Shown one piece after another: positions 1 to 64,000 of a stretch of DNA of 64,000 bases. The DNA is from Actinokineospora diospyrosa. GTDB taxonomy: Bacteria > Actinomycetota > Actinomycetes > Mycobacteriales > Pseudonocardiaceae. Position numbers and translations under genes: made by a program. The stretch is taken from positions 62,001 to 126,000 of the forward strand of contig NZ_JAMTCO010000012.1 of the NCBI RefSeq assembly GCF_024171925.1, written 5' to 3'. The notes below the pieces were generated by a model. That model was not told where the DNA came from and did not search any database. It worked only from the letters and a program-made list of their open reading frames with translations. Position 1 is the stretch's first letter, and the number at the start of each line of letters is the position of its first letter.

Positions 1-128
1 CGATAAACCGCGTTGTCAACGCCGAGGTGCCACCCCAGCAGCCACCCCACGACCCCGGCCACCACACAGATCAGCGGCACCACGAACGCACCCAAAAATG
101 GCCGAACACGCACGACAGACCCGGTCAC
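1..128 (-). CDS. possible N-terminus of a membrane protein (partial, runs off the window)
   Basis: Reading the minus strand from a GTG at 128 (or 113) gives an open frame that leaves the window at base 1. It starts with a few basic residues and continues into a long hydrophobic stretch rich in Val, Leu, Gly and Trp, as expected for a first transmembrane helix. No family can be named from about 40 residues. Two copies of the structured repeat and C-rich DNA lie upstream of it. The G+C-rich codon positions fit coding sequence only weakly, so this is tentative. Confidence 0.3.
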   Translation of the reverse strand, partial: MTGSVVRVRPFLGAFVVPLICVVAGVVGWLLGWHLGVDNAVY

Positions 129-567
129 CCCCACAGCCAACCACGCCCCTACCGCGCCACTCCCTCCCCACCCTCTCCCCTGCTCACCCCACCCTTCGCC
201 TCACCCCTTCACCCCACCGGCGACCTCCGCGCCGCCCACCCCAGCCAGCCACCTCTCCGCGCCCCCCGACCCACGCTCCGACCAACTCGTCCACCCGCCC
301 GCCCCGAACATCAGCACCACCGACACCTCGACCGCCCCACCTTCACCGCCCGCCGCCGAACACCCGCACCCCTGCCCCACTCCACCGCCACTCCACCGCT
401 CCACCGGCTCCGCCACCCCGCCACCGGCTCCGCTTCACCCCGCCAGCTCGACCACCAGGCCGCTCCAGCGCCCCACGCACTCCGCCAACTCCAGCCAGGC
501 AGCTCCGCCACCGCTCCGCTCCAGCACCCCGCCGCTTCAGCCAGGCAGCCCCGCCGCCCCCCGCTTC
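129..567. repeat. C-rich, G-poor cryptic tandem-repeat region
   Basis: The plus strand is dominated by C with few G over more than 400 bases. Short irregular repeats recur, for example the pair of CCACCGGCTCCGC units near 400-440 and the GCCAGGCAGC units near 490-550. Several frames stay open only because stop codons are rare in such DNA, and none has a plausible start, domain or composition. I see no gene here. The region lies on the downstream side of the minus-strand module at 568-696. Confidence 0.6.
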
Positions 568-696
568 GCGCCCGCGCACGTCGGGGGCGCAGCCCCCACC
601 CTCACCGGGGGGCGTCCCCAGACCCATCTTACCAGGTCAGACCCATGGTTGATCTTGAAAGCGCTCCGCCAAGATCCACATGTGGATAACTTCTGT
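568..696 (-). repeat. structured interspersed module, copy A
   Basis: Read on the minus strand this starts ACAGAAGTTATCCACATGTGG. It has the DnaA-box-like TTATCCACA (complement of 681-689) inside the palindrome ATCCACATGTGGAT (674-687), then an imperfect GATCTT inverted repeat. It ends in the GC hairpin GGGGGCTGCGCCCCC. This copy has diverged in the middle part, where the TAGTAGACTGG core is replaced. Confidence 0.75.
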
Positions 697-931
697 AGCT
701 GAAACGGGTGAATACCTCACCACCCACCAACGCCCCGACCTGGCAAATCCCCCGAGCGCCCACCCGCCCGGAGCCCGCCCAGCCAAAGTCCCCCGCAAGT
801 GATCAACTCACCGGCCCGCAAGACAGCCAGGCGCACCCCCGCCAAGGCATGCCGCCACCAGCCCACCCACACCCCAGAGCCACCGACAGACCACCCCACC
901 CGGCCCGCCAAGCCCACCCCCGCACAACCGC
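697..931. other. C-rich non-coding DNA between repeat copies A and B
   Basis: This stretch has the same C-rich, G-poor plus strand as 129-567. It lies on the downstream side of the minus-strand module copy B. No gene is supported. The open frames here have Pro/Thr/Ala/Arg-only composition caused by base skew. Confidence 0.6.
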
Positions 932-1063
932 CCCCCGCGCGCGGGTCCGGGGCGCAGCCCCCACCCTCTCCGGGGGGCGGCCCCAGGGCCAGTCTACTAG
1001 GCCCCACCGACAGTGGATCTTGGGAAACCCGGCTCGAAGATCGACATGTGGATAACTTCTGTC
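932..1063 (-). repeat. structured interspersed module, copy B
   Basis: On the minus strand it reads ACAGAAGTTATCCACATGTCG, then a 9-base inverted repeat (GTGGATCTT at 1014-1022 pairing with AAGATCGAC at 1037-1045, one mismatch). The TAGTAGACTGG core and the hairpin GGGGGCTGCGCCCCC follow. The DnaA-box-like nonamer is the complement of 1047-1055. Except for a few changes it matches copies C and E. Confidence 0.85.
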
Positions 1064-1279
1064 ACCCACAAGGGCGAATCAGAAGCCGCCAAGCCGACCA
1101 GAAAGCGCGCCTGACCTCGACCCACCCACCCACAACCGCACCAAACGGCCGCGCGGGCAAACCTCAGCCCCACCCACAACGAAGACCCAAGAACACCGAC
1201 CCCGAAGCAGGCCATGAGCGACAACCCCCGAAGACCCGTGAGCCGCGCACGAAGACCAGCGAGCCGCGTCCAACGCCGG
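1064..1279. other. non-coding C-rich spacer
   Basis: About 215 bases separate module copy B from the 3' end of the GGDEF-like gene. Composition stays C- and A-rich on the plus strand. I see no gene, RNA or terminator in it. Confidence 0.5.
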
Positions 1280-2107
1280 TCAAGCCCGGCTGATCTCCCG
1301 CAGCAGGCTCACCGCCGCGGGCTCGCCCACCGGCAGCCGCTGCACGCGGACCTCCGGCGTCGCGTCCGGGCCGAGGTCCGGGTCGACCCCCAGCCGGTCC
1401 TTGATCAGGAGTCGTGCGTCGGCGGCGCGTTCGGCCAGGCCGGTCTCGCGCTCGGTCAGCACGACGGCGACCGACGGGCCCAGGACGGCCACGCTCTCGC
1501 CGCCGTCGAACACGGCGCGCAGCACGTCGCCGACCAGGACCATCGCCATCAGCCGGGACCAGCCGCTGACCTTCGACAGGTCCAGGGTCGCGACCAGCAG
1601 CACGTACCGGTCGGCCGGGCAGGTGCCCTTCCGACGGCACTCGGCGTAGATCTCACCGAGGCGCACGCGCAGGTAGTCGGCGTTGGCCTGGCCCGAGAGG
1701 GTGTCGGTTATGTCGCCAGCGTGTAGCCGGCTCAGCGCCGCGTCGGCCCAGGCGAGGGCGGTGGAGCGGAGCAGGGCGGCCGGGGTGGTGTCCGGGTCCG
1801 GGTCGACCTCGTCGGTCGGGGACTCCAGGACGGCGTGCAGCGCCGCGAGGTCCGCGAGGGTCTCGTCGAGGTCGGCGCCCGCGAACGCCCGGGCGCGGGC
1901 CAGGTCGCCGAGGGCGGCCAGGAGGTCACCACCGGTGAGGACGGCGTTGCACACCTCGTCCACCTCGGGGGCGCCCCAGTCGCTCGGGAAGCGCCAGCCC
2001 GCGCGCAGGCTGGCCGTGCGCCACCGGGCGCGCAGCTCAGGCAGCGCGGAGTCAGTACCTTGAGCATCGTCGCGGCGCCACCGCGACCCCGCTTCTTGTA
2101 CCGCCAC
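1280..2107 (-). CDS. degenerate GGDEF-like domain protein
   Basis: The protein has about 275 residues. The last 120 resemble the alpha/beta pattern of a diguanylate cyclase: a conserved arginine-rich helix, a hydrophobic strand followed by DLSKVSGWSRLMAMVLVGD (the position of the substrate-binding D-x-F-K helix), and a strand VAVLGPSVAVVL where the GGDEF signature should be. The catalytic signature is missing, so it should not make cyclic di-GMP. The N-terminal half is helical and unrecognised. The start is uncertain: I chose GTG 2107, but a TTG at 2200 in the same frame would add 31 unlikely residues. It is divergent from the membrane-tethered sigma factor, which suggests a regulatory link. 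The fold assignment is my inference. Confidence 0.6.
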   Translation of the reverse strand: MAVQEAGSRWRRDDAQGTDSALPELRARWRTASLRAGWRFPSDWGAPEVDEVCNAVLTGGDLLAALGDLARARAFAGADLDETLADLAALHAVLESPTDEVDPDPDTTPAALLRSTALAWADAALSRLHAGDITDTLSGQANADYLRVRLGEIYAECRRKGTCPADRYVLLVATLDLSKVSGWSRLMAMVLVGDVLRAVFDGGESVAVLGPSVAVVLTERETGLAERAADARLLIKDRLGVDPDLGPDATPEVRVQRLPVGEPAAVSLLREISRA

Positions 2108-2278
2108 AGCTTTGAGTCCCTTCGCCGGTTCCCGAAGGAAGTGACGTGGTTCGGGTGCGGTTGTGACGCGAAACGGGTGAATCGATGGTGCGAAAAACAA
2201 TCTCGCCCGCCTGAGTGATGCGTGACGTTACGGTGAGCTTCAGTCACACTTGGTCGCGACGCGGGGGTGGCAGAGGTC

Positions 2279-2286
2279 GAGGGGAG
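2279..2286 (+). promoter_or_regulatory. ribosome binding site deciding the sigma-factor start
   Basis: GAGGGGAG sits a few bases before GTG 2291. It favours that codon over the upstream in-frame GTG at 2267. Confidence 0.6.
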
Positions 2287-2290
2287 CACA

Positions 2291-4573
2291 GTGTCGACGG
2301 TTCCGGCCGAGATCGACGGCCCGAGTGACGCCGAGCTGATCGAAGCTGTGCGGGCCGGGAACCCCGCGGCCTACGGTTCGCTCTACCAGCGGCACGTGGG
2401 TGCCGCGCGCAATCTTGCCCGGCAACTGGGGCGTTCGCAGGCTGAAGCGGACGACCTGGTGTCGGAGGCGTTCGCGAAGGTCTTGGAAACGCTGCGGCAA
2501 GGCCGTGGCCCCGATTCGGCGTTCCGCGCGTACCTGCTGACAGCGCTAAGGCACACCGCTTACGACAAGACCCGGCGCGACCGTAAGATCGAGTACAGCG
2601 ACGACGTGTCCCAGGTGAGCGGTATCAACCTGGACGCGGTGAGCGTGCCGTTCTCCGACACCGCTGTCGCCGGTCTCGAGCGGTCCTTGGCTGCCCGGGC
2701 GTTCAAGAAGCTGCCGGAACGCTGGCAAGCTGTGCTGTGGCACACCGAGATCGAGGGCCAGTCCCCCGCTGAAGTCGCACCGTTGCTCGGGCTGAGCCCC
2801 AATGGCGTCTCCGCGTTGGCCTATCGCGCACGGGAGGGCCTCAAGCAGGCATATTTGCAGGTCCACCTCGCCGAAACCTCCGACCAGCGCTGCCGGGCCA
2901 CCGCCGAGCGGCTGGGCGCATGGGTGCGCGGTGGCCTGTCGAAGCGGGAAAAGGCCCAGGTCGAGGGGCACTTGGACGAGTGCGACCGGTGCCGTGCCCT
3001 GGCCGCCGAGCTGGCAGACGTCAACAGCGGCCTACGCCTCTTCATCGCGCCGCTGGTGCTCGGTCCGATGGCGGTCGCCGGATACCTGGGGGCCACGAAG
3101 GCGGCCGCGGTCGTCACCGCCGGTGTGGCTACCGGAGCCAGTGGGGGCGGCATCCTGAGCGCGATCACCAGCGCTCCCCGGCAGGCCATGACGGTCGCGG
3201 TGTCGGGTGCAGCTCTAGTAGCCGCCGTCGTGGTCGGGCTGGCCGCTACGCCCAGCCAAGAGCAGGTCCCAGCAGCCGTAGTGGCGACGAACTCGCCGAC
3301 CAAGACGGCCCCGCGACCCACCAGCCCAGCTCCGCAGGTACCGCCAACAGTTCCGCCAGCGCCAGCCACGACGCCGGAACCGACCACGACGCCCGAGCCC
3401 ACCACCACTACGACACCGCCGCCGCCCACTACGACCACGACGGCGCCAACGACCACGACGGCGCCACCAACAACGACGACACCCCCCACGACGACGACCA
3501 CTCAGCCTCCCCCGGTGACGCGCCCCAATCTGACTGCATCCGGACCAGGTAGCGCGGTGGCTCTTACGCCAGGCGCCCCGACCGACATCCCCATCACGGT
3601 CACCAACTCCGGCGACGGTGTCTCTGAGCCGGTCGTGGCAGTCCTACCGCTCCCAGGCGGGGTCCGAGCGGTACCTGGCCCCGACAGGCTCACCGGGCGC
3701 CCCTTGCTGCGGTTGAACGCCGAAGCCATCACCATCGGCTGCCCAGGCGGCACCGGCAGGGTCACCTGCAGTTCCGAGCGAGGCCTCCAGCCGGGCGAGA
3801 CGGTCACCTTGGTCTACCGCCTGATCGCTGACGATGCGCAACTCACCGCACAGATCTCCGGCACCCTCACCGCTGGGATGCAGATCGAGGTCCCGTTCAC
3901 GATCGGTATCGAGGTCACACCTCTACCGGACGGCGTGCAGCTCACGGCGGCTATAGACGATCAAGGGCTCGTTGAGCGGCTCCTGCCGTGGGGTCGTGAG
4001 GTGCGCGTAGCAGCGTGGGCGACCAACACGGGCCAGAGCACCAAGGCCGTTGCCATCACCCTCGACCGCAGGGCCCGCTACCTCTCGTCGGATCGCGAGG
4101 TCATCTGCACCGCTGGAGAGGACTTCCTGAACTGCGTTAGCGCTACCTCGCTGCGCCCCGGTGAGCAGTTGAAGATCGTCGCGGGGATCCAAGTGCACCA
4201 CAAGGATGAGCGCGGCAAGCGAACTGTGACCGTGTCAGCGGCTCTCGGTACGGCTACCGACAGCACGACGGTCAAGCTCCCATGGCACCCGATCTGCTGC
4301 GAGCACAACGACCCGCGGCCCCCCACAACCACAACCACCACGGCACCGCCGACCACTACGACAACTAAGCCCACCACGGCGCCGACGACGACCCCCACGA
4401 AACCGACGACAGGGCCGACTGTCACCACGACGACAAAACCACCGACAGTGACGACCGGCCCAACTCCGAAACCACAGCCCCCGGCGACTACGCACTCACA
4501 GCACAAGCCCCTCATCAGCCTCTGCTTGGAAATCGGACTTAAGAGCTTGAAGGGGTTGAACTTGGACTGCTGA
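2291..4573 (+). CDS. membrane-tethered ECF-like sigma factor with built-in zinc-binding anti-sigma motif and extracellular domains
   Basis: This 760-residue fusion has sigma region 2 at about residues 13-96 (core DLVSEAFAKVLE) and sigma region 4 at about 138-188 (LPERWQAVLWHTEIEG then a helix-turn-helix). A Hx3CxxC motif (HLDECDRC, about 227-234) follows, typical of zinc-binding anti-sigma (ZAS) domains. A transmembrane helix lies at about 300-320, then a Pro/Thr-rich stalk, two Ig-like DUF11/CARDB-type domains (about 415-650), and a second Thr/Pro stalk near the C-terminus. Ordinary ECF sigma factors have about 180-200 residues. The inferred topology puts the sigma domains inside and the Ig-like domains outside, so release by proteolysis or signalling through the membrane is likely. 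No separate anti-sigma gene is adjacent. Some ECF groups with C-terminal membrane extensions are known. Confidence 0.9.
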   Translation: MSTVPAEIDGPSDAELIEAVRAGNPAAYGSLYQRHVGAARNLARQLGRSQAEADDLVSEAFAKVLETLRQGRGPDSAFRAYLLTALRHTAYDKTRRDRKIEYSDDVSQVSGINLDAVSVPFSDTAVAGLERSLAARAFKKLPERWQAVLWHTEIEGQSPAEVAPLLGLSPNGVSALAYRAREGLKQAYLQVHLAETSDQRCRATAERLGAWVRGGLSKREKAQVEGHLDECDRCRALAAELADVNSGLRLFIAPLVLGPMAVAGYLGATKAAAVVTAGVATGASGGGILSAITSAPRQAMTVAVSGAALVAAVVVGLAATPSQEQVPAAVVATNSPTKTAPRPTSPAPQVPPTVPPAPATTPEPTTTPEPTTTTTPPPPTTTTTAPTTTTAPPTTTTPPTTTTTQPPPVTRPNLTASGPGSAVALTPGAPTDIPITVTNSGDGVSEPVVAVLPLPGGVRAVPGPDRLTGRPLLRLNAEAITIGCPGGTGRVTCSSERGLQPGETVTLVYRLIADDAQLTAQISGTLTAGMQIEVPFTIGIEVTPLPDGVQLTAAIDDQGLVERLLPWGREVRVAAWATNTGQSTKAVAITLDRRARYLSSDREVICTAGEDFLNCVSATSLRPGEQLKIVAGIQVHHKDERGKRTVTVSAALGTATDSTTVKLPWHPICCEHNDPRPPTTTTTTAPPTTTTTKPTTAPTTTPTKPTTGPTVTTTTKPPTVTTGPTPKPQPPATTHSQHKPLISLCLEIGLKSLKGLNLDC

Positions 4574-4630
4574 TCAGTGACGCAGCCGACTTAGCGGCCC
4601 GGCTGCCGAGTGTCCGCAGATCAGGGCCGA

Positions 4631-4636
4631 TAGACT
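4631..4636 (+). promoter_or_regulatory. -10 hexamer TAGACT, leaderless start of the GtrA gene
   Basis: TAGACT ends 8 bases before ATG 4645, leaving no room for a leader with a ribosome binding site. It matches the TANNNT pattern seen before many genes here. Confidence 0.5.
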
Positions 4637-4644
4637 CCGCCGCC

Positions 4645-5184
4645 ATGGCCTTCGTGGACACGCTGCTGACCCGCTTGCCCAAGCCGGTGCGGTCGCTGCT
4701 CATCAAGCACCGCGAGCTGCTCAAGTTCGCGGTCGTCGGCGGCGTGTGCTTCATCGTCACCAACGCGATCAACTACGCGCTGAAGCTGACCGTGCTCAAC
4801 CGCAACCCGGTGACCGCGCTGATCGTGGCGGTCATCATCGCGACGATCGTGTCCTACATCCTCAACCGGGAGTGGTCCTTCCGGCACCGCGGTGGCCGCG
4901 AGCGCCCGCACGAGGCCGCGCTGTTCTTCCTGATCAGCGGCATCGGCGTCGGCCTGAACGCGCTGCCGCTGTGGGTCTCGCGGTACCTGTTCGACCTCGC
5001 CGTGCCGCACGTGTCGTTGCTGACCCAGGAGATCGCCGACTTCGGCTTCGGGATCATCCTCGGCACCCTGGTCGCGATGGTCTTCCGCTGGTGGGCGTTC
5101 AAGAAGTGGGTCTTCCCGGAGGCCGAGGCGCGGGTGCGCCCGCTCCGGACGGTCGCGACCGGCAAGGACGAGCAGGCCGCTTAG
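4645..5184 (+). CDS. GtrA family membrane protein
   Basis: The protein has 179 residues and four predicted transmembrane helices in the usual GtrA arrangement. The first helix carries FAVVGGVCFIVTNAINYAL, and the second is followed by SYILNREWSFR, the conserved NR-x-W-x-F signature. Helices three and four follow, and the protein ends in a basic tail after FRWWAFKKWVFP. GtrA-like proteins are thought to move polyprenyl-linked sugars across the membrane for cell-surface polysaccharides. It corresponds in position and family to Rv3277 of M. tuberculosis. It converges with the histidine kinase gene, their ends overlapping by 4 bases. Confidence 0.9.
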   Translation: MAFVDTLLTRLPKPVRSLLIKHRELLKFAVVGGVCFIVTNAINYALKLTVLNRNPVTALIVAVIIATIVSYILNREWSFRHRGGRERPHEAALFFLISGIGVGLNALPLWVSRYLFDLAVPHVSLLTQEIADFGFGIILGTLVAMVFRWWAFKKWVFPEAEARVRPLRTVATGKDEQAA

Positions 5185-6470
5185 CGCGGGGAACGCCCGG
5201 TAGGCCAGTTCAGGCCGGGTAGGTCGCCCGCCTTCGGCACGGGCAGGAACACCGTGAACGTCGGTGGGCGCGCCGTGGACAGCTCAAGCCTGCCGCCGTC
5301 GGACTCGACAAGGGCACGAGCTAGCGCCAGCCCCAAGCCGGTAGAGCCGCCGCCGGACACCCCCCGGTCGAAGATGTGCGGGGCCAACTCGTCGGGCACG
5401 CCATTACCCGCGTCGGTGACGTCGATGACGACAGTCTCGCCACCCACAGACTCCCCTGAACGGGCAGACAGCGTCACCGTGCCACCGCCATGGCGCAGGG
5501 CGTTGTCGAGGAGGACGCCGATGGCCTCCCGGAGCCGGGCAGGGGTGACCCGTGCCATTAGTCCCGGGGTGATGCGCATGCGCAGCGTCCGACCTTCAGA
5601 GCGCAGCATCTCGCGCCATTCGTTGGCGATGGCCGTGAGCTCGCGGGCAAGGTCAACTGGTTCGGCGTCGACCGCGCGTGCCTCACGAGCGGCGGCCAAG
5701 AGCTCGTCGAGGACGTCAGCAAGCCGTTCGGCTTGATCGAGGGCCTCACGGGCCTCGGCGGCGGCATCTTGGTCAGGCACCATCGTCAGGGCCTCTAGGC
5801 GCAGCTGGAGCGCTGTGAGCCTGCTGCGCAGCTGGTGGGACACGTCGCCCACCAGGTCGCGTTCTCGTTGGACGAGCTGGGCAAGCGCGGTCGCTGACGC
5901 GTCCAGGGCCTCAGCGACCAGGTCGAGCTCATGTAGGTCGTAGCGGGCGCGGTCGAGCCGGAAGTCGCCAGCGCCGAGGCGGGTGGCACGGTCCGCGACG
6001 TGCCGCAGGGGGCGAGCCAACCGACGCGCGGTGACGATGGCGACCACGGTGCCAACAGCGACCGTCAGCACCACCACTAGTGCCACCAGCGCCGCTACCT
6101 GTGTCTGTCGCGTACGCATGGGGGCTGCGTCGATCTCCAGCCGAACGGTGCCCTGCCGTGACATGGGCACCTGTTCGGCGACCACGTCCTCGACCGGCCA
6201 CGGCCCTAGCGTCCGCTCGCCTTCACTGGGGAGGCTCACGGTTAGCCTGCCGCCGGTCGGTACCGCCAACCGCACTGTGTCCAGGTCTACGGGCCTGCCG
6301 TTGGCGATCTCATCGTCGAGGGTCGCCGCGATCTGCTGCGCACGCACAGCGAGGTCTTCCCTGGTCAAGCTCTCGACGACCTGCAAGGCGGTGTAACCGA
6401 GCGGGATGCCCAAGGCGCACGCGGTGACGGTAACCGCGAGCAGGATGGCCAAGAGGATGCGGCGGCGCAC
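5181..6470 (-). CDS. two-component sensor histidine kinase (HAMP, HisKA, HATPase)
   Basis: This membrane sensor of 429 residues is the partner of the response regulator just upstream. The order is an N-terminal transmembrane helix (about 5-25), a periplasm-side region of about 100 residues, a second helix (about 127-150), a HAMP linker, an H-box with the phospho-acceptor in GDVSHQLRSRLTAL, an N-box (LLDNALRHGGG), and G-boxes DAGNGVPDEL and GSTGLGLALARAL. All catalytic boxes are intact. GTG 6470 begins 2 bases after the regulator's stop, so the two are co-transcribed. The extracellular domain matches no ligand-binding family I recognise. Confidence 0.95.
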   Translation of the reverse strand: MRRRILLAILLAVTVTACALGIPLGYTALQVVESLTREDLAVRAQQIAATLDDEIANGRPVDLDTVRLAVPTGGRLTVSLPSEGERTLGPWPVEDVVAEQVPMSRQGTVRLEIDAAPMRTRQTQVAALVALVVVLTVAVGTVVAIVTARRLARPLRHVADRATRLGAGDFRLDRARYDLHELDLVAEALDASATALAQLVQRERDLVGDVSHQLRSRLTALQLRLEALTMVPDQDAAAEAREALDQAERLADVLDELLAAAREARAVDAEPVDLARELTAIANEWREMLRSEGRTLRMRITPGLMARVTPARLREAIGVLLDNALRHGGGTVTLSARSGESVGGETVVIDVTDAGNGVPDELAPHIFDRGVSGGGSTGLGLALARALVESDGGRLELSTARPPTFTVFLPVPKAGDLPGLNWPTGRSPR

Positions 6471-6472
6471 GG

Positions 6473-7147
6473 CTACTCGGCGTTGAAACGGAAGCCGACC
6501 CCGCGCACGGTCGCAATACGACGCTCAGTGGAGCGGGGGCCGCCCTCACCGAGCTTGCGGCGCAGCCACGACATGTGCATGTCCAGGGTCTTGCTGGTCT
6601 TGAGCTCCGGGTCGCTCCACACCTCGGTGAGGATCTCCTCGCGGGTCACGACCTGGCCCGCGCGCTGGATCAGCACGCGCAGCAGCTCGAACTCCTTGTT
6701 GGCGAGGGTGATCTCGGTGCCGTCGACGGTCACCACGCGCGCGGCGAGGTCCATCCGCACCCCGTTGACGTCGATGGCGCCCGGGGCCTGCCTGCGCAGC
6801 AGCGCCCGGATGCGGGCCAGCAGCTCGGCGAGCCGGAACGGCTTGGCGACGTAGTCGTCGGCGCCCGCGTCCAGGCCGACGACGAAGTCCACCTCGTCGG
6901 CCCGGGCGGTCAGCATCAGCACCGGGATGCCCCGGCCTGCCGCGCGTAACCGCCTGCACACGTCGAGCCCATCGATCCCGGGCAGCCCGAGGTCGAGGAC
7001 AAGCAGGTCGGGGTGGCCGGTGGAGGCCACCTCCAGCGCGGCGTGGCCGTCTCCGACAACCCGCACCTCATAGCCCTCTCGGTGCAATGCACGCGACAGG
7101 GGGTCCGCGATAGCCGCGTCGTCCTCGGCCAACAACACCACGCTCAC
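6473..7147 (-). CDS. OmpR-family response regulator
   Basis: The 224-residue DNA-binding regulator has an N-terminal receiver domain with the acidic pair in LLAEDDA, the phospho-acceptor Asp in LLVLDLGLPGIDG and the conserved Lys in YVAKPF. A winged-helix output domain ends SWLRRKLGEGG followed by IATVRGVGFRF, typical of the OmpR/PhoB class. It starts at GTG 7147. The hexamer TACCCT lies 7 bases upstream, which suggests a leaderless transcript covering this gene and the kinase. It is divergent from hisN. Confidence 0.95.
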   Translation of the reverse strand: MSVVLLAEDDAAIADPLSRALHREGYEVRVVGDGHAALEVASTGHPDLLVLDLGLPGIDGLDVCRRLRAAGRGIPVLMLTARADEVDFVVGLDAGADDYVAKPFRLAELLARIRALLRRQAPGAIDVNGVRMDLAARVVTVDGTEITLANKEFELLRVLIQRAGQVVTREEILTEVWSDPELKTSKTLDMHMSWLRRKLGEGGPRSTERRIATVRGVGFRFNAE

Positions 7148-7154
7148 GTGCTCC

Positions 7155-7160
7155 AGGGTA
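7155..7160 (-). promoter_or_regulatory. -10 hexamer TACCCT of the two-component operon
   Basis: On the minus strand TACCCT ends 7 bases before GTG 7147, with no Shine-Dalgarno in between. A leaderless transcript is the simplest reading. Confidence 0.5.
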
Positions 7161-7180
7161 GGCGTGACACGATCGCGCCC

Positions 7181-7960
7181 GTGTCAAGCGACGACCTGAC
7201 TTTTGCCATCCGGTTGGCCGACACGGCCGACGCGATCACCCGGGCCCGCTTCCAGGCCGTTGACCTGGTCGTGGAGCGCAAGCCGGACCGCACGCCGGTG
7301 ACCGACGCCGACACGGCCGTCGAGGACGCGGTGCGGGCCCTGCTGGCCGGGTCGCGCCCGGGGGACGCGGTCGCGGGCGAGGAGCGGGGCGGGGACGTCG
7401 TCGCGGGGCGGACCTGGGTGCTGGACCCGATCGATGGGACGAAGAACTTCCTGCGCGGGGTGCCCGCGTGGGCGACGCTGATCGCGCTGGTCGTCGACGG
7501 GGTGCCGCAGGTGGGTGTGGTCAGCGCGCCCGCACTCGGCCGCAGGTGGTGGGCGGCGCGGGGCGAGGGAGCCTGGGTGAGCCGCGGGGGTGGCGAGCCG
7601 GAGCGGATCTCGGTGTCAAGCGTGCGGTCGCTGGAAGACGCCTACCTGTCCACCACGCACCTGGGGTCGTGGGTGGAGTACCACTCGCGTGAGCGCTACC
7701 TGGCTCTTGTGGACGCGTGCTGGGAGAGCCGGGCGTTCGGTGACTTCTGGCAGCACTGCCTGGTCGCTGAGGGCGCTATCGACCTCGCGGCAGAGGCCAT
7801 CGTGAACCCGTGGGACGTGGCGCCGTTGCAGGTGCTCGTCGAAGAGGCCGGTGGCCGGTTCACCGATCTGACCGGGGCAGCCCGGTACGACGGCGGCTCA
7901 GTTCTGACCTCTAACGGCCACCTGCACGAGGGGGCGCTAGGCCTTCTCAGTGACCGGTAG
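7181..7960 (+). CDS. hisN: histidinol-phosphatase of the inositol monophosphatase superfamily
   Basis: The 259-residue enzyme is predicted to hydrolyse histidinol phosphate in histidine synthesis. IMPase metal and substrate motifs are intact: GEERGGD (first metal ligand Glu), DPIDGTKNFLRGVP (the DPxDGT loop) and NPWDVAPLQVLVEEAGG near the C-terminus. The actinobacterial HisN subgroup is the closest match I recognise, but inositol-1-phosphatase activity cannot be excluded from sequence alone. GTG 7181 was chosen because earlier in-frame codons overlap the divergent regulator gene. It converges with the immunity gene, overlapping it by 24 bases. Confidence 0.85.
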   Translation: MSSDDLTFAIRLADTADAITRARFQAVDLVVERKPDRTPVTDADTAVEDAVRALLAGSRPGDAVAGEERGGDVVAGRTWVLDPIDGTKNFLRGVPAWATLIALVVDGVPQVGVVSAPALGRRWWAARGEGAWVSRGGGEPERISVSSVRSLEDAYLSTTHLGSWVEYHSRERYLALVDACWESRAFGDFWQHCLVAEGAIDLAAEAIVNPWDVAPLQVLVEEAGGRFTDLTGAARYDGGSVLTSNGHLHEGALGLLSDR

Positions 7961-8209
7961 AACGCCTACGGCGCCCCGCACGACCTGCGACCAGGTGAGC
8001 CTGCCGAACAGGTAGTGGCAGGCCACCTGTTCGTTGTTGAAGCTGGCCCAGTCGTACCTGTTGCCCTGTTCGCGCCAGAACACTTCCCAGCTGCCCTGGT
8101 CGGGGTGGTGCAGCAGGCACCAAGTGTTGTCGGCCTCTTCCCCGATCGACACGACATCAGCCGGTATGCCTATCGCGGCGAGCAGGCCGACGAACGACTC
8201 GGTGTTCAC
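7937..8209 (-). CDS. probable immunity protein for the TNT toxin
   Basis: This small acidic protein of 90 residues has no signal peptide or membrane segment. It starts MNTESFVGLLAAIGIP and has several aromatic positions (WCLLHHP, WEVFWREQGNRYDW). Its ATG overlaps the stop of the toxin gene by 4 bases, the usual arrangement of a polymorphic toxin and its cognate cytoplasmic inhibitor. I cannot name its family, so the role rests on position and size. It is the last gene of the operon starting at 11410. Confidence 0.7.
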   Translation of the reverse strand: MNTESFVGLLAAIGIPADVVSIGEEADNTWCLLHHPDQGSWEVFWREQGNRYDWASFNNEQVACHYLFGRLTWSQVVRGAVGVLPVTEKA

Positions 8210-10668
8210 GGGGTTTCCTCCAACAGACCAAGAGCGACCAACTCGGCGGCGGAGTGGGTCGCGCGGTAGCGCTCACCGCCACCGGGCTGCCCGAACCACG
8301 GTGCCGACATCGCCCGCCACACCGGCAACGGCTGCACAACCCGGTAGCGGCGGTAGCCCGCACTCGCGTGAGCGGGTGGCAGTGACCGACGGGCGAACCT
8401 AGTGCCGTCAGCACTGAAGACGCGGCCGTTAGAGGTACCGAACCGGTCGAGCACGGTGCCAACAGGAAGAACGACGGCCTCGCCGGGCGCGGCGCCGCCT
8501 TCGGGATAGAGCTCACTGGTGGGCCAGGCGTACTCAGTGGGGCGTTGCGAGTTGGGGTCGAAGGGGCGGACCAGGAAGCGGCGGTCCCAGTCGCGTTCGT
8601 GCATCCCACCCTGCGGGTCATGGGCGTGCAGCAAGTCAGGGGCGGTCCGGCCACGGGTGGGCGGGGAGTGCTTGACCGCGGTAGCGCTATCAGCCAGTTC
8701 GGACCTGGGGTGGTCACCGGGCGGGAACCGCAGCCCGGCGGCGAAGTCGACATCCTTGTGCGGGGGCGCTAGCTGCCGCACAGGGGCGAGCGAGACAACC
8801 GGCATGTGCCCGACAGGGAACATCTGCGACTGCATCAGGCTCTGCGCACGTTTGTCCGCCCGGCCGTTGAGCGGGCCTACGACCAACGGCACGACGGCGA
8901 ACCCGCCGCTTTGGTCGCGCTTCTCGGCGCTCTTATCGGCCTGGTCCGGTGTGGCGACCGGCTGATCTGGCTGCGGTGCGGCGGCGGTGAGTTTGCCTTG
9001 GCCGAGTTGGTTGCCCTTGCCGGACTCGCCCGGCTTCGCGGCAGGGTCGCCGCCCTTCGCCAGGTCGCCGGGCTTGGCGGCGTCGCTGGACTTGCCGGTC
9101 TGCAGCGCTTCGGCGATCCGGTTGGGCTGGGACTCGACGGTCTTGGCGGTCAGGTCGGCCAGTTTCGCGCCAACCTGCGGCTTCGCGGTGGGCTCGCCCG
9201 ACCTCGGCGCGGACTTCGGTGCCTCGGCCGCTTTGCCACCCTGGTCAGCCAGCGGACGGCTGGTCGAGTCACCAATGCGGGCAGCGGTGTTGGCGGCTTT
9301 AGCGCCGGGCTGCGACCGCGTCGATTCTCCGGTCTTCGCGGCCTGCTCGGCGGCGCGCGCACCGGGCTCGGTGCGGACCGGCTGCTGAGCCTTCGGCTGT
9401 TGCGGCGGCGGAGCCAACTGCTTGCCACCGCCCGGGGTCTGCGCGGGCACGCCGAGCATCCCCGGAGTACCCGGACGCGGACTGGCCGACGGCGTCGACG
9501 CGCTCGGGATGTTCCCGACAACTGGCGGGCCACCCAAGTTGACGCCGGTAAGCCTGCCGCCGAGCGGGTTTCCCGAAGGCGGCGCTGCCGTAGTGCCGCC
9601 GGGTTGCACGCCACCGACAGTCGACCCTCCCCCTGGGGAGCCGGTCGACGGCTGACCAACGGGCGCTGATGTCTGACTGGGGGCATCGATGACGGCCGCA
9701 GAGGCGGCCTGGACAGCGTCGATAGGCCCGCCGATGTGCGGCGGCTGGCTCGGCACGGGCATCGGCGGCGGCACGTTGGTCGGGATCTCCGGTAGCTGTA
9801 CCGAAGGACCCCCGACCGGCGGCGTCACCGGCTGGGTGTGCGAAATCGGCGGCGTCTGGATGACCGAGCCAGCCACCGGCGGCGGGACCGCCAGCAAGGG
9901 GGGCTTGGTGGCGCCGGGCGTAAGCCCCGGATCAAGGACGGGGTTGTTGGTGATTATGCCGCCAGCCTGGTTGCCAACGACCTTCAAGGGCTTGGTGACG
10001 GTTTGGATCGCTGGAGCGACGATGTCGCGTATGCCGTGGCCCACCGCGCCGGGAAGGTCGCCCACCACCTGAGTGGCGGTCGCAACCGCGGTGCCAAGTA
10101 GCTTGGTGACAACAGACCCGAGTTGGCCGGGGTTGGCGCTTACGAGGTCGTTCGTGAAGGTGACGCTGGAGCCGATCGCCTGCACGGTGTTAAGCAGCGA
10201 GTTCTGGATGTGCGCGATGTTGGCCGCGGTGCCCTTAATGAGCCACGACAGGTTCAGCAGCGCGTTCTCGTTGCCCGCAGCAGCGGCGGTCTCGGCGGCA
10301 TCCATGTTCTTAGCCAGTGCCACCAGCTTCTCGACGATCTTCGCCTTCGCGGCGGCGATCTCGTTGGCGGCGTGGTTCAAGCGTTCCGCGGCTTCGCGGC
10401 AGCCCTTGGCGGTGGCGTTGAAGTGGCCACTGTCGCCCCGGACGAAGCGAGACCAGTAGCGCGCTGCGGCGTCGGCAGCGTCGCCGTCGAAGGCAGACAA
10501 GGCCGCGTGGGCAGCGCTATCGGCGTCGCCCGCTAACGCGGCGACCCGGGTCCCCGCGAGCTCCCAGGCTTTCGCCGTCTCCCGCATCTTGGTTTCATCG
10601 CCCTGCGGCCACCGAACCCCCGCGGCAGCGGCAACGCTCGCCAACTCGGCGGGCAACTGCATCCCCAT
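8206..10668 (-). CDS. CpnT-like secreted toxin with C-terminal TNT (NAD glycohydrolase) domain
   Basis: The 820-residue protein has an N-terminal domain of about 230 residues with the signature GVRWPQGDETKMRETAKAW and long amphipathic helices, as in the N-terminal part of M. tuberculosis CpnT and other WXG100-related exported proteins. A low-complexity linker rich in Pro, Gly, Ala and Gln (about 240-600) follows. The last 110 residues form a tuberculosis necrotizing toxin domain: TVLDRFGTSNGRVFSADGT, RRSLPP, then PLPV and APWFGQPGGGERY. The Arg of DRFG and the Gln of FGQPGG correspond to residues reported as important for NAD hydrolysis. Type VII export is inferred from the WXG100 gene just upstream. 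No metalloprotease or T7SS core gene is in the window. Confidence 0.9.
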   Translation of the reverse strand: MGMQLPAELASVAAAAGVRWPQGDETKMRETAKAWELAGTRVAALAGDADSAAHAALSAFDGDAADAAARYWSRFVRGDSGHFNATAKGCREAAERLNHAANEIAAAKAKIVEKLVALAKNMDAAETAAAAGNENALLNLSWLIKGTAANIAHIQNSLLNTVQAIGSSVTFTNDLVSANPGQLGSVVTKLLGTAVATATQVVGDLPGAVGHGIRDIVAPAIQTVTKPLKVVGNQAGGIITNNPVLDPGLTPGATKPPLLAVPPPVAGSVIQTPPISHTQPVTPPVGGPSVQLPEIPTNVPPPMPVPSQPPHIGGPIDAVQAASAAVIDAPSQTSAPVGQPSTGSPGGGSTVGGVQPGGTTAAPPSGNPLGGRLTGVNLGGPPVVGNIPSASTPSASPRPGTPGMLGVPAQTPGGGKQLAPPPQQPKAQQPVRTEPGARAAEQAAKTGESTRSQPGAKAANTAARIGDSTSRPLADQGGKAAEAPKSAPRSGEPTAKPQVGAKLADLTAKTVESQPNRIAEALQTGKSSDAAKPGDLAKGGDPAAKPGESGKGNQLGQGKLTAAAPQPDQPVATPDQADKSAEKRDQSGGFAVVPLVVGPLNGRADKRAQSLMQSQMFPVGHMPVVSLAPVRQLAPPHKDVDFAAGLRFPPGDHPRSELADSATAVKHSPPTRGRTAPDLLHAHDPQGGMHERDWDRRFLVRPFDPNSQRPTEYAWPTSELYPEGGAAPGEAVVLPVGTVLDRFGTSNGRVFSADGTRFARRSLPPAHASAGYRRYRVVQPLPVWRAMSAPWFGQPGGGERYRATHSAAELVALGLLEETP

Positions 10669-10679
10669 GAGAAGTCCCC

Positions 10680-10988
10680 TTAAGCGTCGAGCACGCCGGT
10701 GTTGTGGTCCTCGGTGCGCCGGTAGGCGCGGGCGGTGTCGCGGAAGCGGTCACCGACGTCGTCCAGCTTCCCCGGCAGGGCGCCGAGGGCCTTGAGGGTC
10801 TGGTGCGCGGGTCCGGCGTGCGACGCGGCGAACCTCAACCCGACGGCGTCACCGCCCCAGCACGCCCCCGTGGCGCTGACCAGGTCGGCCAACTCGCGGT
10901 GGATCGAGCCCGCCCGCGCGGCCAGGCCGTCGAACTGCCCAGCCCGGTGGGCGAGGCGCTCGCTGTCTGCCTCGAACCTGTCCATCAC
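10680..10988 (-). CDS. WXG100-like type VII secretion substrate or partner
   Basis: The 102-residue all-helical protein has the hairpin-turn motif W-G-G at residues 44-46 (ATGACWGGD) and the C-terminal YxxxD/E secretion signal as YRRTE at 89-93. Length and motif spacing are normal for the WXG100 family. It sits between the YbaB-like gene, which it overlaps by 4 bases, and the toxin gene 11 bases downstream. It probably forms a heterodimer with the toxin N-terminal domain to guide export. Confidence 0.85.
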   Translation of the reverse strand: MMDRFEADSERLAHRAGQFDGLAARAGSIHRELADLVSATGACWGGDAVGLRFAASHAGPAHQTLKALGALPGKLDDVGDRFRDTARAYRRTEDHNTGVLDA

Positions 10989-11410
10989 GGCCTCCCCGCG
11001 TCCGGCTCCAGCCAGGCCACGTTCTCGTAGCTCTCTTCGACTACCGGCGGCGTGATCTCGTCACGGCGCAGGTCGGCAGTTCCCCGCAACAGGGCCTCCG
11101 GGTCGGTTCCGGCAGGCAACACGGGTGCTACCGCGTGCCCGGCCGCGCTTGCGGCAAGAGCGTCCGCAGCGGCGGTGGTGCGCACGATCACGGCGGCCAA
11201 CTCAGCGGGCCGGTACCTGCGGTACGCGTCTTCGCGTAGGTCGAGTGCGGTGAGAGCGCCCTGCGCGGACACGGTCGCGGTGACCACCCCGCAGTCGCTC
11301 GTCGCGGTCTCCCTGATCCCCGCCAGCGCCCGGTGCACCTCGGCGAGCTGGTCACGCCCGCGTCGGTACTCAGCGAGGAGATCCTCGACCTGGGCTCGGT
11401 GGTCGGTCAC
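10985..11410 (-). CDS. YbaB/EbfC family protein, first gene of the toxin operon
   Basis: The 141-residue protein has an N-terminal helix, then the compact strand pattern VVTATVSAQGALTALDLRED and a long C-terminal helix (YRPAELAAVIVRTTAAADAL), which is the YbaB/EbfC fold. Classical YbaB proteins bind DNA beside recR. In actinobacteria relatives are often encoded next to WXG100 genes, where their job is unknown. A strong GGAGGAGG precedes GTG 11410. It overlaps the WXG100 gene by 4 bases, so it belongs to the toxin operon. It is divergent from nothing nearby: a repeat array lies upstream. Confidence 0.85.
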   Translation of the reverse strand: MTDHRAQVEDLLAEYRRGRDQLAEVHRALAGIRETATSDCGVVTATVSAQGALTALDLREDAYRRYRPAELAAVIVRTTAAADALAASAAGHAVAPVLPAGTDPEALLRGTADLRRDEITPPVVEESYENVAWLEPDAGRP

Positions 11411-11648
11411 ACGACCTCCTCCGCGTCATCGGCAGTCACCGGGCTCGCGTTGGACGCGACGCCCCCGGGCCAGGTTCCCACTCGACTCGGTGATCACGCC
11501 AACCCATCGGGGTAGTCGCCACCACCGGTCGCACCGTTGCGGACCAACCGTCGCGCGGCACACGACGATCAGCCGGTTGGGGCAACCCTCCGCACCGTAG
11601 CGGTCGATAAGCGCGCTGTGGTCGTGTTAGCCCAACTGCGCCCAGTTG
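11411..11648. other. upstream region of the toxin operon, no gene seen
   Basis: These 238 bases carry the minus-strand promoter region of the YbaB-WXG100-TNT operon. I see no open frame with coding character and no clear palindrome. The 17-base tandem array follows directly. Confidence 0.5.
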
Positions 11649-11750
11649 TCCTACGCGGCTAGCAGTCCTACGCGGCTGGTTGTCCTACGCGGCTAGCTGT
11701 CCTACGCGGCTGGTTGTCCTGCGGGGCTGGTTGTCCTACGCGGCTACTGA
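11649..11750. repeat. six tandem copies of a 17-base repeat
   Basis: The unit is TCCTACGCGGCTGGTTG with small changes. It is repeated head to tail without spacers at 11649, 11666, 11683, 11700, 11717 and 11734. The core CCTACGCGGCT is conserved in five of six units. An inverted copy, AGCCGCGTAGG, lies at 11771-11781 inside the end of the HMG-CoA lyase gene, so a transcript of either strand could form alternative hairpins. Confidence 0.95.
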
Positions 11751-11768
11751 TCGGCGACAGGCGCTAGG

Positions 11769-12710
11769 TCAGCCGCGTAGGGCTTGAACCACCCGCGACG
11801 GCGCCGGACGACCGAGCTGGCCTGCCATCCACGCACTGGTGTCGGCGAGCTTGTCGAGGTCGACGCCGGTCTTGATGCCCAGGCCGTCGAGCATCCAGAC
11901 GAGGTCCTCGGTGGCGAGGTTGCCGGTGGCCGACTCGGCGTAGGGGCAACCGCCGAGTCCGCCTGCAGAGGAGTCGACTGTGGTCACGCCGAGGCGTAGC
12001 GCTGCCAGCGTGTTGGACAGGGCTTGGCCGTAGGTGTCGTGGAAGTGGACCGCGATGTCGCCTATAGGCACACCCGCACCGGATGCAGCCGCGATGACAG
12101 CCTCTACCTGGCCGGGGGTAGCCACGCCGATCGTGTCGCCGAGGGACAGCTGCCCGCAGCCCATGTCCATCAGCCGTTTGCCGACCGCTGCCACCTGGTC
12201 GGCGGCTACAGGCCCTTCCCAGGGATCGCCGAAGCACATAGAGACGTACGCGCGCACATCTAGGCCCTCAGCACGTGCACGAGTGACGACCGGCTCGAAC
12301 ATGGCGAACTGCTCGTCCAGTGTGCGGTTGAGGTTGCGCTTGGCGAACGTCTCGGTGGCGCTACCGAAGATCGCTATGTGCTGGACGCCCGCAGCGAGCG
12401 CCCGATCGAGGCCGCGCTCATTGGGCACTAGAACGGGATAGCTGACGCCATCGACCTTGGTGAGTCCAGCGAGGAGGTCTTCTGCATCGGCTAGCTGAGG
12501 GACCCACTTGGGGTGCACGAAGCTGGTCGCTTCCAACACACCCAGGCCCGCCTCAGCCAATCGAGCCAAGAACTCCAGCTTGACGTCGACGGGGACGACG
12601 GTGGCTTCGTTCTGCAGCCCGTCGCGCGCGCCAACCTCCCAGATGGTGACCCGCTCCGGCAGTCCGTCAGCTCTAACCGTGGCGGGCAGGCCTACCTCGC
12701 GTGCCCCCAC
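11769..12710 (-). CDS. mvaB: hydroxymethylglutaryl-CoA lyase
   Basis: The 313-residue TIM-barrel enzyme is predicted to split HMG-CoA into acetyl-CoA and acetoacetate at the end of leucine degradation. Signatures are WEVGARDGLQNE (catalytic Arg/Asp region), FVHPKWVPQLADA, the metal-binding HFHDTYGQAL, and the loop GGLGGCPYA with the catalytic Cys. Length is normal for the family. It starts at GTG 12710, 1 base after the stop of the PH-domain gene, so it is probably co-transcribed with it. Its 3' end runs into sequence matching the tandem repeat downstream. Confidence 0.95.
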   Translation of the reverse strand: MGAREVGLPATVRADGLPERVTIWEVGARDGLQNEATVVPVDVKLEFLARLAEAGLGVLEATSFVHPKWVPQLADAEDLLAGLTKVDGVSYPVLVPNERGLDRALAAGVQHIAIFGSATETFAKRNLNRTLDEQFAMFEPVVTRARAEGLDVRAYVSMCFGDPWEGPVAADQVAAVGKRLMDMGCGQLSLGDTIGVATPGQVEAVIAAASGAGVPIGDIAVHFHDTYGQALSNTLAALRLGVTTVDSSAGGLGGCPYAESATGNLATEDLVWMLDGLGIKTGVDLDKLADTSAWMAGQLGRPAPSRVVQALRG

Positions 12711-12711
12711 C

Positions 12712-13254
12712 TCAGCGCCGTCCCGGCTCGGGGTGGTCCCCTTCGCGCGGGGCGCGACCGAAGTCGTCGTACGGGTTGTCGTTGACCTCGCGGTAGAGGA
12801 GCGTGTGCACCTTCTCCACGTTCGGGATGTCGTCGAACTCGAGCGGCTCCTGCGAGCTGGACTCGATGATCAAGGTGCCGCAGCCGACGATCCGGTCGAC
12901 CAGCCCGTGCTCGAACCGCACGCTGCTGATCCGGGCAAGCGGGATGTCGATGCCGGTGCGCTTGATGACGCCCATGCGGAACATCACCCGGTCGGTGGTG
13001 ACGATGAAGTGGGTGGTGCGCCACCGCACGAACGGGGCGAGGAAGCCCCAGACGATGACCACCAGGGCGACCGCGCCGATGATGATCCAGGCGATCGTCG
13101 CCCAGGACAGCTCCTGGGCCAGGATGGCCAGCCAGATGCCGCCCGCGAGGGTGACGAGGAGCAGCAGGTACGGCAGCAGCAGCATCTTCCAGTGCGGGTG
13201 CCGGTGGAGCACGACCTGCTCGCCTTCGCTGAGCACGTCATCGGGGTATGCCAA
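12712..13254 (-). CDS. PH domain-containing membrane protein
   Basis: The 180-residue protein has two adjacent transmembrane helices near the N-terminus (LLPYLLLLVTLAGGIWLAIL and the WIIIGAVALVVIVWGF segment). A bacterial PH domain follows, with TTHFIVTTDRVMFRMGVIKR, the pattern of the YdbS/YdbT-like family. The start is TTG 13254, preceded by GGGAGG at a good distance. Longer frames upstream lack ribosome binding sites and run into birA. Function is unknown. It corresponds to Rv3278c, next to birA in M. tuberculosis. Confidence 0.85.
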   Translation of the reverse strand: MAYPDDVLSEGEQVVLHRHPHWKMLLLPYLLLLVTLAGGIWLAILAQELSWATIAWIIIGAVALVVIVWGFLAPFVRWRTTHFIVTTDRVMFRMGVIKRTGIDIPLARISSVRFEHGLVDRIVGCGTLIIESSSQEPLEFDDIPNVEKVHTLLYREVNDNPYDDFGRAPREGDHPEPGRR

Positions 13255-13287
13255 GGTGTCCTCCCGATCATCACTGGTGACGGCGCT

Positions 13288-13293
13288 ACCGTA
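13288..13293 (-). promoter_or_regulatory. -10 hexamer TACGGT before the PH-domain gene
   Basis: On the minus strand TACGGT lies about 33 bases before TTG 13254. This leaves a short leader that contains the GGGAGG ribosome binding site. It would drive the PH-domain and HMG-CoA lyase genes. Confidence 0.4.
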
Positions 13294-13339
13294 CTCGGCA
13301 GGGGACCTCGTGGGCGTCACGGAGTGGTGAACTCGGGAA

Positions 13340-14131
13340 TCAGGCCCCCGGACGCACGTGGACAACGTCCCCCGCGGACAGCGTGCGGGCAGTGCCGCCG
13401 ACGTCCACGACTAGGCGTCCGTCACCGTCGATATCGGTAGCCAGGGCCTGCAAACTCGTCCCGTCCGGTAGCTCTACCCGGACCCGTTGGCCCAAGGTCG
13501 CGCAGCTAGCCCGGTACTCGGCGAGCAAACCGGACGTCAGCAGGTCCCCTTGAGCTCCGCGCCAAGACCGCTCGGCCTCGTCAAACGCTCGGAGCAGGGC
13601 GATCGCCACCGCGGTGCGGTCAGCGGTACCGCCTTCTTGGGCTAGCGAGGTCGCGGGGAGCCCACCGGGACCGACGGGGACGTCATCGTGGAGCGGGGCC
13701 ACGTTGAGTCCGATGCCGAGGACCACCGCTTGGCCGCTGACCTCCGCGAGGACTCCTGCGCACTTGGCCAGGCCCGCACCCGCGAGGAGGTCGTTAGGCC
13801 ACTTGAGTGAAGCGATAACACCTGCGTGGCGAGCGGTCCGGATAAGAGCGACACCCGCGACCAGTGAAAGAGAGCCGTATCGGGCGACTGGGACACCGGT
13901 CGGCCGGAGCAAGACGCTGAGGTAGATGCCAGAGGCAGGCGGAGACACCCAGTCGCGGGCACGCCTACCGCGCCCCGCGGTCTGCTGCTCGGCGATGAGC
14001 ACCGTCCGATCGGCAGCGCTATCGGCAGCGGCCACCAAGTCGGCATTTGTTGAGCCGGTCGAGTCGACTACGTCCACCGCGGCGTAAGAACCCAAGGCCG
14101 CGCGCAGGGCCTCAACGTCGAGTGCTGCCAT
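13340..14131 (-). CDS. birA: biotin--[acetyl-CoA-carboxylase] ligase
   Basis: The 263-residue enzyme activates biotin with ATP and attaches it to the BCCP domain of acyl-CoA carboxylases such as the AccA3-type subunit encoded at 25515. Motifs present are DSTGSTNADL, the biotinyl-AMP loop QQTAGRGRRARDWVSPP, and KWPNDLL. It lacks the N-terminal DNA-binding domain of the E. coli protein, so it is a group I ligase without repressor function. ATG 14131 is preceded by TACCCT at 7 bases, suggesting a leaderless message. It is divergent from accD5, a conserved actinobacterial pairing. Confidence 0.95.
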   Translation of the reverse strand: MAALDVEALRAALGSYAAVDVVDSTGSTNADLVAAADSAADRTVLIAEQQTAGRGRRARDWVSPPASGIYLSVLLRPTGVPVARYGSLSLVAGVALIRTARHAGVIASLKWPNDLLAGAGLAKCAGVLAEVSGQAVVLGIGLNVAPLHDDVPVGPGGLPATSLAQEGGTADRTAVAIALLRAFDEAERSWRGAQGDLLTSGLLAEYRASCATLGQRVRVELPDGTSLQALATDIDGDGRLVVDVGGTARTLSAGDVVHVRPGA

Positions 14132-14138
14132 GCGCCCA

Positions 14139-14144
14139 AGGGTA
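14139..14144 (-). promoter_or_regulatory. -10 hexamer TACCCT of birA
   Basis: On the minus strand TACCCT ends 7 bases before ATG 14131. No Shine-Dalgarno sequence fits between them, so the transcript is probably leaderless. Confidence 0.5.
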
Positions 14145-14286
14145 GAGCCGACCCCCTGACCCGGCTGGTCGGAGCAGGAACAGCCCGGCGGGGGCGGCGA
14201 GGTCAACTGTGCGATCTCTACCGCGCTGGAGGTCAAGAGCTTGTGGTGTGCCCTACGCCTCGCCCCTGCAAGCACCCGTCGGTCGC

Positions 14287-14292
14287 TAGGCT
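14287..14292 (+). promoter_or_regulatory. -10 hexamer TAGGCT of accD5
   Basis: TAGGCT ends 8 bases before ATG 14301, again too close for a ribosome binding site. Confidence 0.5.
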
Positions 14293-14300
14293 GCCGGGCC

Positions 14301-15938
14301 ATGAGCAGCGCGACGGAGCCGACGGGCGTGCCCAGCGAAGGCGAGCCGGACATCCACACCACGGCGGGCAAGCTGGCCGACCTCTATCGGCGCTACGACG
14401 AGGCCGTACACGCGGGCTCCGCGCGCGCGGTCGAGAAGCAGCACGCCAAGGGTAAGAAGACCGCTCGCGAGCGGATCGACATGCTGCTCGACCCCGGTAG
14501 CTTCGTCGAGCTCGACGAGCTCGCCCGGCACCGGTCGACCAACTTCGGTCTGGAGAAGAACCGCCCCTACGGCGACGGCGTGGTCACCGGCTACGGCACG
14601 GTCGACGGTCGCCCGGTGTGTGTGTTCAGCCAGGACGTGACCGTCTTCGGGGGGTCACTCGGGCAGGTGTACGGGGAGAAGATCGTCAAGGTGATGGACC
14701 TGGCGATCAAGACGGGCCGCCCGATCGTCGGCATCAACGAGGGCGGCGGCGCGCGCATCCAGGAGGGCGTGGTCTCCCTCGGCCTCTACGGCGAGATCTT
14801 CCGCCGCAACACCCTGGCGTCCGGGGTCATCCCGCAGATCTCACTGATCATGGGTGCCAACGCCGGTGGGCACGTGTACTCGCCCGCGCTGACCGACTTC
14901 ATCGTGATGGTCGACCAGACCTCGCAGATGTTCATCACCGGCCCCGACGTGGTCAAGACGGTCACCGGCGAAGAGGTGACGCTAGAGGAGCTGGGTGGCG
15001 CGCGCACCCACAACACCAAGTCCGGCGTGGCCCACTACATGGGCTCCGACGAGGACGACGCGATCGCTTACGTCAAGGAACTGCTGTCGTTCCTGCCGTC
15101 GAACAACCTGTCCGAGCCCCCCGTCTTCCCCGGTTTCGTCACCGACGGCTCGGTAGTCGAAGACCTCAGCGACAGCGACCGCGAGCTCGACACCCTTATC
15201 CCGGACTCGGCGAACCAGCCCTACGACATCCACGAGGTAATCAACCGCGTCGTGGACGACGGGGAGTTCCTCGAGGTGCACCCGCTGTTCGCCCCCAACA
15301 TCGTCGTCGGCTTTGGCAGGGTCGAGGGCCGCAGCGTCGGTGTGGTCGCCAACCAGCCCACCCAGTTCGCGGGCTGCCTCGACATCGACGCCTCCGAGAA
15401 GGCCGCCCGCTTTGTGCGCACGTGCGACGCCTTCAACATCCCGGTCCTGACCTTCGTTGACGTCCCCGGCTTCCTCCCCGGCACCGACCAGGAGTTCGAC
15501 GGCATCATCCGCCGCGGCGCCAAGCTCATCTACGCGTACGCCGAGGCCACGGTCCCGCTGGTAACCGTCATCACCCGCAAGGCCTACGGCGGCGCCTACG
15601 ACGTGATGGGCTCTAAGCACCTGGGTGCCGACATCAACCTGGCTTGGCCTACCGCCCAGATCGCGGTGATGGGCGCCTCAGGTGCGTCCAACATCCTGCA
15701 CCGTAAGACGTTAAAGGCGGCGCTAGACGCGGGCGAGGACGTGGACGCCCTGCGAGCGAAGCTAGACCGGGAGTACGAAGACACCCTCCTAAACCCCTAC
15801 GTAGCTGCTGAACGCGGTTACGTCGACTCGGTGATCCCGCCGTCGCACACTCGAGGCTATGTGGCCCGAGCCCTGCGAATGCTGGCCGACAAGCGCGAGT
15901 CCCTACCCCCGAAGAAGCACGGCAACATCCCCCTGTGA
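14301..15938 (+). CDS. accD5: acyl-CoA carboxylase beta (carboxyltransferase) subunit
   Basis: The 545-residue subunit transfers the carboxyl group from carboxybiotin to propionyl- or acetyl-CoA, giving methylmalonyl- or malonyl-CoA. It shows the usual two crotonase-fold halves: N-terminal [20 protein letters not shown], the oxyanion-hole region [17 protein letters not shown], and C-terminal [20 protein letters not shown] with [13 protein letters not shown]. These fit the PccB/AccD5 group. ATG 14301 follows a likely leaderless promoter. It overlaps the region of the epsilon-subunit gene and matches Rv3280 in order (birA, accD5, accE5). Confidence 0.95.
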
Positions 15939-15952
15939 GCTTGGAGGAGCGC

Positions 15953-16171
15953 GTGACCACCGAGGAGAACCGCCCTCTTCTGCGCGTGGTCCGGGGCAAC
16001 CCGGACGCGGCAGAACTCGCCGCCCTGACGGTCGTAGTAGCGGCCGCCGCCAACACCCCGGCAGAGCCCCCTACCGCCACCCCCAGCGCCTGGGCCGACC
16101 GCTCAGCTCTAGCCCGCCGTCCGCTAACCCCAGGGCCGGGAGCCTGGCGAGCTTCAGGCTTCCCACGCTGA
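15953..16171 (+). CDS. accE5: acyl-CoA carboxylase epsilon subunit
   Basis: The 72-residue protein follows accD5 closely and carries the family signature LLRVVRGNPDAAELAALTVVV, then a Pro/Ala-rich stretch and a C-terminal WRASGFPR. Epsilon subunits stabilise and activate the alpha-beta carboxylase complex in actinobacteria. I chose GTG 15953 because GGAGGAG lies 5 bases upstream. A GTG at 15935, overlapping the accD5 stop by 4 bases, is the alternative and adds six residues. Confidence 0.9.
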   Translation: MTTEENRPLLRVVRGNPDAAELAALTVVVAAAANTPAEPPTATPSAWADRSALARRPLTPGPGAWRASGFPR

Positions 16172-16275
16172 CCCTGTGTCCCGGTGGTAGCTGGTCGCCG
16201 CGCGCAGTTGCTGGATGTGTCGACCAGAGCGACCTAGCGTGAACCACACGCAGGTCGCACACTGGGAGGCAGTCT

Positions 16276-17184
16276 GTGGACGGTCGCAAGTCACTACAGC
16301 CTGTAGGAGACGAAGGGCCGATCACTGAGGCGTATGTCGGCTGGTTGCGAGACCACGTCCGGCAGCTGCTCTTGCTCGATGCCCAGTTCGGCGGCAACGA
16401 GGCCAGCGGTCAAGCTGTGCGGCTGTTGCGTAGTGCGGTGCGCCGCATAGGGGTCGATTCGTGCCCGCAGCCACTGTGGCGAGACCTTATGCGGGTCGTG
16501 GGTGAGTTGGCTGAAGTCGCTGGGTGGCTGCTTTATGACGCCGATCAGCAAGACGCCAGCCGAAGGCTAAGCCTGGAGGCCTTGCACTACCTGCGGCTGG
16601 CTGGCGATCGCGAGCTCGAGCTACTGACGCTGCAGAACCTGTCTATGCAGGCTGAGTACCTAGGGCGCAGCGGCGAGGCACTGCAGATCTGCGAGGCCGT
16701 GCTGGACGGGCCGCTACCTGGGCGGGTGCGGGGGCTGTTCCTCGGTCGACGGGCGCATGCGCTTGCCAAGCGTGGGCAGCACAGCGAGGCGGCGCGGACG
16801 CTGGTGGAAGCACGGGCCGTTGTTGAGGACGACGGGCCTACATGGGCGTATTGGGTCGATGAGAGGCAGTTCGCCTGGTTCGAGGGCATGCTCGGGATGG
16901 AGCGTGGGGATTTCGACCAGGCTGCGGAGGTGTTCGCGGGAGCCTTGGCGAGTACACCGGCACATCGGGTTCGTGGGGCGTTCAGTCGGTCTGTGTACCT
17001 CTTGGACTGTCTGGTGCGTGCTGGGGATCTAAGGGAAGCCGAGCGCTTAGTGCCGGATGTCGCTGCGCGGGTCGGTGAGGTGGGGTCTCGGCGGACTGTG
17101 GCGTTGTTGCGGGGCGCGGTGAGGGATGCCGGGTTCGACGGGGGTGGGTACCTGGCGGAGTTGGTGCGGGAAACCGGGCCTTAG
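16276..17184 (+). CDS. TPR-like protein resembling the C-terminal half of XRE-type regulators
   Basis: The 302-residue protein is made of helix pairs with tetratricopeptide character, for example ELELLTLQNLSMQAEYLGRS, LFLGRRAHALAKRGQHSEAA and RGDFDQAAEVFAGAL. This resembles the sensor half of the many streptomycete-type regulators that carry an N-terminal XRE helix-turn-helix. Here the DNA-binding domain is absent: GGGAGG precedes GTG 16276 and the coding frame begins directly in the helical part. It may be a natural stand-alone form or a truncated gene. No partner is evident. The next gene, an MFS transporter, starts 10 bases after its stop. Confidence 0.75.
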   Translation: MDGRKSLQPVGDEGPITEAYVGWLRDHVRQLLLLDAQFGGNEASGQAVRLLRSAVRRIGVDSCPQPLWRDLMRVVGELAEVAGWLLYDADQQDASRRLSLEALHYLRLAGDRELELLTLQNLSMQAEYLGRSGEALQICEAVLDGPLPGRVRGLFLGRRAHALAKRGQHSEAARTLVEARAVVEDDGPTWAYWVDERQFAWFEGMLGMERGDFDQAAEVFAGALASTPAHRVRGAFSRSVYLLDCLVRAGDLREAERLVPDVAARVGEVGSRRTVALLRGAVRDAGFDGGGYLAELVRETGP

Positions 17185-17187
17185 GCT
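17182..17187 (+). promoter_or_regulatory. -10 hexamer TAGGCT before the MFS gene
   Basis: TAGGCT overlaps the stop codon of the TPR gene and ends 7 bases before GTG 17195. It supports that codon as a leaderless start in preference to ATG 17228. Confidence 0.45.
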
Positions 17188-17194
17188 TTGGCCG

Positions 17195-18832
17195 GTGACC
17201 CGGCGGCGGGGTCCGGCTGGAGTGGTGATGAGTGGTGGGGTGCGCGGCCCGTGGGTGGCGCTTGCGGCGCTGTGCGCGTGCTTCTTCATGGTCATGCTCG
17301 ACTCCACCATCGTCACCGTGGCGATCCCGGCGATGCTGGAGGGCCTCGACGCCACGTTGAACCAGGTCATCTGGGTCAACAGCGTCTACCTGCTCGCCAA
17401 CACCGTCCCGCTGCTGCTGACCGGCAGGCTCGGCGACCGGTTCGGGCCCAAGCGGGTCCTGGTGGTCGGGCTGGTCCTGTTCCTCGGCGCGTCGCTCTGG
17501 TGTGGACTGTCCACCTCGGCGGGGTCGCTGATCGCGGCGCGGGCGGTGCAGGGGCTGGGCGCCGCCGCGATGACGCCGCAGACGTTGTCGTTCATCACCG
17601 GGTTGTTCCCGCCGGAGCGGCGCGGGGCGCCGATCGCGGTGTGGGGGGCTGTCGCGGGGGTCGCGACGATCACCGGGCCGGTGGTGGGCGGGTTGCTGGT
17701 GCAGCACGTGGGCTGGCAGTGGATCTTCCTGTTGAACCTGCCGATCGGCGCGGTCGGGTTGGTGCTCGGCCTGGTGTTGCTACCGGACTGGCGGCCCGCT
17801 GGGCGGGTGCGGCTTGACGTGACCGGGGCGTTGTTGGCCTCCGCCGGGCTCGGGCTGTTGGTCTTCGGCTTGCAGAACGGGCAGCACTACCACTGGGGCC
17901 AGATCGTTGGTCCTATAGGCGTTCTCCCGGTGATCGGGATCGGCTTGCTGTTGCTCGGCGGGTTCACGATCTACCAGCGACGCGCACGTGACCCTCTTCT
18001 CCCTAGAGGCTTGTTCGCCAACCCCGTCTTCAGTTACGCCAACCTGACCCACGCGGCGCTGGGCTTCGCGACGACCGGGATGTTCCTACCGCTGGTGATC
18101 TACGTGCAGTCGGTGCTCGGGCTGGACCCGGTCGCGTCGAGTCTGCTGTGCGCGCCGATGGCGGTGGCAGCGGGCGGCGCGGCCTGGGTGGCAGGCCGGT
18201 CGCGGGTCGAGGGCCGGACCATGATCATGACCGGGCTTGGCGGATTGGCTGCCGGGACGATCGTGCTGGCGCTGCTCGCCGAACCGGACACGGACCCGCT
18301 GCTGCTCGTGCCGGGCCTGGTGGTGGCCGGTACCGGGATCGGCCTCGTCTTCTCCCCGCTGACCGCCTCGGCGACCTTCGGGATGCCGACCCACCTGGTC
18401 GGGGCCGCCTCGGGGGTGTTCAACACCTCGCGGCAGGTCGGCGGGGTGCTCGGCAGCGCGACGACCGGACTGCTGCTGCAGGTCGGCCTGGGATTCGCGG
18501 TGCCGGAGGCGGCCAGGGAGTACGCCAAGTTCCTGCCGCCGCGCTACGCCGACGAGTTCGTCGAGCGGATCACCTCGGCCGCGCAGACGGCCAGCCAGTT
18601 CGGCGGCGAAGGCCCGGAGGTGCCGTCGGACTGGTCACCAACGGTGGCGGAGAAGGTGCGCGAGTTGGCCACCGACGCGTTCCACCTCGGGTTCACCAAC
18701 GCGGCGAAAGCGACACTTGTGTTGCCGGTTGTCGTCCTCGTTCTGGGGATGGTGTGCGCGGCCGGTATTCGACCGCGGCCAACTGGTAACGCGAATAATT
18801 CAGGACTGTCGAGGGAACCGGTCGGACCGTAG
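17195..18832 (+). CDS. MFS drug efflux transporter, DHA2 (EmrB/QacA) family
   Basis: The 545-residue membrane protein has about 14 predicted helices. It carries motif D1 (FFMVMLDSTIVTVAIPAM), motif A after helix 2 (GRLGDRFGPKRVLVVGL) and the proline/glycine antiporter motif C (GAVAGVATITGPVVGGLL). These mark proton-driven multidrug exporters. The substrate cannot be told. The start is GTG 17195 with a close -10 hexamer. ATG 17228, with a GGAG upstream, is the alternative and would remove eleven residues. It follows the TPR gene closely, and a regulatory link is possible but unproven. Confidence 0.9.
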   Translation: MTRRRGPAGVVMSGGVRGPWVALAALCACFFMVMLDSTIVTVAIPAMLEGLDATLNQVIWVNSVYLLANTVPLLLTGRLGDRFGPKRVLVVGLVLFLGASLWCGLSTSAGSLIAARAVQGLGAAAMTPQTLSFITGLFPPERRGAPIAVWGAVAGVATITGPVVGGLLVQHVGWQWIFLLNLPIGAVGLVLGLVLLPDWRPAGRVRLDVTGALLASAGLGLLVFGLQNGQHYHWGQIVGPIGVLPVIGIGLLLLGGFTIYQRRARDPLLPRGLFANPVFSYANLTHAALGFATTGMFLPLVIYVQSVLGLDPVASSLLCAPMAVAAGGAAWVAGRSRVEGRTMIMTGLGGLAAGTIVLALLAEPDTDPLLLVPGLVVAGTGIGLVFSPLTASATFGMPTHLVGAASGVFNTSRQVGGVLGSATTGLLLQVGLGFAVPEAAREYAKFLPPRYADEFVERITSAAQTASQFGGEGPEVPSDWSPTVAEKVRELATDAFHLGFTNAAKATLVLPVVVLVLGMVCAAGIRPRPTGNANNSGLSREPVGP

Positions 18833-18835
18833 CGT
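18830..18835 (+). promoter_or_regulatory. -10 hexamer TAGCGT of the S15 peptidase gene
   Basis: TAGCGT ends 8 bases before ATG 18844 and overlaps the MFS stop codon. It is compatible with a leaderless transcript. Confidence 0.45.
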
Positions 18836-18843
18836 CTGCACAC

Positions 18844-20661
18844 ATGGCTATACGGCGATCCCTGCTCACCATGGCTGTTGCTGTTGTCGCAAGTCTTGGG
18901 GCGCTAGCCGTCCCGGCATCAGCCGCGCCTACCGCGCTGCGCAGCGACCCCATCTACTCTTACGCGAACGCCGTGCGTGAGACGGTGTGGGTCGACACGG
19001 GTCTTACCGCGCCGAACGGTTCGCGAGTTCGGGTCGCCACTGACATCATTCGCCCGCGTGAGGCCACTGGCCGCGTCCCGGTAATCATGGACGCGAGCCC
19101 CTACTACACCACGCTCGGGCGGGGTAACGAGAGCCAGAAGAAGGTCTACGACAGCGCGGGCAAGCCCGTTCAGTTCCCGCTGCACTACGACAACTACTTC
19201 GTGCCGCGCGGTTACGCCGTCGCACTCGTCGACCTTTCCGGCACGGCTCGCTCGAACGGATGCGTCGACATCGGTGGACGCTCGGAGATCGCGTCGGCGA
19301 AGTCGGTCATCGACTGGCTCAACGGCCGCGCGACCGGCTACACGTCCGCGACCGGTAGCACTACCGCGACAGCCAGCTGGTCCACGGGCGCTGTCGGGAT
19401 GATCGGCAAGTCGTGGGACGGCACTATCGCGAACGGTGTCGCTGCGACCGGCGTCGACGGCCTTAAGACGATCGTGCCGATTGGCGCCATCAGCTCCTGG
19501 TACGACTACTACCGCGCGTCCGGCGCCACGTTCACCAGTGGGAGCCCGGCTGGTTTGGCGCAGGTAGTGGAGAACTCGGCAGGTGCGTCTAACTGCGGCT
19601 CGGTTAAGACAACGCTGACGAACGGCTCACCTTCCAGCGGTGACTACACCGCCCTGTACCGCGAGCGGGACTACGTGCTCAACGCCTCGAAGGTGAAGGC
19701 GAGCGTGTTCGTGGTCCACGGGCTCAACGACCTCAACGTGAAGACGATCAACTTCGGCCAGTGGTGGAACGCGCTGCCCGCGACCGTCGAGCGCAAGATC
19801 TGGCTCTCCCAGACCGGTCACGTCGACCCGTTCGACTACCGGCGCTCGGTGTGGGTCGACACGCTGCACCGGTGGTTCGACCACTACCTGCTGGGCATCG
19901 ACAACGGCGTCGAGCGCGAGCCCGCGTCCACTGTGGAGCAACGACCGGACGTCTGGAAGGACGACCCGTCCTGGCCGCTGGCCACCTCGCCGACAACGTT
20001 GCGCTTGCGGCCGGGTTCGACCGCGGGCGTGGGCACGCTGGGCACAACCGCGCCGCCCGCGGGCACCGTTGCGAGCCTCACCGACAACCGCACCAGCTCG
20101 TACGACTGGATCAACAACCCGACCACCACGTCGTCGGCCCGGGTCGTCTACCGGACCGAGGCGCTCGGCGCCGACGTGCGGGTGTCCGGCACCTCGCAGA
20201 TCACCGTGACCGTGACGCCCTCGCAGAGCGCGGCCCGCGTGTCCGCGGTCCTGGTCGACTACGGCTCGTCGACAATCCGCAACTACCGCACCAGCGGCGA
20301 GGGCATCCGCACCCTGACCACCCGCTCCTGCTGGGGCGAAAGCACCACCGGCGACAGCGCCTGCTACCTCGACACCGCGGCAAACAACACGACCGTCAGC
20401 CAGAACATCATCGCCCGCGGCTGGGCCGACCTCGGCCACTACGCGGGCCTCGACACCCGCCGCACCCTGACGGCCGGGACCCCGTACACGATCACCTTCA
20501 ACCTGGCCTCGACCGACCAACTCATCCCCGCCGGCCACCGCTTGGCACTGGTCATCGGGAGCACGGACAGCTCGTTCATCAGCTCCGCAGGCACCAACCC
20601 GCGCCTGACAATCGACCTCGCGAAGACGTCGGTGCGCATCCCGCTGGTCGGATCCATCTGA
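18844..20661 (+). CDS. secreted Xaa-Pro dipeptidyl-peptidase (S15 family)
   Basis: The 605-residue precursor starts with a Sec signal peptide (basic start, hydrophobic core, cleavage near PASAAP at about residue 28). The alpha/beta hydrolase domain follows, with the nucleophile Ser in GMIGKSWDGT, the acid in HGLNDLNVK and the catalytic His in SQTGHVDPFD. The C-terminal jelly-roll domain is typical of X-Pro dipeptidyl-peptidases and CocE-like esterases. It should remove X-Pro dipeptides from extracellular peptides. CocE-type esterase activity is the alternative. The gene is followed by module copy C after a 54-base gap. Confidence 0.92.
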   Translation: MAIRRSLLTMAVAVVASLGALAVPASAAPTALRSDPIYSYANAVRETVWVDTGLTAPNGSRVRVATDIIRPREATGRVPVIMDASPYYTTLGRGNESQKKVYDSAGKPVQFPLHYDNYFVPRGYAVALVDLSGTARSNGCVDIGGRSEIASAKSVIDWLNGRATGYTSATGSTTATASWSTGAVGMIGKSWDGTIANGVAATGVDGLKTIVPIGAISSWYDYYRASGATFTSGSPAGLAQVVENSAGASNCGSVKTTLTNGSPSSGDYTALYRERDYVLNASKVKASVFVVHGLNDLNVKTINFGQWWNALPATVERKIWLSQTGHVDPFDYRRSVWVDTLHRWFDHYLLGIDNGVEREPASTVEQRPDVWKDDPSWPLATSPTTLRLRPGSTAGVGTLGTTAPPAGTVASLTDNRTSSYDWINNPTTTSSARVVYRTEALGADVRVSGTSQITVTVTPSQSAARVSAVLVDYGSSTIRNYRTSGEGIRTLTTRSCWGESTTGDSACYLDTAANNTTVSQNIIARGWADLGHYAGLDTRRTLTAGTPYTITFNLASTDQLIPAGHRLALVIGSTDSSFISSAGTNPRLTIDLAKTSVRIPLVGSI

Positions 20662-20715
20662 CGGCTGGCCTCGGTTTTCTTCTGCTGCCGGCCGCTGGAA
20701 GTTCCCTCGGCCGGG

Positions 20716-20850
20716 TGACAGAAGTTATCCACATGTGGATCTTCGGCGCACTGCTTTCAAGATCCACTGTCAGTGGGGCCTAGTAGACTGGCCCTGGGGC
20801 CGCCCCCCGGAGAGGGTGGGGGCTGCGCCCCCGACCCGCACGCGGGGGCA
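20716..20850 (+). repeat. structured interspersed module, copy C
   Basis: The sequence runs ACAGAAG, then TTATCCACA at 20725-20733 inside the palindrome ATCCACATGTGGAT, then GTGGATCTT pairing with AAGATCCAC across a short loop. The small palindrome CCACTGTCAGTGG, the core TAGTAGACTGG (20781-20791) and the GC hairpin GGGGGCTGCGCCCCC follow. The second inverted repeat shares one arm with each neighbour, so the pairings exclude one another. Confidence 0.9.
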
Positions 20851-20865
20851 CCGGGGTCAGGCGGG

Positions 20866-21441
20866 GTCTTAGGCCACCGCAGCGGTAAGCAGAGGATGCG
20901 CCGCCGCGGCAGTCGGCAGGGACCACGCGCGGGAGCAGCGGATGGGGTGGGGTCTTAGGCCGCCGCAGCGGTAGGCAGAGGTTGTGCCACCAGGGGCGGT
21001 CGACAGGGGGAACTGCGCGCGGGGCACTGGGAGTGGGTCTGGGCCCACCGCAGCGATAGGCGGAGAATGCCCCGCCGCAGCGGTCGACAGAAACCACGCG
21101 CGGGAGCAGCGGTGGAATCTGGGCCACCGGAGCGGTAGGCGGAGGTTGTGCCACCGGGGGCAGTCGGCAGGGGGAACCGCGCGCGGGGGCAGCGGGTTGG
21201 GGGCTGGGCCACCGCAGCGATAGGCGGAGAATGCGCCGCCGGAACGGTCGGCAGGGGAACCATGCGCGGGCGCACCGGGGGTGGGGGCAGGGCCGCCGCA
21301 GCGATAGAGGGGAGGGTGCGCCGCCGCGACGGTCGACAGGGGAACCACGCGCGCGACAGTGGGTTTGGTGGGGCCTCGGGCCACCGGAGCGGTAGGCGGA
21401 CGTTGTGCCGCCAGGGGACCGCGCGGGCGGGGTGGGGCTTT
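20866..21441 (+). repeat. G-rich tandem array, about seven units of 80-88 bases
   Basis: Units begin near 20873, 20959, 21043, 21123, 21208, 21292 and 21380 with the anchor GCCACCGCAGCGGTA and variants. GGCGGAGGTTGTGCC, a GTCGGCAGGG block and GCGCGGGGGCAGCGG follow in each. Spacing varies by amounts that are not multiples of three, so this is not a coding repeat. The plus strand is strongly G-rich. Confidence 0.9.
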
Positions 21442-21775
21442 AGGGCGTTGACGCTTGAGCGGTGTGTGGGCTGGGCCGGGGCGGGGTTGTTTGCGAGCGC
21501 CGGGTTGAGGTTGGGCAGCTGCGGGGGCAGAGACGGGGCCTTGTGGTGAGTACCGGTTGAGCCGTCGTGGCGTAGGTGGTCGAGGCGGGTTGCTGTTTTC
21601 GTTGCTGTGGGCCGATTTGGGGAAGCGAGCGCTCTGCGGAGGGTTGATTTCGCTGGTGTGCGGCCGCTGTTGATCAGCTGGGGGCGACTTGGTTCGTGAG
21701 GGCTTCCGCAGGCGACCTTGTCAGAAGTTCTCCCAGGTCACAGCAATTGGCCTGCGTCGATGTTCACCCGGCTCA
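21442..21775. other. G-rich non-coding DNA
   Basis: This is an extension of the G-rich strand bias without clear repeat units. I see no gene. Near its end it carries a TGTTCACCCGG stretch, similar to bases flanking module copy A. Confidence 0.5.
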
Positions 21776-21915
21776 GCGACAAAAGTTATCCACATGTGGA
21801 TCTCCAGCACCCTTTTCCAAGATCCACTGTCGGTGGGGGCCAGTAGACTGGCACCGGGGTCGCCCCCCGGAGAGGGTGGGGGCCGGGCTGGAGTCGGGAC
21901 CGCGCGCGGGGGCAG
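21776..21915 (+). repeat. structured interspersed module, copy D
   Basis: TTATCCACA lies at 21786-21794 in the same ATCCACATGTGGAT palindrome. GTGGATCT and AAGATCCAC arms, the CAGTAGACTGG core and CGCCCCCCGGAGAGGGTGGGGG follow. The terminal hairpin is changed to GGGGGCCGGGCT, so that stem is lost in this copy. Confidence 0.88.
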
Positions 21916-21999
21916 CGGGGCGGGTGCGTGGGGAAGCGGGTTGAGCAAGGGGGGCATGGCGGTAAGGGGCACCGTGGGGGCGGGTTGGCGGGTGTGGGC

Positions 22000-22390
22000 G
22001 AGGGGTGCGGTATCCGGTAAGGGGTCTCCACGGGGAGCGGGCTGGTGGGGGCGAGACGTAGCGGTAAGAGGCGCCTGCGGGGATCAGGCAGGTGGGTGGG
22101 GACGGAGGGTGCCGCAGCGGTAGAGGCGCCTGTGGGGAGTGGGCAGGTGGGGCGAAGCGCTGTGGCGGTAAGGGCGGGTGGGCGGGGGCGAAGGTGTGCT
22201 GTGGCGGTAAGAGCAGCCGCGGGGAGTGAGGTGAGGGCAAGAGGTGCCGTGGTGGTGAGGGGCGCTGCGGGGACGGGCGGCGGGGTTAGCGGGATAGAGG
22301 CGCTGTGGCGGTAAGAGCGGGTGGCGGGGATAGAGGTGCAGCAGCGGTAGGGGTGCTGCGGGGTGGCGGGCGGAGGAGTGGCGAGGGGGT
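22000..22390 (+). repeat. G-rich array of about 45-60-base units before maf
   Basis: The core GCGGTAAGAGGCGCC and variants recurs at about 22062, 22117, 22162, 22204, 22250, 22305 and 22345. Each is followed by a TGCGGGG or GCGGGGA block. The core resembles the anchor of the array at 20866-21441. No gene is supported. Confidence 0.75.
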
Positions 22391-22396
22391 GGCAGA

Positions 22397-22402
22397 TAGC
22401 CT
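22397..22402 (+). promoter_or_regulatory. -10 hexamer TAGCCT of maf
   Basis: TAGCCT ends 7 bases before ATG 22410, in keeping with a leaderless transcript. Confidence 0.5.
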
Positions 22403-22409
22403 GCGGGGT

Positions 22410-23027
22410 ATGGAGTTCATCCTCGCGTCCCAGTCCCCCGCTCGGCTTGGTGTTTTGAAGGCCGCTGGGATCGATCCGGTTGTTCGGGTGTCCGGCGTGG
22501 ACGAGGATCTTGTGGCGGCGGGGGTGGTGGATCCGACGCCGGAGCGGGTTGTGGGGGCGTTGGCTGAGGCCAAGGCTCGGACGGTCGTGGGGGGCCAGGA
22601 CCACGACGCTGTGGTGGTGGGGTGCGATTCGATGTTGCACTTCGGCGGGGAGTTGGTGGGGAAGCCGGGGACCGCTGAGGTCGCGCGGGAGCGTTGGGCG
22701 AAGATGGTTGGTGGCACGGGGGTGTTGCTGACCGGGCACGCGGTGCTGCGGGTCGTGGGCGGGGAGGTTGTCGCCGTCGCGCGGGGGGTTGAGGGGACGA
22801 CCATTCACTTCGGGGTGCCCGGTGCGGACGAGATCGACGCCTACATCGCCAGCGGGGAGCCGTTGGGGGTGGCCGGGGGGTTCACGCTCGACGGGCTGGG
22901 CGGGTGGTTCGTGGACCGGATCGAGGGGGATCCGTCGAGTGTCATCGGGATCAGCTTGCCGTTGACCCGGCGGCTGTTGGGGGAGCTCGGGATCAGCGTC
23001 GCCCGGCTGTGGCGTTCCACCAGGTGA
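22410..23027 (+). CDS. maf: Maf/YhdE family nucleoside triphosphate pyrophosphatase
   Basis: The 205-residue cytoplasmic enzyme hydrolyses non-canonical or surplus nucleoside triphosphates to the monophosphate and pyrophosphate. The N-terminal substrate loop is FILASQSPARLGVL, the catalytic acid region is VVVGCDSMLHF, and the conserved GKPG and GGFTLDGLGG loops are present. Length is typical. It matches Rv3282 in the conserved order between accE5 and accA3. Here it is separated from accE5 by more than 6 kb of inserted genes and repeats. Confidence 0.93.
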   Translation: MEFILASQSPARLGVLKAAGIDPVVRVSGVDEDLVAAGVVDPTPERVVGALAEAKARTVVGGQDHDAVVVGCDSMLHFGGELVGKPGTAEVARERWAKMVGGTGVLLTGHAVLRVVGGEVVAVARGVEGTTIHFGVPGADEIDAYIASGEPLGVAGGFTLDGLGGWFVDRIEGDPSSVIGISLPLTRRLLGELGISVARLWRSTR

Positions 23028-23212
23028 GAGTGATTCCGCTCTCCGGGTGAGACGGGAAGTTTTCCACCAACCGGCTGGTTGGATCGCGGTGATGAGGTAC
23101 TCACCAGCGCTGACCGAGCGCCTGCACGTCGACTTGCGGCGGCAGGCCAGTGCGCTGTGTCGAGGTTAGGAGTCGACCCAACACCTCCCTCCCCATCCCC
23201 ACTGGAGTCCCC

Positions 23213-24592
23213 ATGTCCACAGCCGCCCACCCGACCAGTCGGCGCACCCTCTACTTCGGACTCACCGTGCTCGCGGGCCTGGTCATCGGCGCGCTGCTCG
23301 GCTTCGTGGCCAAGCAGACCGGCACCGCCTGGCTGACCACGACGCTCAAGACGATCGGCTCGATCTTCACCAACCTGTTGCAGTTCACCGTGATCCCGCT
23401 GGTGTTCACCGCCATCGTGGTCGGCGTCAACAGCCTGCGCGGCCTCGGCGGCGGGCGCACCGCGGCCCGGCTCGGCGGCAAGACGCTGCTGTGGTTCGGG
23501 ATCACCTCGCTCATCGCGGTGCTGATCGGCATCGTCGTCGGGCTGGTGTCCGGCGTCGGCAAGGGGGTCACCGTCACGCCGAGCGAGGCGACCGTGCAGC
23601 GGTTGGCCGACCGCGCGCAGGGCGACTGGCTGACCGTCATCAACGGCCTGGTGCCGGAGAACCTGTTCTCCGCCTTCGCCAACGGCGAGGTGCTGCAGGT
23701 CGTGTTCGTCGCCGCGCTGGTCGGGATCGCGACCTACGCGCTCGGCGAACGGGCCAGGCCGTTCGTCGCGTTCAACCAGGCGGCGTTCGACGTCATCCAG
23801 AAGGTCCTCGGCTGGATCATCCGGTTGGCCCCCATCGGCGTGCTCGGCCTGATCGGCACCGCGGTCGCCACCTACGGCAACCAGTTCTTCAAGCCGCTGC
23901 TGTCGCTGATCGCCGCCGTGTACGTCGCCGCGCTGCTGGTGCTGTTCGTGGTCTACCCGATCCTGCTGCGCTTCGTCGGCAAGGTCAGCCCGCGGATCTT
24001 CTTCGCCAAGGCGTGGACCGCGCTGCAGTTCGCCTTCGTCTCCCGCTCCTCCGGCGCCACGCTGCCGTTGAGCAGGCAGACCGCGGTGAACCTGGGCGTG
24101 CAGCCCGGGTACGCCGGGTTCGCGGTCCCGCTGGGCACCACCACCAAGATGGACGGCTGCGCGGCGCTGTACCCGGCCATCGCGACGATCTTCATCGCGA
24201 ACCTGTTCGGCGTGCACCTCAGCCCCTGGCAGTACGCGGGCATCGTGCTGGTCGCGGTGTTCGGCTCGTTCGCCACCGCGGGCACCACCGGCTGGTTCAC
24301 CATGCTGACCCTGACGCTGAGCACGATCGGGCTGCCCGCGGAGGTCGTGGCGACCGGCGTGGCGATCGTCTACGGGGTCGACCCGATCCTGGACATGATC
24401 CGCACCGCGACCAACGTCGCCGGGCAGATCACCGTCCCGGTGCTGGTGGCCCGCGGCGAGGAGCTGCTCGACGACGAGGTACTGGCCGCCCCGAGCGGTC
24501 CGCCGCTGCTCGACGACAGCACCGATGGCAGCTCCGACGACGGGCCGACCGACGAGAAGCCGACCAAGCGCGAGGACCTCGTCCCGGCCTGA
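23213..24592 (+). CDS. DAACS-family dicarboxylate/amino acid:cation symporter
   Basis: The 459-residue membrane transporter belongs to the DctA/GltP family. The first helix is in TLYFGLTVLAGLVIGALLGF. The serine-rich re-entrant loop appears as AFVSRSSGATLPLS, the substrate and sodium site as LGTTTKMDGCA, and the helix 7-8 region as DPILDMIRTATNVAGQ. It should import C4-dicarboxylates, glutamate or aspartate with protons or sodium. ATG 23213 has GGAG upstream. An acidic, Asp/Ser-rich tail of about 35 residues ends the protein. A convergent terminator follows. Confidence 0.92.
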   Translation: MSTAAHPTSRRTLYFGLTVLAGLVIGALLGFVAKQTGTAWLTTTLKTIGSIFTNLLQFTVIPLVFTAIVVGVNSLRGLGGGRTAARLGGKTLLWFGITSLIAVLIGIVVGLVSGVGKGVTVTPSEATVQRLADRAQGDWLTVINGLVPENLFSAFANGEVLQVVFVAALVGIATYALGERARPFVAFNQAAFDVIQKVLGWIIRLAPIGVLGLIGTAVATYGNQFFKPLLSLIAAVYVAALLVLFVVYPILLRFVGKVSPRIFFAKAWTALQFAFVSRSSGATLPLSRQTAVNLGVQPGYAGFAVPLGTTTKMDGCAALYPAIATIFIANLFGVHLSPWQYAGIVLVAVFGSFATAGTTGWFTMLTLTLSTIGLPAEVVATGVAIVYGVDPILDMIRTATNVAGQITVPVLVARGEELLDDEVLAAPSGPPLLDDSTDGSSDDGPTDEKPTKREDLVPA

Positions 24593-24613
24593 CCGGCTCC
24601 AGTGGTGCCAACC

Positions 24614-24646
24614 GAACGGCCGCTCCCGACCAGGGGGCGGCCGTTC
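24614..24646. terminator. hairpin terminator between convergent genes
   Basis: GAACGGCCGC (24614-24623) pairs perfectly with GCGGCCGTTC (24637-24646) around a 13-base loop. It lies between the symporter and the minus-strand secreted-protein gene and can serve both. The following T-run is weak. Confidence 0.6.
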
Positions 24647-24681
24647 GTCCTACCCGCGCAGTGCCTATAGGCCGCGCGGCA

Positions 24682-25383
24682 TCACGGGCAGTCGCGCAGC
24701 ATCGCGGCGGTCAACTGGACGGTCGGGTACCCGGGCAGCTGGTCGATCCGCGAGTAGAGCCGCGTGCAGCCCAGTTCCTGCCCACCGAGGCCGAACACCT
24801 GCGCGTACACCGGTCGCCGCGCGCAATCGGCGCCCGACGCGCAGTCCTGCTGCACCGCGATGACCTCCGGCGAGGTGTCGCCGTCGACGTTGGCCAGGCT
24901 CAGGTAGTTGGCCTCGGAGAAGAACGCCCGCCCCAGCGCGCTCCACTTGTCCGAGCGCCCGGCGACGACCTGACCGGCGGTGCCCTTGTCGCCCGAGCCG
25001 CTCACCAGGCACGCCGACACCGCCCCCGGCGCGCACTGCAGCGACTGGTCGTCCAGGTAGACGCCCAGGTCGCCGACGGCCATCTCGACGACCTGCTGCC
25101 CGCTGGGGCTCTCGATGAACAACCGGCCGGAGACCAGCCCGGAATCGCCCTTGAGGGTGACCACGGTGCCGCCGACCGACGCCGTGCCCAGCGTCCGGCA
25201 CGGCACCCGCCTGCACTCCACGGCGCTGGCCGAGGTGGTGGGGTCGGTGGTCGGACCGGGCGCGGTGTTGGCAGGCGCGGAGCGGACCCGCATGACCGCG
25301 GCGCCGGTGAGCGAGGCGGTGAGCACGAGCCCGCAGATCACCATCGCGAGCACCACCGCGGTCGGGGCGCGCCGACCAGCCAC
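24682..25383 (-). CDS. membrane-anchored or secreted protein of unknown function
   Basis: The 233-residue protein starts at GTG 25383 with GGGGAGG upstream. An N-terminal transmembrane or signal segment (VVLAMVICGLVLTASLTGAAV) is followed by a Thr/Ser/Pro-rich linker and a globular extracellular part. That part has six or more cysteines that could pair (CRRVPC, LQCAP, ACLVS, DCASGADCARR, LGCTR, LRDCP). A FSEANYLSLANVDGDTSPEVI segment resembles an FG-GAP/VCBS-type acidic loop, but I see only one. I do not recognise the family. Confidence 0.75.
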   Translation of the reverse strand: MAGRRAPTAVVLAMVICGLVLTASLTGAAVMRVRSAPANTAPGPTTDPTTSASAVECRRVPCRTLGTASVGGTVVTLKGDSGLVSGRLFIESPSGQQVVEMAVGDLGVYLDDQSLQCAPGAVSACLVSGSGDKGTAGQVVAGRSDKWSALGRAFFSEANYLSLANVDGDTSPEVIAVQQDCASGADCARRPVYAQVFGLGGQELGCTRLYSRIDQLPGYPTVQLTAAMLRDCP

Positions 25384-25514
25384 AACGCACCTCCCCTGGA
25401 CCGACAGCGACGTCAGGGGGAGGGTAGCGGGCAAGTGTGGGGTTGCTCTCGGTTCCCGGCCAACGGGTATCCGTAAACTCCTCCCGAGCGGCGACCAACC
25501 AAGGAGGAACCGGC

Positions 25515-27299
25515 GTGTCCGAGTCGGCCAAGGCGCTGAGCAAGGTTCTCGTGGCCAACCGGGGCGAGATCGCGGTCCGGGTGATCCGGGCCTGCCGGGA
25601 CGCGGGCCTGGGCAGTGTCGCCGTGTACGCCGACCCCGATCGCGACCTGCCGTTCACGCGGCTCGCGGACGAGGCGTTCGCGCTCGGCGGCTCCACCCCC
25701 GGCGAGAGCTACCTGGTGATCGAGAAGGTGCTGGACGCGGCGAAGCGCTCTGGCGCGGACGCGGTGCACCCGGGGTACGGCTTCCTGTCCGAGAACGCCG
25801 AGTTCGCCCAGGCCGTCATCGACGCCGGGCTGACCTGGATCGGGCCGGACCCGCAGGCCATCCGCGACCTGGGCGACAAGGTCACCGCCCGGCACATCGC
25901 GTTGCGCGCGGGCGCGCCGCTGGTGCCCGGCACCAAGGAGCCGGTGTCCGGCGCCGAGGAGATCATCGCCTTCGCCTCCGAGTACGGGCTGCCGGTGGCG
26001 ATCAAGGCCGCGTTCGGCGGTGGTGGGCGTGGCCTGAAGGTCGCCCGCACGCTGGAGGAGATCCCGGAGCTGTTCGACTCGGCGGTGCGCGAGGCGGTCT
26101 CGGCGTTCGGCCGGGGCGAGTGCTTCGTAGAGCGCTACCTGGACAAGCCGCGCCACGTCGAGGCGCAGGTGCTGGCCGACAAGCACGGCAACGTCATCGT
26201 GGTCGGCACCCGGGACTGCTCGCTGCAGCGGCGCCACCAGAAGCTGGTCGAGGAGGCGCCCGCGCCGTTCCTCACCGACGCGCAGCGCGCGGAGATCCAC
26301 GCCTCGGCGAAGGCCATCTGCCGCGAGGCGAAGTACAGCGGCGCTGGCACGGTGGAGTACCTGGTCGGCACCGACGGCACGATCTCGTTCCTCGAGGTCA
26401 ACACCCGGCTGCAGGTCGAGCACCCGGTCTCGGAGGAGACCACCGGGCTGGACCTGGTGCGCGAGCAGTTCCGGATCGCCGCCGGTGAGGCGCTGCGGTT
26501 CACCGAGGACCCGACGCCGCGCGGCCACTCGATCGAGTTCCGGATCAACGGCGAGGACGCGGGGCGGGGCTTCCTGCCCGCGCCGGGCACGGTGACCACG
26601 TGGCGCGCGCCGGACGGCCCCGGCGTGCGGGTCGACTCCGGCGTGGAGTCCGGCACGGTGATCGGCGGGCAGTTCGACTCGATGCTGGCCAAGGTCATCG
26701 TGACCGGCGCGGACCGCGACGAGGCGCTGGCCAGGTCGCGGCGCGCGCTCGACGAGCTGGTGGTCGAGGGCATGGCGACGGTCGTGCCGTTCCACCGCGC
26801 GATCGTGCGCGACCCGGCGTTCATCGGTGACGGCTCGGGCTTCAGCGTGCACACGCGGTGGATCGAGACCGAGTTCGACAACCGGATCGAGCCGTTCGCC
26901 GGTGGCGCGGACGCCGCCGAGGCCGAGGAGCGGCAGAACGTCGTCGTCGAGGTCGGTGGCCGTCGGCTGGAGGTGTCGCTGCCCGCCGGGTTCGCCCTCG
27001 GTGGTGGTGGTGGTGGCGGTGCAGCGGCGGCGAAGGCCAAGCCGCGCAAGCGGGCCGGTGGCAAGGCGGGCGCCGCGGTGTCCGGTGACGCGGTGGCCGC
27101 GCCGATGCAGGGCACGATCGTGAAGATCGCCGTGGAAGACGGGCAGACCGTCGCGCAGGGCGAGCTGATCGTGGTGCTCGAGGCGATGAAGATGGAGAAC
27201 CCGGTCACCGCGCACAAGTCGGGCACGGTCACCAGCCTCGGCGTCACCGCGGGTGAGACGGTCACCACCGGATCGGTCATCTGCGAGATCAAGGACTGA
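25515..27299 (+). CDS. accA3: acyl-CoA carboxylase alpha subunit (biotin carboxylase plus BCCP)
   Basis: The 594-residue protein carboxylates its own biotin with ATP and bicarbonate and passes the carboxyl group to AccD-type subunits. The biotin carboxylase domain (about 10-455) starts [20 protein letters not shown] and includes the ATP-grasp loop [12 protein letters not shown] and [14 protein letters not shown] Gly- and Ala-rich linker leads to the BCCP domain with the biotinyl lysine in [17 protein letters not shown] precedes GTG 25515. It matches Rv3285. BirA, AccD5 and AccE5 encoded in this window are its likely partners. Confidence 0.96.
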
Positions 27300-27309
27300 C
27301 GGTTTTGCT

Positions 27310-27333
27310 GGGGCTGAGGTTTGTCTCAGCCCC
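27310..27333 (+). terminator. hairpin after accA3
   Basis: GGGGCTGAG and CTCAGCCCC form a perfect 9-base stem with a 6-base loop, 10 bases after the accA3 stop. There is no U-tract, so termination may be partial or factor-dependent. Confidence 0.5.
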
Positions 27334-27351
27334 ACCGGGCCCCTCGTTCCG

Positions 27352-27357
27352 TAGCAT
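27352..27357 (+). promoter_or_regulatory. -10 hexamer TAGCAT of the DUF1707 gene
   Basis: TAGCAT ends 6 bases before GTG 27364, matching the leaderless pattern. Confidence 0.45.
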
Positions 27358-27363
27358 CGTGGT

Positions 27364-27846
27364 GTGGACGAGATCCCCCCGACCGAGTTGCGCATCGGCG
27401 ACGCCGAGCGGGAGGACGCGCTGCGCGCGCTCGGCGAGCACATGAGCGCGGGCCGCCTGACCATCGACGAGTACGGCGACCGCAGCGCGAAGATCACCAC
27501 CGCGCGCACGGCGGGCGAGCTGACCGCCCTGTTCGCCGACCTGCCCGGCCCGAAGCCCGGCGTGCGGATGCCCGCGCCGCCGCCCATGCCCCCTCCGCCC
27601 GCCCAACCGCTGACCTGGGCCGACCGGCCGCTCAACCAGCGCCTGTTCGCCGCCCTGGTACCGGTGTCGGGGGTGGCGGGGGTGGTGCTGTTCCTGTTCG
27701 TGCTGCACTTCTGGCCCGTGCTGCTGCTCCCGGTCGTGGTAACCGCCATCGGCGGCGCCCTGTTCGGCGACGACTGGAAGCGGGCACGAGGTCACCGCTC
27801 GTTCGGCCCTGGCTACCGGCGCCATTACGGCCGTGGGTGGCGCTGA
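27364..27846 (+). CDS. DUF1707 (SHOCT-like) domain membrane protein
   Basis: The 160-residue protein starts with a DUF1707 domain: LRIGDAEREDALRALGEHMS followed by GRLTIDEYGDR, as in many actinobacterial proteins. A Pro-rich linker (about 65-85) and two closely spaced hydrophobic helices (LFAALVPVSGVAGVVLFLFV and the PVLLLPVVVTAIG segment) come next, then a basic tail. The role of DUF1707 is unknown. A membrane-linked regulatory function is often assumed. Confidence 0.85.
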   Translation: MDEIPPTELRIGDAEREDALRALGEHMSAGRLTIDEYGDRSAKITTARTAGELTALFADLPGPKPGVRMPAPPPMPPPPAQPLTWADRPLNQRLFAALVPVSGVAGVVLFLFVLHFWPVLLLPVVVTAIGGALFGDDWKRARGHRSFGPGYRRHYGRGWR

Positions 27847-28140
27847 ACTGTCGCTGTGACGGGTAGCGGTGGCGGGTGGCGCTGGATCTTGCGGGTGACC
27901 GGGTAGCGCTGAACTCTGTGTTGGGTGGCGCGGTGGCGGCTGACCGCGCGGCGGCAAGTCGCGCTGAACTCCGCAGTGGCGGCTGGACCCTGCAACTGGC
28001 GTTGGACTCCGCGGGTGGCTCTGGACTCCGCAGGTGAGCGCTTGATCCCACGACCCAGCGTTGCCCCTCGCCGCCAGCGCTGAGTTCGGCGGACAGGGTG
28101 CTCCACCCGACGCCCCCACCGAACACTTCACCCTCCTGGG
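27847..28140. repeat. irregular short repeats, non-coding
   Basis: About 290 bases hold irregular repeats around GCGCTGAACTCCGC, GCGTTGGACTCCGC and CTCTGGACTCCGC, spaced about 30-60 bases apart. No gene, terminator or RNA is recognisable. Confidence 0.55.
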
Positions 28141-28275
28141 CGACAGAAGTTATCCACATGTGGATCTTCGGGGCCCCGCTTCCAAGATCCACTGTCAGTG
28201 GGGCCTAGTAGACTGGCCCTGGGGCCGCCCCCCGGAGAGGGTGGGGGCTGCGCCCCCGACCCGCACGCGGGGGCA
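28141..28275 (+). repeat. structured interspersed module, copy E
   Basis: This copy is nearly identical to copy C. TTATCCACA lies at 28150-28158, GTGGATCTT and AAGATCCAC arms flank a changed loop, and CCACTGTCAGTGG, TAGTAGACTGG and GGGGGCTGCGCCCCC are all kept. The loop sequence differs from copy C while the arms do not, which supports selection on pairing or on protein binding. Confidence 0.9.
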
Positions 28276-28289
28276 CCGGGGTGAGACGG

Positions 28290-28545
28290 GGTCTTAGGCC
28301 ACCGGAGCGGTAAGCAGAGGATGCGCCGCCGGAGCGGATCGGCAGACCGTGCGCGGGGGCAGCGGAGTTGTGTGGAGTCTTGGGCCACCGCAGCGGTAGG
28401 CGGAGAATGCCCCGCCGCAGCGGTCGACAGGAACCACGCGCGAGGGCAACGGGTGGGGTCTTAGCCACCGGAGCGGTAGGCGGAGGATGCGCCGCCCGGT
28501 GCGGTCGGCAGGGACTACGCACGGGGTTCTTGGGCCACCGGGGTG
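28290..28545 (+). repeat. G-rich tandem array, about three to four units
   Basis: Anchors GCCACCGGAGCGGTA or GCCACCGCAGCGGTA lie at about 28298, 28384 and 28464, with a diverged one at 28534. The units are the same family as the array at 20866-21441. The bases from here to the GNAT promoter are G-rich without clear units and hold no gene that I can support. Confidence 0.88.
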
Positions 28546-28831
28546 GAGGTTCGCGACCTGGGGCCGACCGGCTGGGGGAGCGCAGCTTGGGGATGGGGGT
28601 TGTGCCGCAGGGGGATCGGGGCGTCGATCTGTGGGGCGGGTTTAGCGGAGACGTGGTGGGCGGCAAGGGTTTGGCGATTCTCTGCGGGGTGCGGCAACTG
28701 GCGCTTTCGGTGGGGGTGCGGGGGGCGCGGGGGCGGCCAAAGGGAACGGCAGGGGGAAGGCTGGGCTGCGGTTGGCCCGCGACGGGTGTCTGGGTGGGGG
28801 CGGTTGTTCCGTGGGGCGCGGGGCGGCGCGG

Positions 28832-28837
28832 TAGCGT
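28832..28837 (+). promoter_or_regulatory. -10 hexamer TAGCGT of the GNAT gene
   Basis: TAGCGT ends 7 bases before GTG 28845. Confidence 0.45.
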
Positions 28838-28844
28838 GCTGGCC

Positions 28845-29393
28845 GTGGAGCCGGTGGAGATCAATGCGGGTGGGTACTACCTGCGGGCGCTGCGCAACGA
28901 TGCTCGGTTCGATGATCGGCCGCGGATCTTGGAGGGGTTCACCGATCCGGAGTTCGTGCGGTGGTTGCCGCACATCCGGGTCGTTGACCTGGCGGGGGCC
29001 GGGGACTACATCGCCAGGCGGGAGGCCGATTGGTTGGCCGATCGGCGGTACTCGTGGGCGGTGGCCGACCCGGTGACCGGGGTGATGCTCGGGGAGGTCC
29101 TGCTCAAGGAGGTCGACCTCGACGCGGGTACCGCCGAGGCCGGGGTGTGGGCCCATCCCGACGCGCGGGGTAAGGGGGTGACCACGCAGGCTTTGGCGGC
29201 TGTGCTGCGGTTCGCGTTCGGCGGGTTGGGGCTCAAGGAGATCACTTACCAGCATTCCCGCGGCAACGAAGCCTCCGGGCGGGTGGCCGCGAAGTTGGGC
29301 TTCTCCACGCTGCGTGACCACGGGTTGGCCCTTCCCCCGGACATGGTCGTCCTGGTGGCGCGTAACGCCCCGGGTGCGCCGGTCGTTGGATAG
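28845..29393 (+). CDS. GNAT family N-acetyltransferase
   Basis: The 182-residue protein is of the RimJ/RimL-like branch. Its last 90 residues carry the acetyl-CoA binding pattern GVWAHPDARGKGVTTQALAA and the following EITYQHSRGNEASGRVAAKLGF, where Asn and the A-x-K-x-G-F motif are conserved. The acceptor is not predictable and could be a protein N-terminus or a small molecule. GTG 28845 was chosen from the adjacent -10 hexamer and because the frame upstream runs through repeat DNA. Confidence 0.88.
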   Translation: MEPVEINAGGYYLRALRNDARFDDRPRILEGFTDPEFVRWLPHIRVVDLAGAGDYIARREADWLADRRYSWAVADPVTGVMLGEVLLKEVDLDAGTAEAGVWAHPDARGKGVTTQALAAVLRFAFGGLGLKEITYQHSRGNEASGRVAAKLGFSTLRDHGLALPPDMVVLVARNAPGAPVVG

Positions 29394-29542
29394 ACCGTGG
29401 GTAGCTCGCCGGGAACGGAACCCAGCCGATCCGGTGCACGTCTACGAAAGCACAGGGGAATGGTCGCAACCGATCGTGACGGCTCGATAGAGTTAGTGCA
29501 CCACAGGTAGTGACGGGGATCCGGCAACAGGTGTGGGAGGCG

Positions 29543-29944
29543 ATGGTGCCACCAGGACACGGCGGGCACGGGGGCAGCGGGCACGGGCACGGCGGGGGAC
29601 ACGGCCGTGACCAGCGGACGGACCTGCTGGACATCACCCCGGAGGCGGTTCCCGCGCTGCGCTCGGCCTTCGCCGACGCGAAGGCGCGGGTGGACCGGCA
29701 GCTGGAGCTGGGCGAGACCGGCCTGCGGGTCGACTCGTGGGCGAAGGACCCGGTGAGCCTCGACGCCGCGGGTGGGGTCAACCGGCTGACCGTCGACAGC
29801 GAGCGCGCGGCGTTGGACGCCCTGCGCGCCTACAGCGCCCAGCTCGACACCGCGGTGCACACCCTCGACCGCGTGGCCGCGCAGTACCGGCTGCTCGAAG
29901 AGGACAACGCCGCGACCGTGACGCAGCAGGGCACCGGCGGCTGA
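29543..29944 (+). CDS. PE-like type VII secretion protein
   Basis: The 133-residue protein starts with a Gly/His-rich leader and continues as two helices. Near the C-terminus it carries the T7SS signal YxxxD/E as YRLLE (about residues 115-119). It is followed at once by a PPE-like gene and an EspG gene, so it is probably the PE partner of that PPE. GGGAGG precedes ATG 29543, and GTG 29546 is equally possible. The leader is unusual: His and Gly alternate in a way that might bind metal. Confidence 0.7.
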   Translation: MVPPGHGGHGGSGHGHGGGHGRDQRTDLLDITPEAVPALRSAFADAKARVDRQLELGETGLRVDSWAKDPVSLDAAGGVNRLTVDSERAALDALRAYSAQLDTAVHTLDRVAAQYRLLEEDNAATVTQQGTGG

Positions 29945-29958
29945 GGAGGGGACGAGCG

Positions 29959-31311
29959 ATGACCGATCAGTCGAACGCGGCGCGGCGCTGGCGCGGGTAC
30001 AGCCACAAGGAGCTGTACCTGATGCTGCACGACGGCCCCGGGGCGCAGGCCTCCGCCGAGCCGTCGCGGCGGTGGACCGAGTTGACCGCCACGCTGCACG
30101 AGGTCGGCCACGACCTGGCTGCGGGGCTGGACGGGTCGACCGCGGTGTGGGCCGGTCGGGCGGCCGGGGCGGCGAAGGACCGGTTGGGCGCGCTGGTGTC
30201 GTGGGCGCGGACCGCGGCGGACGAGTCAGCCGCGATGCGCGTGGCCGTGGAGAACCAGGGCGACTACATCGCGACCGCGCGCGCCGAGATGCCCGCACCC
30301 GAGGGCGAGTCGACGGCGGCGCCGGATCCGGCTTTGGCGCCCGCGATGCAGATCGCCGCGGTGCAGAACGACTCCGAGGCCGTCGAGGCGGCCCGCTCGG
30401 CTGGCGCGCAGAAGGCCTTCGAGGTCATGGCGGCCTACGAGCTCAGCACCAAGACGAACCTGGACGCTCGGCGCGGTTTCCCGCGTCCGGCCGACCTGCT
30501 GGGCAGCGACTCGCACGACCAGCGCCACCGCGGTGACGGCATCGGCCAGTCCTCGCAGACCTCTTTGGCGGGTGCGGTGTCCGCGCCGCCCGCGGGTGCG
30601 CAGGAGCAGTACCGGCCGCCCAACTACCACGCTCCCCACGGCCCCACTGGTGGTGGCCATTCGGACAACCCCCGCTGGGGTGGCAGCGGCGGCGGTCAGG
30701 GCATCGGCGTCTCGGCGGCCGCCCTGGGCGACGCCCCGGAGATCGTGCGCAGGCCGGTCGTGGCGCCGGGGATGTTCAGCGGTGCCGCCCCGATGGCGCC
30801 GGAGGGCTCGGTCATCGGCCTCGGCTCGTCCGGTCGGTCCGGAGGGTCGGACGAGGAGCGGGTGAACTCGCGCGGCGGTGCGGGCGGGACGTCGTCGCGG
30901 CTGCTGGGTGGCGGTGGGAACGGCCTCAGCGGCCCGATGTCGGGGACCGCGATCGGCGCGGACGGGTCGTCCTCCGGGGCGACCGGGCAGGGGCTGGCGG
31001 CCTCGGGGGCGAACGCGGCGGCGACGCCGATGGCCCCGACCGGCGCGGGCGCGGCGGGTGGCGGTGCCCCGATGGGCGGCAACGACAAGCTCGCGATGCG
31101 CAGGCTTGGCGCCGAGACGCTGGGGTCCAGCCAGTGGTTCGACAACACCGAGTCCAACACCAACAACAACTCGACCACCTCGTCGTCCTCGTCGAGCCGC
31201 ACCCTCGGTGGCCGCAGGCGCGACCTGGCGCGCGAGGAGGAGCCGGTCACCGAGTCGGTCACCCTCTACGGCGAGGACCACAACCTCCCGCCCGGCGTGA
31301 TCGGCGGCTGA
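29959..31311 (+). CDS. PPE-like exported protein
   Basis: The 450-residue protein has an N-terminal helical domain of about 170 residues (WRGYSHKELYLMLHDGPG, then WTELTATLHEVGHDL) that resembles PPE proteins. A long Gly/Ser/Ala-rich region follows, and it ends in a Ser/Asn tract and an acidic-basic C-terminus. The PPE tripeptide itself is not kept. GAGGGGA lies before ATG 29959, 14 bases after the PE-like gene. Export by an ESX-type system is inferred from its neighbours, and the function of the low-complexity tail is unknown. Confidence 0.75.
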   Translation: MTDQSNAARRWRGYSHKELYLMLHDGPGAQASAEPSRRWTELTATLHEVGHDLAAGLDGSTAVWAGRAAGAAKDRLGALVSWARTAADESAAMRVAVENQGDYIATARAEMPAPEGESTAAPDPALAPAMQIAAVQNDSEAVEAARSAGAQKAFEVMAAYELSTKTNLDARRGFPRPADLLGSDSHDQRHRGDGIGQSSQTSLAGAVSAPPAGAQEQYRPPNYHAPHGPTGGGHSDNPRWGGSGGGQGIGVSAAALGDAPEIVRRPVVAPGMFSGAAPMAPEGSVIGLGSSGRSGGSDEERVNSRGGAGGTSSRLLGGGGNGLSGPMSGTAIGADGSSSGATGQGLAASGANAAATPMAPTGAGAAGGGAPMGGNDKLAMRRLGAETLGSSQWFDNTESNTNNNSTTSSSSSSRTLGGRRRDLAREEEPVTESVTLYGEDHNLPPGVIGG

Positions 31312-31314
31312 GCC

Positions 31315-32058
31315 GTGACCGCCGTGACGGTCACGGCGCTGGAGTTCGACGTCCTCACCGAGCACTTGGGCGTCGAGCCGGTGCCGCTGGTGCTGGAGGT
31401 GCCCTCACCGGGGCGCACCGACACCGAGCGGGCTGACCTGGTGGACCGGGCCTGGAGCGGGTTGGCCGAGCGCGGACTCGGCAGGCCCGGGCGGGTCGAC
31501 CCGCTGCTGGAGTCGTTGCTGTCGCTGCTCGACCGGCCGGAGCGCGAGGTCGACGGTCGCTTGTGGACAGAAGGTCCGGTGCGGGTGCTGGCTGCGGCGC
31601 GCGCGGATCGCGCTGTGCTGGCGACGATGACCGAGGACACGATCACCCTGTGCGCCGCGGACGCCACGGGTCTGCCCCGGCACGCGCTGTCCGTGCTGCC
31701 CCCGGTCGCGCCCGGCCCCGGCCGGTCGGTCACGGTGCCGACGGTGGACTTCGAGGCCGCCGCACCGGATCCGCTCGCCTCCGGGCTGCGGGCGCGCGGG
31801 GTGCGCGCGGACGACGCGAGCACGCTGGCGGAGATGATCACCCCGCTGCGCGCCCACGGCCAGTTCGGCGCCGCGGTGCGCGACCGCTGGGGCAGGCGGC
31901 ACCGGGCCGACCGGGTGGTCAGCTACTTCGACACCGCGCACGGCCGCTACCTGCAGACCCGCACCACCACCGACACCGGCGAGGCGTGGACCACCATCTC
32001 CCCCACCGACACCCGGCGCCTGCACCACCACGTCGCCGCTCTGCTGCCGAGCGGCTGA
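31315..32058 (+). CDS. espG: EspG-family type VII secretion chaperone
   Basis: The 247-residue cytoplasmic protein follows the PPE-like gene by 3 bases. EspG proteins bind the tip of PE-PPE dimers and hand them to the ESX machinery. The N-terminal VTALEFDVLTEHLGV and C-terminal DRVVSYFDTAHGRYLQTRT segments match the family, and length is normal. It probably serves only the two upstream genes. Its 3' end meets the convergent glpD gene with a 1-base gap. Confidence 0.85.
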   Translation: MTAVTVTALEFDVLTEHLGVEPVPLVLEVPSPGRTDTERADLVDRAWSGLAERGLGRPGRVDPLLESLLSLLDRPEREVDGRLWTEGPVRVLAAARADRAVLATMTEDTITLCAADATGLPRHALSVLPPVAPGPGRSVTVPTVDFEAAAPDPLASGLRARGVRADDASTLAEMITPLRAHGQFGAAVRDRWGRRHRADRVVSYFDTAHGRYLQTRTTTDTGEAWTTISPTDTRRLHHHVAALLPSG

Positions 32059-32059
32059 C

Positions 32060-33826
32060 TCAGGCGATCGGCTCCGCGAGGTGGCGCCGGGGTTCCGGGG
32101 CACCGGCGCGGACGCTGTCGGCGGCGGTGTCGTCCGGTTTCGTCTGCGAGTCCCGCTCGGCGTCGACGCGGGCTTGGTAGACCGAGATCTCCCAGTCGAC
32201 CTGCTCCTCGTCCCAGCCGAGCACCGGGGCCATCAACCGGGCGACCTGGCGGGCGCAGCCGACCCCTCGGTGGGGGTACTCGATGGCGATCCGGGTGCGC
32301 CTGGTGAGGACGTCTTCCAGGTGCAGAGCCCCTTCCGCCGCCGCGGCGTAAACGACCTCGACCTGGAGGTAGTCGGCGGCGTTGTCGATGGGTTTGAGGA
32401 GCTCCGGGCGGTTTGCCGCGCAGGCGAGGACTTCGTGCAAGAGGGAGCCGTAACGGTCGAGCAGGTGGCGGACCCGGTAAGGGTGTAGGGACCATTTGGT
32501 GGCTAGTAGATCTGCCTGGTTGACCAAGGCGTGATAGCCGTCGGCGCCCAATAGCGGGACCTGGTCGGTAATGGAGGGTTGCAGCCTGCCGGGAAGGTCT
32601 ACCGCTGCTGTGTTTACCGCGTCCGCCGCCATTACCCGATAAGTCGTGTATTTGCCGCCGGCGATGGCGACAAGACCGGGGGCGACACGGGCGACGGCGT
32701 GTTCGCGGGAGAGTTTCGAGGTTTCCTCACTCTCGCCCGCCAACAACGGCCGCAGACCGGCGTAGACGCCTTCGATGTCGGCGTGGGTCAGCGGGGTCGC
32801 CAGGACCGAGTTGACGTGTTCGAGCAGGTAGTCGATGTCGTGCTCGGTGGCGGCGGGGTGGGCCAGGTCGAGGTTCCAGTCGGTGTCGGTGGTGCCGATG
32901 ATCCAGTGGTTGCGCCACGGGATGACGAACAGCACCGACTTCTCCGTGCGCAGGATCAGACCGGTCTCGGCGACGATCCGGTCGCGCGGGACGACGATGT
33001 GCACGCCCTTGCTGGCCCGGACCCGGAAGCGGCCCCGGCTGCCGGAGGCGCGCTGGAGCTCGTCGGTCCACACGCCGGTGCAGTTGATGACCACGTCGGC
33101 GCGGATGTCGAGTTCGGCGCCGTCCTCGACGTCGCGCACGCGCACGCCGCTGACCCGGTCCGCCTCGCGGCGGAAGCCGACCACCTGGGTCGAGGTGCGC
33201 ACGACCGCGCCGTAGTGGGCCGCGGTGCGCGCGACGGTGGCGGTGTGGCGGGCGTCGTCGGCTTGGGCGTCGTAGTAGCGGATCGCGCCGATGAGGGAGC
33301 CGCGGCGCAGGGCGGGGGCCATCCGCAGCGCGCCCGCGCGGGTCAGGTGCTTCTGGCCGGGGACCGAGCGGGCGCCGCCCATGGTGTCGTAGAGGAGCAG
33401 ACCGGCGGCGGTGTACGGGCGTTCCCAGAGCCTGCGGGTGAGCGGGTAGAGGAAGCTGACCGGCTTCACCAGGTGCGGAGCCAACCGGGTGAGCATCAGC
33501 TCCCGCTCGCGCAGGGCCTCGCGGACCAGGCCGAACTCCAACTGCTCCAGGTAGCGCAGCCCGCCGTGGAACAGCTTGCTGGAGCGGCTGGACGTGCCGG
33601 AGGCGAGGTCGCGCGCCTCGACGAGGGCGACCCGCAGGCCCCGGGTCGCGGCGTCGAGCGCGACGCCCGCGCCGACCACGCCACCGCCGACCACGACGAC
33701 GTCGAACGCCTCGGCGCCCAGGCGCTGCCAGGCGAGCGCGCGCTCGGCTGGCCCGAGCCTGCCGCCGGGCGTCCGGCTGTCCGAAGTGGACGATGAGATC
33801 GGGTCGGTGGGCTTGCCGCTGGCCAT
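32060..33826 (-). CDS. glpD: FAD-dependent glycerol-3-phosphate dehydrogenase
   Basis: The 588-residue enzyme oxidises glycerol-3-phosphate to dihydroxyacetone phosphate at the membrane and passes electrons to quinone. The FAD-binding motif VVVGGGVVGAGVALDAATRG is followed by SGTSSRSSKLFHGGLRYLEQ. IIGTTDTDW and the C-terminal DUF/DAO_C region are also present. ATG 33826 has GGGAGGCG upstream, and the matching -10 lies at 33870-33875. It is divergent from glpFK and corresponds to Rv3302c (glpD2). Confidence 0.95.
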   Translation of the reverse strand: MASGKPTDPISSSTSDSRTPGGRLGPAERALAWQRLGAEAFDVVVVGGGVVGAGVALDAATRGLRVALVEARDLASGTSSRSSKLFHGGLRYLEQLEFGLVREALRERELMLTRLAPHLVKPVSFLYPLTRRLWERPYTAAGLLLYDTMGGARSVPGQKHLTRAGALRMAPALRRGSLIGAIRYYDAQADDARHTATVARTAAHYGAVVRTSTQVVGFRREADRVSGVRVRDVEDGAELDIRADVVINCTGVWTDELQRASGSRGRFRVRASKGVHIVVPRDRIVAETGLILRTEKSVLFVIPWRNHWIIGTTDTDWNLDLAHPAATEHDIDYLLEHVNSVLATPLTHADIEGVYAGLRPLLAGESEETSKLSREHAVARVAPGLVAIAGGKYTTYRVMAADAVNTAAVDLPGRLQPSITDQVPLLGADGYHALVNQADLLATKWSLHPYRVRHLLDRYGSLLHEVLACAANRPELLKPIDNAADYLQVEVVYAAAAEGALHLEDVLTRRTRIAIEYPHRGVGCARQVARLMAPVLGWDEEQVDWEISVYQARVDAERDSQTKPDDTAADSVRAGAPEPRRHLAEPIA

Positions 33827-33869
33827 GATCGCCTCCCAGCGCGGGCCGAGGGGTCGTTCGACCTGCACC

Positions 33870-33875
33870 ACGCTA
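33870..33875 (-). promoter_or_regulatory. -10 hexamer TAGCGT of glpD
   Basis: On the minus strand TAGCGT lies about 43 bases before ATG 33826. The predicted leader of about 35 bases contains GGGAGGCG, so this gene has a normal leader. Confidence 0.45.
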
Positions 33876-34036
33876 CCCGCCCCGGGCCGGTTGAGCAGTC
33901 AACCCGTGGACAGTCGAGCGAACCGGGGGTAACGTCCGATCTCACTCAGGGTGGGCACCGCCGCCACGTCCCCGTCCCCGACCGTCCCCCGAACCGGCCG
34001 CGCCTACCTCGCCACCGGCAGTGCGAGGGAGTCTCC

Positions 34037-34777
34037 ATGAGCTTCTGGCACATCGTCCTCTGGGAACTACTGGGCACCGCCGCGCTGATCCTGCTCGGCG
34101 CGGGCGTGGTCGCCAACACCGTCCTGCGCGGCTCGCTCGGGCACCGGGGCGGGTGGCTGCTGGTCAACATCGGCTGGGGTTTCGCGGTGTTCGTGGGCGC
34201 CAGCATCGCCGCGCCCAGCCAGGCGCACCTCAACCCGGCCGTCACGATCGGCCTGCTCAGCGCGGGGAAACTCGAGTGGGCGCAGGTGCCCGCGTACCTG
34301 CTCGGCCAGTTCGTCGGCGCGTTCATCGGCGCCGTGCTGTGCTGGCTGACCTACAAGCTGCAGTTCGACGCGCACGACGAACCGGAGAACACGCTGGGGG
34401 TCTTCGCGACCGCGCCGGTGCACCGGAACCTGCCGTGGAACCTGGTGACCGAGGTGATCGGCACGTTCGTGCTGGTCTTCTGGATCTTGACTAGCCCGGG
34501 TGTGAAACTGGGCAGCGGCGGGTTGCCGCAGTTCGGCAACGCGGCGCTGGGCTACGCGGCGGTGGCGTTCGTGGTGATCAGCATCGGCGCCTCGCTCGGC
34601 GGGCCAACCGGCTACGCGATCAACCCCGCCCGCGACCTGGCGCCCCGGCTGGCCTACGCGGTGCTGCCGATCCGCGGCAAGGGCGACGCCGACTGGGGCT
34701 ACGCCTGGGTGCCGGTCGTCGGCCCGCTGCTCGGCGCCGTCCTGGCGGGCCTGCTCGCCCGCGTCCTACCCGCGTGA
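34037..34777 (+). CDS. glpF: MIP-family glycerol facilitator
   Basis: The 246-residue membrane channel has six helices and both half-helix motifs: NPAVT in the N-terminal half and NPARD, with the Asp typical of aquaglyceroporins, in the C-terminal half. It lets glycerol diffuse in. GAGGGAG precedes ATG 34037. glpK follows after 27 bases in the same operon. Confidence 0.95.
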   Translation: MSFWHIVLWELLGTAALILLGAGVVANTVLRGSLGHRGGWLLVNIGWGFAVFVGASIAAPSQAHLNPAVTIGLLSAGKLEWAQVPAYLLGQFVGAFIGAVLCWLTYKLQFDAHDEPENTLGVFATAPVHRNLPWNLVTEVIGTFVLVFWILTSPGVKLGSGGLPQFGNAALGYAAVAFVVISIGASLGGPTGYAINPARDLAPRLAYAVLPIRGKGDADWGYAWVPVVGPLLGAVLAGLLARVLPA

Positions 34778-34804
34778 CCGACCCGCCCTGAGAAAGAGGA
34801 CCTG

Positions 34805-36328
34805 ATGACCCAGTACGTCGCCGCAGTCGACCAGGGCACCACCTCGACCCGGTGCATGGTGTTCAGCCACGCGGGCGAGGTGGTGGCGGTGGACCAGCGC
34901 GAGCACACCCAGGTGCTGCCGCGCGCGGGCTGGGTGGAGCACGACCCGGTGCAGGTCTGGGACAACACCCGCTCGGTGGTCGCGGGCGCGCTGGCCAAGG
35001 CCGACCTGCACAGCACCGACATCGCGGCGGTCGGGATCACCAACCAGCGCGAGACCGCCGTGGTGTGGGACCGCAAGACCGGGCAACCGGTGTACAACGC
35101 CATCGTCTGGCAGGACACCAGGACCGACAAGATCGCGACCGCGCTCGGCGACCTCGGCGGCGGGCAGGAGCGGTACCGGGCCAAGACCGGGCTGCCGCTG
35201 GCGACCTACTTCTCCGGCCCCAAGATCCGCTGGATCCTGGACAACGTCGACGGGGCGCGGGCCAGGGCCGAGGCGGGCGACCTGCTGTTCGGCACCATGG
35301 ACAGCTGGCTGCTGTGGAACATGACCGGCGGGGTCGACGGCGGGGTGCACGCCACCGACCCGACCAACGCGTCCCGCACGCTGCTCATGGATCTGTCCAC
35401 TCTGGACTGGGACGCCGACGTCGCCGCGGAGATGGGCATCCCGCTGTCGATGCTGCCCAGGATCGCCTCGTCGTCGGCCGAGTTGGGCAAGGTGCGCGAG
35501 CGCGGCGCGCTGGCTGGTGTGCCGATCACGGGCATCCTCGGCGACCAGCAGGCGGCGACCTTCGGGCAGGCGTGCCTGTCCCCCGGCGAGGCCAAGAACA
35601 CTTACGGCACCGGGAACTTCGTGCTGCTCAACACCGGGACCGAGCCGGTGATGAGCGAGAACGGCCTGCTCACCACGGTCTGCTACCGGATCGGCGACCA
35701 GGCGCCGGTGTACGCGCTGGAGGGCTCGATCGCGGTCACCGGTTCGCTGGTGCAGTGGATCCGCGACAACCTGGGCATGATCGGCTCGGCCGCGGAGATC
35801 GAGGAGCACGCCCGCTCGGTCGAGGACAACGGCGGCTGCTACTTCGTCCCCGCGTTCTCCGGCCTGTTCGCCCCGCACTGGCGCTCCGACGCGCGCGGGG
35901 CGATCGTCGGCCTGACCCGGTTCATCACCAAGGGGCACCTGGCGCGCGCGGTGCTGGAGGCGACCGCGTTCCAGACCAGGGAGGTCATCGAGGCGATGAA
36001 CGCCGACTCCGGGGTGCCGCTCACCGCGCTCAAGGTCGACGGCGGGATGGTGGGCAACGAACTGCTGATGCAGTTCCAGGCCGATCTCCTCGACGTGCCG
36101 GTGATCCGCCCGGTGGTGGCCGAGACGACCGCGCTCGGCGCCGCGTACGCCGCCGGGCTGGCCGTCGGCTACTGGGGCGGTCTCGAGGACGTGCGCGCGA
36201 ACTGGGCCAAGGACAAGGAGTGGACACCGGACATGCCCGCGGGCGAGCGGGAACGGCTCTACCGGCAGTGGCGCAAGGCGGTCACCCGCACGCTGGACTG
36301 GGTGGACGACGACACCGGCACCGAATGA
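34805..36328 (+). CDS. glpK: glycerol kinase
   Basis: The 507-residue FGGY-family enzyme phosphorylates glycerol with ATP. The N-terminal phosphate loop is [12 protein letters not shown], the substrate region is GWVEHDP, and the ATP site includes [15 protein letters not shown] and [13 protein letters not shown]. Length is normal. Together with glpF it traps glycerol for the divergent glpD. AGAGGA precedes ATG 34805. Confidence 0.97.
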
Positions 36329-36384
36329 GTCCACAGTAGACTCAAGCGGTGCCGCCGCCCCCTAGCCGCGGCGTGCCGCTCGGC

Positions 36385-36813
36385 TCAGACGACCACCGAG
36401 GACACCGCGATCAGCAGCAGGATCCAGGTCGCCAGCGCGATGGCGCCGCAGGTGAGGCCCGCGATGGCCAGGCCCTTGTTGTTGGCCTCGCCCCGGTTCG
36501 CCTTGGCGATGCCGACCCCGGAGAGCGCGACGCCGATGATGGCCAGGATCAGCCCGACGAAAGGCACCCAGACGAAGATGAGACCGAGCAGTCCGGTGAC
36601 GAAACCGCCGGTGCCGGGGCCGTTCTGCGGCGCGGGACCGTACTGGGCGACGACGACCTGCTGCGGCATCGGCGCGAACTGCTGCGCGCCATAGGGTTGC
36701 TGACCGGCGTAGGCCTGCGGCGGCGGCGCGACGGGGAACTGGCCGCTGTTCGGGTCGACGGGGTGACCGGGCTGCTGCGCGGGCGCCTGACCGTACGGGT
36801 CTGGTTGTGACAT
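36385..36813 (-). CDS. DUF4190-type membrane protein with Pro/Gln-rich N-terminus
   Basis: The 142-residue protein has an N-terminal disordered part of about 65 residues rich in Pro, Gln, Ala and Tyr. Two helices follow (LLGLIFVWVPFVGLILAIIGVALSG and the IAGLTCGAIALATWILLLIAV segment) flanking the conserved GIAKANRGEANNKGLAIAG loop. This is the DUF4190 pattern common in actinobacteria. Its function is unknown. ATG 36813 was chosen as the first codon giving the usual Pro/Gln-rich start. Confidence 0.8.
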   Translation of the reverse strand: MSQPDPYGQAPAQQPGHPVDPNSGQFPVAPPPQAYAGQQPYGAQQFAPMPQQVVVAQYGPAPQNGPGTGGFVTGLLGLIFVWVPFVGLILAIIGVALSGVGIAKANRGEANNKGLAIAGLTCGAIALATWILLLIAVSSVVV

Positions 36814-37003
36814 GGCTGGGATGCCTGCCTCTCGATGCGGGGGAACTCGCACCCAAGGTCGCCGCGCGTCGGTGGCCCGTTATCCCGCGTGACCGTTCCG
36901 TAACGTGTACGGGCGAAATCCGCCGGTCCGCGGAATCGCGCCGGGACCGCCGTTCGGGCCACCCCCGCCTCCAGGGGTGACCCGAACGGTGTGGACCCGT
37001 CGC
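36814..37003. other. intergenic region, no gene seen
   Basis: These bases lie upstream of the DUF4190-type gene on the minus strand and downstream of the small zinc-ribbon gene. No clear promoter or terminator is visible. Confidence 0.4.
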
Positions 37004-37153
37004 TCAGACCCCGGTTCTACCCGGGGTCCGCGGTGCGAGGAAATCCATCCACAGGCGCGGGATCTGTCCGATCCCGCCGCAGCGCGGGCAGAAGTCCTTG
37101 CGGTTGGGGGCGAGTCCTGAGCCCAGGCATTCCGGGCACTCGGTCCGACGCAT
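37004..37153 (-). CDS. 49-residue double-CxxC zinc-ribbon protein
   Basis: On the minus strand, GGAGG sits 7 bases before ATG 37153. The frame gives MRRTECPECLGSGLAP, then FCPRCGGIGQIPR, and ends after WMDFLAPRTPG and a few more residues at the TGA at 37004. The two CP-x-C-x-G-x-G halves at residues 6-13 and 22-29 copy one CxxCxGxG pair of the DnaJ central zinc domain. Such a protein would bind one zinc ion. It has no J-domain. Function is unknown, though a small RNA- or protein-binding adaptor is possible. It is too short for most gene finders. Confidence 0.75.
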   Translation of the reverse strand: MRRTECPECLGSGLAPNRKDFCPRCGGIGQIPRLWMDFLAPRTPGRTGV

Positions 37154-37336
37154 GGCCAGCCTCCGTACGTAACGGTTGGGTTCCCCAGGGGTACCGGCTC
37201 AGTAGGTCTATCGAAAGAGCGGTGCCGGGGTTTCACTCTTTCTCGTGTAAATCTGGTAACTGAGAAGGCAGCGAACCGCACCACAATAGGCACGAAAGTG
37301 TGAAGTTGGGGCACAAACCATCGAACTGGGCGAATT

Positions 37337-38737
37337 TCAGTCGAGGTCGTCGTGCCGCATGAGCTGGCGGCCCGCCTCGGTGATCGAACCGGACAGCGAG
37401 GGGTACACCGAGAAGGTGAGCGCGAGGTCGTCGACGGTCAACTGGTTCTGCACCGCGAGGGCGATCGGCAGGATCAACTCGCTGGCGCTGGGGGCCACGA
37501 TGACCCCACCGATGACCACGCCGGTCGCCGGGCGGCAGAACAGCTTCACGAACCCGCGGCGCAGGCCCTCCATCTTCGCCCTGGCGTTGGTGGCCAGCGG
37601 CAACGTGATCGTGCGCGCGGGCACCTCGCCGCTGTCGATGGCCTGCTGGCTGATGCCGACGGTGGCGATTTCCGGGTGGGTGAACACGTTCGCCGCGACG
37701 GTCTTGAGCTTGATCGGGGCGACGCCCTCGCCGAGCGCGTGCCACATCGCGATCCGGCCCTGCATGGCCGCGACCGAGGCGAGCATCAGCACGCCGGTGC
37801 AGTCGCCCGCGGCGTACACACCGGGGATGCCGGTGCGCGAGACGCGGTCGACGGTGATGAACCCGCCGGGGCCGGGCTCGACGCCGATCTTCTCGAGCCC
37901 GATGTCGGCGGTGTTGGGCACCGAGCCGACGGTCATCAGCGCGTGACTGGCCCGGACCACCTCGCCGCCCTTGAGGTGCACGGTGACCCCGGTGCGGTCG
38001 CGCTCGATCTTCTCCGCGCGGGCGTGCTTGACCAGGGTCGTGCCGCGCTCGGAGAACACCTCCTCCAGCACGGCCGCGGCGTCGGCGTCCTCGTGCGGCA
38101 GGACCCGGTCGCGGCTGGAGATGACGGTGACCTTGACGCCCATCTCGATGAACGCGGAGGCGAACTCGGCGCCGGTGACCCCGGAGCCGACCACGACCAG
38201 GTGCTCGGGCAGCTCGGGCAGGTCGTAGATCTGGCGCCAGTCGAACACCCGCACCCCGTCCGGCTCGGCGCCGGGGATCACCCGCGGGGTGGCCCCCGTG
38301 GCGATGAGCACGACGTCGGCGGGCAGCACCTCGGTGACGCCGCCGGACTCCACGGCGACCCGGTGCGCGGCCATGCCGGTGCGGTCGTCGCAGAACCGCG
38401 CGGTGCCGCTGACGACCCGCACGCCCTCGCGCTGCACCCGGTTGCGGATGTCGGCGGACTGCGCCAGCGCCAGCCCGCGCACCCGGCCCCTGACCACCGG
38501 CAGGTGCACCGTCGAGTCGACGTCGTCGGTGCCGATCCCCAGCTCATCGGCGTCGCGGAAGGCGACCCGCGCGCCAGCGGAGGCGATGAAGGTCTTGGAC
38601 GGGACGCAGTCGTAGAGCACGCAGGCGCCACCGAGACCGTCCCGCTCGACCACGGTCACCTCGGCGCCGTGCTGGGCGGCCACCAGGGCGGCCTCGTACC
38701 CGGCAGGCCCGCCGCCCATGATCACGATCCGGGTCAC
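37337..38737 (-). CDS. lpdA: NAD(P)H-quinone dehydrogenase of the flavoprotein disulfide reductase family
   Basis: The 466-residue protein has FAD-binding IVIMGGGPAGYEAALVAAQHG, the CxxxxC segment GGACVLYDCVPSKTF, an NAD-binding VVVGSGVTGAEFASAF, and the C-terminal dimerisation domain. The His-Pro/Glu dyad of true lipoamide dehydrogenases is absent: the region reads FSVYPSLSGSITEAG, with Tyr in place of His. This agrees with the M. tuberculosis homologue Rv3303c, reported as a quinone reductase and not a lipoamide dehydrogenase. GGAGG precedes GTG 38737. Confidence 0.92.
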   Translation of the reverse strand: MTRIVIMGGGPAGYEAALVAAQHGAEVTVVERDGLGGACVLYDCVPSKTFIASAGARVAFRDADELGIGTDDVDSTVHLPVVRGRVRGLALAQSADIRNRVQREGVRVVSGTARFCDDRTGMAAHRVAVESGGVTEVLPADVVLIATGATPRVIPGAEPDGVRVFDWRQIYDLPELPEHLVVVGSGVTGAEFASAFIEMGVKVTVISSRDRVLPHEDADAAAVLEEVFSERGTTLVKHARAEKIERDRTGVTVHLKGGEVVRASHALMTVGSVPNTADIGLEKIGVEPGPGGFITVDRVSRTGIPGVYAAGDCTGVLMLASVAAMQGRIAMWHALGEGVAPIKLKTVAANVFTHPEIATVGISQQAIDSGEVPARTITLPLATNARAKMEGLRRGFVKLFCRPATGVVIGGVIVAPSASELILPIALAVQNQLTVDDLALTFSVYPSLSGSITEAGRQLMRHDDLD

Positions 38738-38863
38738 CTGGTCCTCCGTTCACCCGCGCGTGTACCCGCGAACACGGTAGCCGGGGCGGCTCAACCGGGT
38801 CGGGGGTGGCCGCGAAAAGGTGATCCCTGCGCGCGGCTGCCTGCTGACACCGCACGGTGTGGC

Positions 38864-38869
38864 TAGGCT
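38864..38869 (+). promoter_or_regulatory. -10 hexamer TAGGCT of the cyclotransferase-like gene
   Basis: TAGGCT ends 7 bases before GTG 38877, compatible with a leaderless message. Confidence 0.45.
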
Positions 38870-38876
38870 GTCCGGC

Positions 38877-39338
38877 GTGCCGCTCTATGCCGCTTACGGG
38901 TCGAACATGGATCCAGGCCAGATGTTGCAGCGAGCCCCGCATTCGCCGATGGCCGGGACGGGGTGGCTCGTCGGCTGGCGGCTGACCTTCGGGGGTGAAG
39001 ACCTCGGCTGGGAAGGTGCGTTGGCGACCATCGTCGAGGACCCGGACTCGCAGGTGTTCGTCGTGCTCTACGACGTCACCGACGACGAGAAGAACCTGGA
39101 CCGGTGGGAGGGCTCCGAGCTGGGGTTGCACTCCAAGATCCGGCTGCGGGTGCAGACCCTGGAGGGCTCGGTGCTCTCCTGGCTCTACGTCCTCGACGCC
39201 TACGAGGGGGGCCTCCCCTCGGCCCGCTACCTGGGTGTCGTGGCGGACGCGGCGGAGGCGGCGGGGGCGCCCGCGGACTACGTGGAGGACCTGCGCACGA
39301 GACCGTGTAGCGGGATCGGGCCAGCCGCCGCGAGCTGA
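38877..39338 (+). CDS. gamma-glutamylcyclotransferase-like protein
   Basis: The 153-residue protein starts PLYAAYGSNMDPGQM, the YGSN substrate-binding loop of the GGCT/AIG2 fold. The middle part (VFVVLYDVTDDEKNLDRWEG) matches the family, where a Glu in the middle acts as catalytic base. The substrate is unknown. It is divergent from lpdA, as Rv3304 is from Rv3303c in M. tuberculosis. Confidence 0.85.
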   Translation: MPLYAAYGSNMDPGQMLQRAPHSPMAGTGWLVGWRLTFGGEDLGWEGALATIVEDPDSQVFVVLYDVTDDEKNLDRWEGSELGLHSKIRLRVQTLEGSVLSWLYVLDAYEGGLPSARYLGVVADAAEAAGAPADYVEDLRTRPCSGIGPAAAS

Positions 39339-39541
39339 ACAACGCTCAGCTGTGTCGCGCGTCTCCTAGGTGTGGCCGACCCCGGCCTACCGCTCACCGA
39401 CCGCCCGTCGGCCGGAGCGAGGAGACCGGCATGGCCACTCATCACCCGCTGGTGCACCTGACAGGTCACCCATCCGTATGACATCGCCGTCTGCGGGGTG
39501 GGCACCTGGCGGACGGCGGTGGTGAGAGGGGAGTTGCTTCG

Positions 39542-40090
39542 ATGAAACGCGTCGTCTCGGTCATCGCCGCCGCGGTGATGGCCCTATCGATCGCGGTGGT
39601 CGCGCCTGCCGCGGCCACCGCCGCCCCGTACTGCGGCATCACCTGGGGCTCCGGCACCAAGACCGCGGGCACCCACGAGCTCGGCCGCTTGGTGAACGTC
39701 CGCGCGGGCCAACAGGACTGCTACGACCGCCTGGTGATCGACCTCGCGGGCCCGGGCCCGCACGGCTTCCACGTGACCTATGTGGACGAGATCATCCAGG
39801 ACCCGTCCGGCGTGCTGATCCCCACCCGCGGCGCGGGGAAGTTGCAGGTGTCGGTGTTCGGCGCGTCCCACGAGGATGATGGGACGATCACCTACTGGCC
39901 CGCGAACCCCCGCGAACTCGTGAACGTGGCGGGCTGGCAGACCTTCCGCCAGGTCGTCGCGGCGGGGGACTTCGAAGGCCAGTCGACGATCGGCCTCGGC
40001 GTGCGGGCTCGCTTGCCGTTCCGGGCGTTCGCCCTGCCGCGCGACGGGGGCGGGACCCGGATCGTGGTTGACGTGGCCCACTTCTGGTGA
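39542..40090 (+). CDS. secreted AMIN-like domain protein
   Basis: The 182-residue precursor has a Sec signal peptide (MKRVVSVIAAAVMALSIAVV, cleavage near ATAAP). A single beta-rich domain follows, with the segments VRAGQQDCYDRLVIDLAG, a YVDEI strand and a final GGGTRIVVDVAHFW. This matches AMIN-like proteins of actinobacteria, which are thought to bind cell-wall material. AGGGGAG lies upstream of ATG 39542. A strong terminator follows. Confidence 0.85.
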   Translation: MKRVVSVIAAAVMALSIAVVAPAAATAAPYCGITWGSGTKTAGTHELGRLVNVRAGQQDCYDRLVIDLAGPGPHGFHVTYVDEIIQDPSGVLIPTRGAGKLQVSVFGASHEDDGTITYWPANPRELVNVAGWQTFRQVVAAGDFEGQSTIGLGVRARLPFRAFALPRDGGGTRIVVDVAHFW

Positions 40091-40096
40091 TCGACG

Positions 40097-40131
40097 CGGC
40101 CGCGCTCCCCCGGGGGCGCGGCCGTTCCTTT
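40097..40131 (+). terminator. intrinsic terminator after the AMIN-like gene
   Basis: CGGCCGCGC (40097-40105) pairs with GCGCGGCCG (40116-40124), followed by TTCCTTT. The hairpin lies right after the stop at 40090. Confidence 0.75.
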
Positions 40132-40294
40132 GTGGACGGTTGGTCCGGATCGCGTGCGCCGGGTCCGCGAACCGGGGTTCGGGCACCCCAGCGCCCGCTA
40201 TGCCCAAGGCTTCCTTTACGTTGCCGATCGTGATCATCCACCGCGGCCGGTGCTCGACCGCGGTGCGGCGGCTGAGGGTGGGGGGATACCGGCG

Positions 40295-43036
40295 ATGGCA
40301 GGGGACTTCCGCGTGCTGGGCCCGGTCGAGGTGTTCGTCGACGGCCGCCCCGTCGAGGTGGGCCACGCCCGGCAGCGGTACGTGCTCGCGGCGCTGCTGA
40401 TCGAGATCGGCCAGCGGCTGTCGGTGGACCAGCTCCTCGACCGCGTGTGGGGCGAGCAGGTCCCGTCCAGCGGACGGGACACCCTCTACAGCTACCTGTC
40501 CCACCTGCGCCGGGTCCTGCGACCCACCGGGACGGCCGACCTCGTGCGCGGGACGGGCGGGTACGAGTTGCTCGTCGACCGCGACGCGGTGGATTTGCAC
40601 CGGTTCCGGCGGCTGGTGGCCGAGGCGGGCAATGCCGACAGCACCGCCGCGGTGGCGTTGTTCGGCGAGGCGTCGGCGTTGTGGCGCGGGGAGTTGTGCG
40701 CGGGCCTGGACACACCGTGGGTCCGGTCGGTGCGCGCCGGGCTGGACCGGCAGCGGTTGGCCGCGGAGCTCGACCACGCCGACCTGCGACTCAGCGCGGG
40801 CAGGCACACGGAACTGGTGGACGACCTGACGTCGTTGGCCGCCCGGTACCCGTGGGACGAACGACTCGCGGGACAGTTGATGCTCGCGCTGTACCGCAGT
40901 GGCCGCCAAGCCGAGGCCCTGCACCGGTACCAGGAGTTGCGCACCCAGCTGGCCGAGGAGTTGGGCACGGATCCCGGACCGGACGTGCAGGCGCTGCACC
41001 AGCGCATCCTGTCGGCCGACAGCGCGCTTGTCGCGTCGTCCGCGGAAAGGCCACCGGTGGTACCGCGTCAGCTGCCCGGCGCGCCGAGGTCGTTCACCGG
41101 GCGGGTCCGTGAACTGGCCGACTTGAGCCGCGCGCTCGGGCACGAGCACGCGGTCGCGATCTCGGTCATCGGCGGCGCTGGCGGCATCGGCAAGACCACG
41201 CTCGCCCTGGCGTGGGCGCACCACAACCTGCACCGGTTCCCGGACGGGCAGCTCTTCGTCGACCTGCACGGGTTCAGCCCGGTCCGCCGCCCGACCGCGC
41301 AGGACGACGCGCTGCTCGGTTTCCTCACCGCGCTGGGGGTCGACCCCGACCGGCTGCCCGCGGACCCGGACGCGCGGGTGGCGCTGTACCGCAGTCTGAC
41401 CTTCGGGCGCCGGATGCTGGTCCTGCTGGACAACGCCGCCACCGCCGAGCAGGTCATCCCGCTGCTGCCCGGCAGCCCGACTTGCACTGTCCTGGTCACC
41501 GGCCGCGCCGTCCTGCCGTCGTTGATCGACCGGCACGGCGCCCACCACCTCCGCCTGGACGTCTTGCCGCGGGCCGAGGCGGCCGACCTGCTGACCGCGC
41601 GGCTCGGCGAGCACCGGGTGGCGGCGGAACCCGACGCGGCGGACCAGCTGATCGACCTGTGCGGGCGGCACCCGCTGGCCCTGGCGATCGCCGCCCGCGA
41701 TGCCGCCACCCGCCCGTCGATCCGGTTGGCGGAGCTCGCTGACGAGCTCGGCCAACTCGGGCTGGCGGCACTCGCCCACGACACCGACCCCGCGGCCAGC
41801 CTGCCCTCGGTGCTGTCCTGGTCCCTGCGGCACCTCACCGAACAACAGCGCCAGGTGTTCGCCCTGCTCGGTGTCGCCCCCGGCCCGGACATCGACCTCC
41901 CGGCGGCCACGGCCCTGAGCGGTGTGCCCAAGGCTTCCGCGGCCGCGACCCTGCGGGTCCTCGAGGACCACGCGCTGCTCGACCGCCGACCGAACGGCCG
42001 CTACACCATGCACGACCTGATCCGCGCTTACGCGACAACCAGCGCACACCAGCACCTCTCGGAACAGGTTCGACGGTCCGCCTTGGAGCGGGTCGTGGAC
42101 TTCTACCTCCACACCGCCCAAGCGGCCGACCGCTTCCTCGACCCGGCGAGCGTCGAGGTCTACGCCGGGCCGCTCTTGGTGGCCGACCTCCCCGCCGCGT
42201 TGGCGTGGCTGGACGCGCACCACCCCCACCTGCTGAGCGCACAACGCACCGCCGCCTCGGACCACCGCCACCAGACCGTCTACCACGTGGCCCACGCGCT
42301 GACCGCCTTCCACCGGTGGAGAGGGCACCGCGACGACGAACTGACCGTGTGGCAAGCCGCCGCTGCCGCCGCCGAACACCTCCCCGACCCGGCCACCATC
42401 GCCATCGCCCACCGATTCCTCGGCCACAGCCACGCCACGTCCGGTCGGCACGACCAAGCGGTCGAACACCTGCACCGATCCCTCACCGCCGCCGAGAACT
42501 CCAACCTCGACTACCACCAGGCGGCCACACACCACGCTTTGGCCTTGGCGTGGGAACAACGCGACGACCACCGGGCACTGGAACACGCTGTGCATGCGCT
42601 CCGCCTGTTCCGGCTCCAGGAGAACCCGGCCTGGGAAGCCGAGGCCCTCAACGCGGTGGGCTGGTACGCCGCCCGCACCGAGGACTACGACACCGCGCGC
42701 GACCACTGCGAAGCCGCACTCGCCCTCTTCCGCCAGATCAGCCAACCGCACGGCGAAGCCAACACCCTCGACAGCCTCGGCTACATCGAGCACCAAACCG
42801 GCAACCACCACCGGTCCATCAGCCACTACAGCGCCGCCCTGACCCTGCTCCGCGAACTAGGCGACACCGCAGGCCCAATAGAAATCCTCGACCGCCTTGG
42901 CCATGCCCATCGCGCTGTTGGCCAACAGGAGCATGCGGCCACGGCTTGGCAGGAGGCGGTGGACTTATGCCGAGCACAGGGCCGCGACGCAGACCACTTC
43001 CAGCACCAGATCGACGACCTGCTCTCCCCCACATGA
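40295..43036 (+). CDS. AfsR/SARP-type regulator with NB-ARC and TPR domains
   Basis: The 913-residue transcription regulator has an OmpR-like DNA-binding domain (about 5-90, FRVLGPVEVFVDGRPVEVG to LRRVLRPTG), a bacterial transcriptional activator domain (about 95-245, LALYRSGRQAEALHRYQELR), and a STAND ATPase with Walker A VIGGAGGIGKTTLALAWA and Walker B RMLVLLDNA. TPR repeats follow to the end. This is the AfsR layout, usually linked to antibiotic or morphology control. No biosynthetic cluster is beside it, so it is an orphan regulator here. ATG 40295 fits the domain start. Confidence 0.93.
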   Translation: MAGDFRVLGPVEVFVDGRPVEVGHARQRYVLAALLIEIGQRLSVDQLLDRVWGEQVPSSGRDTLYSYLSHLRRVLRPTGTADLVRGTGGYELLVDRDAVDLHRFRRLVAEAGNADSTAAVALFGEASALWRGELCAGLDTPWVRSVRAGLDRQRLAAELDHADLRLSAGRHTELVDDLTSLAARYPWDERLAGQLMLALYRSGRQAEALHRYQELRTQLAEELGTDPGPDVQALHQRILSADSALVASSAERPPVVPRQLPGAPRSFTGRVRELADLSRALGHEHAVAISVIGGAGGIGKTTLALAWAHHNLHRFPDGQLFVDLHGFSPVRRPTAQDDALLGFLTALGVDPDRLPADPDARVALYRSLTFGRRMLVLLDNAATAEQVIPLLPGSPTCTVLVTGRAVLPSLIDRHGAHHLRLDVLPRAEAADLLTARLGEHRVAAEPDAADQLIDLCGRHPLALAIAARDAATRPSIRLAELADELGQLGLAALAHDTDPAASLPSVLSWSLRHLTEQQRQVFALLGVAPGPDIDLPAATALSGVPKASAAATLRVLEDHALLDRRPNGRYTMHDLIRAYATTSAHQHLSEQVRRSALERVVDFYLHTAQAADRFLDPASVEVYAGPLLVADLPAALAWLDAHHPHLLSAQRTAASDHRHQTVYHVAHALTAFHRWRGHRDDELTVWQAAAAAAEHLPDPATIAIAHRFLGHSHATSGRHDQAVEHLHRSLTAAENSNLDYHQAATHHALALAWEQRDDHRALEHAVHALRLFRLQENPAWEAEALNAVGWYAARTEDYDTARDHCEAALALFRQISQPHGEANTLDSLGYIEHQTGNHHRSISHYSAALTLLRELGDTAGPIEILDRLGHAHRAVGQQEHAATAWQEAVDLCRAQGRDADHFQHQIDDLLSPT

Positions 43037-43339
43037 CCGGCAAAACCCCGCCGCACCTTCACTTCTCTGACGAGGTCTCCCTTGTGGACGGTCCTGCTTG
43101 TGCTGGCAGGCTGCGCCACCACCACTCCACCGCAGTTGCCCACACCTGAACCTGCCCCACTCCGACAACCCAAGCCCTTACCACCCGGAATCGCCGACAG
43201 CAGCCCAGCTTCCGTCAGGTCTGCCCCAGCCCGCCTGCTCAGCCACTGGACACTCGGACCTGGCGGTGCCAGCCCAGCCCGCCCTCGTCGGCCCTGCCAA
43301 CCCAGCACCTGGACAGTCGGACTCGCTGGTGCCAAGCCG
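43037..43339. other. region after the SARP gene, with short direct repeats
   Basis: These 303 bases include the possible lipoprotein remnant at 43082. Two related segments lie near 43245 and 43308 (CACTGGACACTCGGACCTGG and CACCTGGACAGTCGGACTCG), each followed by GGTGCCA. No intact gene is seen. Confidence 0.5.
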
Positions 43340-43384
43340 GCTCGATGGGGCGGACTTGTTTTGCGTGGGGGACAACACCCGTAG
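43082..43384 (+). pseudogene. possible lipoprotein gene remnant
   Basis: From TTG 43082, with GAGG upstream, the frame reads MWTVLLVLAGCATTTPP: a short hydrophobic core and a lipobox LAGC, then a Pro/Thr-rich stretch as in bacterial lipoproteins. After about 45 residues the composition stops looking coding, and the frame runs into the long inverted repeat at 43340. I read it as a decayed or interrupted lipoprotein. A chance frame is the alternative. Confidence 0.35.
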
Positions 43385-43482
43385 CGTCGTTCGCGGCAGG
43401 GCCATGCTTTTCGGCCCCTGCTTTGCGGTCCTGCCACGGGTGTTGTAGGGGCCCCGCGCAAAACAAGTTCGCCCCATCGAGC
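43340..43482. mobile_element. MITE-like long imperfect inverted repeat
   Basis: The left arm, starting GCTCGATGGGGCGGACTTGT at about 43340, pairs with the right arm ending CAAGTTCGCCCCATCGAGC at 43482. Arms are about 42-47 bases with two mismatches and a 3-4-base bulge. A second pair, GGCAGGGCC and GGTCCTGCC, lies inside the loop. The element is about 145 bases and non-coding. No target-site duplication is obvious. Structured RNA is an alternative reading. Confidence 0.65.
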
Positions 43483-43673
43483 TGAACGCATTATCGCGTT
43501 TCCCGCCGATGTTGCCGCCAGGCGACGAGGCGTCCACCGGAGCCGAAGGCGGAGGCCCGAATCCCTTGCCCCGCACTCCCAACCCGGGCATGCGCCAAGA
43601 TCAACTGAATCAAAAGCCCCCGATATACAGCCTACCGAGAGAGCCCGACAAAACGACAGCAGCAGCCACAGCC

Positions 43674-43854
43674 TGTGGACAACCGCAGACGTTGTGGACA
43701 AACAAGAAGCTCGCTGCGGCGGCCAATGCAGGCAACCGCTACAACCTGAAGATCAACTAACCAAGAAACCCCCAATGCACAGCCTATCGGCGGGCACCGG
43801 CACAACGGCAGCAGCAAGCATCAGCCTGTGGACAACAACGGGCGTTGTGGACAA
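43674..43854. promoter_or_regulatory. cluster of four DnaA boxes in a 153-base duplication
   Basis: Exact TGTGGACAA (complement of the actinobacterial DnaA box TTGTCCACA) occurs at 43674, 43693, 43827 and 43846. Each pair is 19 bases apart, and the pairs are offset by exactly 153 bases. The flanks are duplicated too, though diverged: GCCCCCGATATACAGCCTA against ACCCCCAATGCACAGCCTA, then CGACAGCAGCAG against CGGCAGCAGCAA. No replication gene is nearby. Confidence 0.85.
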
Positions 43855-43932
43855 CCGGAACCGTCATGGTCGGCTCGACTGCGGGGCTGCAGCATCATCG
43901 ACGACAGCGCCAACTGTGAAGCACAGGCCCGC

Positions 43933-43977
43933 AAAGAAAAACCCGGGAGCCCACGTTCTGCACGTGAGCCCCCGGGG
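43933..43977 (-). terminator. intrinsic terminator of the amidohydrolase gene
   Basis: On the minus strand a GC-rich imperfect hairpin (43942-43977, two weak pairs in a 15-base stem) is followed by TTTTTCTTT, 15 bases after the stop at 43992. It would end amidohydrolase transcription before the DnaA-box cluster. Confidence 0.75.
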
Positions 43978-43991
43978 AGTCCAACCCGCCG

Positions 43992-45296
43992 TCAACTCAA
44001 GGCGGCAAGTGCCGTGTGCGTCATCACTCGAATTCCCGCCAGAAGGGCGCGTTCATCGAGTTGGAACGTCGGCTGGTGCAGGTCGCGCATGGGGCCTTCG
44101 CCCGGCCAGACGCCGAGGCGCATGAAGGAGCCGGGGATGTGTTCCAGGTACCAGCCGAAGTCCTCGCCGCCCGCTGACTGCTTCGTGCCTGCCAGTGCGT
44201 CCTCGCCGAGCGCCGATTCGATTGCCGTGCGCAGGTACTGGGTGCTCTCGCGCTCGTTGATCACCGGAGGTACGCCGCGGCGGTGTTGGAGTTCGTAGCC
44301 GACGCCGGTGGGGGCGAGTAGGGATTGGACCAGGCCCTCCACCAGGGGCTCGAGGTCGGCCCAGACGTCGTGGTCGCCGGTGCGGAGGGTGCCGCGGAGG
44401 AAGCCGTCCTGGGGGACGGCGTTGGGGGCGTCGCCCGCGTGCACGGCGCCCCAGACGAGGACGGTGCCGGAGCGGGGGTCGACCCGGCGCGACAGCAGGG
44501 CCGGGAGGCCGGTGATGACGGTGCCGAGGGCGTGCACCAGGTCCGCGGTCAGGTGCGGGCGGGAGGTGTGCCCGCCCGGGGAGGTGAGGCGCAGTTCGAG
44601 CAGGTCGGTGGCCGAGGTGATCGCGCCGACCCGGGTGCCCACCCGGCCGACCTCGGTGCGCGGGTCGCAGTGCAGGCCGAAGATGCGCTCCACGCCGTCG
44701 AGGCCGCCCGCGTCGATGACCTCCAGGGCGCCGCCGGGCATGACCTCCTCGGCGGGCTGGAAGATCAGCCGGACGCGGCCGGGCAGCGACGGGGCCGAGG
44801 CCAGCGCGATGCCGGTGGCCAGCAGGATCGTGGTGTGCGCGTCGTGGCCGCAGGCGTGCGCGGCACCGGGGGCGGTCGCGGCGTAGGGCAGGTCGGTGGC
44901 CTCGGTCATCGGCAGGGCGTCCATGTCCGCGCGCAGCGCCACGCAGCGCTCACCGGTGCCGATGTCGCAGATCAGGCCGGTACCCCCGGGCAGCAGCTCC
45001 GGCTGCAGGCCGAACGACTTGAGCAGGCCAGCGACCAGCTCGGTGGTGGCGAACTCCTGCCGGGACAGCTCGGGGTGGGCGTGGATGTGCCGGAACCAGG
45101 CCAGCACGTCGGCGGCGTTGGCGGCGAGCCACTGGTCCAGCCACGCGGGCCCGCGCCCCGCACCGAGATCTTCCACAGGGGGCATAGTGACCCCACTGGG
45201 GGTGATCAGCACGGCGGACTCCGGGCCCGACTTGGCCACCCGGGTACCCCGGCCACCTTCGAACGGCAGGTCGGGCCGCGAATCCAACACAGTCAC
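43992..45296 (-). CDS. M20-family amidohydrolase
   Basis: The 434-residue zinc peptidase is of the AbgA/IAA-amino-acid hydrolase type. It has HIHAHPELSRQEFATTELV at the N-terminal part, RADMDALPMTEATDLPYA, the metal ligands in ACGHDAHTTILL, EEVMPGG and the late SAGGEDFGWYLEHIPG. The likely reaction is hydrolysis of an N-acyl or aminoacyl amide bond. GGAGGGG precedes GTG 45296. A second start near 45184 would remove about 38 residues that are poorly conserved in type. It corresponds to the amiA1/amiB1 position in M. tuberculosis. Confidence 0.9.
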   Translation of the reverse strand: MTVLDSRPDLPFEGGRGTRVAKSGPESAVLITPSGVTMPPVEDLGAGRGPAWLDQWLAANAADVLAWFRHIHAHPELSRQEFATTELVAGLLKSFGLQPELLPGGTGLICDIGTGERCVALRADMDALPMTEATDLPYAATAPGAAHACGHDAHTTILLATGIALASAPSLPGRVRLIFQPAEEVMPGGALEVIDAGGLDGVERIFGLHCDPRTEVGRVGTRVGAITSATDLLELRLTSPGGHTSRPHLTADLVHALGTVITGLPALLSRRVDPRSGTVLVWGAVHAGDAPNAVPQDGFLRGTLRTGDHDVWADLEPLVEGLVQSLLAPTGVGYELQHRRGVPPVINERESTQYLRTAIESALGEDALAGTKQSAGGEDFGWYLEHIPGSFMRLGVWPGEGPMRDLHQPTFQLDERALLAGIRVMTHTALAALS

Positions 45297-45501
45297 GCGA
45301 CCCCTCCGGCGATGGTCTTCTCGGTCGTTGTTGCGGTCTCCATTTGTCTTCGATCCTGCCCTATGGCGGGCGTCACCCAGGCCGGTTCCGGGCGCTGTAC
45401 GGCCCGCGGTAGCGCGGCTGCGACCAACGGTCGGGTCGGGTTCGGCCGCACTGGTAGTTGATCAAGACGACCGGTGCGCGTACCGGGGTGAACGCCGGGC
45501 G

Positions 45502-45942
45502 TCAGCCCTTCTTGCGCTTGGCCCGCACCCGGTTGCCGTAGATCACCAGGCCGAGCAGGACGACCGCGACAACCCCCACGACCAGCTTGTTCTTCGCCTT
45601 GTCGGCGTCGGACTCGGTGGGCGCGGACGGGATGTCGACGCCGGGGGCGGTGGTTTGCCGGGCCAGCACGGTGGACCCGGCAAGCACAGTGGACCCGGCA
45701 AGCACGGTCGACCCGGCTGGCACGGTGGACCCGGCGAGCGCGGTGGACCCGGCGAGCGCGGTGGACCCGGCGAGCGCGGTGGACCCGGGGACGGGGTGGG
45801 CGGAGGCGGTGCCCACGGCGGTCCCCAGTGCGAGCAGGACGCCGAGGAGCACCGCGGACAGCAGCCGAGACACGCGGACGGACAAAGGCCGGCCCTCCAG
45901 GTCGGGGAGAGAGTCGGTCACCAGGTTAGTCGGCGCGGTCAC
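45502..45942 (-). CDS. cell-surface protein with hexapeptide repeats
   Basis: The 146-residue protein has a signal-like helix ([18 protein letters not shown], cleavage near ASAHP), then about seven repeats of GSTALA or GSTVLA, a short Pro/Glu/Asp segment, a C-terminal membrane helix ([17 protein letters not shown]) and a basic tail RVRAKRKKG. This is a small membrane-anchored surface protein with a repetitive stalk. Starting at GTG 45942 it would overlap the end of meaB by 17 bases. A GTG about 22 codons later fits the signal peptide better. No family is recognised. Confidence 0.65.
45663..45788. repeat. 18-base in-frame tandem repeat, about seven copies
   Basis: The unit GGCGAGCGCGGTGGACCC and variants repeats every 18 bases inside the surface-protein gene. 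It encodes the [12 protein letters not shown] hexapeptides. Copies fall into two sequence types, suggesting recent expansion. Confidence 0.9.
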
Positions 45943-46916
45943 TGTCCGCGAAGGCCGAAAGGATCATCTCGGCGGCCAGCGTCGCGGTGAGCCGACCGGC
46001 GCGCACGTCCTGCTCCACCCCGGGGGTCAGCGCGCGGACGGCCGGGTGGTCGTGCAGCCGGGCGAGCAGGGTGTCGCGGACCATCGACCAGGTCCAGTCC
46101 ACCTGCTGCTGCCTGCGCTTCTCGGCGAGCTCGCCGGTGGCCGAGAGCGCGGTGTGGTGCTGCTCGACCCGCTCCCACAGCTCGTCGAGCCCGCGGTTCT
46201 CCTGGCCGCTGCAGGTCAGCACCGGCGGGGTCCAGGTGGCGGCCGGGTTGCGCAGCAGCCGCAGCGCGCTGGCCAGTTCCCTGGCGGCCTTGCCCGCCTC
46301 GGTGGTGTGGTCCCCGTCGGCCTTGTTGACCGCGATGACGTCGGCGAGCTCCAGGACGCCCTTCTTGATGCCCTGCAGCTGGTCGCCGGTCCTGGCGAGG
46401 GTGAGGAACAGGAAGCAGTCCACCATGTTGGCCACGGCGGTCTCGGACTGCCCGACGCCGACGGTCTCGACCAGCACCGTGTCGTACCCGGCGGCCTCCA
46501 TCAGCACGATCGTCTCCCGGGTGGCCCTGGCGACGCCGCCGAGGGTGCCCGAGGTCGGGGACGGGCGGATGAACGCGGCCGGGTCGACCGCGAGCCGCGA
46601 CATCCTGGTCTTGTCGCCGAGGATGCTGCCGCCGGTGCGGGTGGACGACGGGTCGACGGCGAGCACGGCGACCGTGCGGCCCGCGGCGGTCAGGTTGGTG
46701 CCCAGCGCGTCGATGAAGGTCGACTTGCCGACGCCGGGCACCCCGGTGATGCCGACCCGGTGCGCGCCGCCCGCGTGCGGCAGCAGCCGGACCAGCAGCT
46801 GTTGCGCCAGGGCGCGGTGGTCGGCGCGGCGGGACTCGACCAGCGTGATCGCCCGCGACAGCACGGCGCGGTCGCCCGCGCGGACGCCGTCGGCGTAGGT
46901 GTCGAGGTCGAGCGGT

Positions 46917-46924
<8 letters not shown>
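45926..46924 (-). CDS. meaB: G-protein chaperone of methylmalonyl-CoA mutase
   Basis: The 332-residue GTPase of the MeaB/ArgK family loads and protects the B12 cofactor of the mutase. It shows [16 protein letters not shown] (P-loop), [21 protein letters not shown], the switch segment [10 protein letters not shown] and the base-specific VNKADGD. The best start is TTG 46924, which overlaps the mutB stop (TTGGCTAA). No GTG or ATG in frame lies close, and TTG gives a normal N-terminus ([18 protein letters not shown]). It is the third gene of the mut operon. Confidence 0.92.
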
Positions 46925-49105
<2,181 letters not shown>

Positions 49106-49109
<4 letters not shown>

Positions 49110-50953
49110 GCCGGGTCTCCCAGGGTGCGCAGGGTGTCGCGCAGTACGGCGAGCGCGTCGCAGCCGGTGAACACGAATCCGTCCACTCCGGACTGCCGGT
49201 GTTGCTCGGATTCCTTGCCCGCCAGCAAGACCCGGACGGCCCCGGCCGCCTTGAGCGCTTGGGCGACCGGTGCGGCCAGTTCGGCGTAGGACTTCTCGGA
49301 CCCGCAGATGACCGCCACGGCGGCGCCGCTGCCGGTGAAGCGCGCGGCAGCGGTCTCCGCGTCGGTGATCACGCCGCCGTCGGGGGTCTCGATACCGCCC
49401 GCCTGGAACAGGTTGGCGGCGAAGGTGGCGCGGGCGGTGTGCGCGGCGACCGGGCCGAGGGTGGCGAGGAAGACCCGCGGCCGCGCGCCGGTCTCGGCCA
49501 GTGTCCTATCGGAACGGTCGCGCAGGTCCTCGTACGCCTCGGCGTAGCGGTGCACCGGCAGGCCGCCGGTCGGGGCGGGCGGCGCGGGGGTGCGGACCGG
49601 GGCGCGTTCGGCGAGGTTGGGGAACTCGCTGACCCCGGTGATCGCGTCGGCCCTGGTGGCGAGGTTGCGCTCGCGCTCGGCCCAGGTGGCGGCGAGCCGG
49701 TCGGCGACCAGGCCGCTGGCCAGCGCGCTCGGCAGGCCGCCCGCGCGCTCGACCTCGGTGAACCAGGCCCACGCGGCTTTGGCCAGTTCCTCGGTGAGGG
49801 CCTCGACGTACCAGGAGCCGCCCGCCGGGTCGATCACGCCCGCGAGCCGGGACTCCTCCAGCAGCACCGACTGCGTGTTGCGGGCGATGCGGCGGGCGAA
49901 GGCGTCCGGCAGGCCGATGGCCGAGTCGAACGGCAGCACGGTGACCGCGTCCGCGCCGCCGACACCCGCGCCGAAGGCGGCCAGGGTGGTGCGCAGCATG
50001 TTCACCCACGGGTCGCGCGCGGTGAGCATCGCCGGGGAGGTGACCGCGTGCTGGCGCTGGCCGACCGGGCGGGCGCCGACGACCTCGACGACCCTGGTCC
50101 AGAGCCTGCGCGCCGCGCGGAACTTGGCGATGGTGAGGAACTGGTCGGCGGTCGCGGCGAAGCGGAACTCGATCAGGCCGATGGCGGTGTCGACGTCGAC
50201 GCCCGCGGTGGTCAGCGCGCGCAGGTAGGCCAGCGCGGTGGCCAGGGCGGCGCCGAGTTCCTGGGCATCCGAACCGCCCGCCTGGTGGTAGGGCAGGCCG
50301 TCGACCGTGATCGCGCGCAACCGCGGGTAGCGCTGGGCCTGGACGGCGAAGTCGGCCAACTCGGCCAGGTCCGCCGGGTCGCCGGTGCGGGCCTGCCAGC
50401 CGAGCGGGTCGGCGCCGAGGTTGCCCACGACGTCGCCGTGCGGGACGCCGCGGTCGGCGAACAGGGACAGCAGTTCGGTGCCCGCGGCGCGGTAGTCCGG
50501 CCCGGCGTCGAGGGTGACGGGGGCCAGGTCGAGGTAGACGTCGGCCAGGACGGTGCCCAGGTCGGCGATCGGGGTGCCCGCGGCGCCGACCACCAGCCAG
50601 AGCGAGGTGACGCCGTTCTCGAGGTCGGCGAGGACGTCGCGCGCGGTGGTCGCCGGGTCGGCGTGGCGCTGCCGCACGTCCCACCCGGTGGCGATGTGGC
50701 CGCCCGCCAGGGAGCCCCTGGTGAACGGGCGCAGACCGGGGTAGCCGGTGGCGGGGGCGGTGTCCGCGGCGGTGTAGAGCGGCTTGACCTCGATGCCGTC
50801 GTAGGTCCTCGACGCGAGCAGGTCCTCCACCGGCCGGTCGTGCCCCTCGGGCACGGCGTCGGCGCGGCGCAGGACCCGTTCGACCAGGCTCTGCCAGCGC
50901 GCGTGGTCGGCGGCGGGGAACTCACCTGCCAAGACCAACTCGGGGGCCGTCAT
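49106..50953 (-). CDS. mutA: methylmalonyl-CoA mutase, small subunit
   Basis: The 615-residue homologue of MutB has lost catalytic function and is needed for the heterodimer. Its barrel domain is clear ([36 protein letters not shown]). The C-terminal B12-like domain reads [20 protein letters not shown], where the DxHxxG cobalamin motif is absent, as is normal for the small subunit. ATG 50953 heads the mutA-mutB-meaB operon and is divergent from the kinase gene. Confidence 0.95.
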
Positions 50954-51082
50954 GCCCAGTGATGCTACGGAAACCCGCAGTGCGCACCAGGTGGGCGGTG
51001 TGTGAGCCTGATCGCGGTTACCCGCAGGTAAGAACGAGCTACGTTCGACTTTCACCCGTGGCCCACGGCCGGGTGGGTGACA

Positions 51083-52756
51083 ATGTCGCCCGTGTCCGCC
51101 CCCGAACCGTCCCAACGCCTGGTCGCAGGGCGTTACCGACTGCGCAAGCTGCTCGGCCAGGGGTCGATGGGAACCGTCTGGGAGGCCCACGACGAACTGC
51201 TGCGCCGCCCGGTCGCGGTGAAGCAGGTGCGGCTGCCCGCCGACGACACCCCGGTCGAGGAGATCGAGGAGCTGCGCGAGCGGACCCTGCGCGAGGCGCG
51301 GGCGATCGCGGTGGTCTCGCACCCGAACGTGATCACCCTGCACGACGTGGCGCTCGAGGACGACGAGCCGTTCGTGGTGATGGAGTTCCTGGTCGCGGCG
51401 AGCCTGGCGGAACTGGTCACCGCGAACGGGCCGCTCGAGGTGGAGCAGGCGGCGATCGTGGGGCACGCGGTGGCCGCCGCGCTCTCCGCGGCGCACAGCG
51501 CCGGGGTGGTGCACCGGGACGTGAAGCCGGGCAACGTGCTGGTCAGCCCGGACGGGCAGGTGAAGCTCACCGACTTCGGCATCGCCCGCAACCTGTCCGA
51601 GCGGACGCTGACCAGCACCGGGATCATGCTCGGCTCGCCCTGCTACATCGCCCCGGAGATCGCCTCCGGTGGCGCGGTCACCCCGAACGCCGACCTGTGG
51701 GGCCTGGGCGCGACGCTGTTCGCCACCGTCGAGGGGCACGCGCCCTACGACGCCGACGCCCCGGCGATGGAGATCGTCGGCCAGGTGGTCAACGGCGAGG
51801 TGCCGCGCCCGGAGCACGACGGGCCGCTGCGCGAGGTGATCATGGGGCTGATGGTCAAGGACCCGGCGGCGCGGATGTCGCTGCGCGAGGTCCGCGAGCG
51901 GCTGTACCCGCTGATGCCCGCGCCGGGCAGCCCGGTCTACGAGAGCCTGCGGCTGGACCCGACCCCGCCAGAGGAAGCGCCGACAGTGGTGACCAGGCCC
52001 GCCGTGCCGCTCGACGGGCCGACCGAGACCGGCATCCCGCTGGCGTCCACCCCCGGGCCGCTGCCGTTCGAGCGCACCGGCGGCCGCCGCGGTCGCGGGG
52101 TGGCCGTGCTGCTGGGGGTGGTGTCGGTGGCGCTGTTCGCGACCGCGGCGGTCGGCGGGTTCGCGCTGACCAGGGCGGTCGCCGGGCAGCCGGTCCTGCC
52201 GGTGAGCGCCCCGGTCGCCTCCCAGCAGGCCGCCGCGCCGCTGCGCGAACTCGCCGTGCGCACCGCCGACGCGGCGACCCTCGCCGGTGAGCAGGGCGGC
52301 AGCTTCAGCGTCCCGGTCCCCGGCGACTGGGTGAAGTTCGTCGAGCAGCGCAGCGCGCGGACGCTGCCCAACAGCACCCGGGTGCACTGGGTGTCGCCGG
52401 ACGGGACCTCGGAGATCGTGGTGGAGCGGTTCCCGAACTTCTACCCGAAGTACGCGGTGGAGCAGTACCTGCGGGTCCTGTCCAGCCGCACCCCCGGCTT
52501 CCGGGTCGTCGGCAACACCCAACTGGACAACGGCACCCCGGAACCGTCGAGCCAGCTGACCTACCGCAGCGTCGACGCGGTGGCCGCCGGTGCGACCGGC
52601 AGCGACGTCAACCGGGCCTCGATCGCCAACGTGCTGCCGATCGACAAGGACCTCTGGGTGGTCAGCGTGACGGTCCCGATCGACCAGGAGGACACCGGTC
52701 GCCGCGGCCTGTTCGCCCGGGTCGCCCCGGAGTTCCGCGTCCTGGGCCGCGGCTAG
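51083..52756 (+). CDS. membrane Ser/Thr protein kinase (PknB-like)
   Basis: The 557-residue kinase has an intracellular catalytic domain (about 15-270) with GQGSMGTVWEA, the ATP Lys in VAVKQV (about 47), catalytic HRDVKPGN (Asp about 146), DFGIA and APE. A Pro/Thr-rich linker, one membrane helix (VAVLLGVVSVALFATAAVGGF, about 335-357) and an extracellular region of about 180 residues follow. That region has no PASTA repeats but a compact beta-rich domain. It probably senses something at the cell surface. ATG 51083 or GTG 51077 could start it. Confidence 0.93.
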   Translation: MSPVSAPEPSQRLVAGRYRLRKLLGQGSMGTVWEAHDELLRRPVAVKQVRLPADDTPVEEIEELRERTLREARAIAVVSHPNVITLHDVALEDDEPFVVMEFLVAASLAELVTANGPLEVEQAAIVGHAVAAALSAAHSAGVVHRDVKPGNVLVSPDGQVKLTDFGIARNLSERTLTSTGIMLGSPCYIAPEIASGGAVTPNADLWGLGATLFATVEGHAPYDADAPAMEIVGQVVNGEVPRPEHDGPLREVIMGLMVKDPAARMSLREVRERLYPLMPAPGSPVYESLRLDPTPPEEAPTVVTRPAVPLDGPTETGIPLASTPGPLPFERTGGRRGRGVAVLLGVVSVALFATAAVGGFALTRAVAGQPVLPVSAPVASQQAAAPLRELAVRTADAATLAGEQGGSFSVPVPGDWVKFVEQRSARTLPNSTRVHWVSPDGTSEIVVERFPNFYPKYAVEQYLRVLSSRTPGFRVVGNTQLDNGTPEPSSQLTYRSVDAVAAGATGSDVNRASIANVLPIDKDLWVVSVTVPIDQEDTGRRGLFARVAPEFRVLGRG

Positions 52757-52852
52757 GCGCTGTCCGGTAGGTCTGGTGCGTGGGTTCGGTGATCCGCGTG
52801 GTCGCTGGGTGCGCGGGCGCGGATAGCGCGTGCCTGACTTGCCGGACAGCGC

Positions 52853-53503
52853 CTACGCGGGGGCGGCGGGCCTGCGGCGGTCCGGGAAGCGCTTGGCCGA
52901 CTCGCTCACCTGGGCCAACCGGCGCAGCGCGATCAGCGCGGTGTCACCGAGGACGGTGCCGACCACGACGCTCTCCACCATGCCGTCGACCCCGAGCCGG
53001 TCGACGATGTAGTCCAGGTCGACCACCCCGATCTGCTCGGCGACGGTCACGTAGCGGCGGACGGTGTCCAGGAACTCGCTGTGGCCCAGGGCCCGCGCGG
53101 ACACCAGCACGGTGGCCAACGCGCTGACCGCCGGGTGGTTGTCGCGGCAGTACCACCCGAGTTCGCCGATCAGCGCGCGGACCTCGTCCTCGGCCGCGGC
53201 CTGCGTCGCGGCCGAACTGGGCGGCGGCCCGGGGAACAGCGCGTGCTGGACCGTGCCGAGCAGCTTCTCGATGTCGTCGGAGGGCGAGTCGACGCTGGTC
53301 AGGACCTCCTTGACGGTGGCGACCGGCAGGCCGCCGACGTCGATCAGCGCGCGCACCAGGCGCAGCCGGTGCACGTGGGTCTCGTCGTAGCGCGCCTGGT
53401 TGGGGCTGGTGAGCTCGCCGGGCGGGAGCATCCCCTCGCGCAGGTAGTACTTGATCGTCGGCACCGCGACGCCGGTGCGCTTGCTCAGTTCGCCGATCCG
53501 CAC
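52853..53503 (-). CDS. MerR-family transcriptional regulator
   Basis: The 216-residue protein starts with the winged helix MRIGELSKRTGVAVPTIKYY and the wing REGMLPPGELTSPNQARYDE. A dimerisation coiled coil and an unusually long helical effector part of about 130 residues follow. GGGAG precedes GTG 53503. A longer form from ATG 53524 lacks a ribosome binding site. It is divergent from the membrane-protein gene at 53591, and the inverted repeat between them is its likely operator. The ligand is unknown. Confidence 0.88.
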   Translation of the reverse strand: MRIGELSKRTGVAVPTIKYYLREGMLPPGELTSPNQARYDETHVHRLRLVRALIDVGGLPVATVKEVLTSVDSPSDDIEKLLGTVQHALFPGPPPSSAATQAAAEDEVRALIGELGWYCRDNHPAVSALATVLVSARALGHSEFLDTVRRYVTVAEQIGVVDLDYIVDRLGVDGMVESVVVGTVLGDTALIALRRLAQVSESAKRFPDRRRPAAPA

Positions 53504-53530
53504 GGTGCTCCCGCCACTCGACATCCCGGG

Positions 53531-53573
53531 ATGGATAGTGTACTTATCGAAAGCAGACAGCACTACTATCCAT
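53531..53573. promoter_or_regulatory. inverted repeat, likely operator of the MerR regulator
   Basis: ATGGATAGT (53531-53539) and ACTATCCAT (53565-53573) are perfect inverted copies with 25 bases between them. They lie in the divergent promoter region of the MerR and membrane-protein genes. Confidence 0.6.
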
Positions 53574-53590
53574 TGTTCGAGGGGCGAGAC

Positions 53591-54475
53591 ATGCGGACCT
53601 GGTACAGACCCTTAGTTCTCTTCAGCGGCCTCATGGCACTCACGGCGGTCGCCTCGGCGATCGGCCTGCTGGTGGACGACCGGGAGCTGCTCGGCGCCCC
53701 GATCTGGATGAAGCCGCTGAAGTTCAGCCTGTCCTTCGTGGCGTTCGGGCTGTCCTGGGCCTGGTTGCTGTCGCTGCCCGAGCGCAGGCCGCGGTTCCTC
53801 GGCGGCACCGCGCTGGTGATCATCGCCGGGTCGCTGCTGGAGATGGTGATCATCATCGGCCAGGTCGTGCGCGGGCGGCAGAGCCACTTCAACGTGACAA
53901 CGGCGTTCGACTCGATGCTGTTCAGCATCATGGGCGCGACGGTGGCAATCCTGTTCCTCGGCACGCTCGTGCTCAGCGTCTACATCGCCGCGCGCAGGCT
54001 CGCGCCCGCGCCGGAACTGCTGGCGATCCGCTTCGGCATGGGGATCTCGTTGGTGGGCATGGCGGTGGGGATCCTGATGACGACCGCGTCCAGCGGGATG
54101 GAGGGCTTCGTCGGCGCGCACAGCGTCGGCGTGCTCGACGGCGGGCCGGGCATGCCGCTGACCGGGTGGAGCACCACCGGCGGTGACCTGCGGATCGGGC
54201 ACTTCATCGGCATGCACGCGCTGCAGTTGCTGCCGCTGCTGGCGCTGGCCATCCGCGGTCGCGCCGAGAGCACCTCGGTCCGGATCATCTGGACGGCGAG
54301 CCTGGGCTACCTGGCGGTGGTCGTGCTGACGACCTGGCAGGCGCTGCGCGGGCAACCGCTGTTCGCGCCGGACTGGGTCACCGGGACCGCGCTCGGCGTG
54401 ATCGCGGCGGGGGTGGCGCTCGGCCTGCTGTCGGCGCGCGGCAAGGCCAGGGTCGAGGAGAGGATCACCGCATGA
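53591..54475 (+). CDS. multi-pass membrane protein of unknown function
   Basis: The 294-residue protein has about eight hydrophobic helices, among them LVLFSGLMALTAVASAIGLL, SLSFVAFGLSWAWLLSL and TALVIIAGSLLEMVIIIG. The conserved-looking loops WMKPLKF and RQSHFN, and the histidine in GHFIGMHALQLLP, might bind a cofactor or lipid. I do not recognise the family. GAGGGGCGAG precedes ATG 53591. The stop overlaps the start of the ABA4-like gene by 4 bases, so both are one operon under the divergent MerR gene. Confidence 0.8.
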   Translation: MRTWYRPLVLFSGLMALTAVASAIGLLVDDRELLGAPIWMKPLKFSLSFVAFGLSWAWLLSLPERRPRFLGGTALVIIAGSLLEMVIIIGQVVRGRQSHFNVTTAFDSMLFSIMGATVAILFLGTLVLSVYIAARRLAPAPELLAIRFGMGISLVGMAVGILMTTASSGMEGFVGAHSVGVLDGGPGMPLTGWSTTGGDLRIGHFIGMHALQLLPLLALAIRGRAESTSVRIIWTASLGYLAVVVLTTWQALRGQPLFAPDWVTGTALGVIAAGVALGLLSARGKARVEERITA

Positions 54476-54918
54476 GCACCGTGTTCAACCTCGCGTTCTA
54501 CGTCGTCGCGCCGTTCTGGGCGCTCATGGTGTTCGCCCCGACCTGGTCGTGGACCCGCAAGATCATCGAGTCGCCGTGGATCGCGCTGCCCGCGCTGGTG
54601 GTGTGGGCGGTCGCCGCGGTGCCGGTGTTCGGTCAGCTGTGGACCGGGGTGACCGCGCCGACGCTGGAGTTCTGGCTGGACTTCCTGCGCGACGACAACG
54701 CGGTCGCCGCCGTGTGGGCGCAGGTGCTGGCGTGGGACCTGCTGGTGGGGCGGTGGATGTACCTCGACAGCCGGGCGCGCGGGGTGCACCCGCTGCTGAT
54801 GGGGCCGGTCCTGGTGTTCACCATCCTGCTGTCGCCGATCGGGCTGCCGCTGTACCTGCTGGTGCGCCTGGGATTCCCAGCACGTGACGGACGGGTCCGC
54901 GTAGGCTCCGGTGCGTGA
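54472..54918 (+). CDS. ABA4-like (DUF4281) membrane protein
   Basis: The 148-residue protein has four hydrophobic helices with the family pattern [20 protein letters not shown] and [19 protein letters not shown], then [27 protein letters not shown]. Plant ABA4 is needed for neoxanthin synthesis. Bacterial members have no assigned function. It overlaps the preceding membrane-protein gene by 4 bases and the punA start by 4 bases. Confidence 0.85.
54902..54907 (+). promoter_or_regulatory. internal -10 hexamer TAGGCT before punA
   Basis: TAGGCT lies within the end of the ABA4-like gene, 7 bases before GTG 54915. punA-pmmB can be transcribed on its own, as a leaderless message. Confidence 0.45.
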
Positions 54919-55721
54919 GCGACTTCGACACTGACCCGCGCCGCTTCGCCGACGAGGCCGCGAAAGCGCTTGCCGAGCGCACCGGGGCCCCCACCCACGA
55001 CCTCGCGCTGGTGCTGGGCTCCGGCTGGCGGCCCGCGGTCGAGCAGCTCGGCGCGCCGGAGGCCGAGGTGCCGATGGCGGAGCTGCCCGGGTTCCTCGCC
55101 CCGACCGTGCAGGGGCACGGCGGGACCATCCGGTCCATCGTGGTCGGCGACAAGCGGGTGCTGGTCCTGCTCGGCCGCACCCACGTGTACGAGGGCCACG
55201 GCGTCGCGCGGGCCGTGCACGGGGTGCGGACCGCGGCGGCGGCCGGGGTCAAGGCGGTCGTGCTGACCAACGCGGCGGGCTGCCTGATGGAGGGCGTCCA
55301 GGTCGGACAGCCGGTGGTGATCAGCGACCACCTCAACCTGACCGCCCGCTCCCCCCTGGTCGGCGCCGAGTTCGTCGACCTCACCGACCTGTACTCGCCG
55401 CGGCTGCGCGCGATCGCCAAGCAGATCGACCCGACGCTGCGCGAGGCCGTCTACGCCGGACTACCCGGGCCGCACTTCGAGACGCCCGCGGAGATCCACA
55501 TGCTGCGGGTGCTCGGCGCGGGCCTGGTCGGGATGTCCACGGTGCTGGAGGCGATCGCGCTGCGCGCCGCCGGGGTCGAGGTGTTCGGGCTCTCGCTGGT
55601 GACGAACCTGGCGGCCGGGATCACCGGGGAACCGCTCGACCACATCGAGGTGCTGGAGGCGGGCCGCAAGGCCGCGGAGGGGATGGGCGGGCTGCTGCGC
55701 GAGCTGGTCGTGCGCGCGTGA
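54915..55721 (+). CDS. punA: purine-nucleoside phosphorylase
   Basis: The 268-residue trimeric-type enzyme splits inosine and guanosine with phosphate. Its phosphate site is [13 protein letters not shown], the ribose region [10 protein letters not shown] is present, and [26 protein letters not shown] and [10 protein letters not shown] carry the base-binding residues. It matches deoD (Rv3307) in M. tuberculosis, upstream of pmmB in both. pmmB starts in the punA stop (4-base overlap). Confidence 0.95.
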
Positions 55722-57349
55722 CCCGGCTGACCCCGGACCTGCGCGACCGCGCCTTCCGCTGGATCGCCGACGACGTCGACCCCGCCGCGCGCGCGGAGCT
55801 GCAGCAGCTCGTCGCCCGGGCGATGGGCGGGGTGGCGGAAGCCGCCGAGGAGTTGGCGGACCGGATGGCCGGACCGCTGACCTTCGGTACGGCCGGTCTG
55901 CGCGGGCCGGTGCGGGCGGGGCCCAACGGGATGAACAGGTCCGTGGTCGTGCGGACGACGGCCGGGCTGGCGGCGTGGTTGGTGGCCGCCGGTCACGCGG
56001 GCGGGGTCGTGGTGGTCGGCCGGGACGCGCGGCACGGCTCCGAGGAGTTCTGCTCGGACGCCGCGGGGGTGTTGGCGGCGGCCGGGTTCGACGTGCGGGT
56101 GTTGCCGCACGCGCTGCCCACTCCGGTGCTGGCGTTCGCGACGCGGTCGCTGGGGGCGGTCGCGGGCGTGCAGATCACGGCGTCGCACAACCCCCCGGCA
56201 GACAACGGGTACAAGCTGTACGTGGACGGCGGCGCGCAGATCATCCCGCCCGCCGACCGCCAGATCGAGGCGGCGATCGCCGCGGTTGGTCCCGCCGTGT
56301 CGGTTCCCGTTTCCACCGCCTGGGTGGAAGTTGACCTACTGCAGTCCTATCTGGACAGCGTGGTCGTGCTGCCCCGGGGCACCGCCCGCACGCTCCGGGT
56401 CGCTGCGACGGCGTTGCACGGGGTCGGTGCGGGACCACTGGCGTTGGCGTTGCACGGCGCCGGGTTCACCGACTTGGCGCTGGTACCGGAGCAGTCAGTC
56501 CCCGACCCCGACTTCCCGACCGTCGGCTTCCCCAACCCGGAAGAACCGGGGGCGACGGACCTGCTGCTGGCCCGGGCGTCCGAAGTGGATGCCGACATCG
56601 CCATCGCGCTGGACCCGGACGCCGACCGGTGCGCGGTGGGGGTGCGCGACGGCGCGTGGCGGATGCTGACCGGCGACGAGACCGGCGCACTGCTGGGCGA
56701 GCACATCCTGTCCACCGGTTCAACGCCGAACCCGTTGGTCGCCAACACGATCGTCTCCTCGTCGCTGCTGAAGTCGATCGCCGAGTCCCACGGCGCCCGC
56801 TACGCGGCCACCCTGACCGGCTTCAAGTGGCTGATGCGCGCGGGCGAGGGCCTGGTCTACGCCTACGAAGAAGCCCTCGGCCACAGCGTCGACCCGGTGA
56901 ACGTCCGCGACAAGGACGGCATCTCCGCCGCGGTACTGCTGTGCGACCTGGCAGCGACCCTGCGCGCTTCCGGGCGGACGTTGCTCGACGCGCTCGACGA
57001 TCTCGCCTTGGCCCACGGCGTATTCCTGACCCGCCAGGTCTCGCTACGGGTGGCAGACCTGCCCCAAATCCCAGCGTTGATGTCCGCCCTCCGCGCGAAC
57101 CCCCCAGCTTCCTTCGCAGGCATCCCCGTGACCGCCGAAGACCTACGCCCAGAGGCAGACGTCCTCCGCTACACCGGCGACGGCGTCCGCGTCCTCGTCC
57201 GCCCATCCGGGACAGAGCCGAAGATCAAGGCATACCTCGAAACCTCCGCCCCGGCCGCCACCAGGGAAGACCTCCCCAACGCACGCACCGTCGCCACCCA
57301 ACGACTGGACGCGGTCGCCACCGAGATCGCCGCACTACTCGGGGCTTGA
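55718..57349 (+). CDS. pmmB: phosphomannomutase / phosphoglucomutase
   Basis: The 543-residue alpha-D-phosphohexomutase interconverts hexose-1- and -6-phosphates through a phosphoserine. The catalytic Ser is in [14 protein letters not shown], the magnesium loop is [11 protein letters not shown], the sugar loop is [13 protein letters not shown], and the phosphate site is [16 protein letters not shown]. Length fits the PmmB group (Rv3308). In some relatives the enzyme also handles ribose phosphate, which would suit its coupling to punA. Confidence 0.93.
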
Positions 57350-57661
57350 TCCGCGCCAGGCAACGGGAAACACGCGCGCGATGTGGACTCCGTCACCATC
57401 GCATTCGGGCAGCAGGGGTTGCTCAGAGCGTGGTTGTTCATGGTGAACCGGTCAAGAAGGACTGGTAATCCCACCGAGAGCTGCGGGGTGACCCGGTATC
57501 CCGACCACCTCGTCGCACTGGTCCGGACCAGTAACTGTCCGAACCGGACGGAATACGCAGCGAGGTAACCGGGAAAAGGCGAAACGGCGGCTCGATCGGC
57601 AGCGATGCGGCGGTCATACGGCGGCTCGTGGATGAGCAGCCGGTTGAGGAGGTACCTACCC
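57350..57661. other. intergenic region upstream of the FG-GAP gene
   Basis: These 312 bases hold no gene that I can support. CGGCGGCTCG occurs twice near 57590 and 57620. The 3' end carries GAGGAGG for the next gene. No tRNA or structured RNA is recognisable. Confidence 0.45.
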
Positions 57662-59188
57662 ATGACCGCTCGTACCCGGGCGCTCGGAGTCCTCGCCGTG
57701 GTGGCGACGACGTTGACCCTGGCCGCGGTGCCCGCCGCCGCGGCGAACCCGATCACTTTCGCCCCGCGGGTGGACTACTCGACCGGCAACCACCCGGAGG
57801 CGGTCATCGACGCCGACCTCAACGGGGACGGCAAGCCCGACGTGATCACCGCTGACCGCTACGAGTGGCAGCTGACCGTGCTGCTGGGCACCGGCGCTGG
57901 CGCGCTCGGCCCGCGCACCACCGTCTACCCCGGCGACGAGCCGACCGCCCTGGCGACCGCCGACTTCAACGGCGACAAGAAGGCCGACGTCGCGGTCACC
58001 ACCGCCGGTTCGGTGTCGGTCCTGCTGGGCAACGGCGACGGCACTTTCGCCCCGCGCCAGGCGTTCCCGGTGAGCGCGGGCGCCGAGGGCATCGCCGCGG
58101 GCGACCTCAACGGCGACAAGAAGGCCGATGTCGTCATCAGCCGCCCCGAGGGCATCACCGTCCTCTTGGGCAACGGCGACGGCACCCTCGGCGCGGGCAC
58201 CGACCTGCTCGCGGGTGGCTACTCGCGCGGCGTCGTGCTGGCCGACTTCAACGGTGACGCCAAGACCGACATCGCGATCGGCGGGTTCTTCACCGGCACC
58301 GTCACCGTGTTCAAGGGCAACGGCGACGGCACCTTCGGCCTCCCGCTGCCGTTCCCGGCCAGCGTCAACCCGATCGACATCGCCGCGGGTGACTTCAACC
58401 GCGACGGCAAGCTGGACCTGACCACCGCCGACTACGGCCAGGGCACCGTCTCGGTCCTGCTCGGCAACGGTGACGGCACCTTCGGGCTGCCGACCGCCAA
58501 GCCGATCGGCCCGAACCCGTTCGGCGTCGCGGTGGCCGACCTGGACCTCGACGGCGACCCGGACCTCGCGGTCTCGCTCTCCGGCGCGGACAGCGTCACG
58601 GTCCTCAACAACGGCAACGGCACCTTCGAGCAGGCCGCCACCCTGGGCACCGGCACCGCGCCGACCGAGGTGCACGCCGCGGACCTCGACAGCGACAGCC
58701 GCGCGGACCTGATCACCACCAACCGCTACGCCGACGGCATCTCGGTGCTGCTCAACCGCACCACCAAGCCGGTCCCCCCGGCCAGCGACCTCGCGGTCTC
58801 GCTGCAGGCGTCGCCGAAGTTCGGCATCCTGGTGCCCGCGCTGCAGTACGCGATCACGGTCAAGAACGTCGGCCCGCAGGCGCTGACCTCCGGCACCGTC
58901 ACCGCGACCCTGCCCGCGCCGCTCGCCCCGGTCGCCGGTCCCGGCTGCTCCGTCACCGGTCGCACGGTGACCTGCCAGGTCGGCGCGCTCGCGGTCGGCG
59001 CGTCCACGGTGAAGACGTTCTCCGCGCCGCTGGCGCTGTTCACCATCGGCACGTTCAAGGTCACCGCGCAGCGGACCGCGAGCGTCCCGGCTGACCCGAA
59101 CCCGACCAACGACGTCGCCGCCCCGACCAGCTGCACCACGCTGGGCTTCATCCTGGCGATCTGCGGACCGACCCCCGGCGGTCTCTGA
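57662..59188 (+). CDS. secreted FG-GAP/VCBS beta-propeller protein with C-terminal Ig-like domain
   Basis: The 508-residue precursor has a signal peptide (cleavage near AAAANP). About seven FG-GAP/VCBS blades follow, each with a calcium-type loop such as DLNGDGKPDV, DFNGDKKADV and DFNRDGKLDL, and a VSVLLGNGDGTF strand pair. A C-terminal DUF11-type Ig-like domain (about 380-480) ends the protein. Such proteins bind calcium and sugars or proteins outside the cell. GAGGAGG lies upstream of ATG 57662. A double hairpin terminator follows. Confidence 0.9.
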   Translation: MTARTRALGVLAVVATTLTLAAVPAAAANPITFAPRVDYSTGNHPEAVIDADLNGDGKPDVITADRYEWQLTVLLGTGAGALGPRTTVYPGDEPTALATADFNGDKKADVAVTTAGSVSVLLGNGDGTFAPRQAFPVSAGAEGIAAGDLNGDKKADVVISRPEGITVLLGNGDGTLGAGTDLLAGGYSRGVVLADFNGDAKTDIAIGGFFTGTVTVFKGNGDGTFGLPLPFPASVNPIDIAAGDFNRDGKLDLTTADYGQGTVSVLLGNGDGTFGLPTAKPIGPNPFGVAVADLDLDGDPDLAVSLSGADSVTVLNNGNGTFEQAATLGTGTAPTEVHAADLDSDSRADLITTNRYADGISVLLNRTTKPVPPASDLAVSLQASPKFGILVPALQYAITVKNVGPQALTSGTVTATLPAPLAPVAGPGCSVTGRTVTCQVGALAVGASTVKTFSAPLALFTIGTFKVTAQRTASVPADPNPTNDVAAPTSCTTLGFILAICGPTPGGL

Positions 59189-59198
59189 CCGAGGACAT

Positions 59199-59232
59199 CC
59201 GTGGCCACCGGCCCCTCCTTCGGTGGCCACGG
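59199..59232 (+). terminator. first hairpin after the FG-GAP gene
   Basis: CCGTGGCCACCG (59199-59210) and CGGTGGCCACGG (59221-59232) are perfect complements with a 10-base loop. No T-run follows, so it probably protects the 3' end or acts with the next hairpin. Confidence 0.6.
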
Positions 59233-59243
59233 AGATGAACGGC

Positions 59244-59295
59244 GTTCCGCCGCGGTGATGCCCCCACCGCGGCGGAACCCGTTCCTTTTTGTTTT
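59244..59295 (+). terminator. intrinsic terminator
   Basis: GTTCCGCCGCGGTG (59244-59257) pairs perfectly with CACCGCGGCGGAAC (59265-59278). CCGTTCCTTTTTGTTTT follows. It ends the FG-GAP gene and stands 29 bases from the end of the convergent aldo/keto reductase operon. Confidence 0.9.
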
Positions 59296-59323
59296 GTGGA
59301 CCTCTAACCGCCCGCTGTGACCG

Positions 59324-60346
<1,023 letters not shown>

Positions 60347-60357
60347 AGTGGATCTCC

Positions 60358-61334
<977 letters not shown>

Positions 61335-61338
<4 letters not shown>

Positions 61339-61721
61339 GCCGAGGCCTCCTGGATGTGCTCGGCGCCGATGCACCGCTCGTAGTTGTCGATCTTGTAGTC
61401 CAGCACGCCCAGGCAGGAGCGCAGCTCGTCGATGCGCGTGCGGACGTCCTGGCGGTGCCGCTCGAGGATGCGTTTGCGCTGGCCGAAGGTGGCGACGCCC
61501 TGGTGGCGGAGCCGGGCGTACTCGCGCATGAGCTTGATCGGCATGCCCGTGGTGCGCAGCCGGGTCAGGAAGACCAGCCAGGCCAGGTCGTCATCGGAGT
61601 AGGCGCGCCTGCCACCGGAGTCGCGCGCGGGCGGGTCGATGAGCTCGATGCGCTCGTAGTAGCGGAGGGTGTCGATCGAGAGCCCACTGCGGTGGGCGGC
61701 CTCGGCGATCGCGTACGTCAC
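61335..61721 (-). CDS. MerR-family regulator of the aldo/keto reductase operon
   Basis: The 128-residue protein has the MerR winged helix ([20 protein letters not shown], then [19 protein letters not shown]) and a long dimerisation helix with [20 protein letters not shown]. It ends [13 protein letters not shown], where one Cys could sense an electrophile. It starts at GTG 61721, directly behind a MerR-type promoter, so translation is probably leaderless. It should control itself and both reductases. Confidence 0.93.
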
Positions 61722-61722
61722 C

Positions 61723-61760
61723 CGACGACCGTAGAAGCTGGAGTGCACTCCAGGTCAACC
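61723..61760 (-). promoter_or_regulatory. MerR-type promoter with 19-base spacer and palindromic operator
   Basis: On the minus strand -35 TTGACC and -10 TACGGT are 19 bases apart, the long spacer typical of MerR-activated promoters. The perfect 16-base palindrome CTGGAGTGCACTCCAG (61738-61753) lies between them. The -10 ends about 7 bases before GTG 61721. Confidence 0.85.
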
Positions 61761-61783
61761 CGGTTCACCGGTATTCCGCGTGC

Positions 61784-62164
61784 TCAGGACTTCGGCAGCG
61801 CCCACGCCCGCAGGTGCGCGGCCATTTTCGGCACCTCGACCGCGCCCCGGCCGACCTCGCGCACCAACTCCAGCGCCGCGTCGGTCTCGGCGTCGATCCA
61901 CCAGCCGTTGAGGTCGCACATCGTGACCGCGGCGACCCAGCCCAACCGCCAGTTGCCCTGGGCGAGCGGGCGGCTGCGCACCACCGAGTCCAGCAGCGCG
62001 GCCGCCTTGAGCCAGAGCGTGTCGTAGGCCTCGACGCCGAGCACGGTGGCCTGGGGCCGGTGCGCCGCGGAGTCGAGCAGCCCGAGGTCGCGCACCACCA
62101 GGTCACCCCCGGTCACGGCGGCGGCGAGCACCAACAGGTCACTGGCGTCGAGGTAGGCGGTCAC
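61784..62164 (-). CDS. Doc/Fic-type toxin with altered Fic motif
   Basis: The 126-residue protein is of the death-on-curing type. It matches Doc in RPQATVLGVEAYDTLWLKAA and LLDSVVR, with the Fic loop following. Where active Fic/Doc proteins have H-x-F/L-x-D/A-G/A-N-K/x-R, this one reads SRPLAQGNWRLGW: the catalytic His is replaced by Arg, while Gly-Asn and Arg remain. It may have lost or changed activity. GTG 62164 starts 10 bases after the antitoxin stop. Confidence 0.8.
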   Translation of the reverse strand: MTAYLDASDLLVLAAAVTGGDLVVRDLGLLDSAAHRPQATVLGVEAYDTLWLKAAALLDSVVRSRPLAQGNWRLGWVAAVTMCDLNGWWIDAETDAALELVREVGRGAVEVPKMAAHLRAWALPKS

Positions 62165-62174
62165 CCGGAGATGA

Positions 62175-62381
62175 TCACACGGGGTCCATCCGGTCGAGCA
62201 GGCCGCGGTAGCGCGGCAGCACCCGGCCGAGCACCTCGTCGAGCTGCTCCTGCTTGTGCAACCTGGCCCACCGGTCGGCCAGCGCCAGGCGCAGGACCTC
62301 CTGCTTGGAGCGGCCCTCGACCTCGGCCAACTCGTCCAGCCTGGCGTTGTCTTCCTCGGTCAACCGCAAGGTCATCGCCAT
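62175..62381 (-). CDS. ribbon-helix-helix antitoxin
   Basis: The 68-residue protein has the RHH fold: MTLRLTEEDNARLDELAEVE forms the strand and first helix, and GRSKQEVLRLALADRW the second. The basic C-terminal helix would hold the toxin. It is paired with the Doc-like gene downstream. ATG 62381 or the ATG at 62375 are possible starts. The palindromes just upstream are the likely autoregulatory operator. Confidence 0.85.
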   Translation of the reverse strand: MAMTLRLTEEDNARLDELAEVEGRSKQEVLRLALADRWARLHKQEQLDEVLGRVLPRYRGLLDRMDPV

Positions 62382-62408
62382 GGTTGGCCATGGTACCACC
62401 GTGGTACC
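62379..62408. promoter_or_regulatory. palindromes at the antitoxin start, likely operator
   Basis: GGTACCAC and GTGGTACC (62392-62408) are inverted copies around a single C. CCATGG occurs twice next to them as CCATGGTTGGCCATGG (62379-62394). The positions over the start codon fit autoregulation by an RHH antitoxin. Confidence 0.6.
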
Positions 62409-62445
62409 ACTCGCGACAGCGTCCCGTGACAGTGTTATGGAACGC

Positions 62446-62451
62446 TAGACT
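62446..62451 (+). promoter_or_regulatory. -10 hexamer TAGACT of the TetR gene
   Basis: TAGACT ends 6 bases before GTG 62458. The region between here and the antitoxin operator is the shared divergent promoter region. Confidence 0.45.
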
Positions 62452-62457
62452 CCTCCG

Positions 62458-63057
62458 GTGCCCAGACCCAGGACACACGACGAGGCGCTCCGAGTCCGCC
62501 TGCTCGACCGCGCGGGTGAACTCATCGCCGCCGAAGGTGCCACCGCCCTCAGCCTGCGCCGCCTAGCCGCCGACGCGGGCACCTCAACCACCGCCGTCTA
62601 CTCCCTCTTCGGCGGTAAACCAGGCTTGGTCCGAGAGCTCTACGTAGAGGCTTTCCACCGCCTCGGCACCCGCCTGCGCGCTGTACCTATGACAGGTAGG
62701 CCCGCCGAGGACTTGGTACTACTGGGGGTGGCCTATCGCGAAAGCGCGCTTGCCGACCCGCACCTGTACGGAGTGATGTTCGGCGGGGCGATCCCAGGCT
62801 TCGAACCAGACGATGAGGCCACCTCGCACTCCCGCGCTGCTCTCGCACCGTTGCTAGAGGTGATCGCGGCCGGGGTGGAGACGGGCGTGTTCCTCGACTC
62901 CGGCGGCACGATGGCGGTGGGGTGCTGGGGAATCGTCCACGGACTGGTGTCGCTGGAACTGCTGGGGAACCTACCCCCGGGCATGGACGTGGCCGCGACC
63001 TACGAGCGCTCGCTGCGCGCCAACACCGCTGGTTGGTTGAACCGCGCTTCTGGGTGA
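62458..63057 (+). CDS. TetR/AcrR-family transcriptional regulator
   Basis: The 199-residue protein has an N-terminal helix-turn-helix, ALSLRRLAADAGTSTTAVYS followed by LFGGKPGLVRELY. The C-terminal ligand-binding domain resembles the WHG type, with YRESALADPHLYGVMFGGAIP. The ligand and targets are unknown. It is divergent from the toxin-antitoxin module, and an effect on that module is possible only by position. Module copy F follows it. Confidence 0.9.
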   Translation: MPRPRTHDEALRVRLLDRAGELIAAEGATALSLRRLAADAGTSTTAVYSLFGGKPGLVRELYVEAFHRLGTRLRAVPMTGRPAEDLVLLGVAYRESALADPHLYGVMFGGAIPGFEPDDEATSHSRAALAPLLEVIAAGVETGVFLDSGGTMAVGCWGIVHGLVSLELLGNLPPGMDVAATYERSLRANTAGWLNRASG

Positions 63058-63089
63058 ACCTTCTCGACCCGCGCCCGTGTTGCCCAGGT

Positions 63090-63225
63090 GGCCGTTATCC
63101 ACAACCTCCCCGGCTATCCACAGCTTTTCGCGAACCCCCGCCGCGCCCCAGGGACCGGGTAGACTGGCACCGGGGACGCCCCCCGTGGTGTGGTGGGGGG
63201 CGGGGCCAGCGGGGAGGGCCTCCGG
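63090..63225 (+). repeat. structured interspersed module, degenerate copy F
   Basis: TTATCCACA (63095-63103) and CTATCCACA (63114-63122) are two boxes 19 bases apart. The core GGTAGACTGGCACCGGGGAC (63157-63176) and a run of CGCCCCCCG follow, and the bases after it are G-rich as in other copies. The palindrome and the long inverted repeat are lost. It is the only copy with two boxes. Confidence 0.65.
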
Positions 63226-63253
63226 AATCGGGTCGAGGGCGGTGGGGGCTGGT

Positions 63254-63877
63254 CTAGACCGCGCCGTACTGGCGGTCGCCCGCGTCGCCGAGGCCGGGGA
63301 CGATGAAGCCGGAGTCGTTGAGGCGTTCGTCGATGCTGGCGGTGACCAGGCGGACGGGCAGGTTGGCTGCGGCGAGGTGCTCGATGCCCTCGGGGGCGGC
63401 GAGGGCGCAGATGGCGGTGACGTCAGTGGCGCCGCGGTCGGTGAGCAGGCGGATGGTGTGGACCATTGAGCCGCCGGTGGCGAGCATCGGGTCGAGGACG
63501 AAGACCGGGCGGTCGGAGAGGTCCTCGGGCAGCGACTCCATGTACGGGGTCGGCTTGAGGGTGTGCTCGTCGCGGGCGAGGCCGACGAAGCCCATCTGGG
63601 CGTCGGGGATGAGCTTGTGCGCCTGGTCGGCCATGCCGAGCCCGGCGCGCAGGACCGGCACCAGCAGCGGCGGGTTCGCCAGCCAGAAGCCGTCGGTGCG
63701 GGCGACCGGGGTGTGGATGCGCTCGGTGCGCAGCGGCGCGTGCCGGGTGGCCTCGTAGGTCAGCATCACGGTCAGCTCGTGCAGCGCGGCCCGGAAGGTG
63801 GCGCTGTCGGTCCGCGCGTCGCGCATGACGGTGAGCCTGGCCTTGGCCAGCGGGTGGTCGACGGTGAGCACGTCCAT
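63254..63877 (-). CDS. upp: uracil phosphoribosyltransferase
   Basis: The 207-residue enzyme makes UMP from uracil and PRPP in salvage. [20 protein letters not shown] carries the conserved loop, [18 protein letters not shown] the PRPP-binding motif, and the C-terminal part has [22 protein letters not shown], which binds uracil. It matches Rv3309c. A TACCGT hexamer lies 8 bases before ATG 63877, in line with a leaderless transcript. Confidence 0.96.
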
Positions 63878-63885
63878 GGCCGGAC

Positions 63886-63891
63886 ACGGTA
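63886..63891 (-). promoter_or_regulatory. -10 hexamer TACCGT of upp
   Basis: On the minus strand TACCGT ends 8 bases before ATG 63877. Confidence 0.45.
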
Positions 63892-63946
63892 GACCGGTCC
63901 GCTTATTCGCTGGTGGCGGCGTGCCCCTATCGGGGGTGGGTGGCGC

Positions 63947-63952
63947 TACCCT
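63947..63952 (+). promoter_or_regulatory. -10 hexamer TACCCT of the last gene
   Basis: TACCCT ends 7 bases before GTG 63960, another case of the leaderless pattern. Confidence 0.4.
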
Positions 63953-63959
63953 CGTCTCC

Positions 63960-64000
63960 GTGAGTGAGCAACCGCACCTGCCCGGACCGCAAGAGATGCG
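63960..64000 (+). CDS. start of an unidentified gene (partial)
   Basis: From GTG 63960 the frame reads [13 protein letters not shown] and leaves the window. The close -10 hexamer supports the start. Thirteen residues are too few to name a family. Confidence 0.45.

Follow-up and report, generated by a model that had tools for sequence, protein, structure and literature searches.

The module at 20716..20850 is probably one copy of a mobile noncoding element of the Pseudonocardiaceae in which a core of some 100 bp combines phased DnaA boxes and a minimal promoter. The element would consist of one or two direct boxes, TTRTCCACA, mostly repeated with a 19-bp period, followed after about 39 bp (49-50 bp in the subfamily of this copy) by a putative σA −10 site, TAnnnTGG, and then by a GGGG start, to which class I copies add a GC-rich hairpin. 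The identity of the motif and its spacing suggest the rest of the mechanism: DnaA would bind the boxes, from about −56, −66 and −75, and would control, most likely activate, a short orphan transcript, while hundreds of boxes together would hold part of the DnaA of the cell.

The element in the window and in its genome

The window, i.e., the whole stretch of 64,000 nucleotides that was analysed, contains the six copies located by an earlier sequence-only reading; all lie where it placed them, and each carries an exact TTATCCACA (681-689 and 1047-1055 on the minus strand; 20725-20733, 21786-21794, 28150-28158 and 63095-63103 on the plus strand), the candidate DnaA box. On the plus strand, the copy at 20716..20850 (c3) has its predicted −10, TAGACT, at 20784-20789, a predicted start GGGG at 20796, the GC hairpin at 20803-20822 and an inverted motif pair, GTGGATCTT (20735-20743) and AAGATCCAC (20759-20767); it stands in tandem, 1061 bp apart, with c4 (21776..21890; −10 at 21844-21849, GC hairpin at 21863-21882). 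The remaining plus-strand copies are c5 (28141..28270; −10 at 28209-28214, GC hairpin at 28228-28247) and c6 (63095..63200; −10 at 63160-63165, GC hairpin at 63179-63200), a two-box form that is common among relatives. On the minus strand are c2 (932..1063; −10 TAGACT at 991-996, GC hairpin at 958-977) and the degenerate c1 (568..696; −10 TAAGAT at 626-631, GC hairpin at 593-612). The fixed order of motifs claimed for all six is kept at 20716 and 28141 (letter for letter) and at 21776 (with CAAAAG and GCCAGTAGACTGG), and it breaks down at the others: the first palindrome is broken at 932-1063 (TGTCGAT); at 568-696 both CCAC...GTGG and TAGTAGACTGG have degenerated; and the copy at 63090 lacks the palindrome and AAGATC, having instead a second box, CTATCCACA, at 63114-63122. 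The interval 20872-21417, between c3 and c4, is occupied by a decayed tandem array with a period of 85 (about 6.5 copies; periods of 164 and 249 are also seen) that a transcript from c3, if there is any, would cross; similar sequence also follows c5.

Two further members of the family, absent from the earlier reading, lie in tandem on the minus strand at 43629-43854, with direct TTGTCCACA pairs, TAGGCTG and TAGGCTGTNTATNGGGGG. One unit (43781..43854) has boxes at 43846-43854 and 43827-43835 and a −10, TAGGCT, at 43781-43786, followed by GGGGG without a GC hairpin; the other, about 150 bp on (43629..43701), has boxes at 43693-43701 and 43674-43682 and TAGGCT at 43629-43634. They represent class II, which is defined by TAGGCTGTNTATNGGGGG, usually a TGATCTTG tail and no GC hairpin, often in arrays of 120-150 bp; class I, to which the earlier reading referred, has TAGACTGG and the GC hairpin.

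The family extends far beyond these six copies. The sequence-only reading had named absence of the module from the rest of the genome as an outcome that would speak against it, and the opposite was found: the 8.11-Mb genome contains 57 sites that fit TTATCCACATGTGGAT with no more than one mismatch, many more than chance would give, as against 0 for the reversed pattern. Exact TTRTCCACA boxes number 757 (35 for the reversed control), and a covariance model built from 36 copies, R1, finds at least 116 places at E ≤ 0.01 with 150 of 6903 first-look candidates scored. The family probably comprises hundreds of elements in this genome, roughly 400-450 when extrapolated from the 757 boxes, if a sample of 866 kb (see below) is typical. 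Copies are solitary or form same-direction arrays of two or three, spaced mostly by 309-508 bp, also by 840 and 1061 bp. Class II arrays of two or three recur on contigs C5, C7 and C12, the last being that of the window. Class I array spacers at four loci (L012, L007, L014 and L018) end in a common tail, TTGATCACC...GGTCAACGCC or similar, which is also found 5' of the first listed copy at L014 and L018. In a relative, two three-unit arrays, inverted relative to each other, lie about 3 kb apart (G006:C1:634172-638121).

Boxes, the predicted −10 site and their spacing

What kind of site follows the boxes? Among 104 model matches, drawn from the window and from 87 loci of relatives, 99-102 have TA in the first two positions and TGG in positions 6-8, most exceptions being gaps, while positions 3-5 vary (GAC, GGC, GAA, CAC, AAC and others); the model was trained on TAGACTGG and is biased that way, but equally so at the varying positions. 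A near-invariant TA...TGG with three free middle bases is the mark of a σA −10 element. No −35 element was seen by eye at the normal spacing.

The boxes are phased with respect to this site. Of the exact boxes in 101 distinct copies (18 genomes), 57 precede the −10 on the same strand by 37-41 bp, 22 by 49-50 bp and 39 by 55-59 bp, with 8 elsewhere and 1 reversed; 93 copies have an exact box within 62 bp, and the spacing classes are about one helical turn apart. The phasing is also seen independently of the model, in 865,911 bases of the same genome (2,000 of them N, window included), which contain 106 exact boxes as against 4 reversed: 72 TANNNTG sites lie no more than 104 bp downstream of a box, 69 of them on the 12 positions named by these spacings (p 4e-61), and the upstream control side has 4 TANNNTG sites in all. 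If the final G is dropped, TANNNT pairs with 75 boxes in 63 elements, leaving 31 of the 106 boxes without a −10 at the named spacings; GGG is found at the expected start in 58 of the 63. The boxes keep a constant helical phase to the predicted −10, as would be expected of a DnaA-regulated promoter.

Would DnaA be the protein that binds? The high-affinity box of Streptomyces coelicolor and Mycobacterium tuberculosis is described as TTGTCCACA (PMC4285127), and the G form of the element 9-mer is identical to it. The earlier suggestion of a protein-binding site is thus borne out insofar as the 9-mer is conserved and helically phased, as would be expected of a DnaA target. The pairing of boxes points the other way: exact pairs have periods of 19 bp (10 pairs), 18 bp (2), 13 bp (2), 31 and 53 bp, so that the gap is mostly 9-10 bp, unlike the 2-3 bp described as preferred by E. 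coli DnaA (PMC11317965), and this counts against a DnaA-dependent promoter. The dnaA-dnaN region of the same genome (L181, the presumed oriC) has one exact TTGTCCACA and several degenerate boxes; the box preference of its own DnaA is therefore putative.

A second motif, AAGATC[ACG]AY, occurs 66 times in the 866 kb, versus 4 times reversed, and is enriched near boxes in either direction: AAGATC lies within 150 bp of 16 of the 106 boxes and GATCTT of 41, whereas 3.9% and 3.4% of random places have them so near. E. coli DnaA is reported to bind the 6-mer AGATCT (PMC4285127); the likeness is a lead only. The GTGGATCTT...AAGATCCAC arrangement is better read as an inverted pair of this second motif than as a hairpin.

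Spread, mobility and placement

The element is limited almost entirely to the Pseudonocardiaceae. R1 matches are found in 18 of 41 genomes, i.e., the own genome, 13 of 15 others of its genus and 4 of 9 that represent other genera within the family, and in 0 of 16 from other families; within the genus, counts range from 0 to at least 82 per genome. A looser pattern of the architecture, run on 298 genomes of the order, matches 28 of the 54 Pseudonocardiaceae and none of the 244 others, and its reversed version has one match across all 298. In a scan of named sequences, the 80 listed of at least 109 matching stretches fall, save two, in genera that we take to be Pseudonocardiaceae (two confirmed by taxonomy). 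The exceptions, a Rhodococcus rhodnii contig (L301) and a 'Melainabacteria' bin, perhaps misbinned (L294), have one genuine-looking element each. Phages and plasmids gave no match to c3 at E ≤ 0.001, and no published description of such a repeat was found by title and start of abstract, with subscription papers mostly outside reach.

Copies come and go between close relatives. Three orthologous intergenic regions have one copy in G006 and two or three in the own genome (G000), with the spacer mostly changed. Of 20 sites that carry the element in another genome, G015, its relative G011 shares 12 and is without it at 4, a further 4 giving no clear call. One of the absences is a clean empty site, where the gene of G011 runs on without the roughly 100 bp that extend from the first box to GGGGG; at the other three the flanks differ too. 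Four of the 12 shared elements are altered in G011: the −10 is lost at L340, the 3' half is changed at L339 and L346, and L354 has decayed. A target-site duplication is not evident at the clean empty site (one site only), and 20 aligned G015 copies have by eye no terminal inverted repeats, their ends not being inverted copies of each other; this alignment carries little information ahead of the distal box, and its information declines past the GGGGG tail. Where both genomes carry the element, the distal box, not demanded by the search pattern, changes more slowly than the spacers: 95 of 99 box letters are kept versus 442 of 532 spacer letters (p 3.5e-4), counted over 11 of the 12 sites (L354 left out) at a fixed box offset from which some boxes are one base off. 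Flanks at shared sites keep 1973 of 2171 letters on the left and 1398 of 1771 on the right. An unsystematic look at the neighbours recognised no transposase beside the element; at one site common to G006 and G000, a broken transposase-like sequence, IS110-like by eye, adjoins a copy (L119). A DUF222/HNH (13E12) element was considered and dropped, the own genome having no PF02720 match at E ≤ 0.001.

Some copies lie in frame within genes. The insertion with the clean empty site leaves the reading frame of its host gene, for an amidohydrolase, intact (Pfam Amidohydro_1; HutF_N falls below cut-off), and an open frame spans the element at 12 loci, 9 in the direction of the element and 3 opposite. 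GC-rich DNA readily yields open frames, and L140 and L091 are the same orthologous site under two readings; weight is therefore given to domain evidence alone. Pfam scans of 10 proteins place the element within one continuous domain match in 3, in both orientations (an ABC ATPase at L091 and adenylation domains at L082 and L067); in the remainder it lies between domains or at domain edges. The genes with in-frame copies include NRPS and PKS genes.

Convergent gene ends are the preferred sites. The 63 elements of the own-genome sample, 0 of which lie inside genes predicted by a simple purpose-made gene finder, comprise 31 between convergent genes, 23 in tandem in their own direction, 7 in tandem reversed and 2 between divergent genes, as against 43 convergent, 209 tandem and 98 divergent among 350 background intergenic regions (100 bp or longer); convergent sites are enriched (p 3e-10), divergent sites are depleted (p 2e-6) and the two tandem orientations are unequal (23 vs 7, p 0.005). 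The 121 copies from 18 genomes are similarly distributed, with 50 convergent, 32 and 20 tandem, 4 divergent and 12 in genes, a neighbour being missing for 3. This placement fits a directed promoter tolerated where it is least harmful; a terminator would fit too.

In the genus g28, presumably Amycolatopsis, the element lies near dnaA in three of four genomes and less so in the fourth. All 8 loci of G099 are within 606 kb of dnaA in a 9.49-Mb genome (KS p 1e-7), as are all 5 of G092 within 591 kb (p 2e-4) and the 4 listed of 5 pattern matches in G293 within 589 kb (p 9e-4). In G297, with dnaA near 2.376 Mb and 16 pattern matches, 1 of 6 listed loci (1.290, 1.301, 2.221, 3.026, 3.788 and 4.587 Mb) is within 606 kb. 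One g28 copy (L165) lies between cydA and cydB by Pfam; cydA/cydB-like proteins also flank copies at L170 (g27) and L174 (g37), and L171-L173 look alike by neighbour lengths. In G188, a copy beside an Amidase_3 gene (L158), whose product we take to be CwlM-like, is of the same sequence type as a G099 copy 11.7 kb from dnaA. In genus g1 the medians are nearer than expected, with no significant clustering (G006 p 0.21, G007 p 0.12, G015 p 0.22). Element and fork directions agree in 19 of 25 cases in G007 (p 0.015), 20 of 30 in G015 (p 0.10) and 21 of 42 in G006; nothing is built on this. A seeming one-strand run of boxes in G006 was discarded, since the set that shows it omits a known minus-strand box.

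Competing readings, known systems and meaning

The module had been read from its sequence as a possible switch made of mutually exclusive hairpins; such a switch, in RNA or DNA, now appears very improbable. Palindromes do exist in this subfamily, and the whole 135-nt stretch folds better than shuffled sequence (z −2.29), but neither palindrome is upheld by paired changes: among 35 distinct copies, no pair changed on both sides is found in the ATCCAC/GTGGAT palindrome, in CCACTGTCRGTGG or in the GGGGC/GCCCC hairpin, and GTGGATCTT/AAGATCCAC has one (2 cells), the same pair being broken in 8 copies. The whole structure containing GTGGATCTT/AAGATCCAC exceeds 500 shuffles in cells paired, in cells changed on both sides (13 vs a shuffled mean of 5.5) and in covariation score (0.106 vs 0.079; 0 of 500 shuffles as high), with 11 of the 13 cells, each from one of the 35 copies and all of one subtype, coming from a single pair of a CCYRG/CYGGG stem beside TAGACT that divides two subtypes; this speaks for some pairing, though related copies can give the same without structure. 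The exact palindrome is found in loci of 3 of 17 relatives (G005, G006 and G012), while the box, −10 and GC hairpin recur in the rest; everything 5' of the −10 would fall outside the predicted transcript, and the fold of RNA beginning near the predicted start is much like that of shuffled versions (z −0.19 and −0.27). Rfam gives 0 matches at the gathering score in the window and, for two stretches at E ≤ 5, three weak matches (best E 1.5). DnaA-trios, repeats of the TAG type, act as unwinding sites, and the boxes together with TAGTAG in one subtype of this subfamily could suggest a secondary origin; we find this scarcely credible and set it aside on spacing and on the number of TAG units, TAGTAG being confined to the CTAG-TAGACT subtype and the relatives shown having one TA(G/A/C) unit, 37-59 bp from the box.

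Could the element instead be purely selfish, MITE- or REP-like DNA in which the 9-mers, TAnnnTGG and hairpin are signals for a mobilising protein (e.g., iterons and a nick site) rather than for DnaA or RNA polymerase? This is possible, if rather unlikely. Mobility, the wide range of copy numbers within one genus, in-frame copies in genes, and conservation that drops before the distal box and soon past GGGGG are all in its favor; yet TAnnnT with three free central bases suits a −10 better than a nick site, and neither the proximity to dnaA in three g28 genomes nor the match of the G-form 9-mer to the published high-affinity box is in keeping with it. The excess of convergent sites and scarcity of divergent ones (2 vs 98 in the background), with some g28 copies beginning 4-6 bp past a predicted gene end (L164 and L166), would also agree with a terminator or gene-end insulator, in which the GC hairpin and a bound protein form a roadblock between convergent genes. 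We judge this improbable: the copies shown have no U-run after the hairpin, class II lacks the GC hairpin, and the box-to-−10 phasing and in-frame genic copies would be left unexplained.

If the element is a mobile one with DnaA boxes and a minimal promoter, what are its kin? Like MITEs, it is short, multi-copy, noncoding and present or absent between close relatives. Rickettsia palindromic elements (RPEs) are described as short repeats of about 150 bp that sit in frame in protein genes and elsewhere (PMC10969869), and the continuous domain matches in 3 of 10 proteins are comparable; each RPE, however, is said to encode a conserved peptide (PMC10969869), whereas here DNA sites are conserved instead, the letters encoded differ with frame and orientation, copies in genes have both orientations, the own-genome sample has none in predicted genes, and the family core is not palindromic, as the name RPE implies. 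Correia elements and other promoter-bearing MITEs are likewise small mobile repeats, with σ70-like promoters, and Correia elements are described as lying immediately upstream of genes (PMC10969869), unlike our element, which sits at gene ends, shows no terminal inverted repeats and adds phased DnaA boxes. REP elements (GTAG/CGTC tagged) share numerous intergenic copies and a hairpin but are given as palindromes of 20-40 bp (PMC3733652), as against about 100 bp with boxes and a −10. Boxes outside oriC, and near dnaA in three g28 genomes, recall oriC-proximal DnaA-box clusters and datA/DARS. Those are few fixed loci; the boxes of this family run to hundreds, and most of them are coupled to a promoter-like site.

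What would follow for the Pseudonocardiaceae? If DnaA binds, about 750 perfect boxes stand against one in the dnaA-dnaN region, and oriC by itself would not suffice to explain how initiation is controlled; for Kutzneria albida, an oriC without classic boxes is described (PMC4210621). With due doubt, a mobile element may have spread hundreds of DnaA-responsive minimal promoters that act as a genome-wide DnaA sink and read-out, handing replication control in part to a transposable element whose origin-near copies were kept in one genus. The phase rule predicts hundreds of transcription starts, at GGGG 7-8 nt after TAnnnT. The in-frame copies affect the annotation of NRPS, PKS and similar proteins and, if the reading is right, would add to RPEs another example of mobile DNA inserted in frame within genes; the element itself would be mobile DNA carrying a cell-cycle input, which could tie replication control to transcription.
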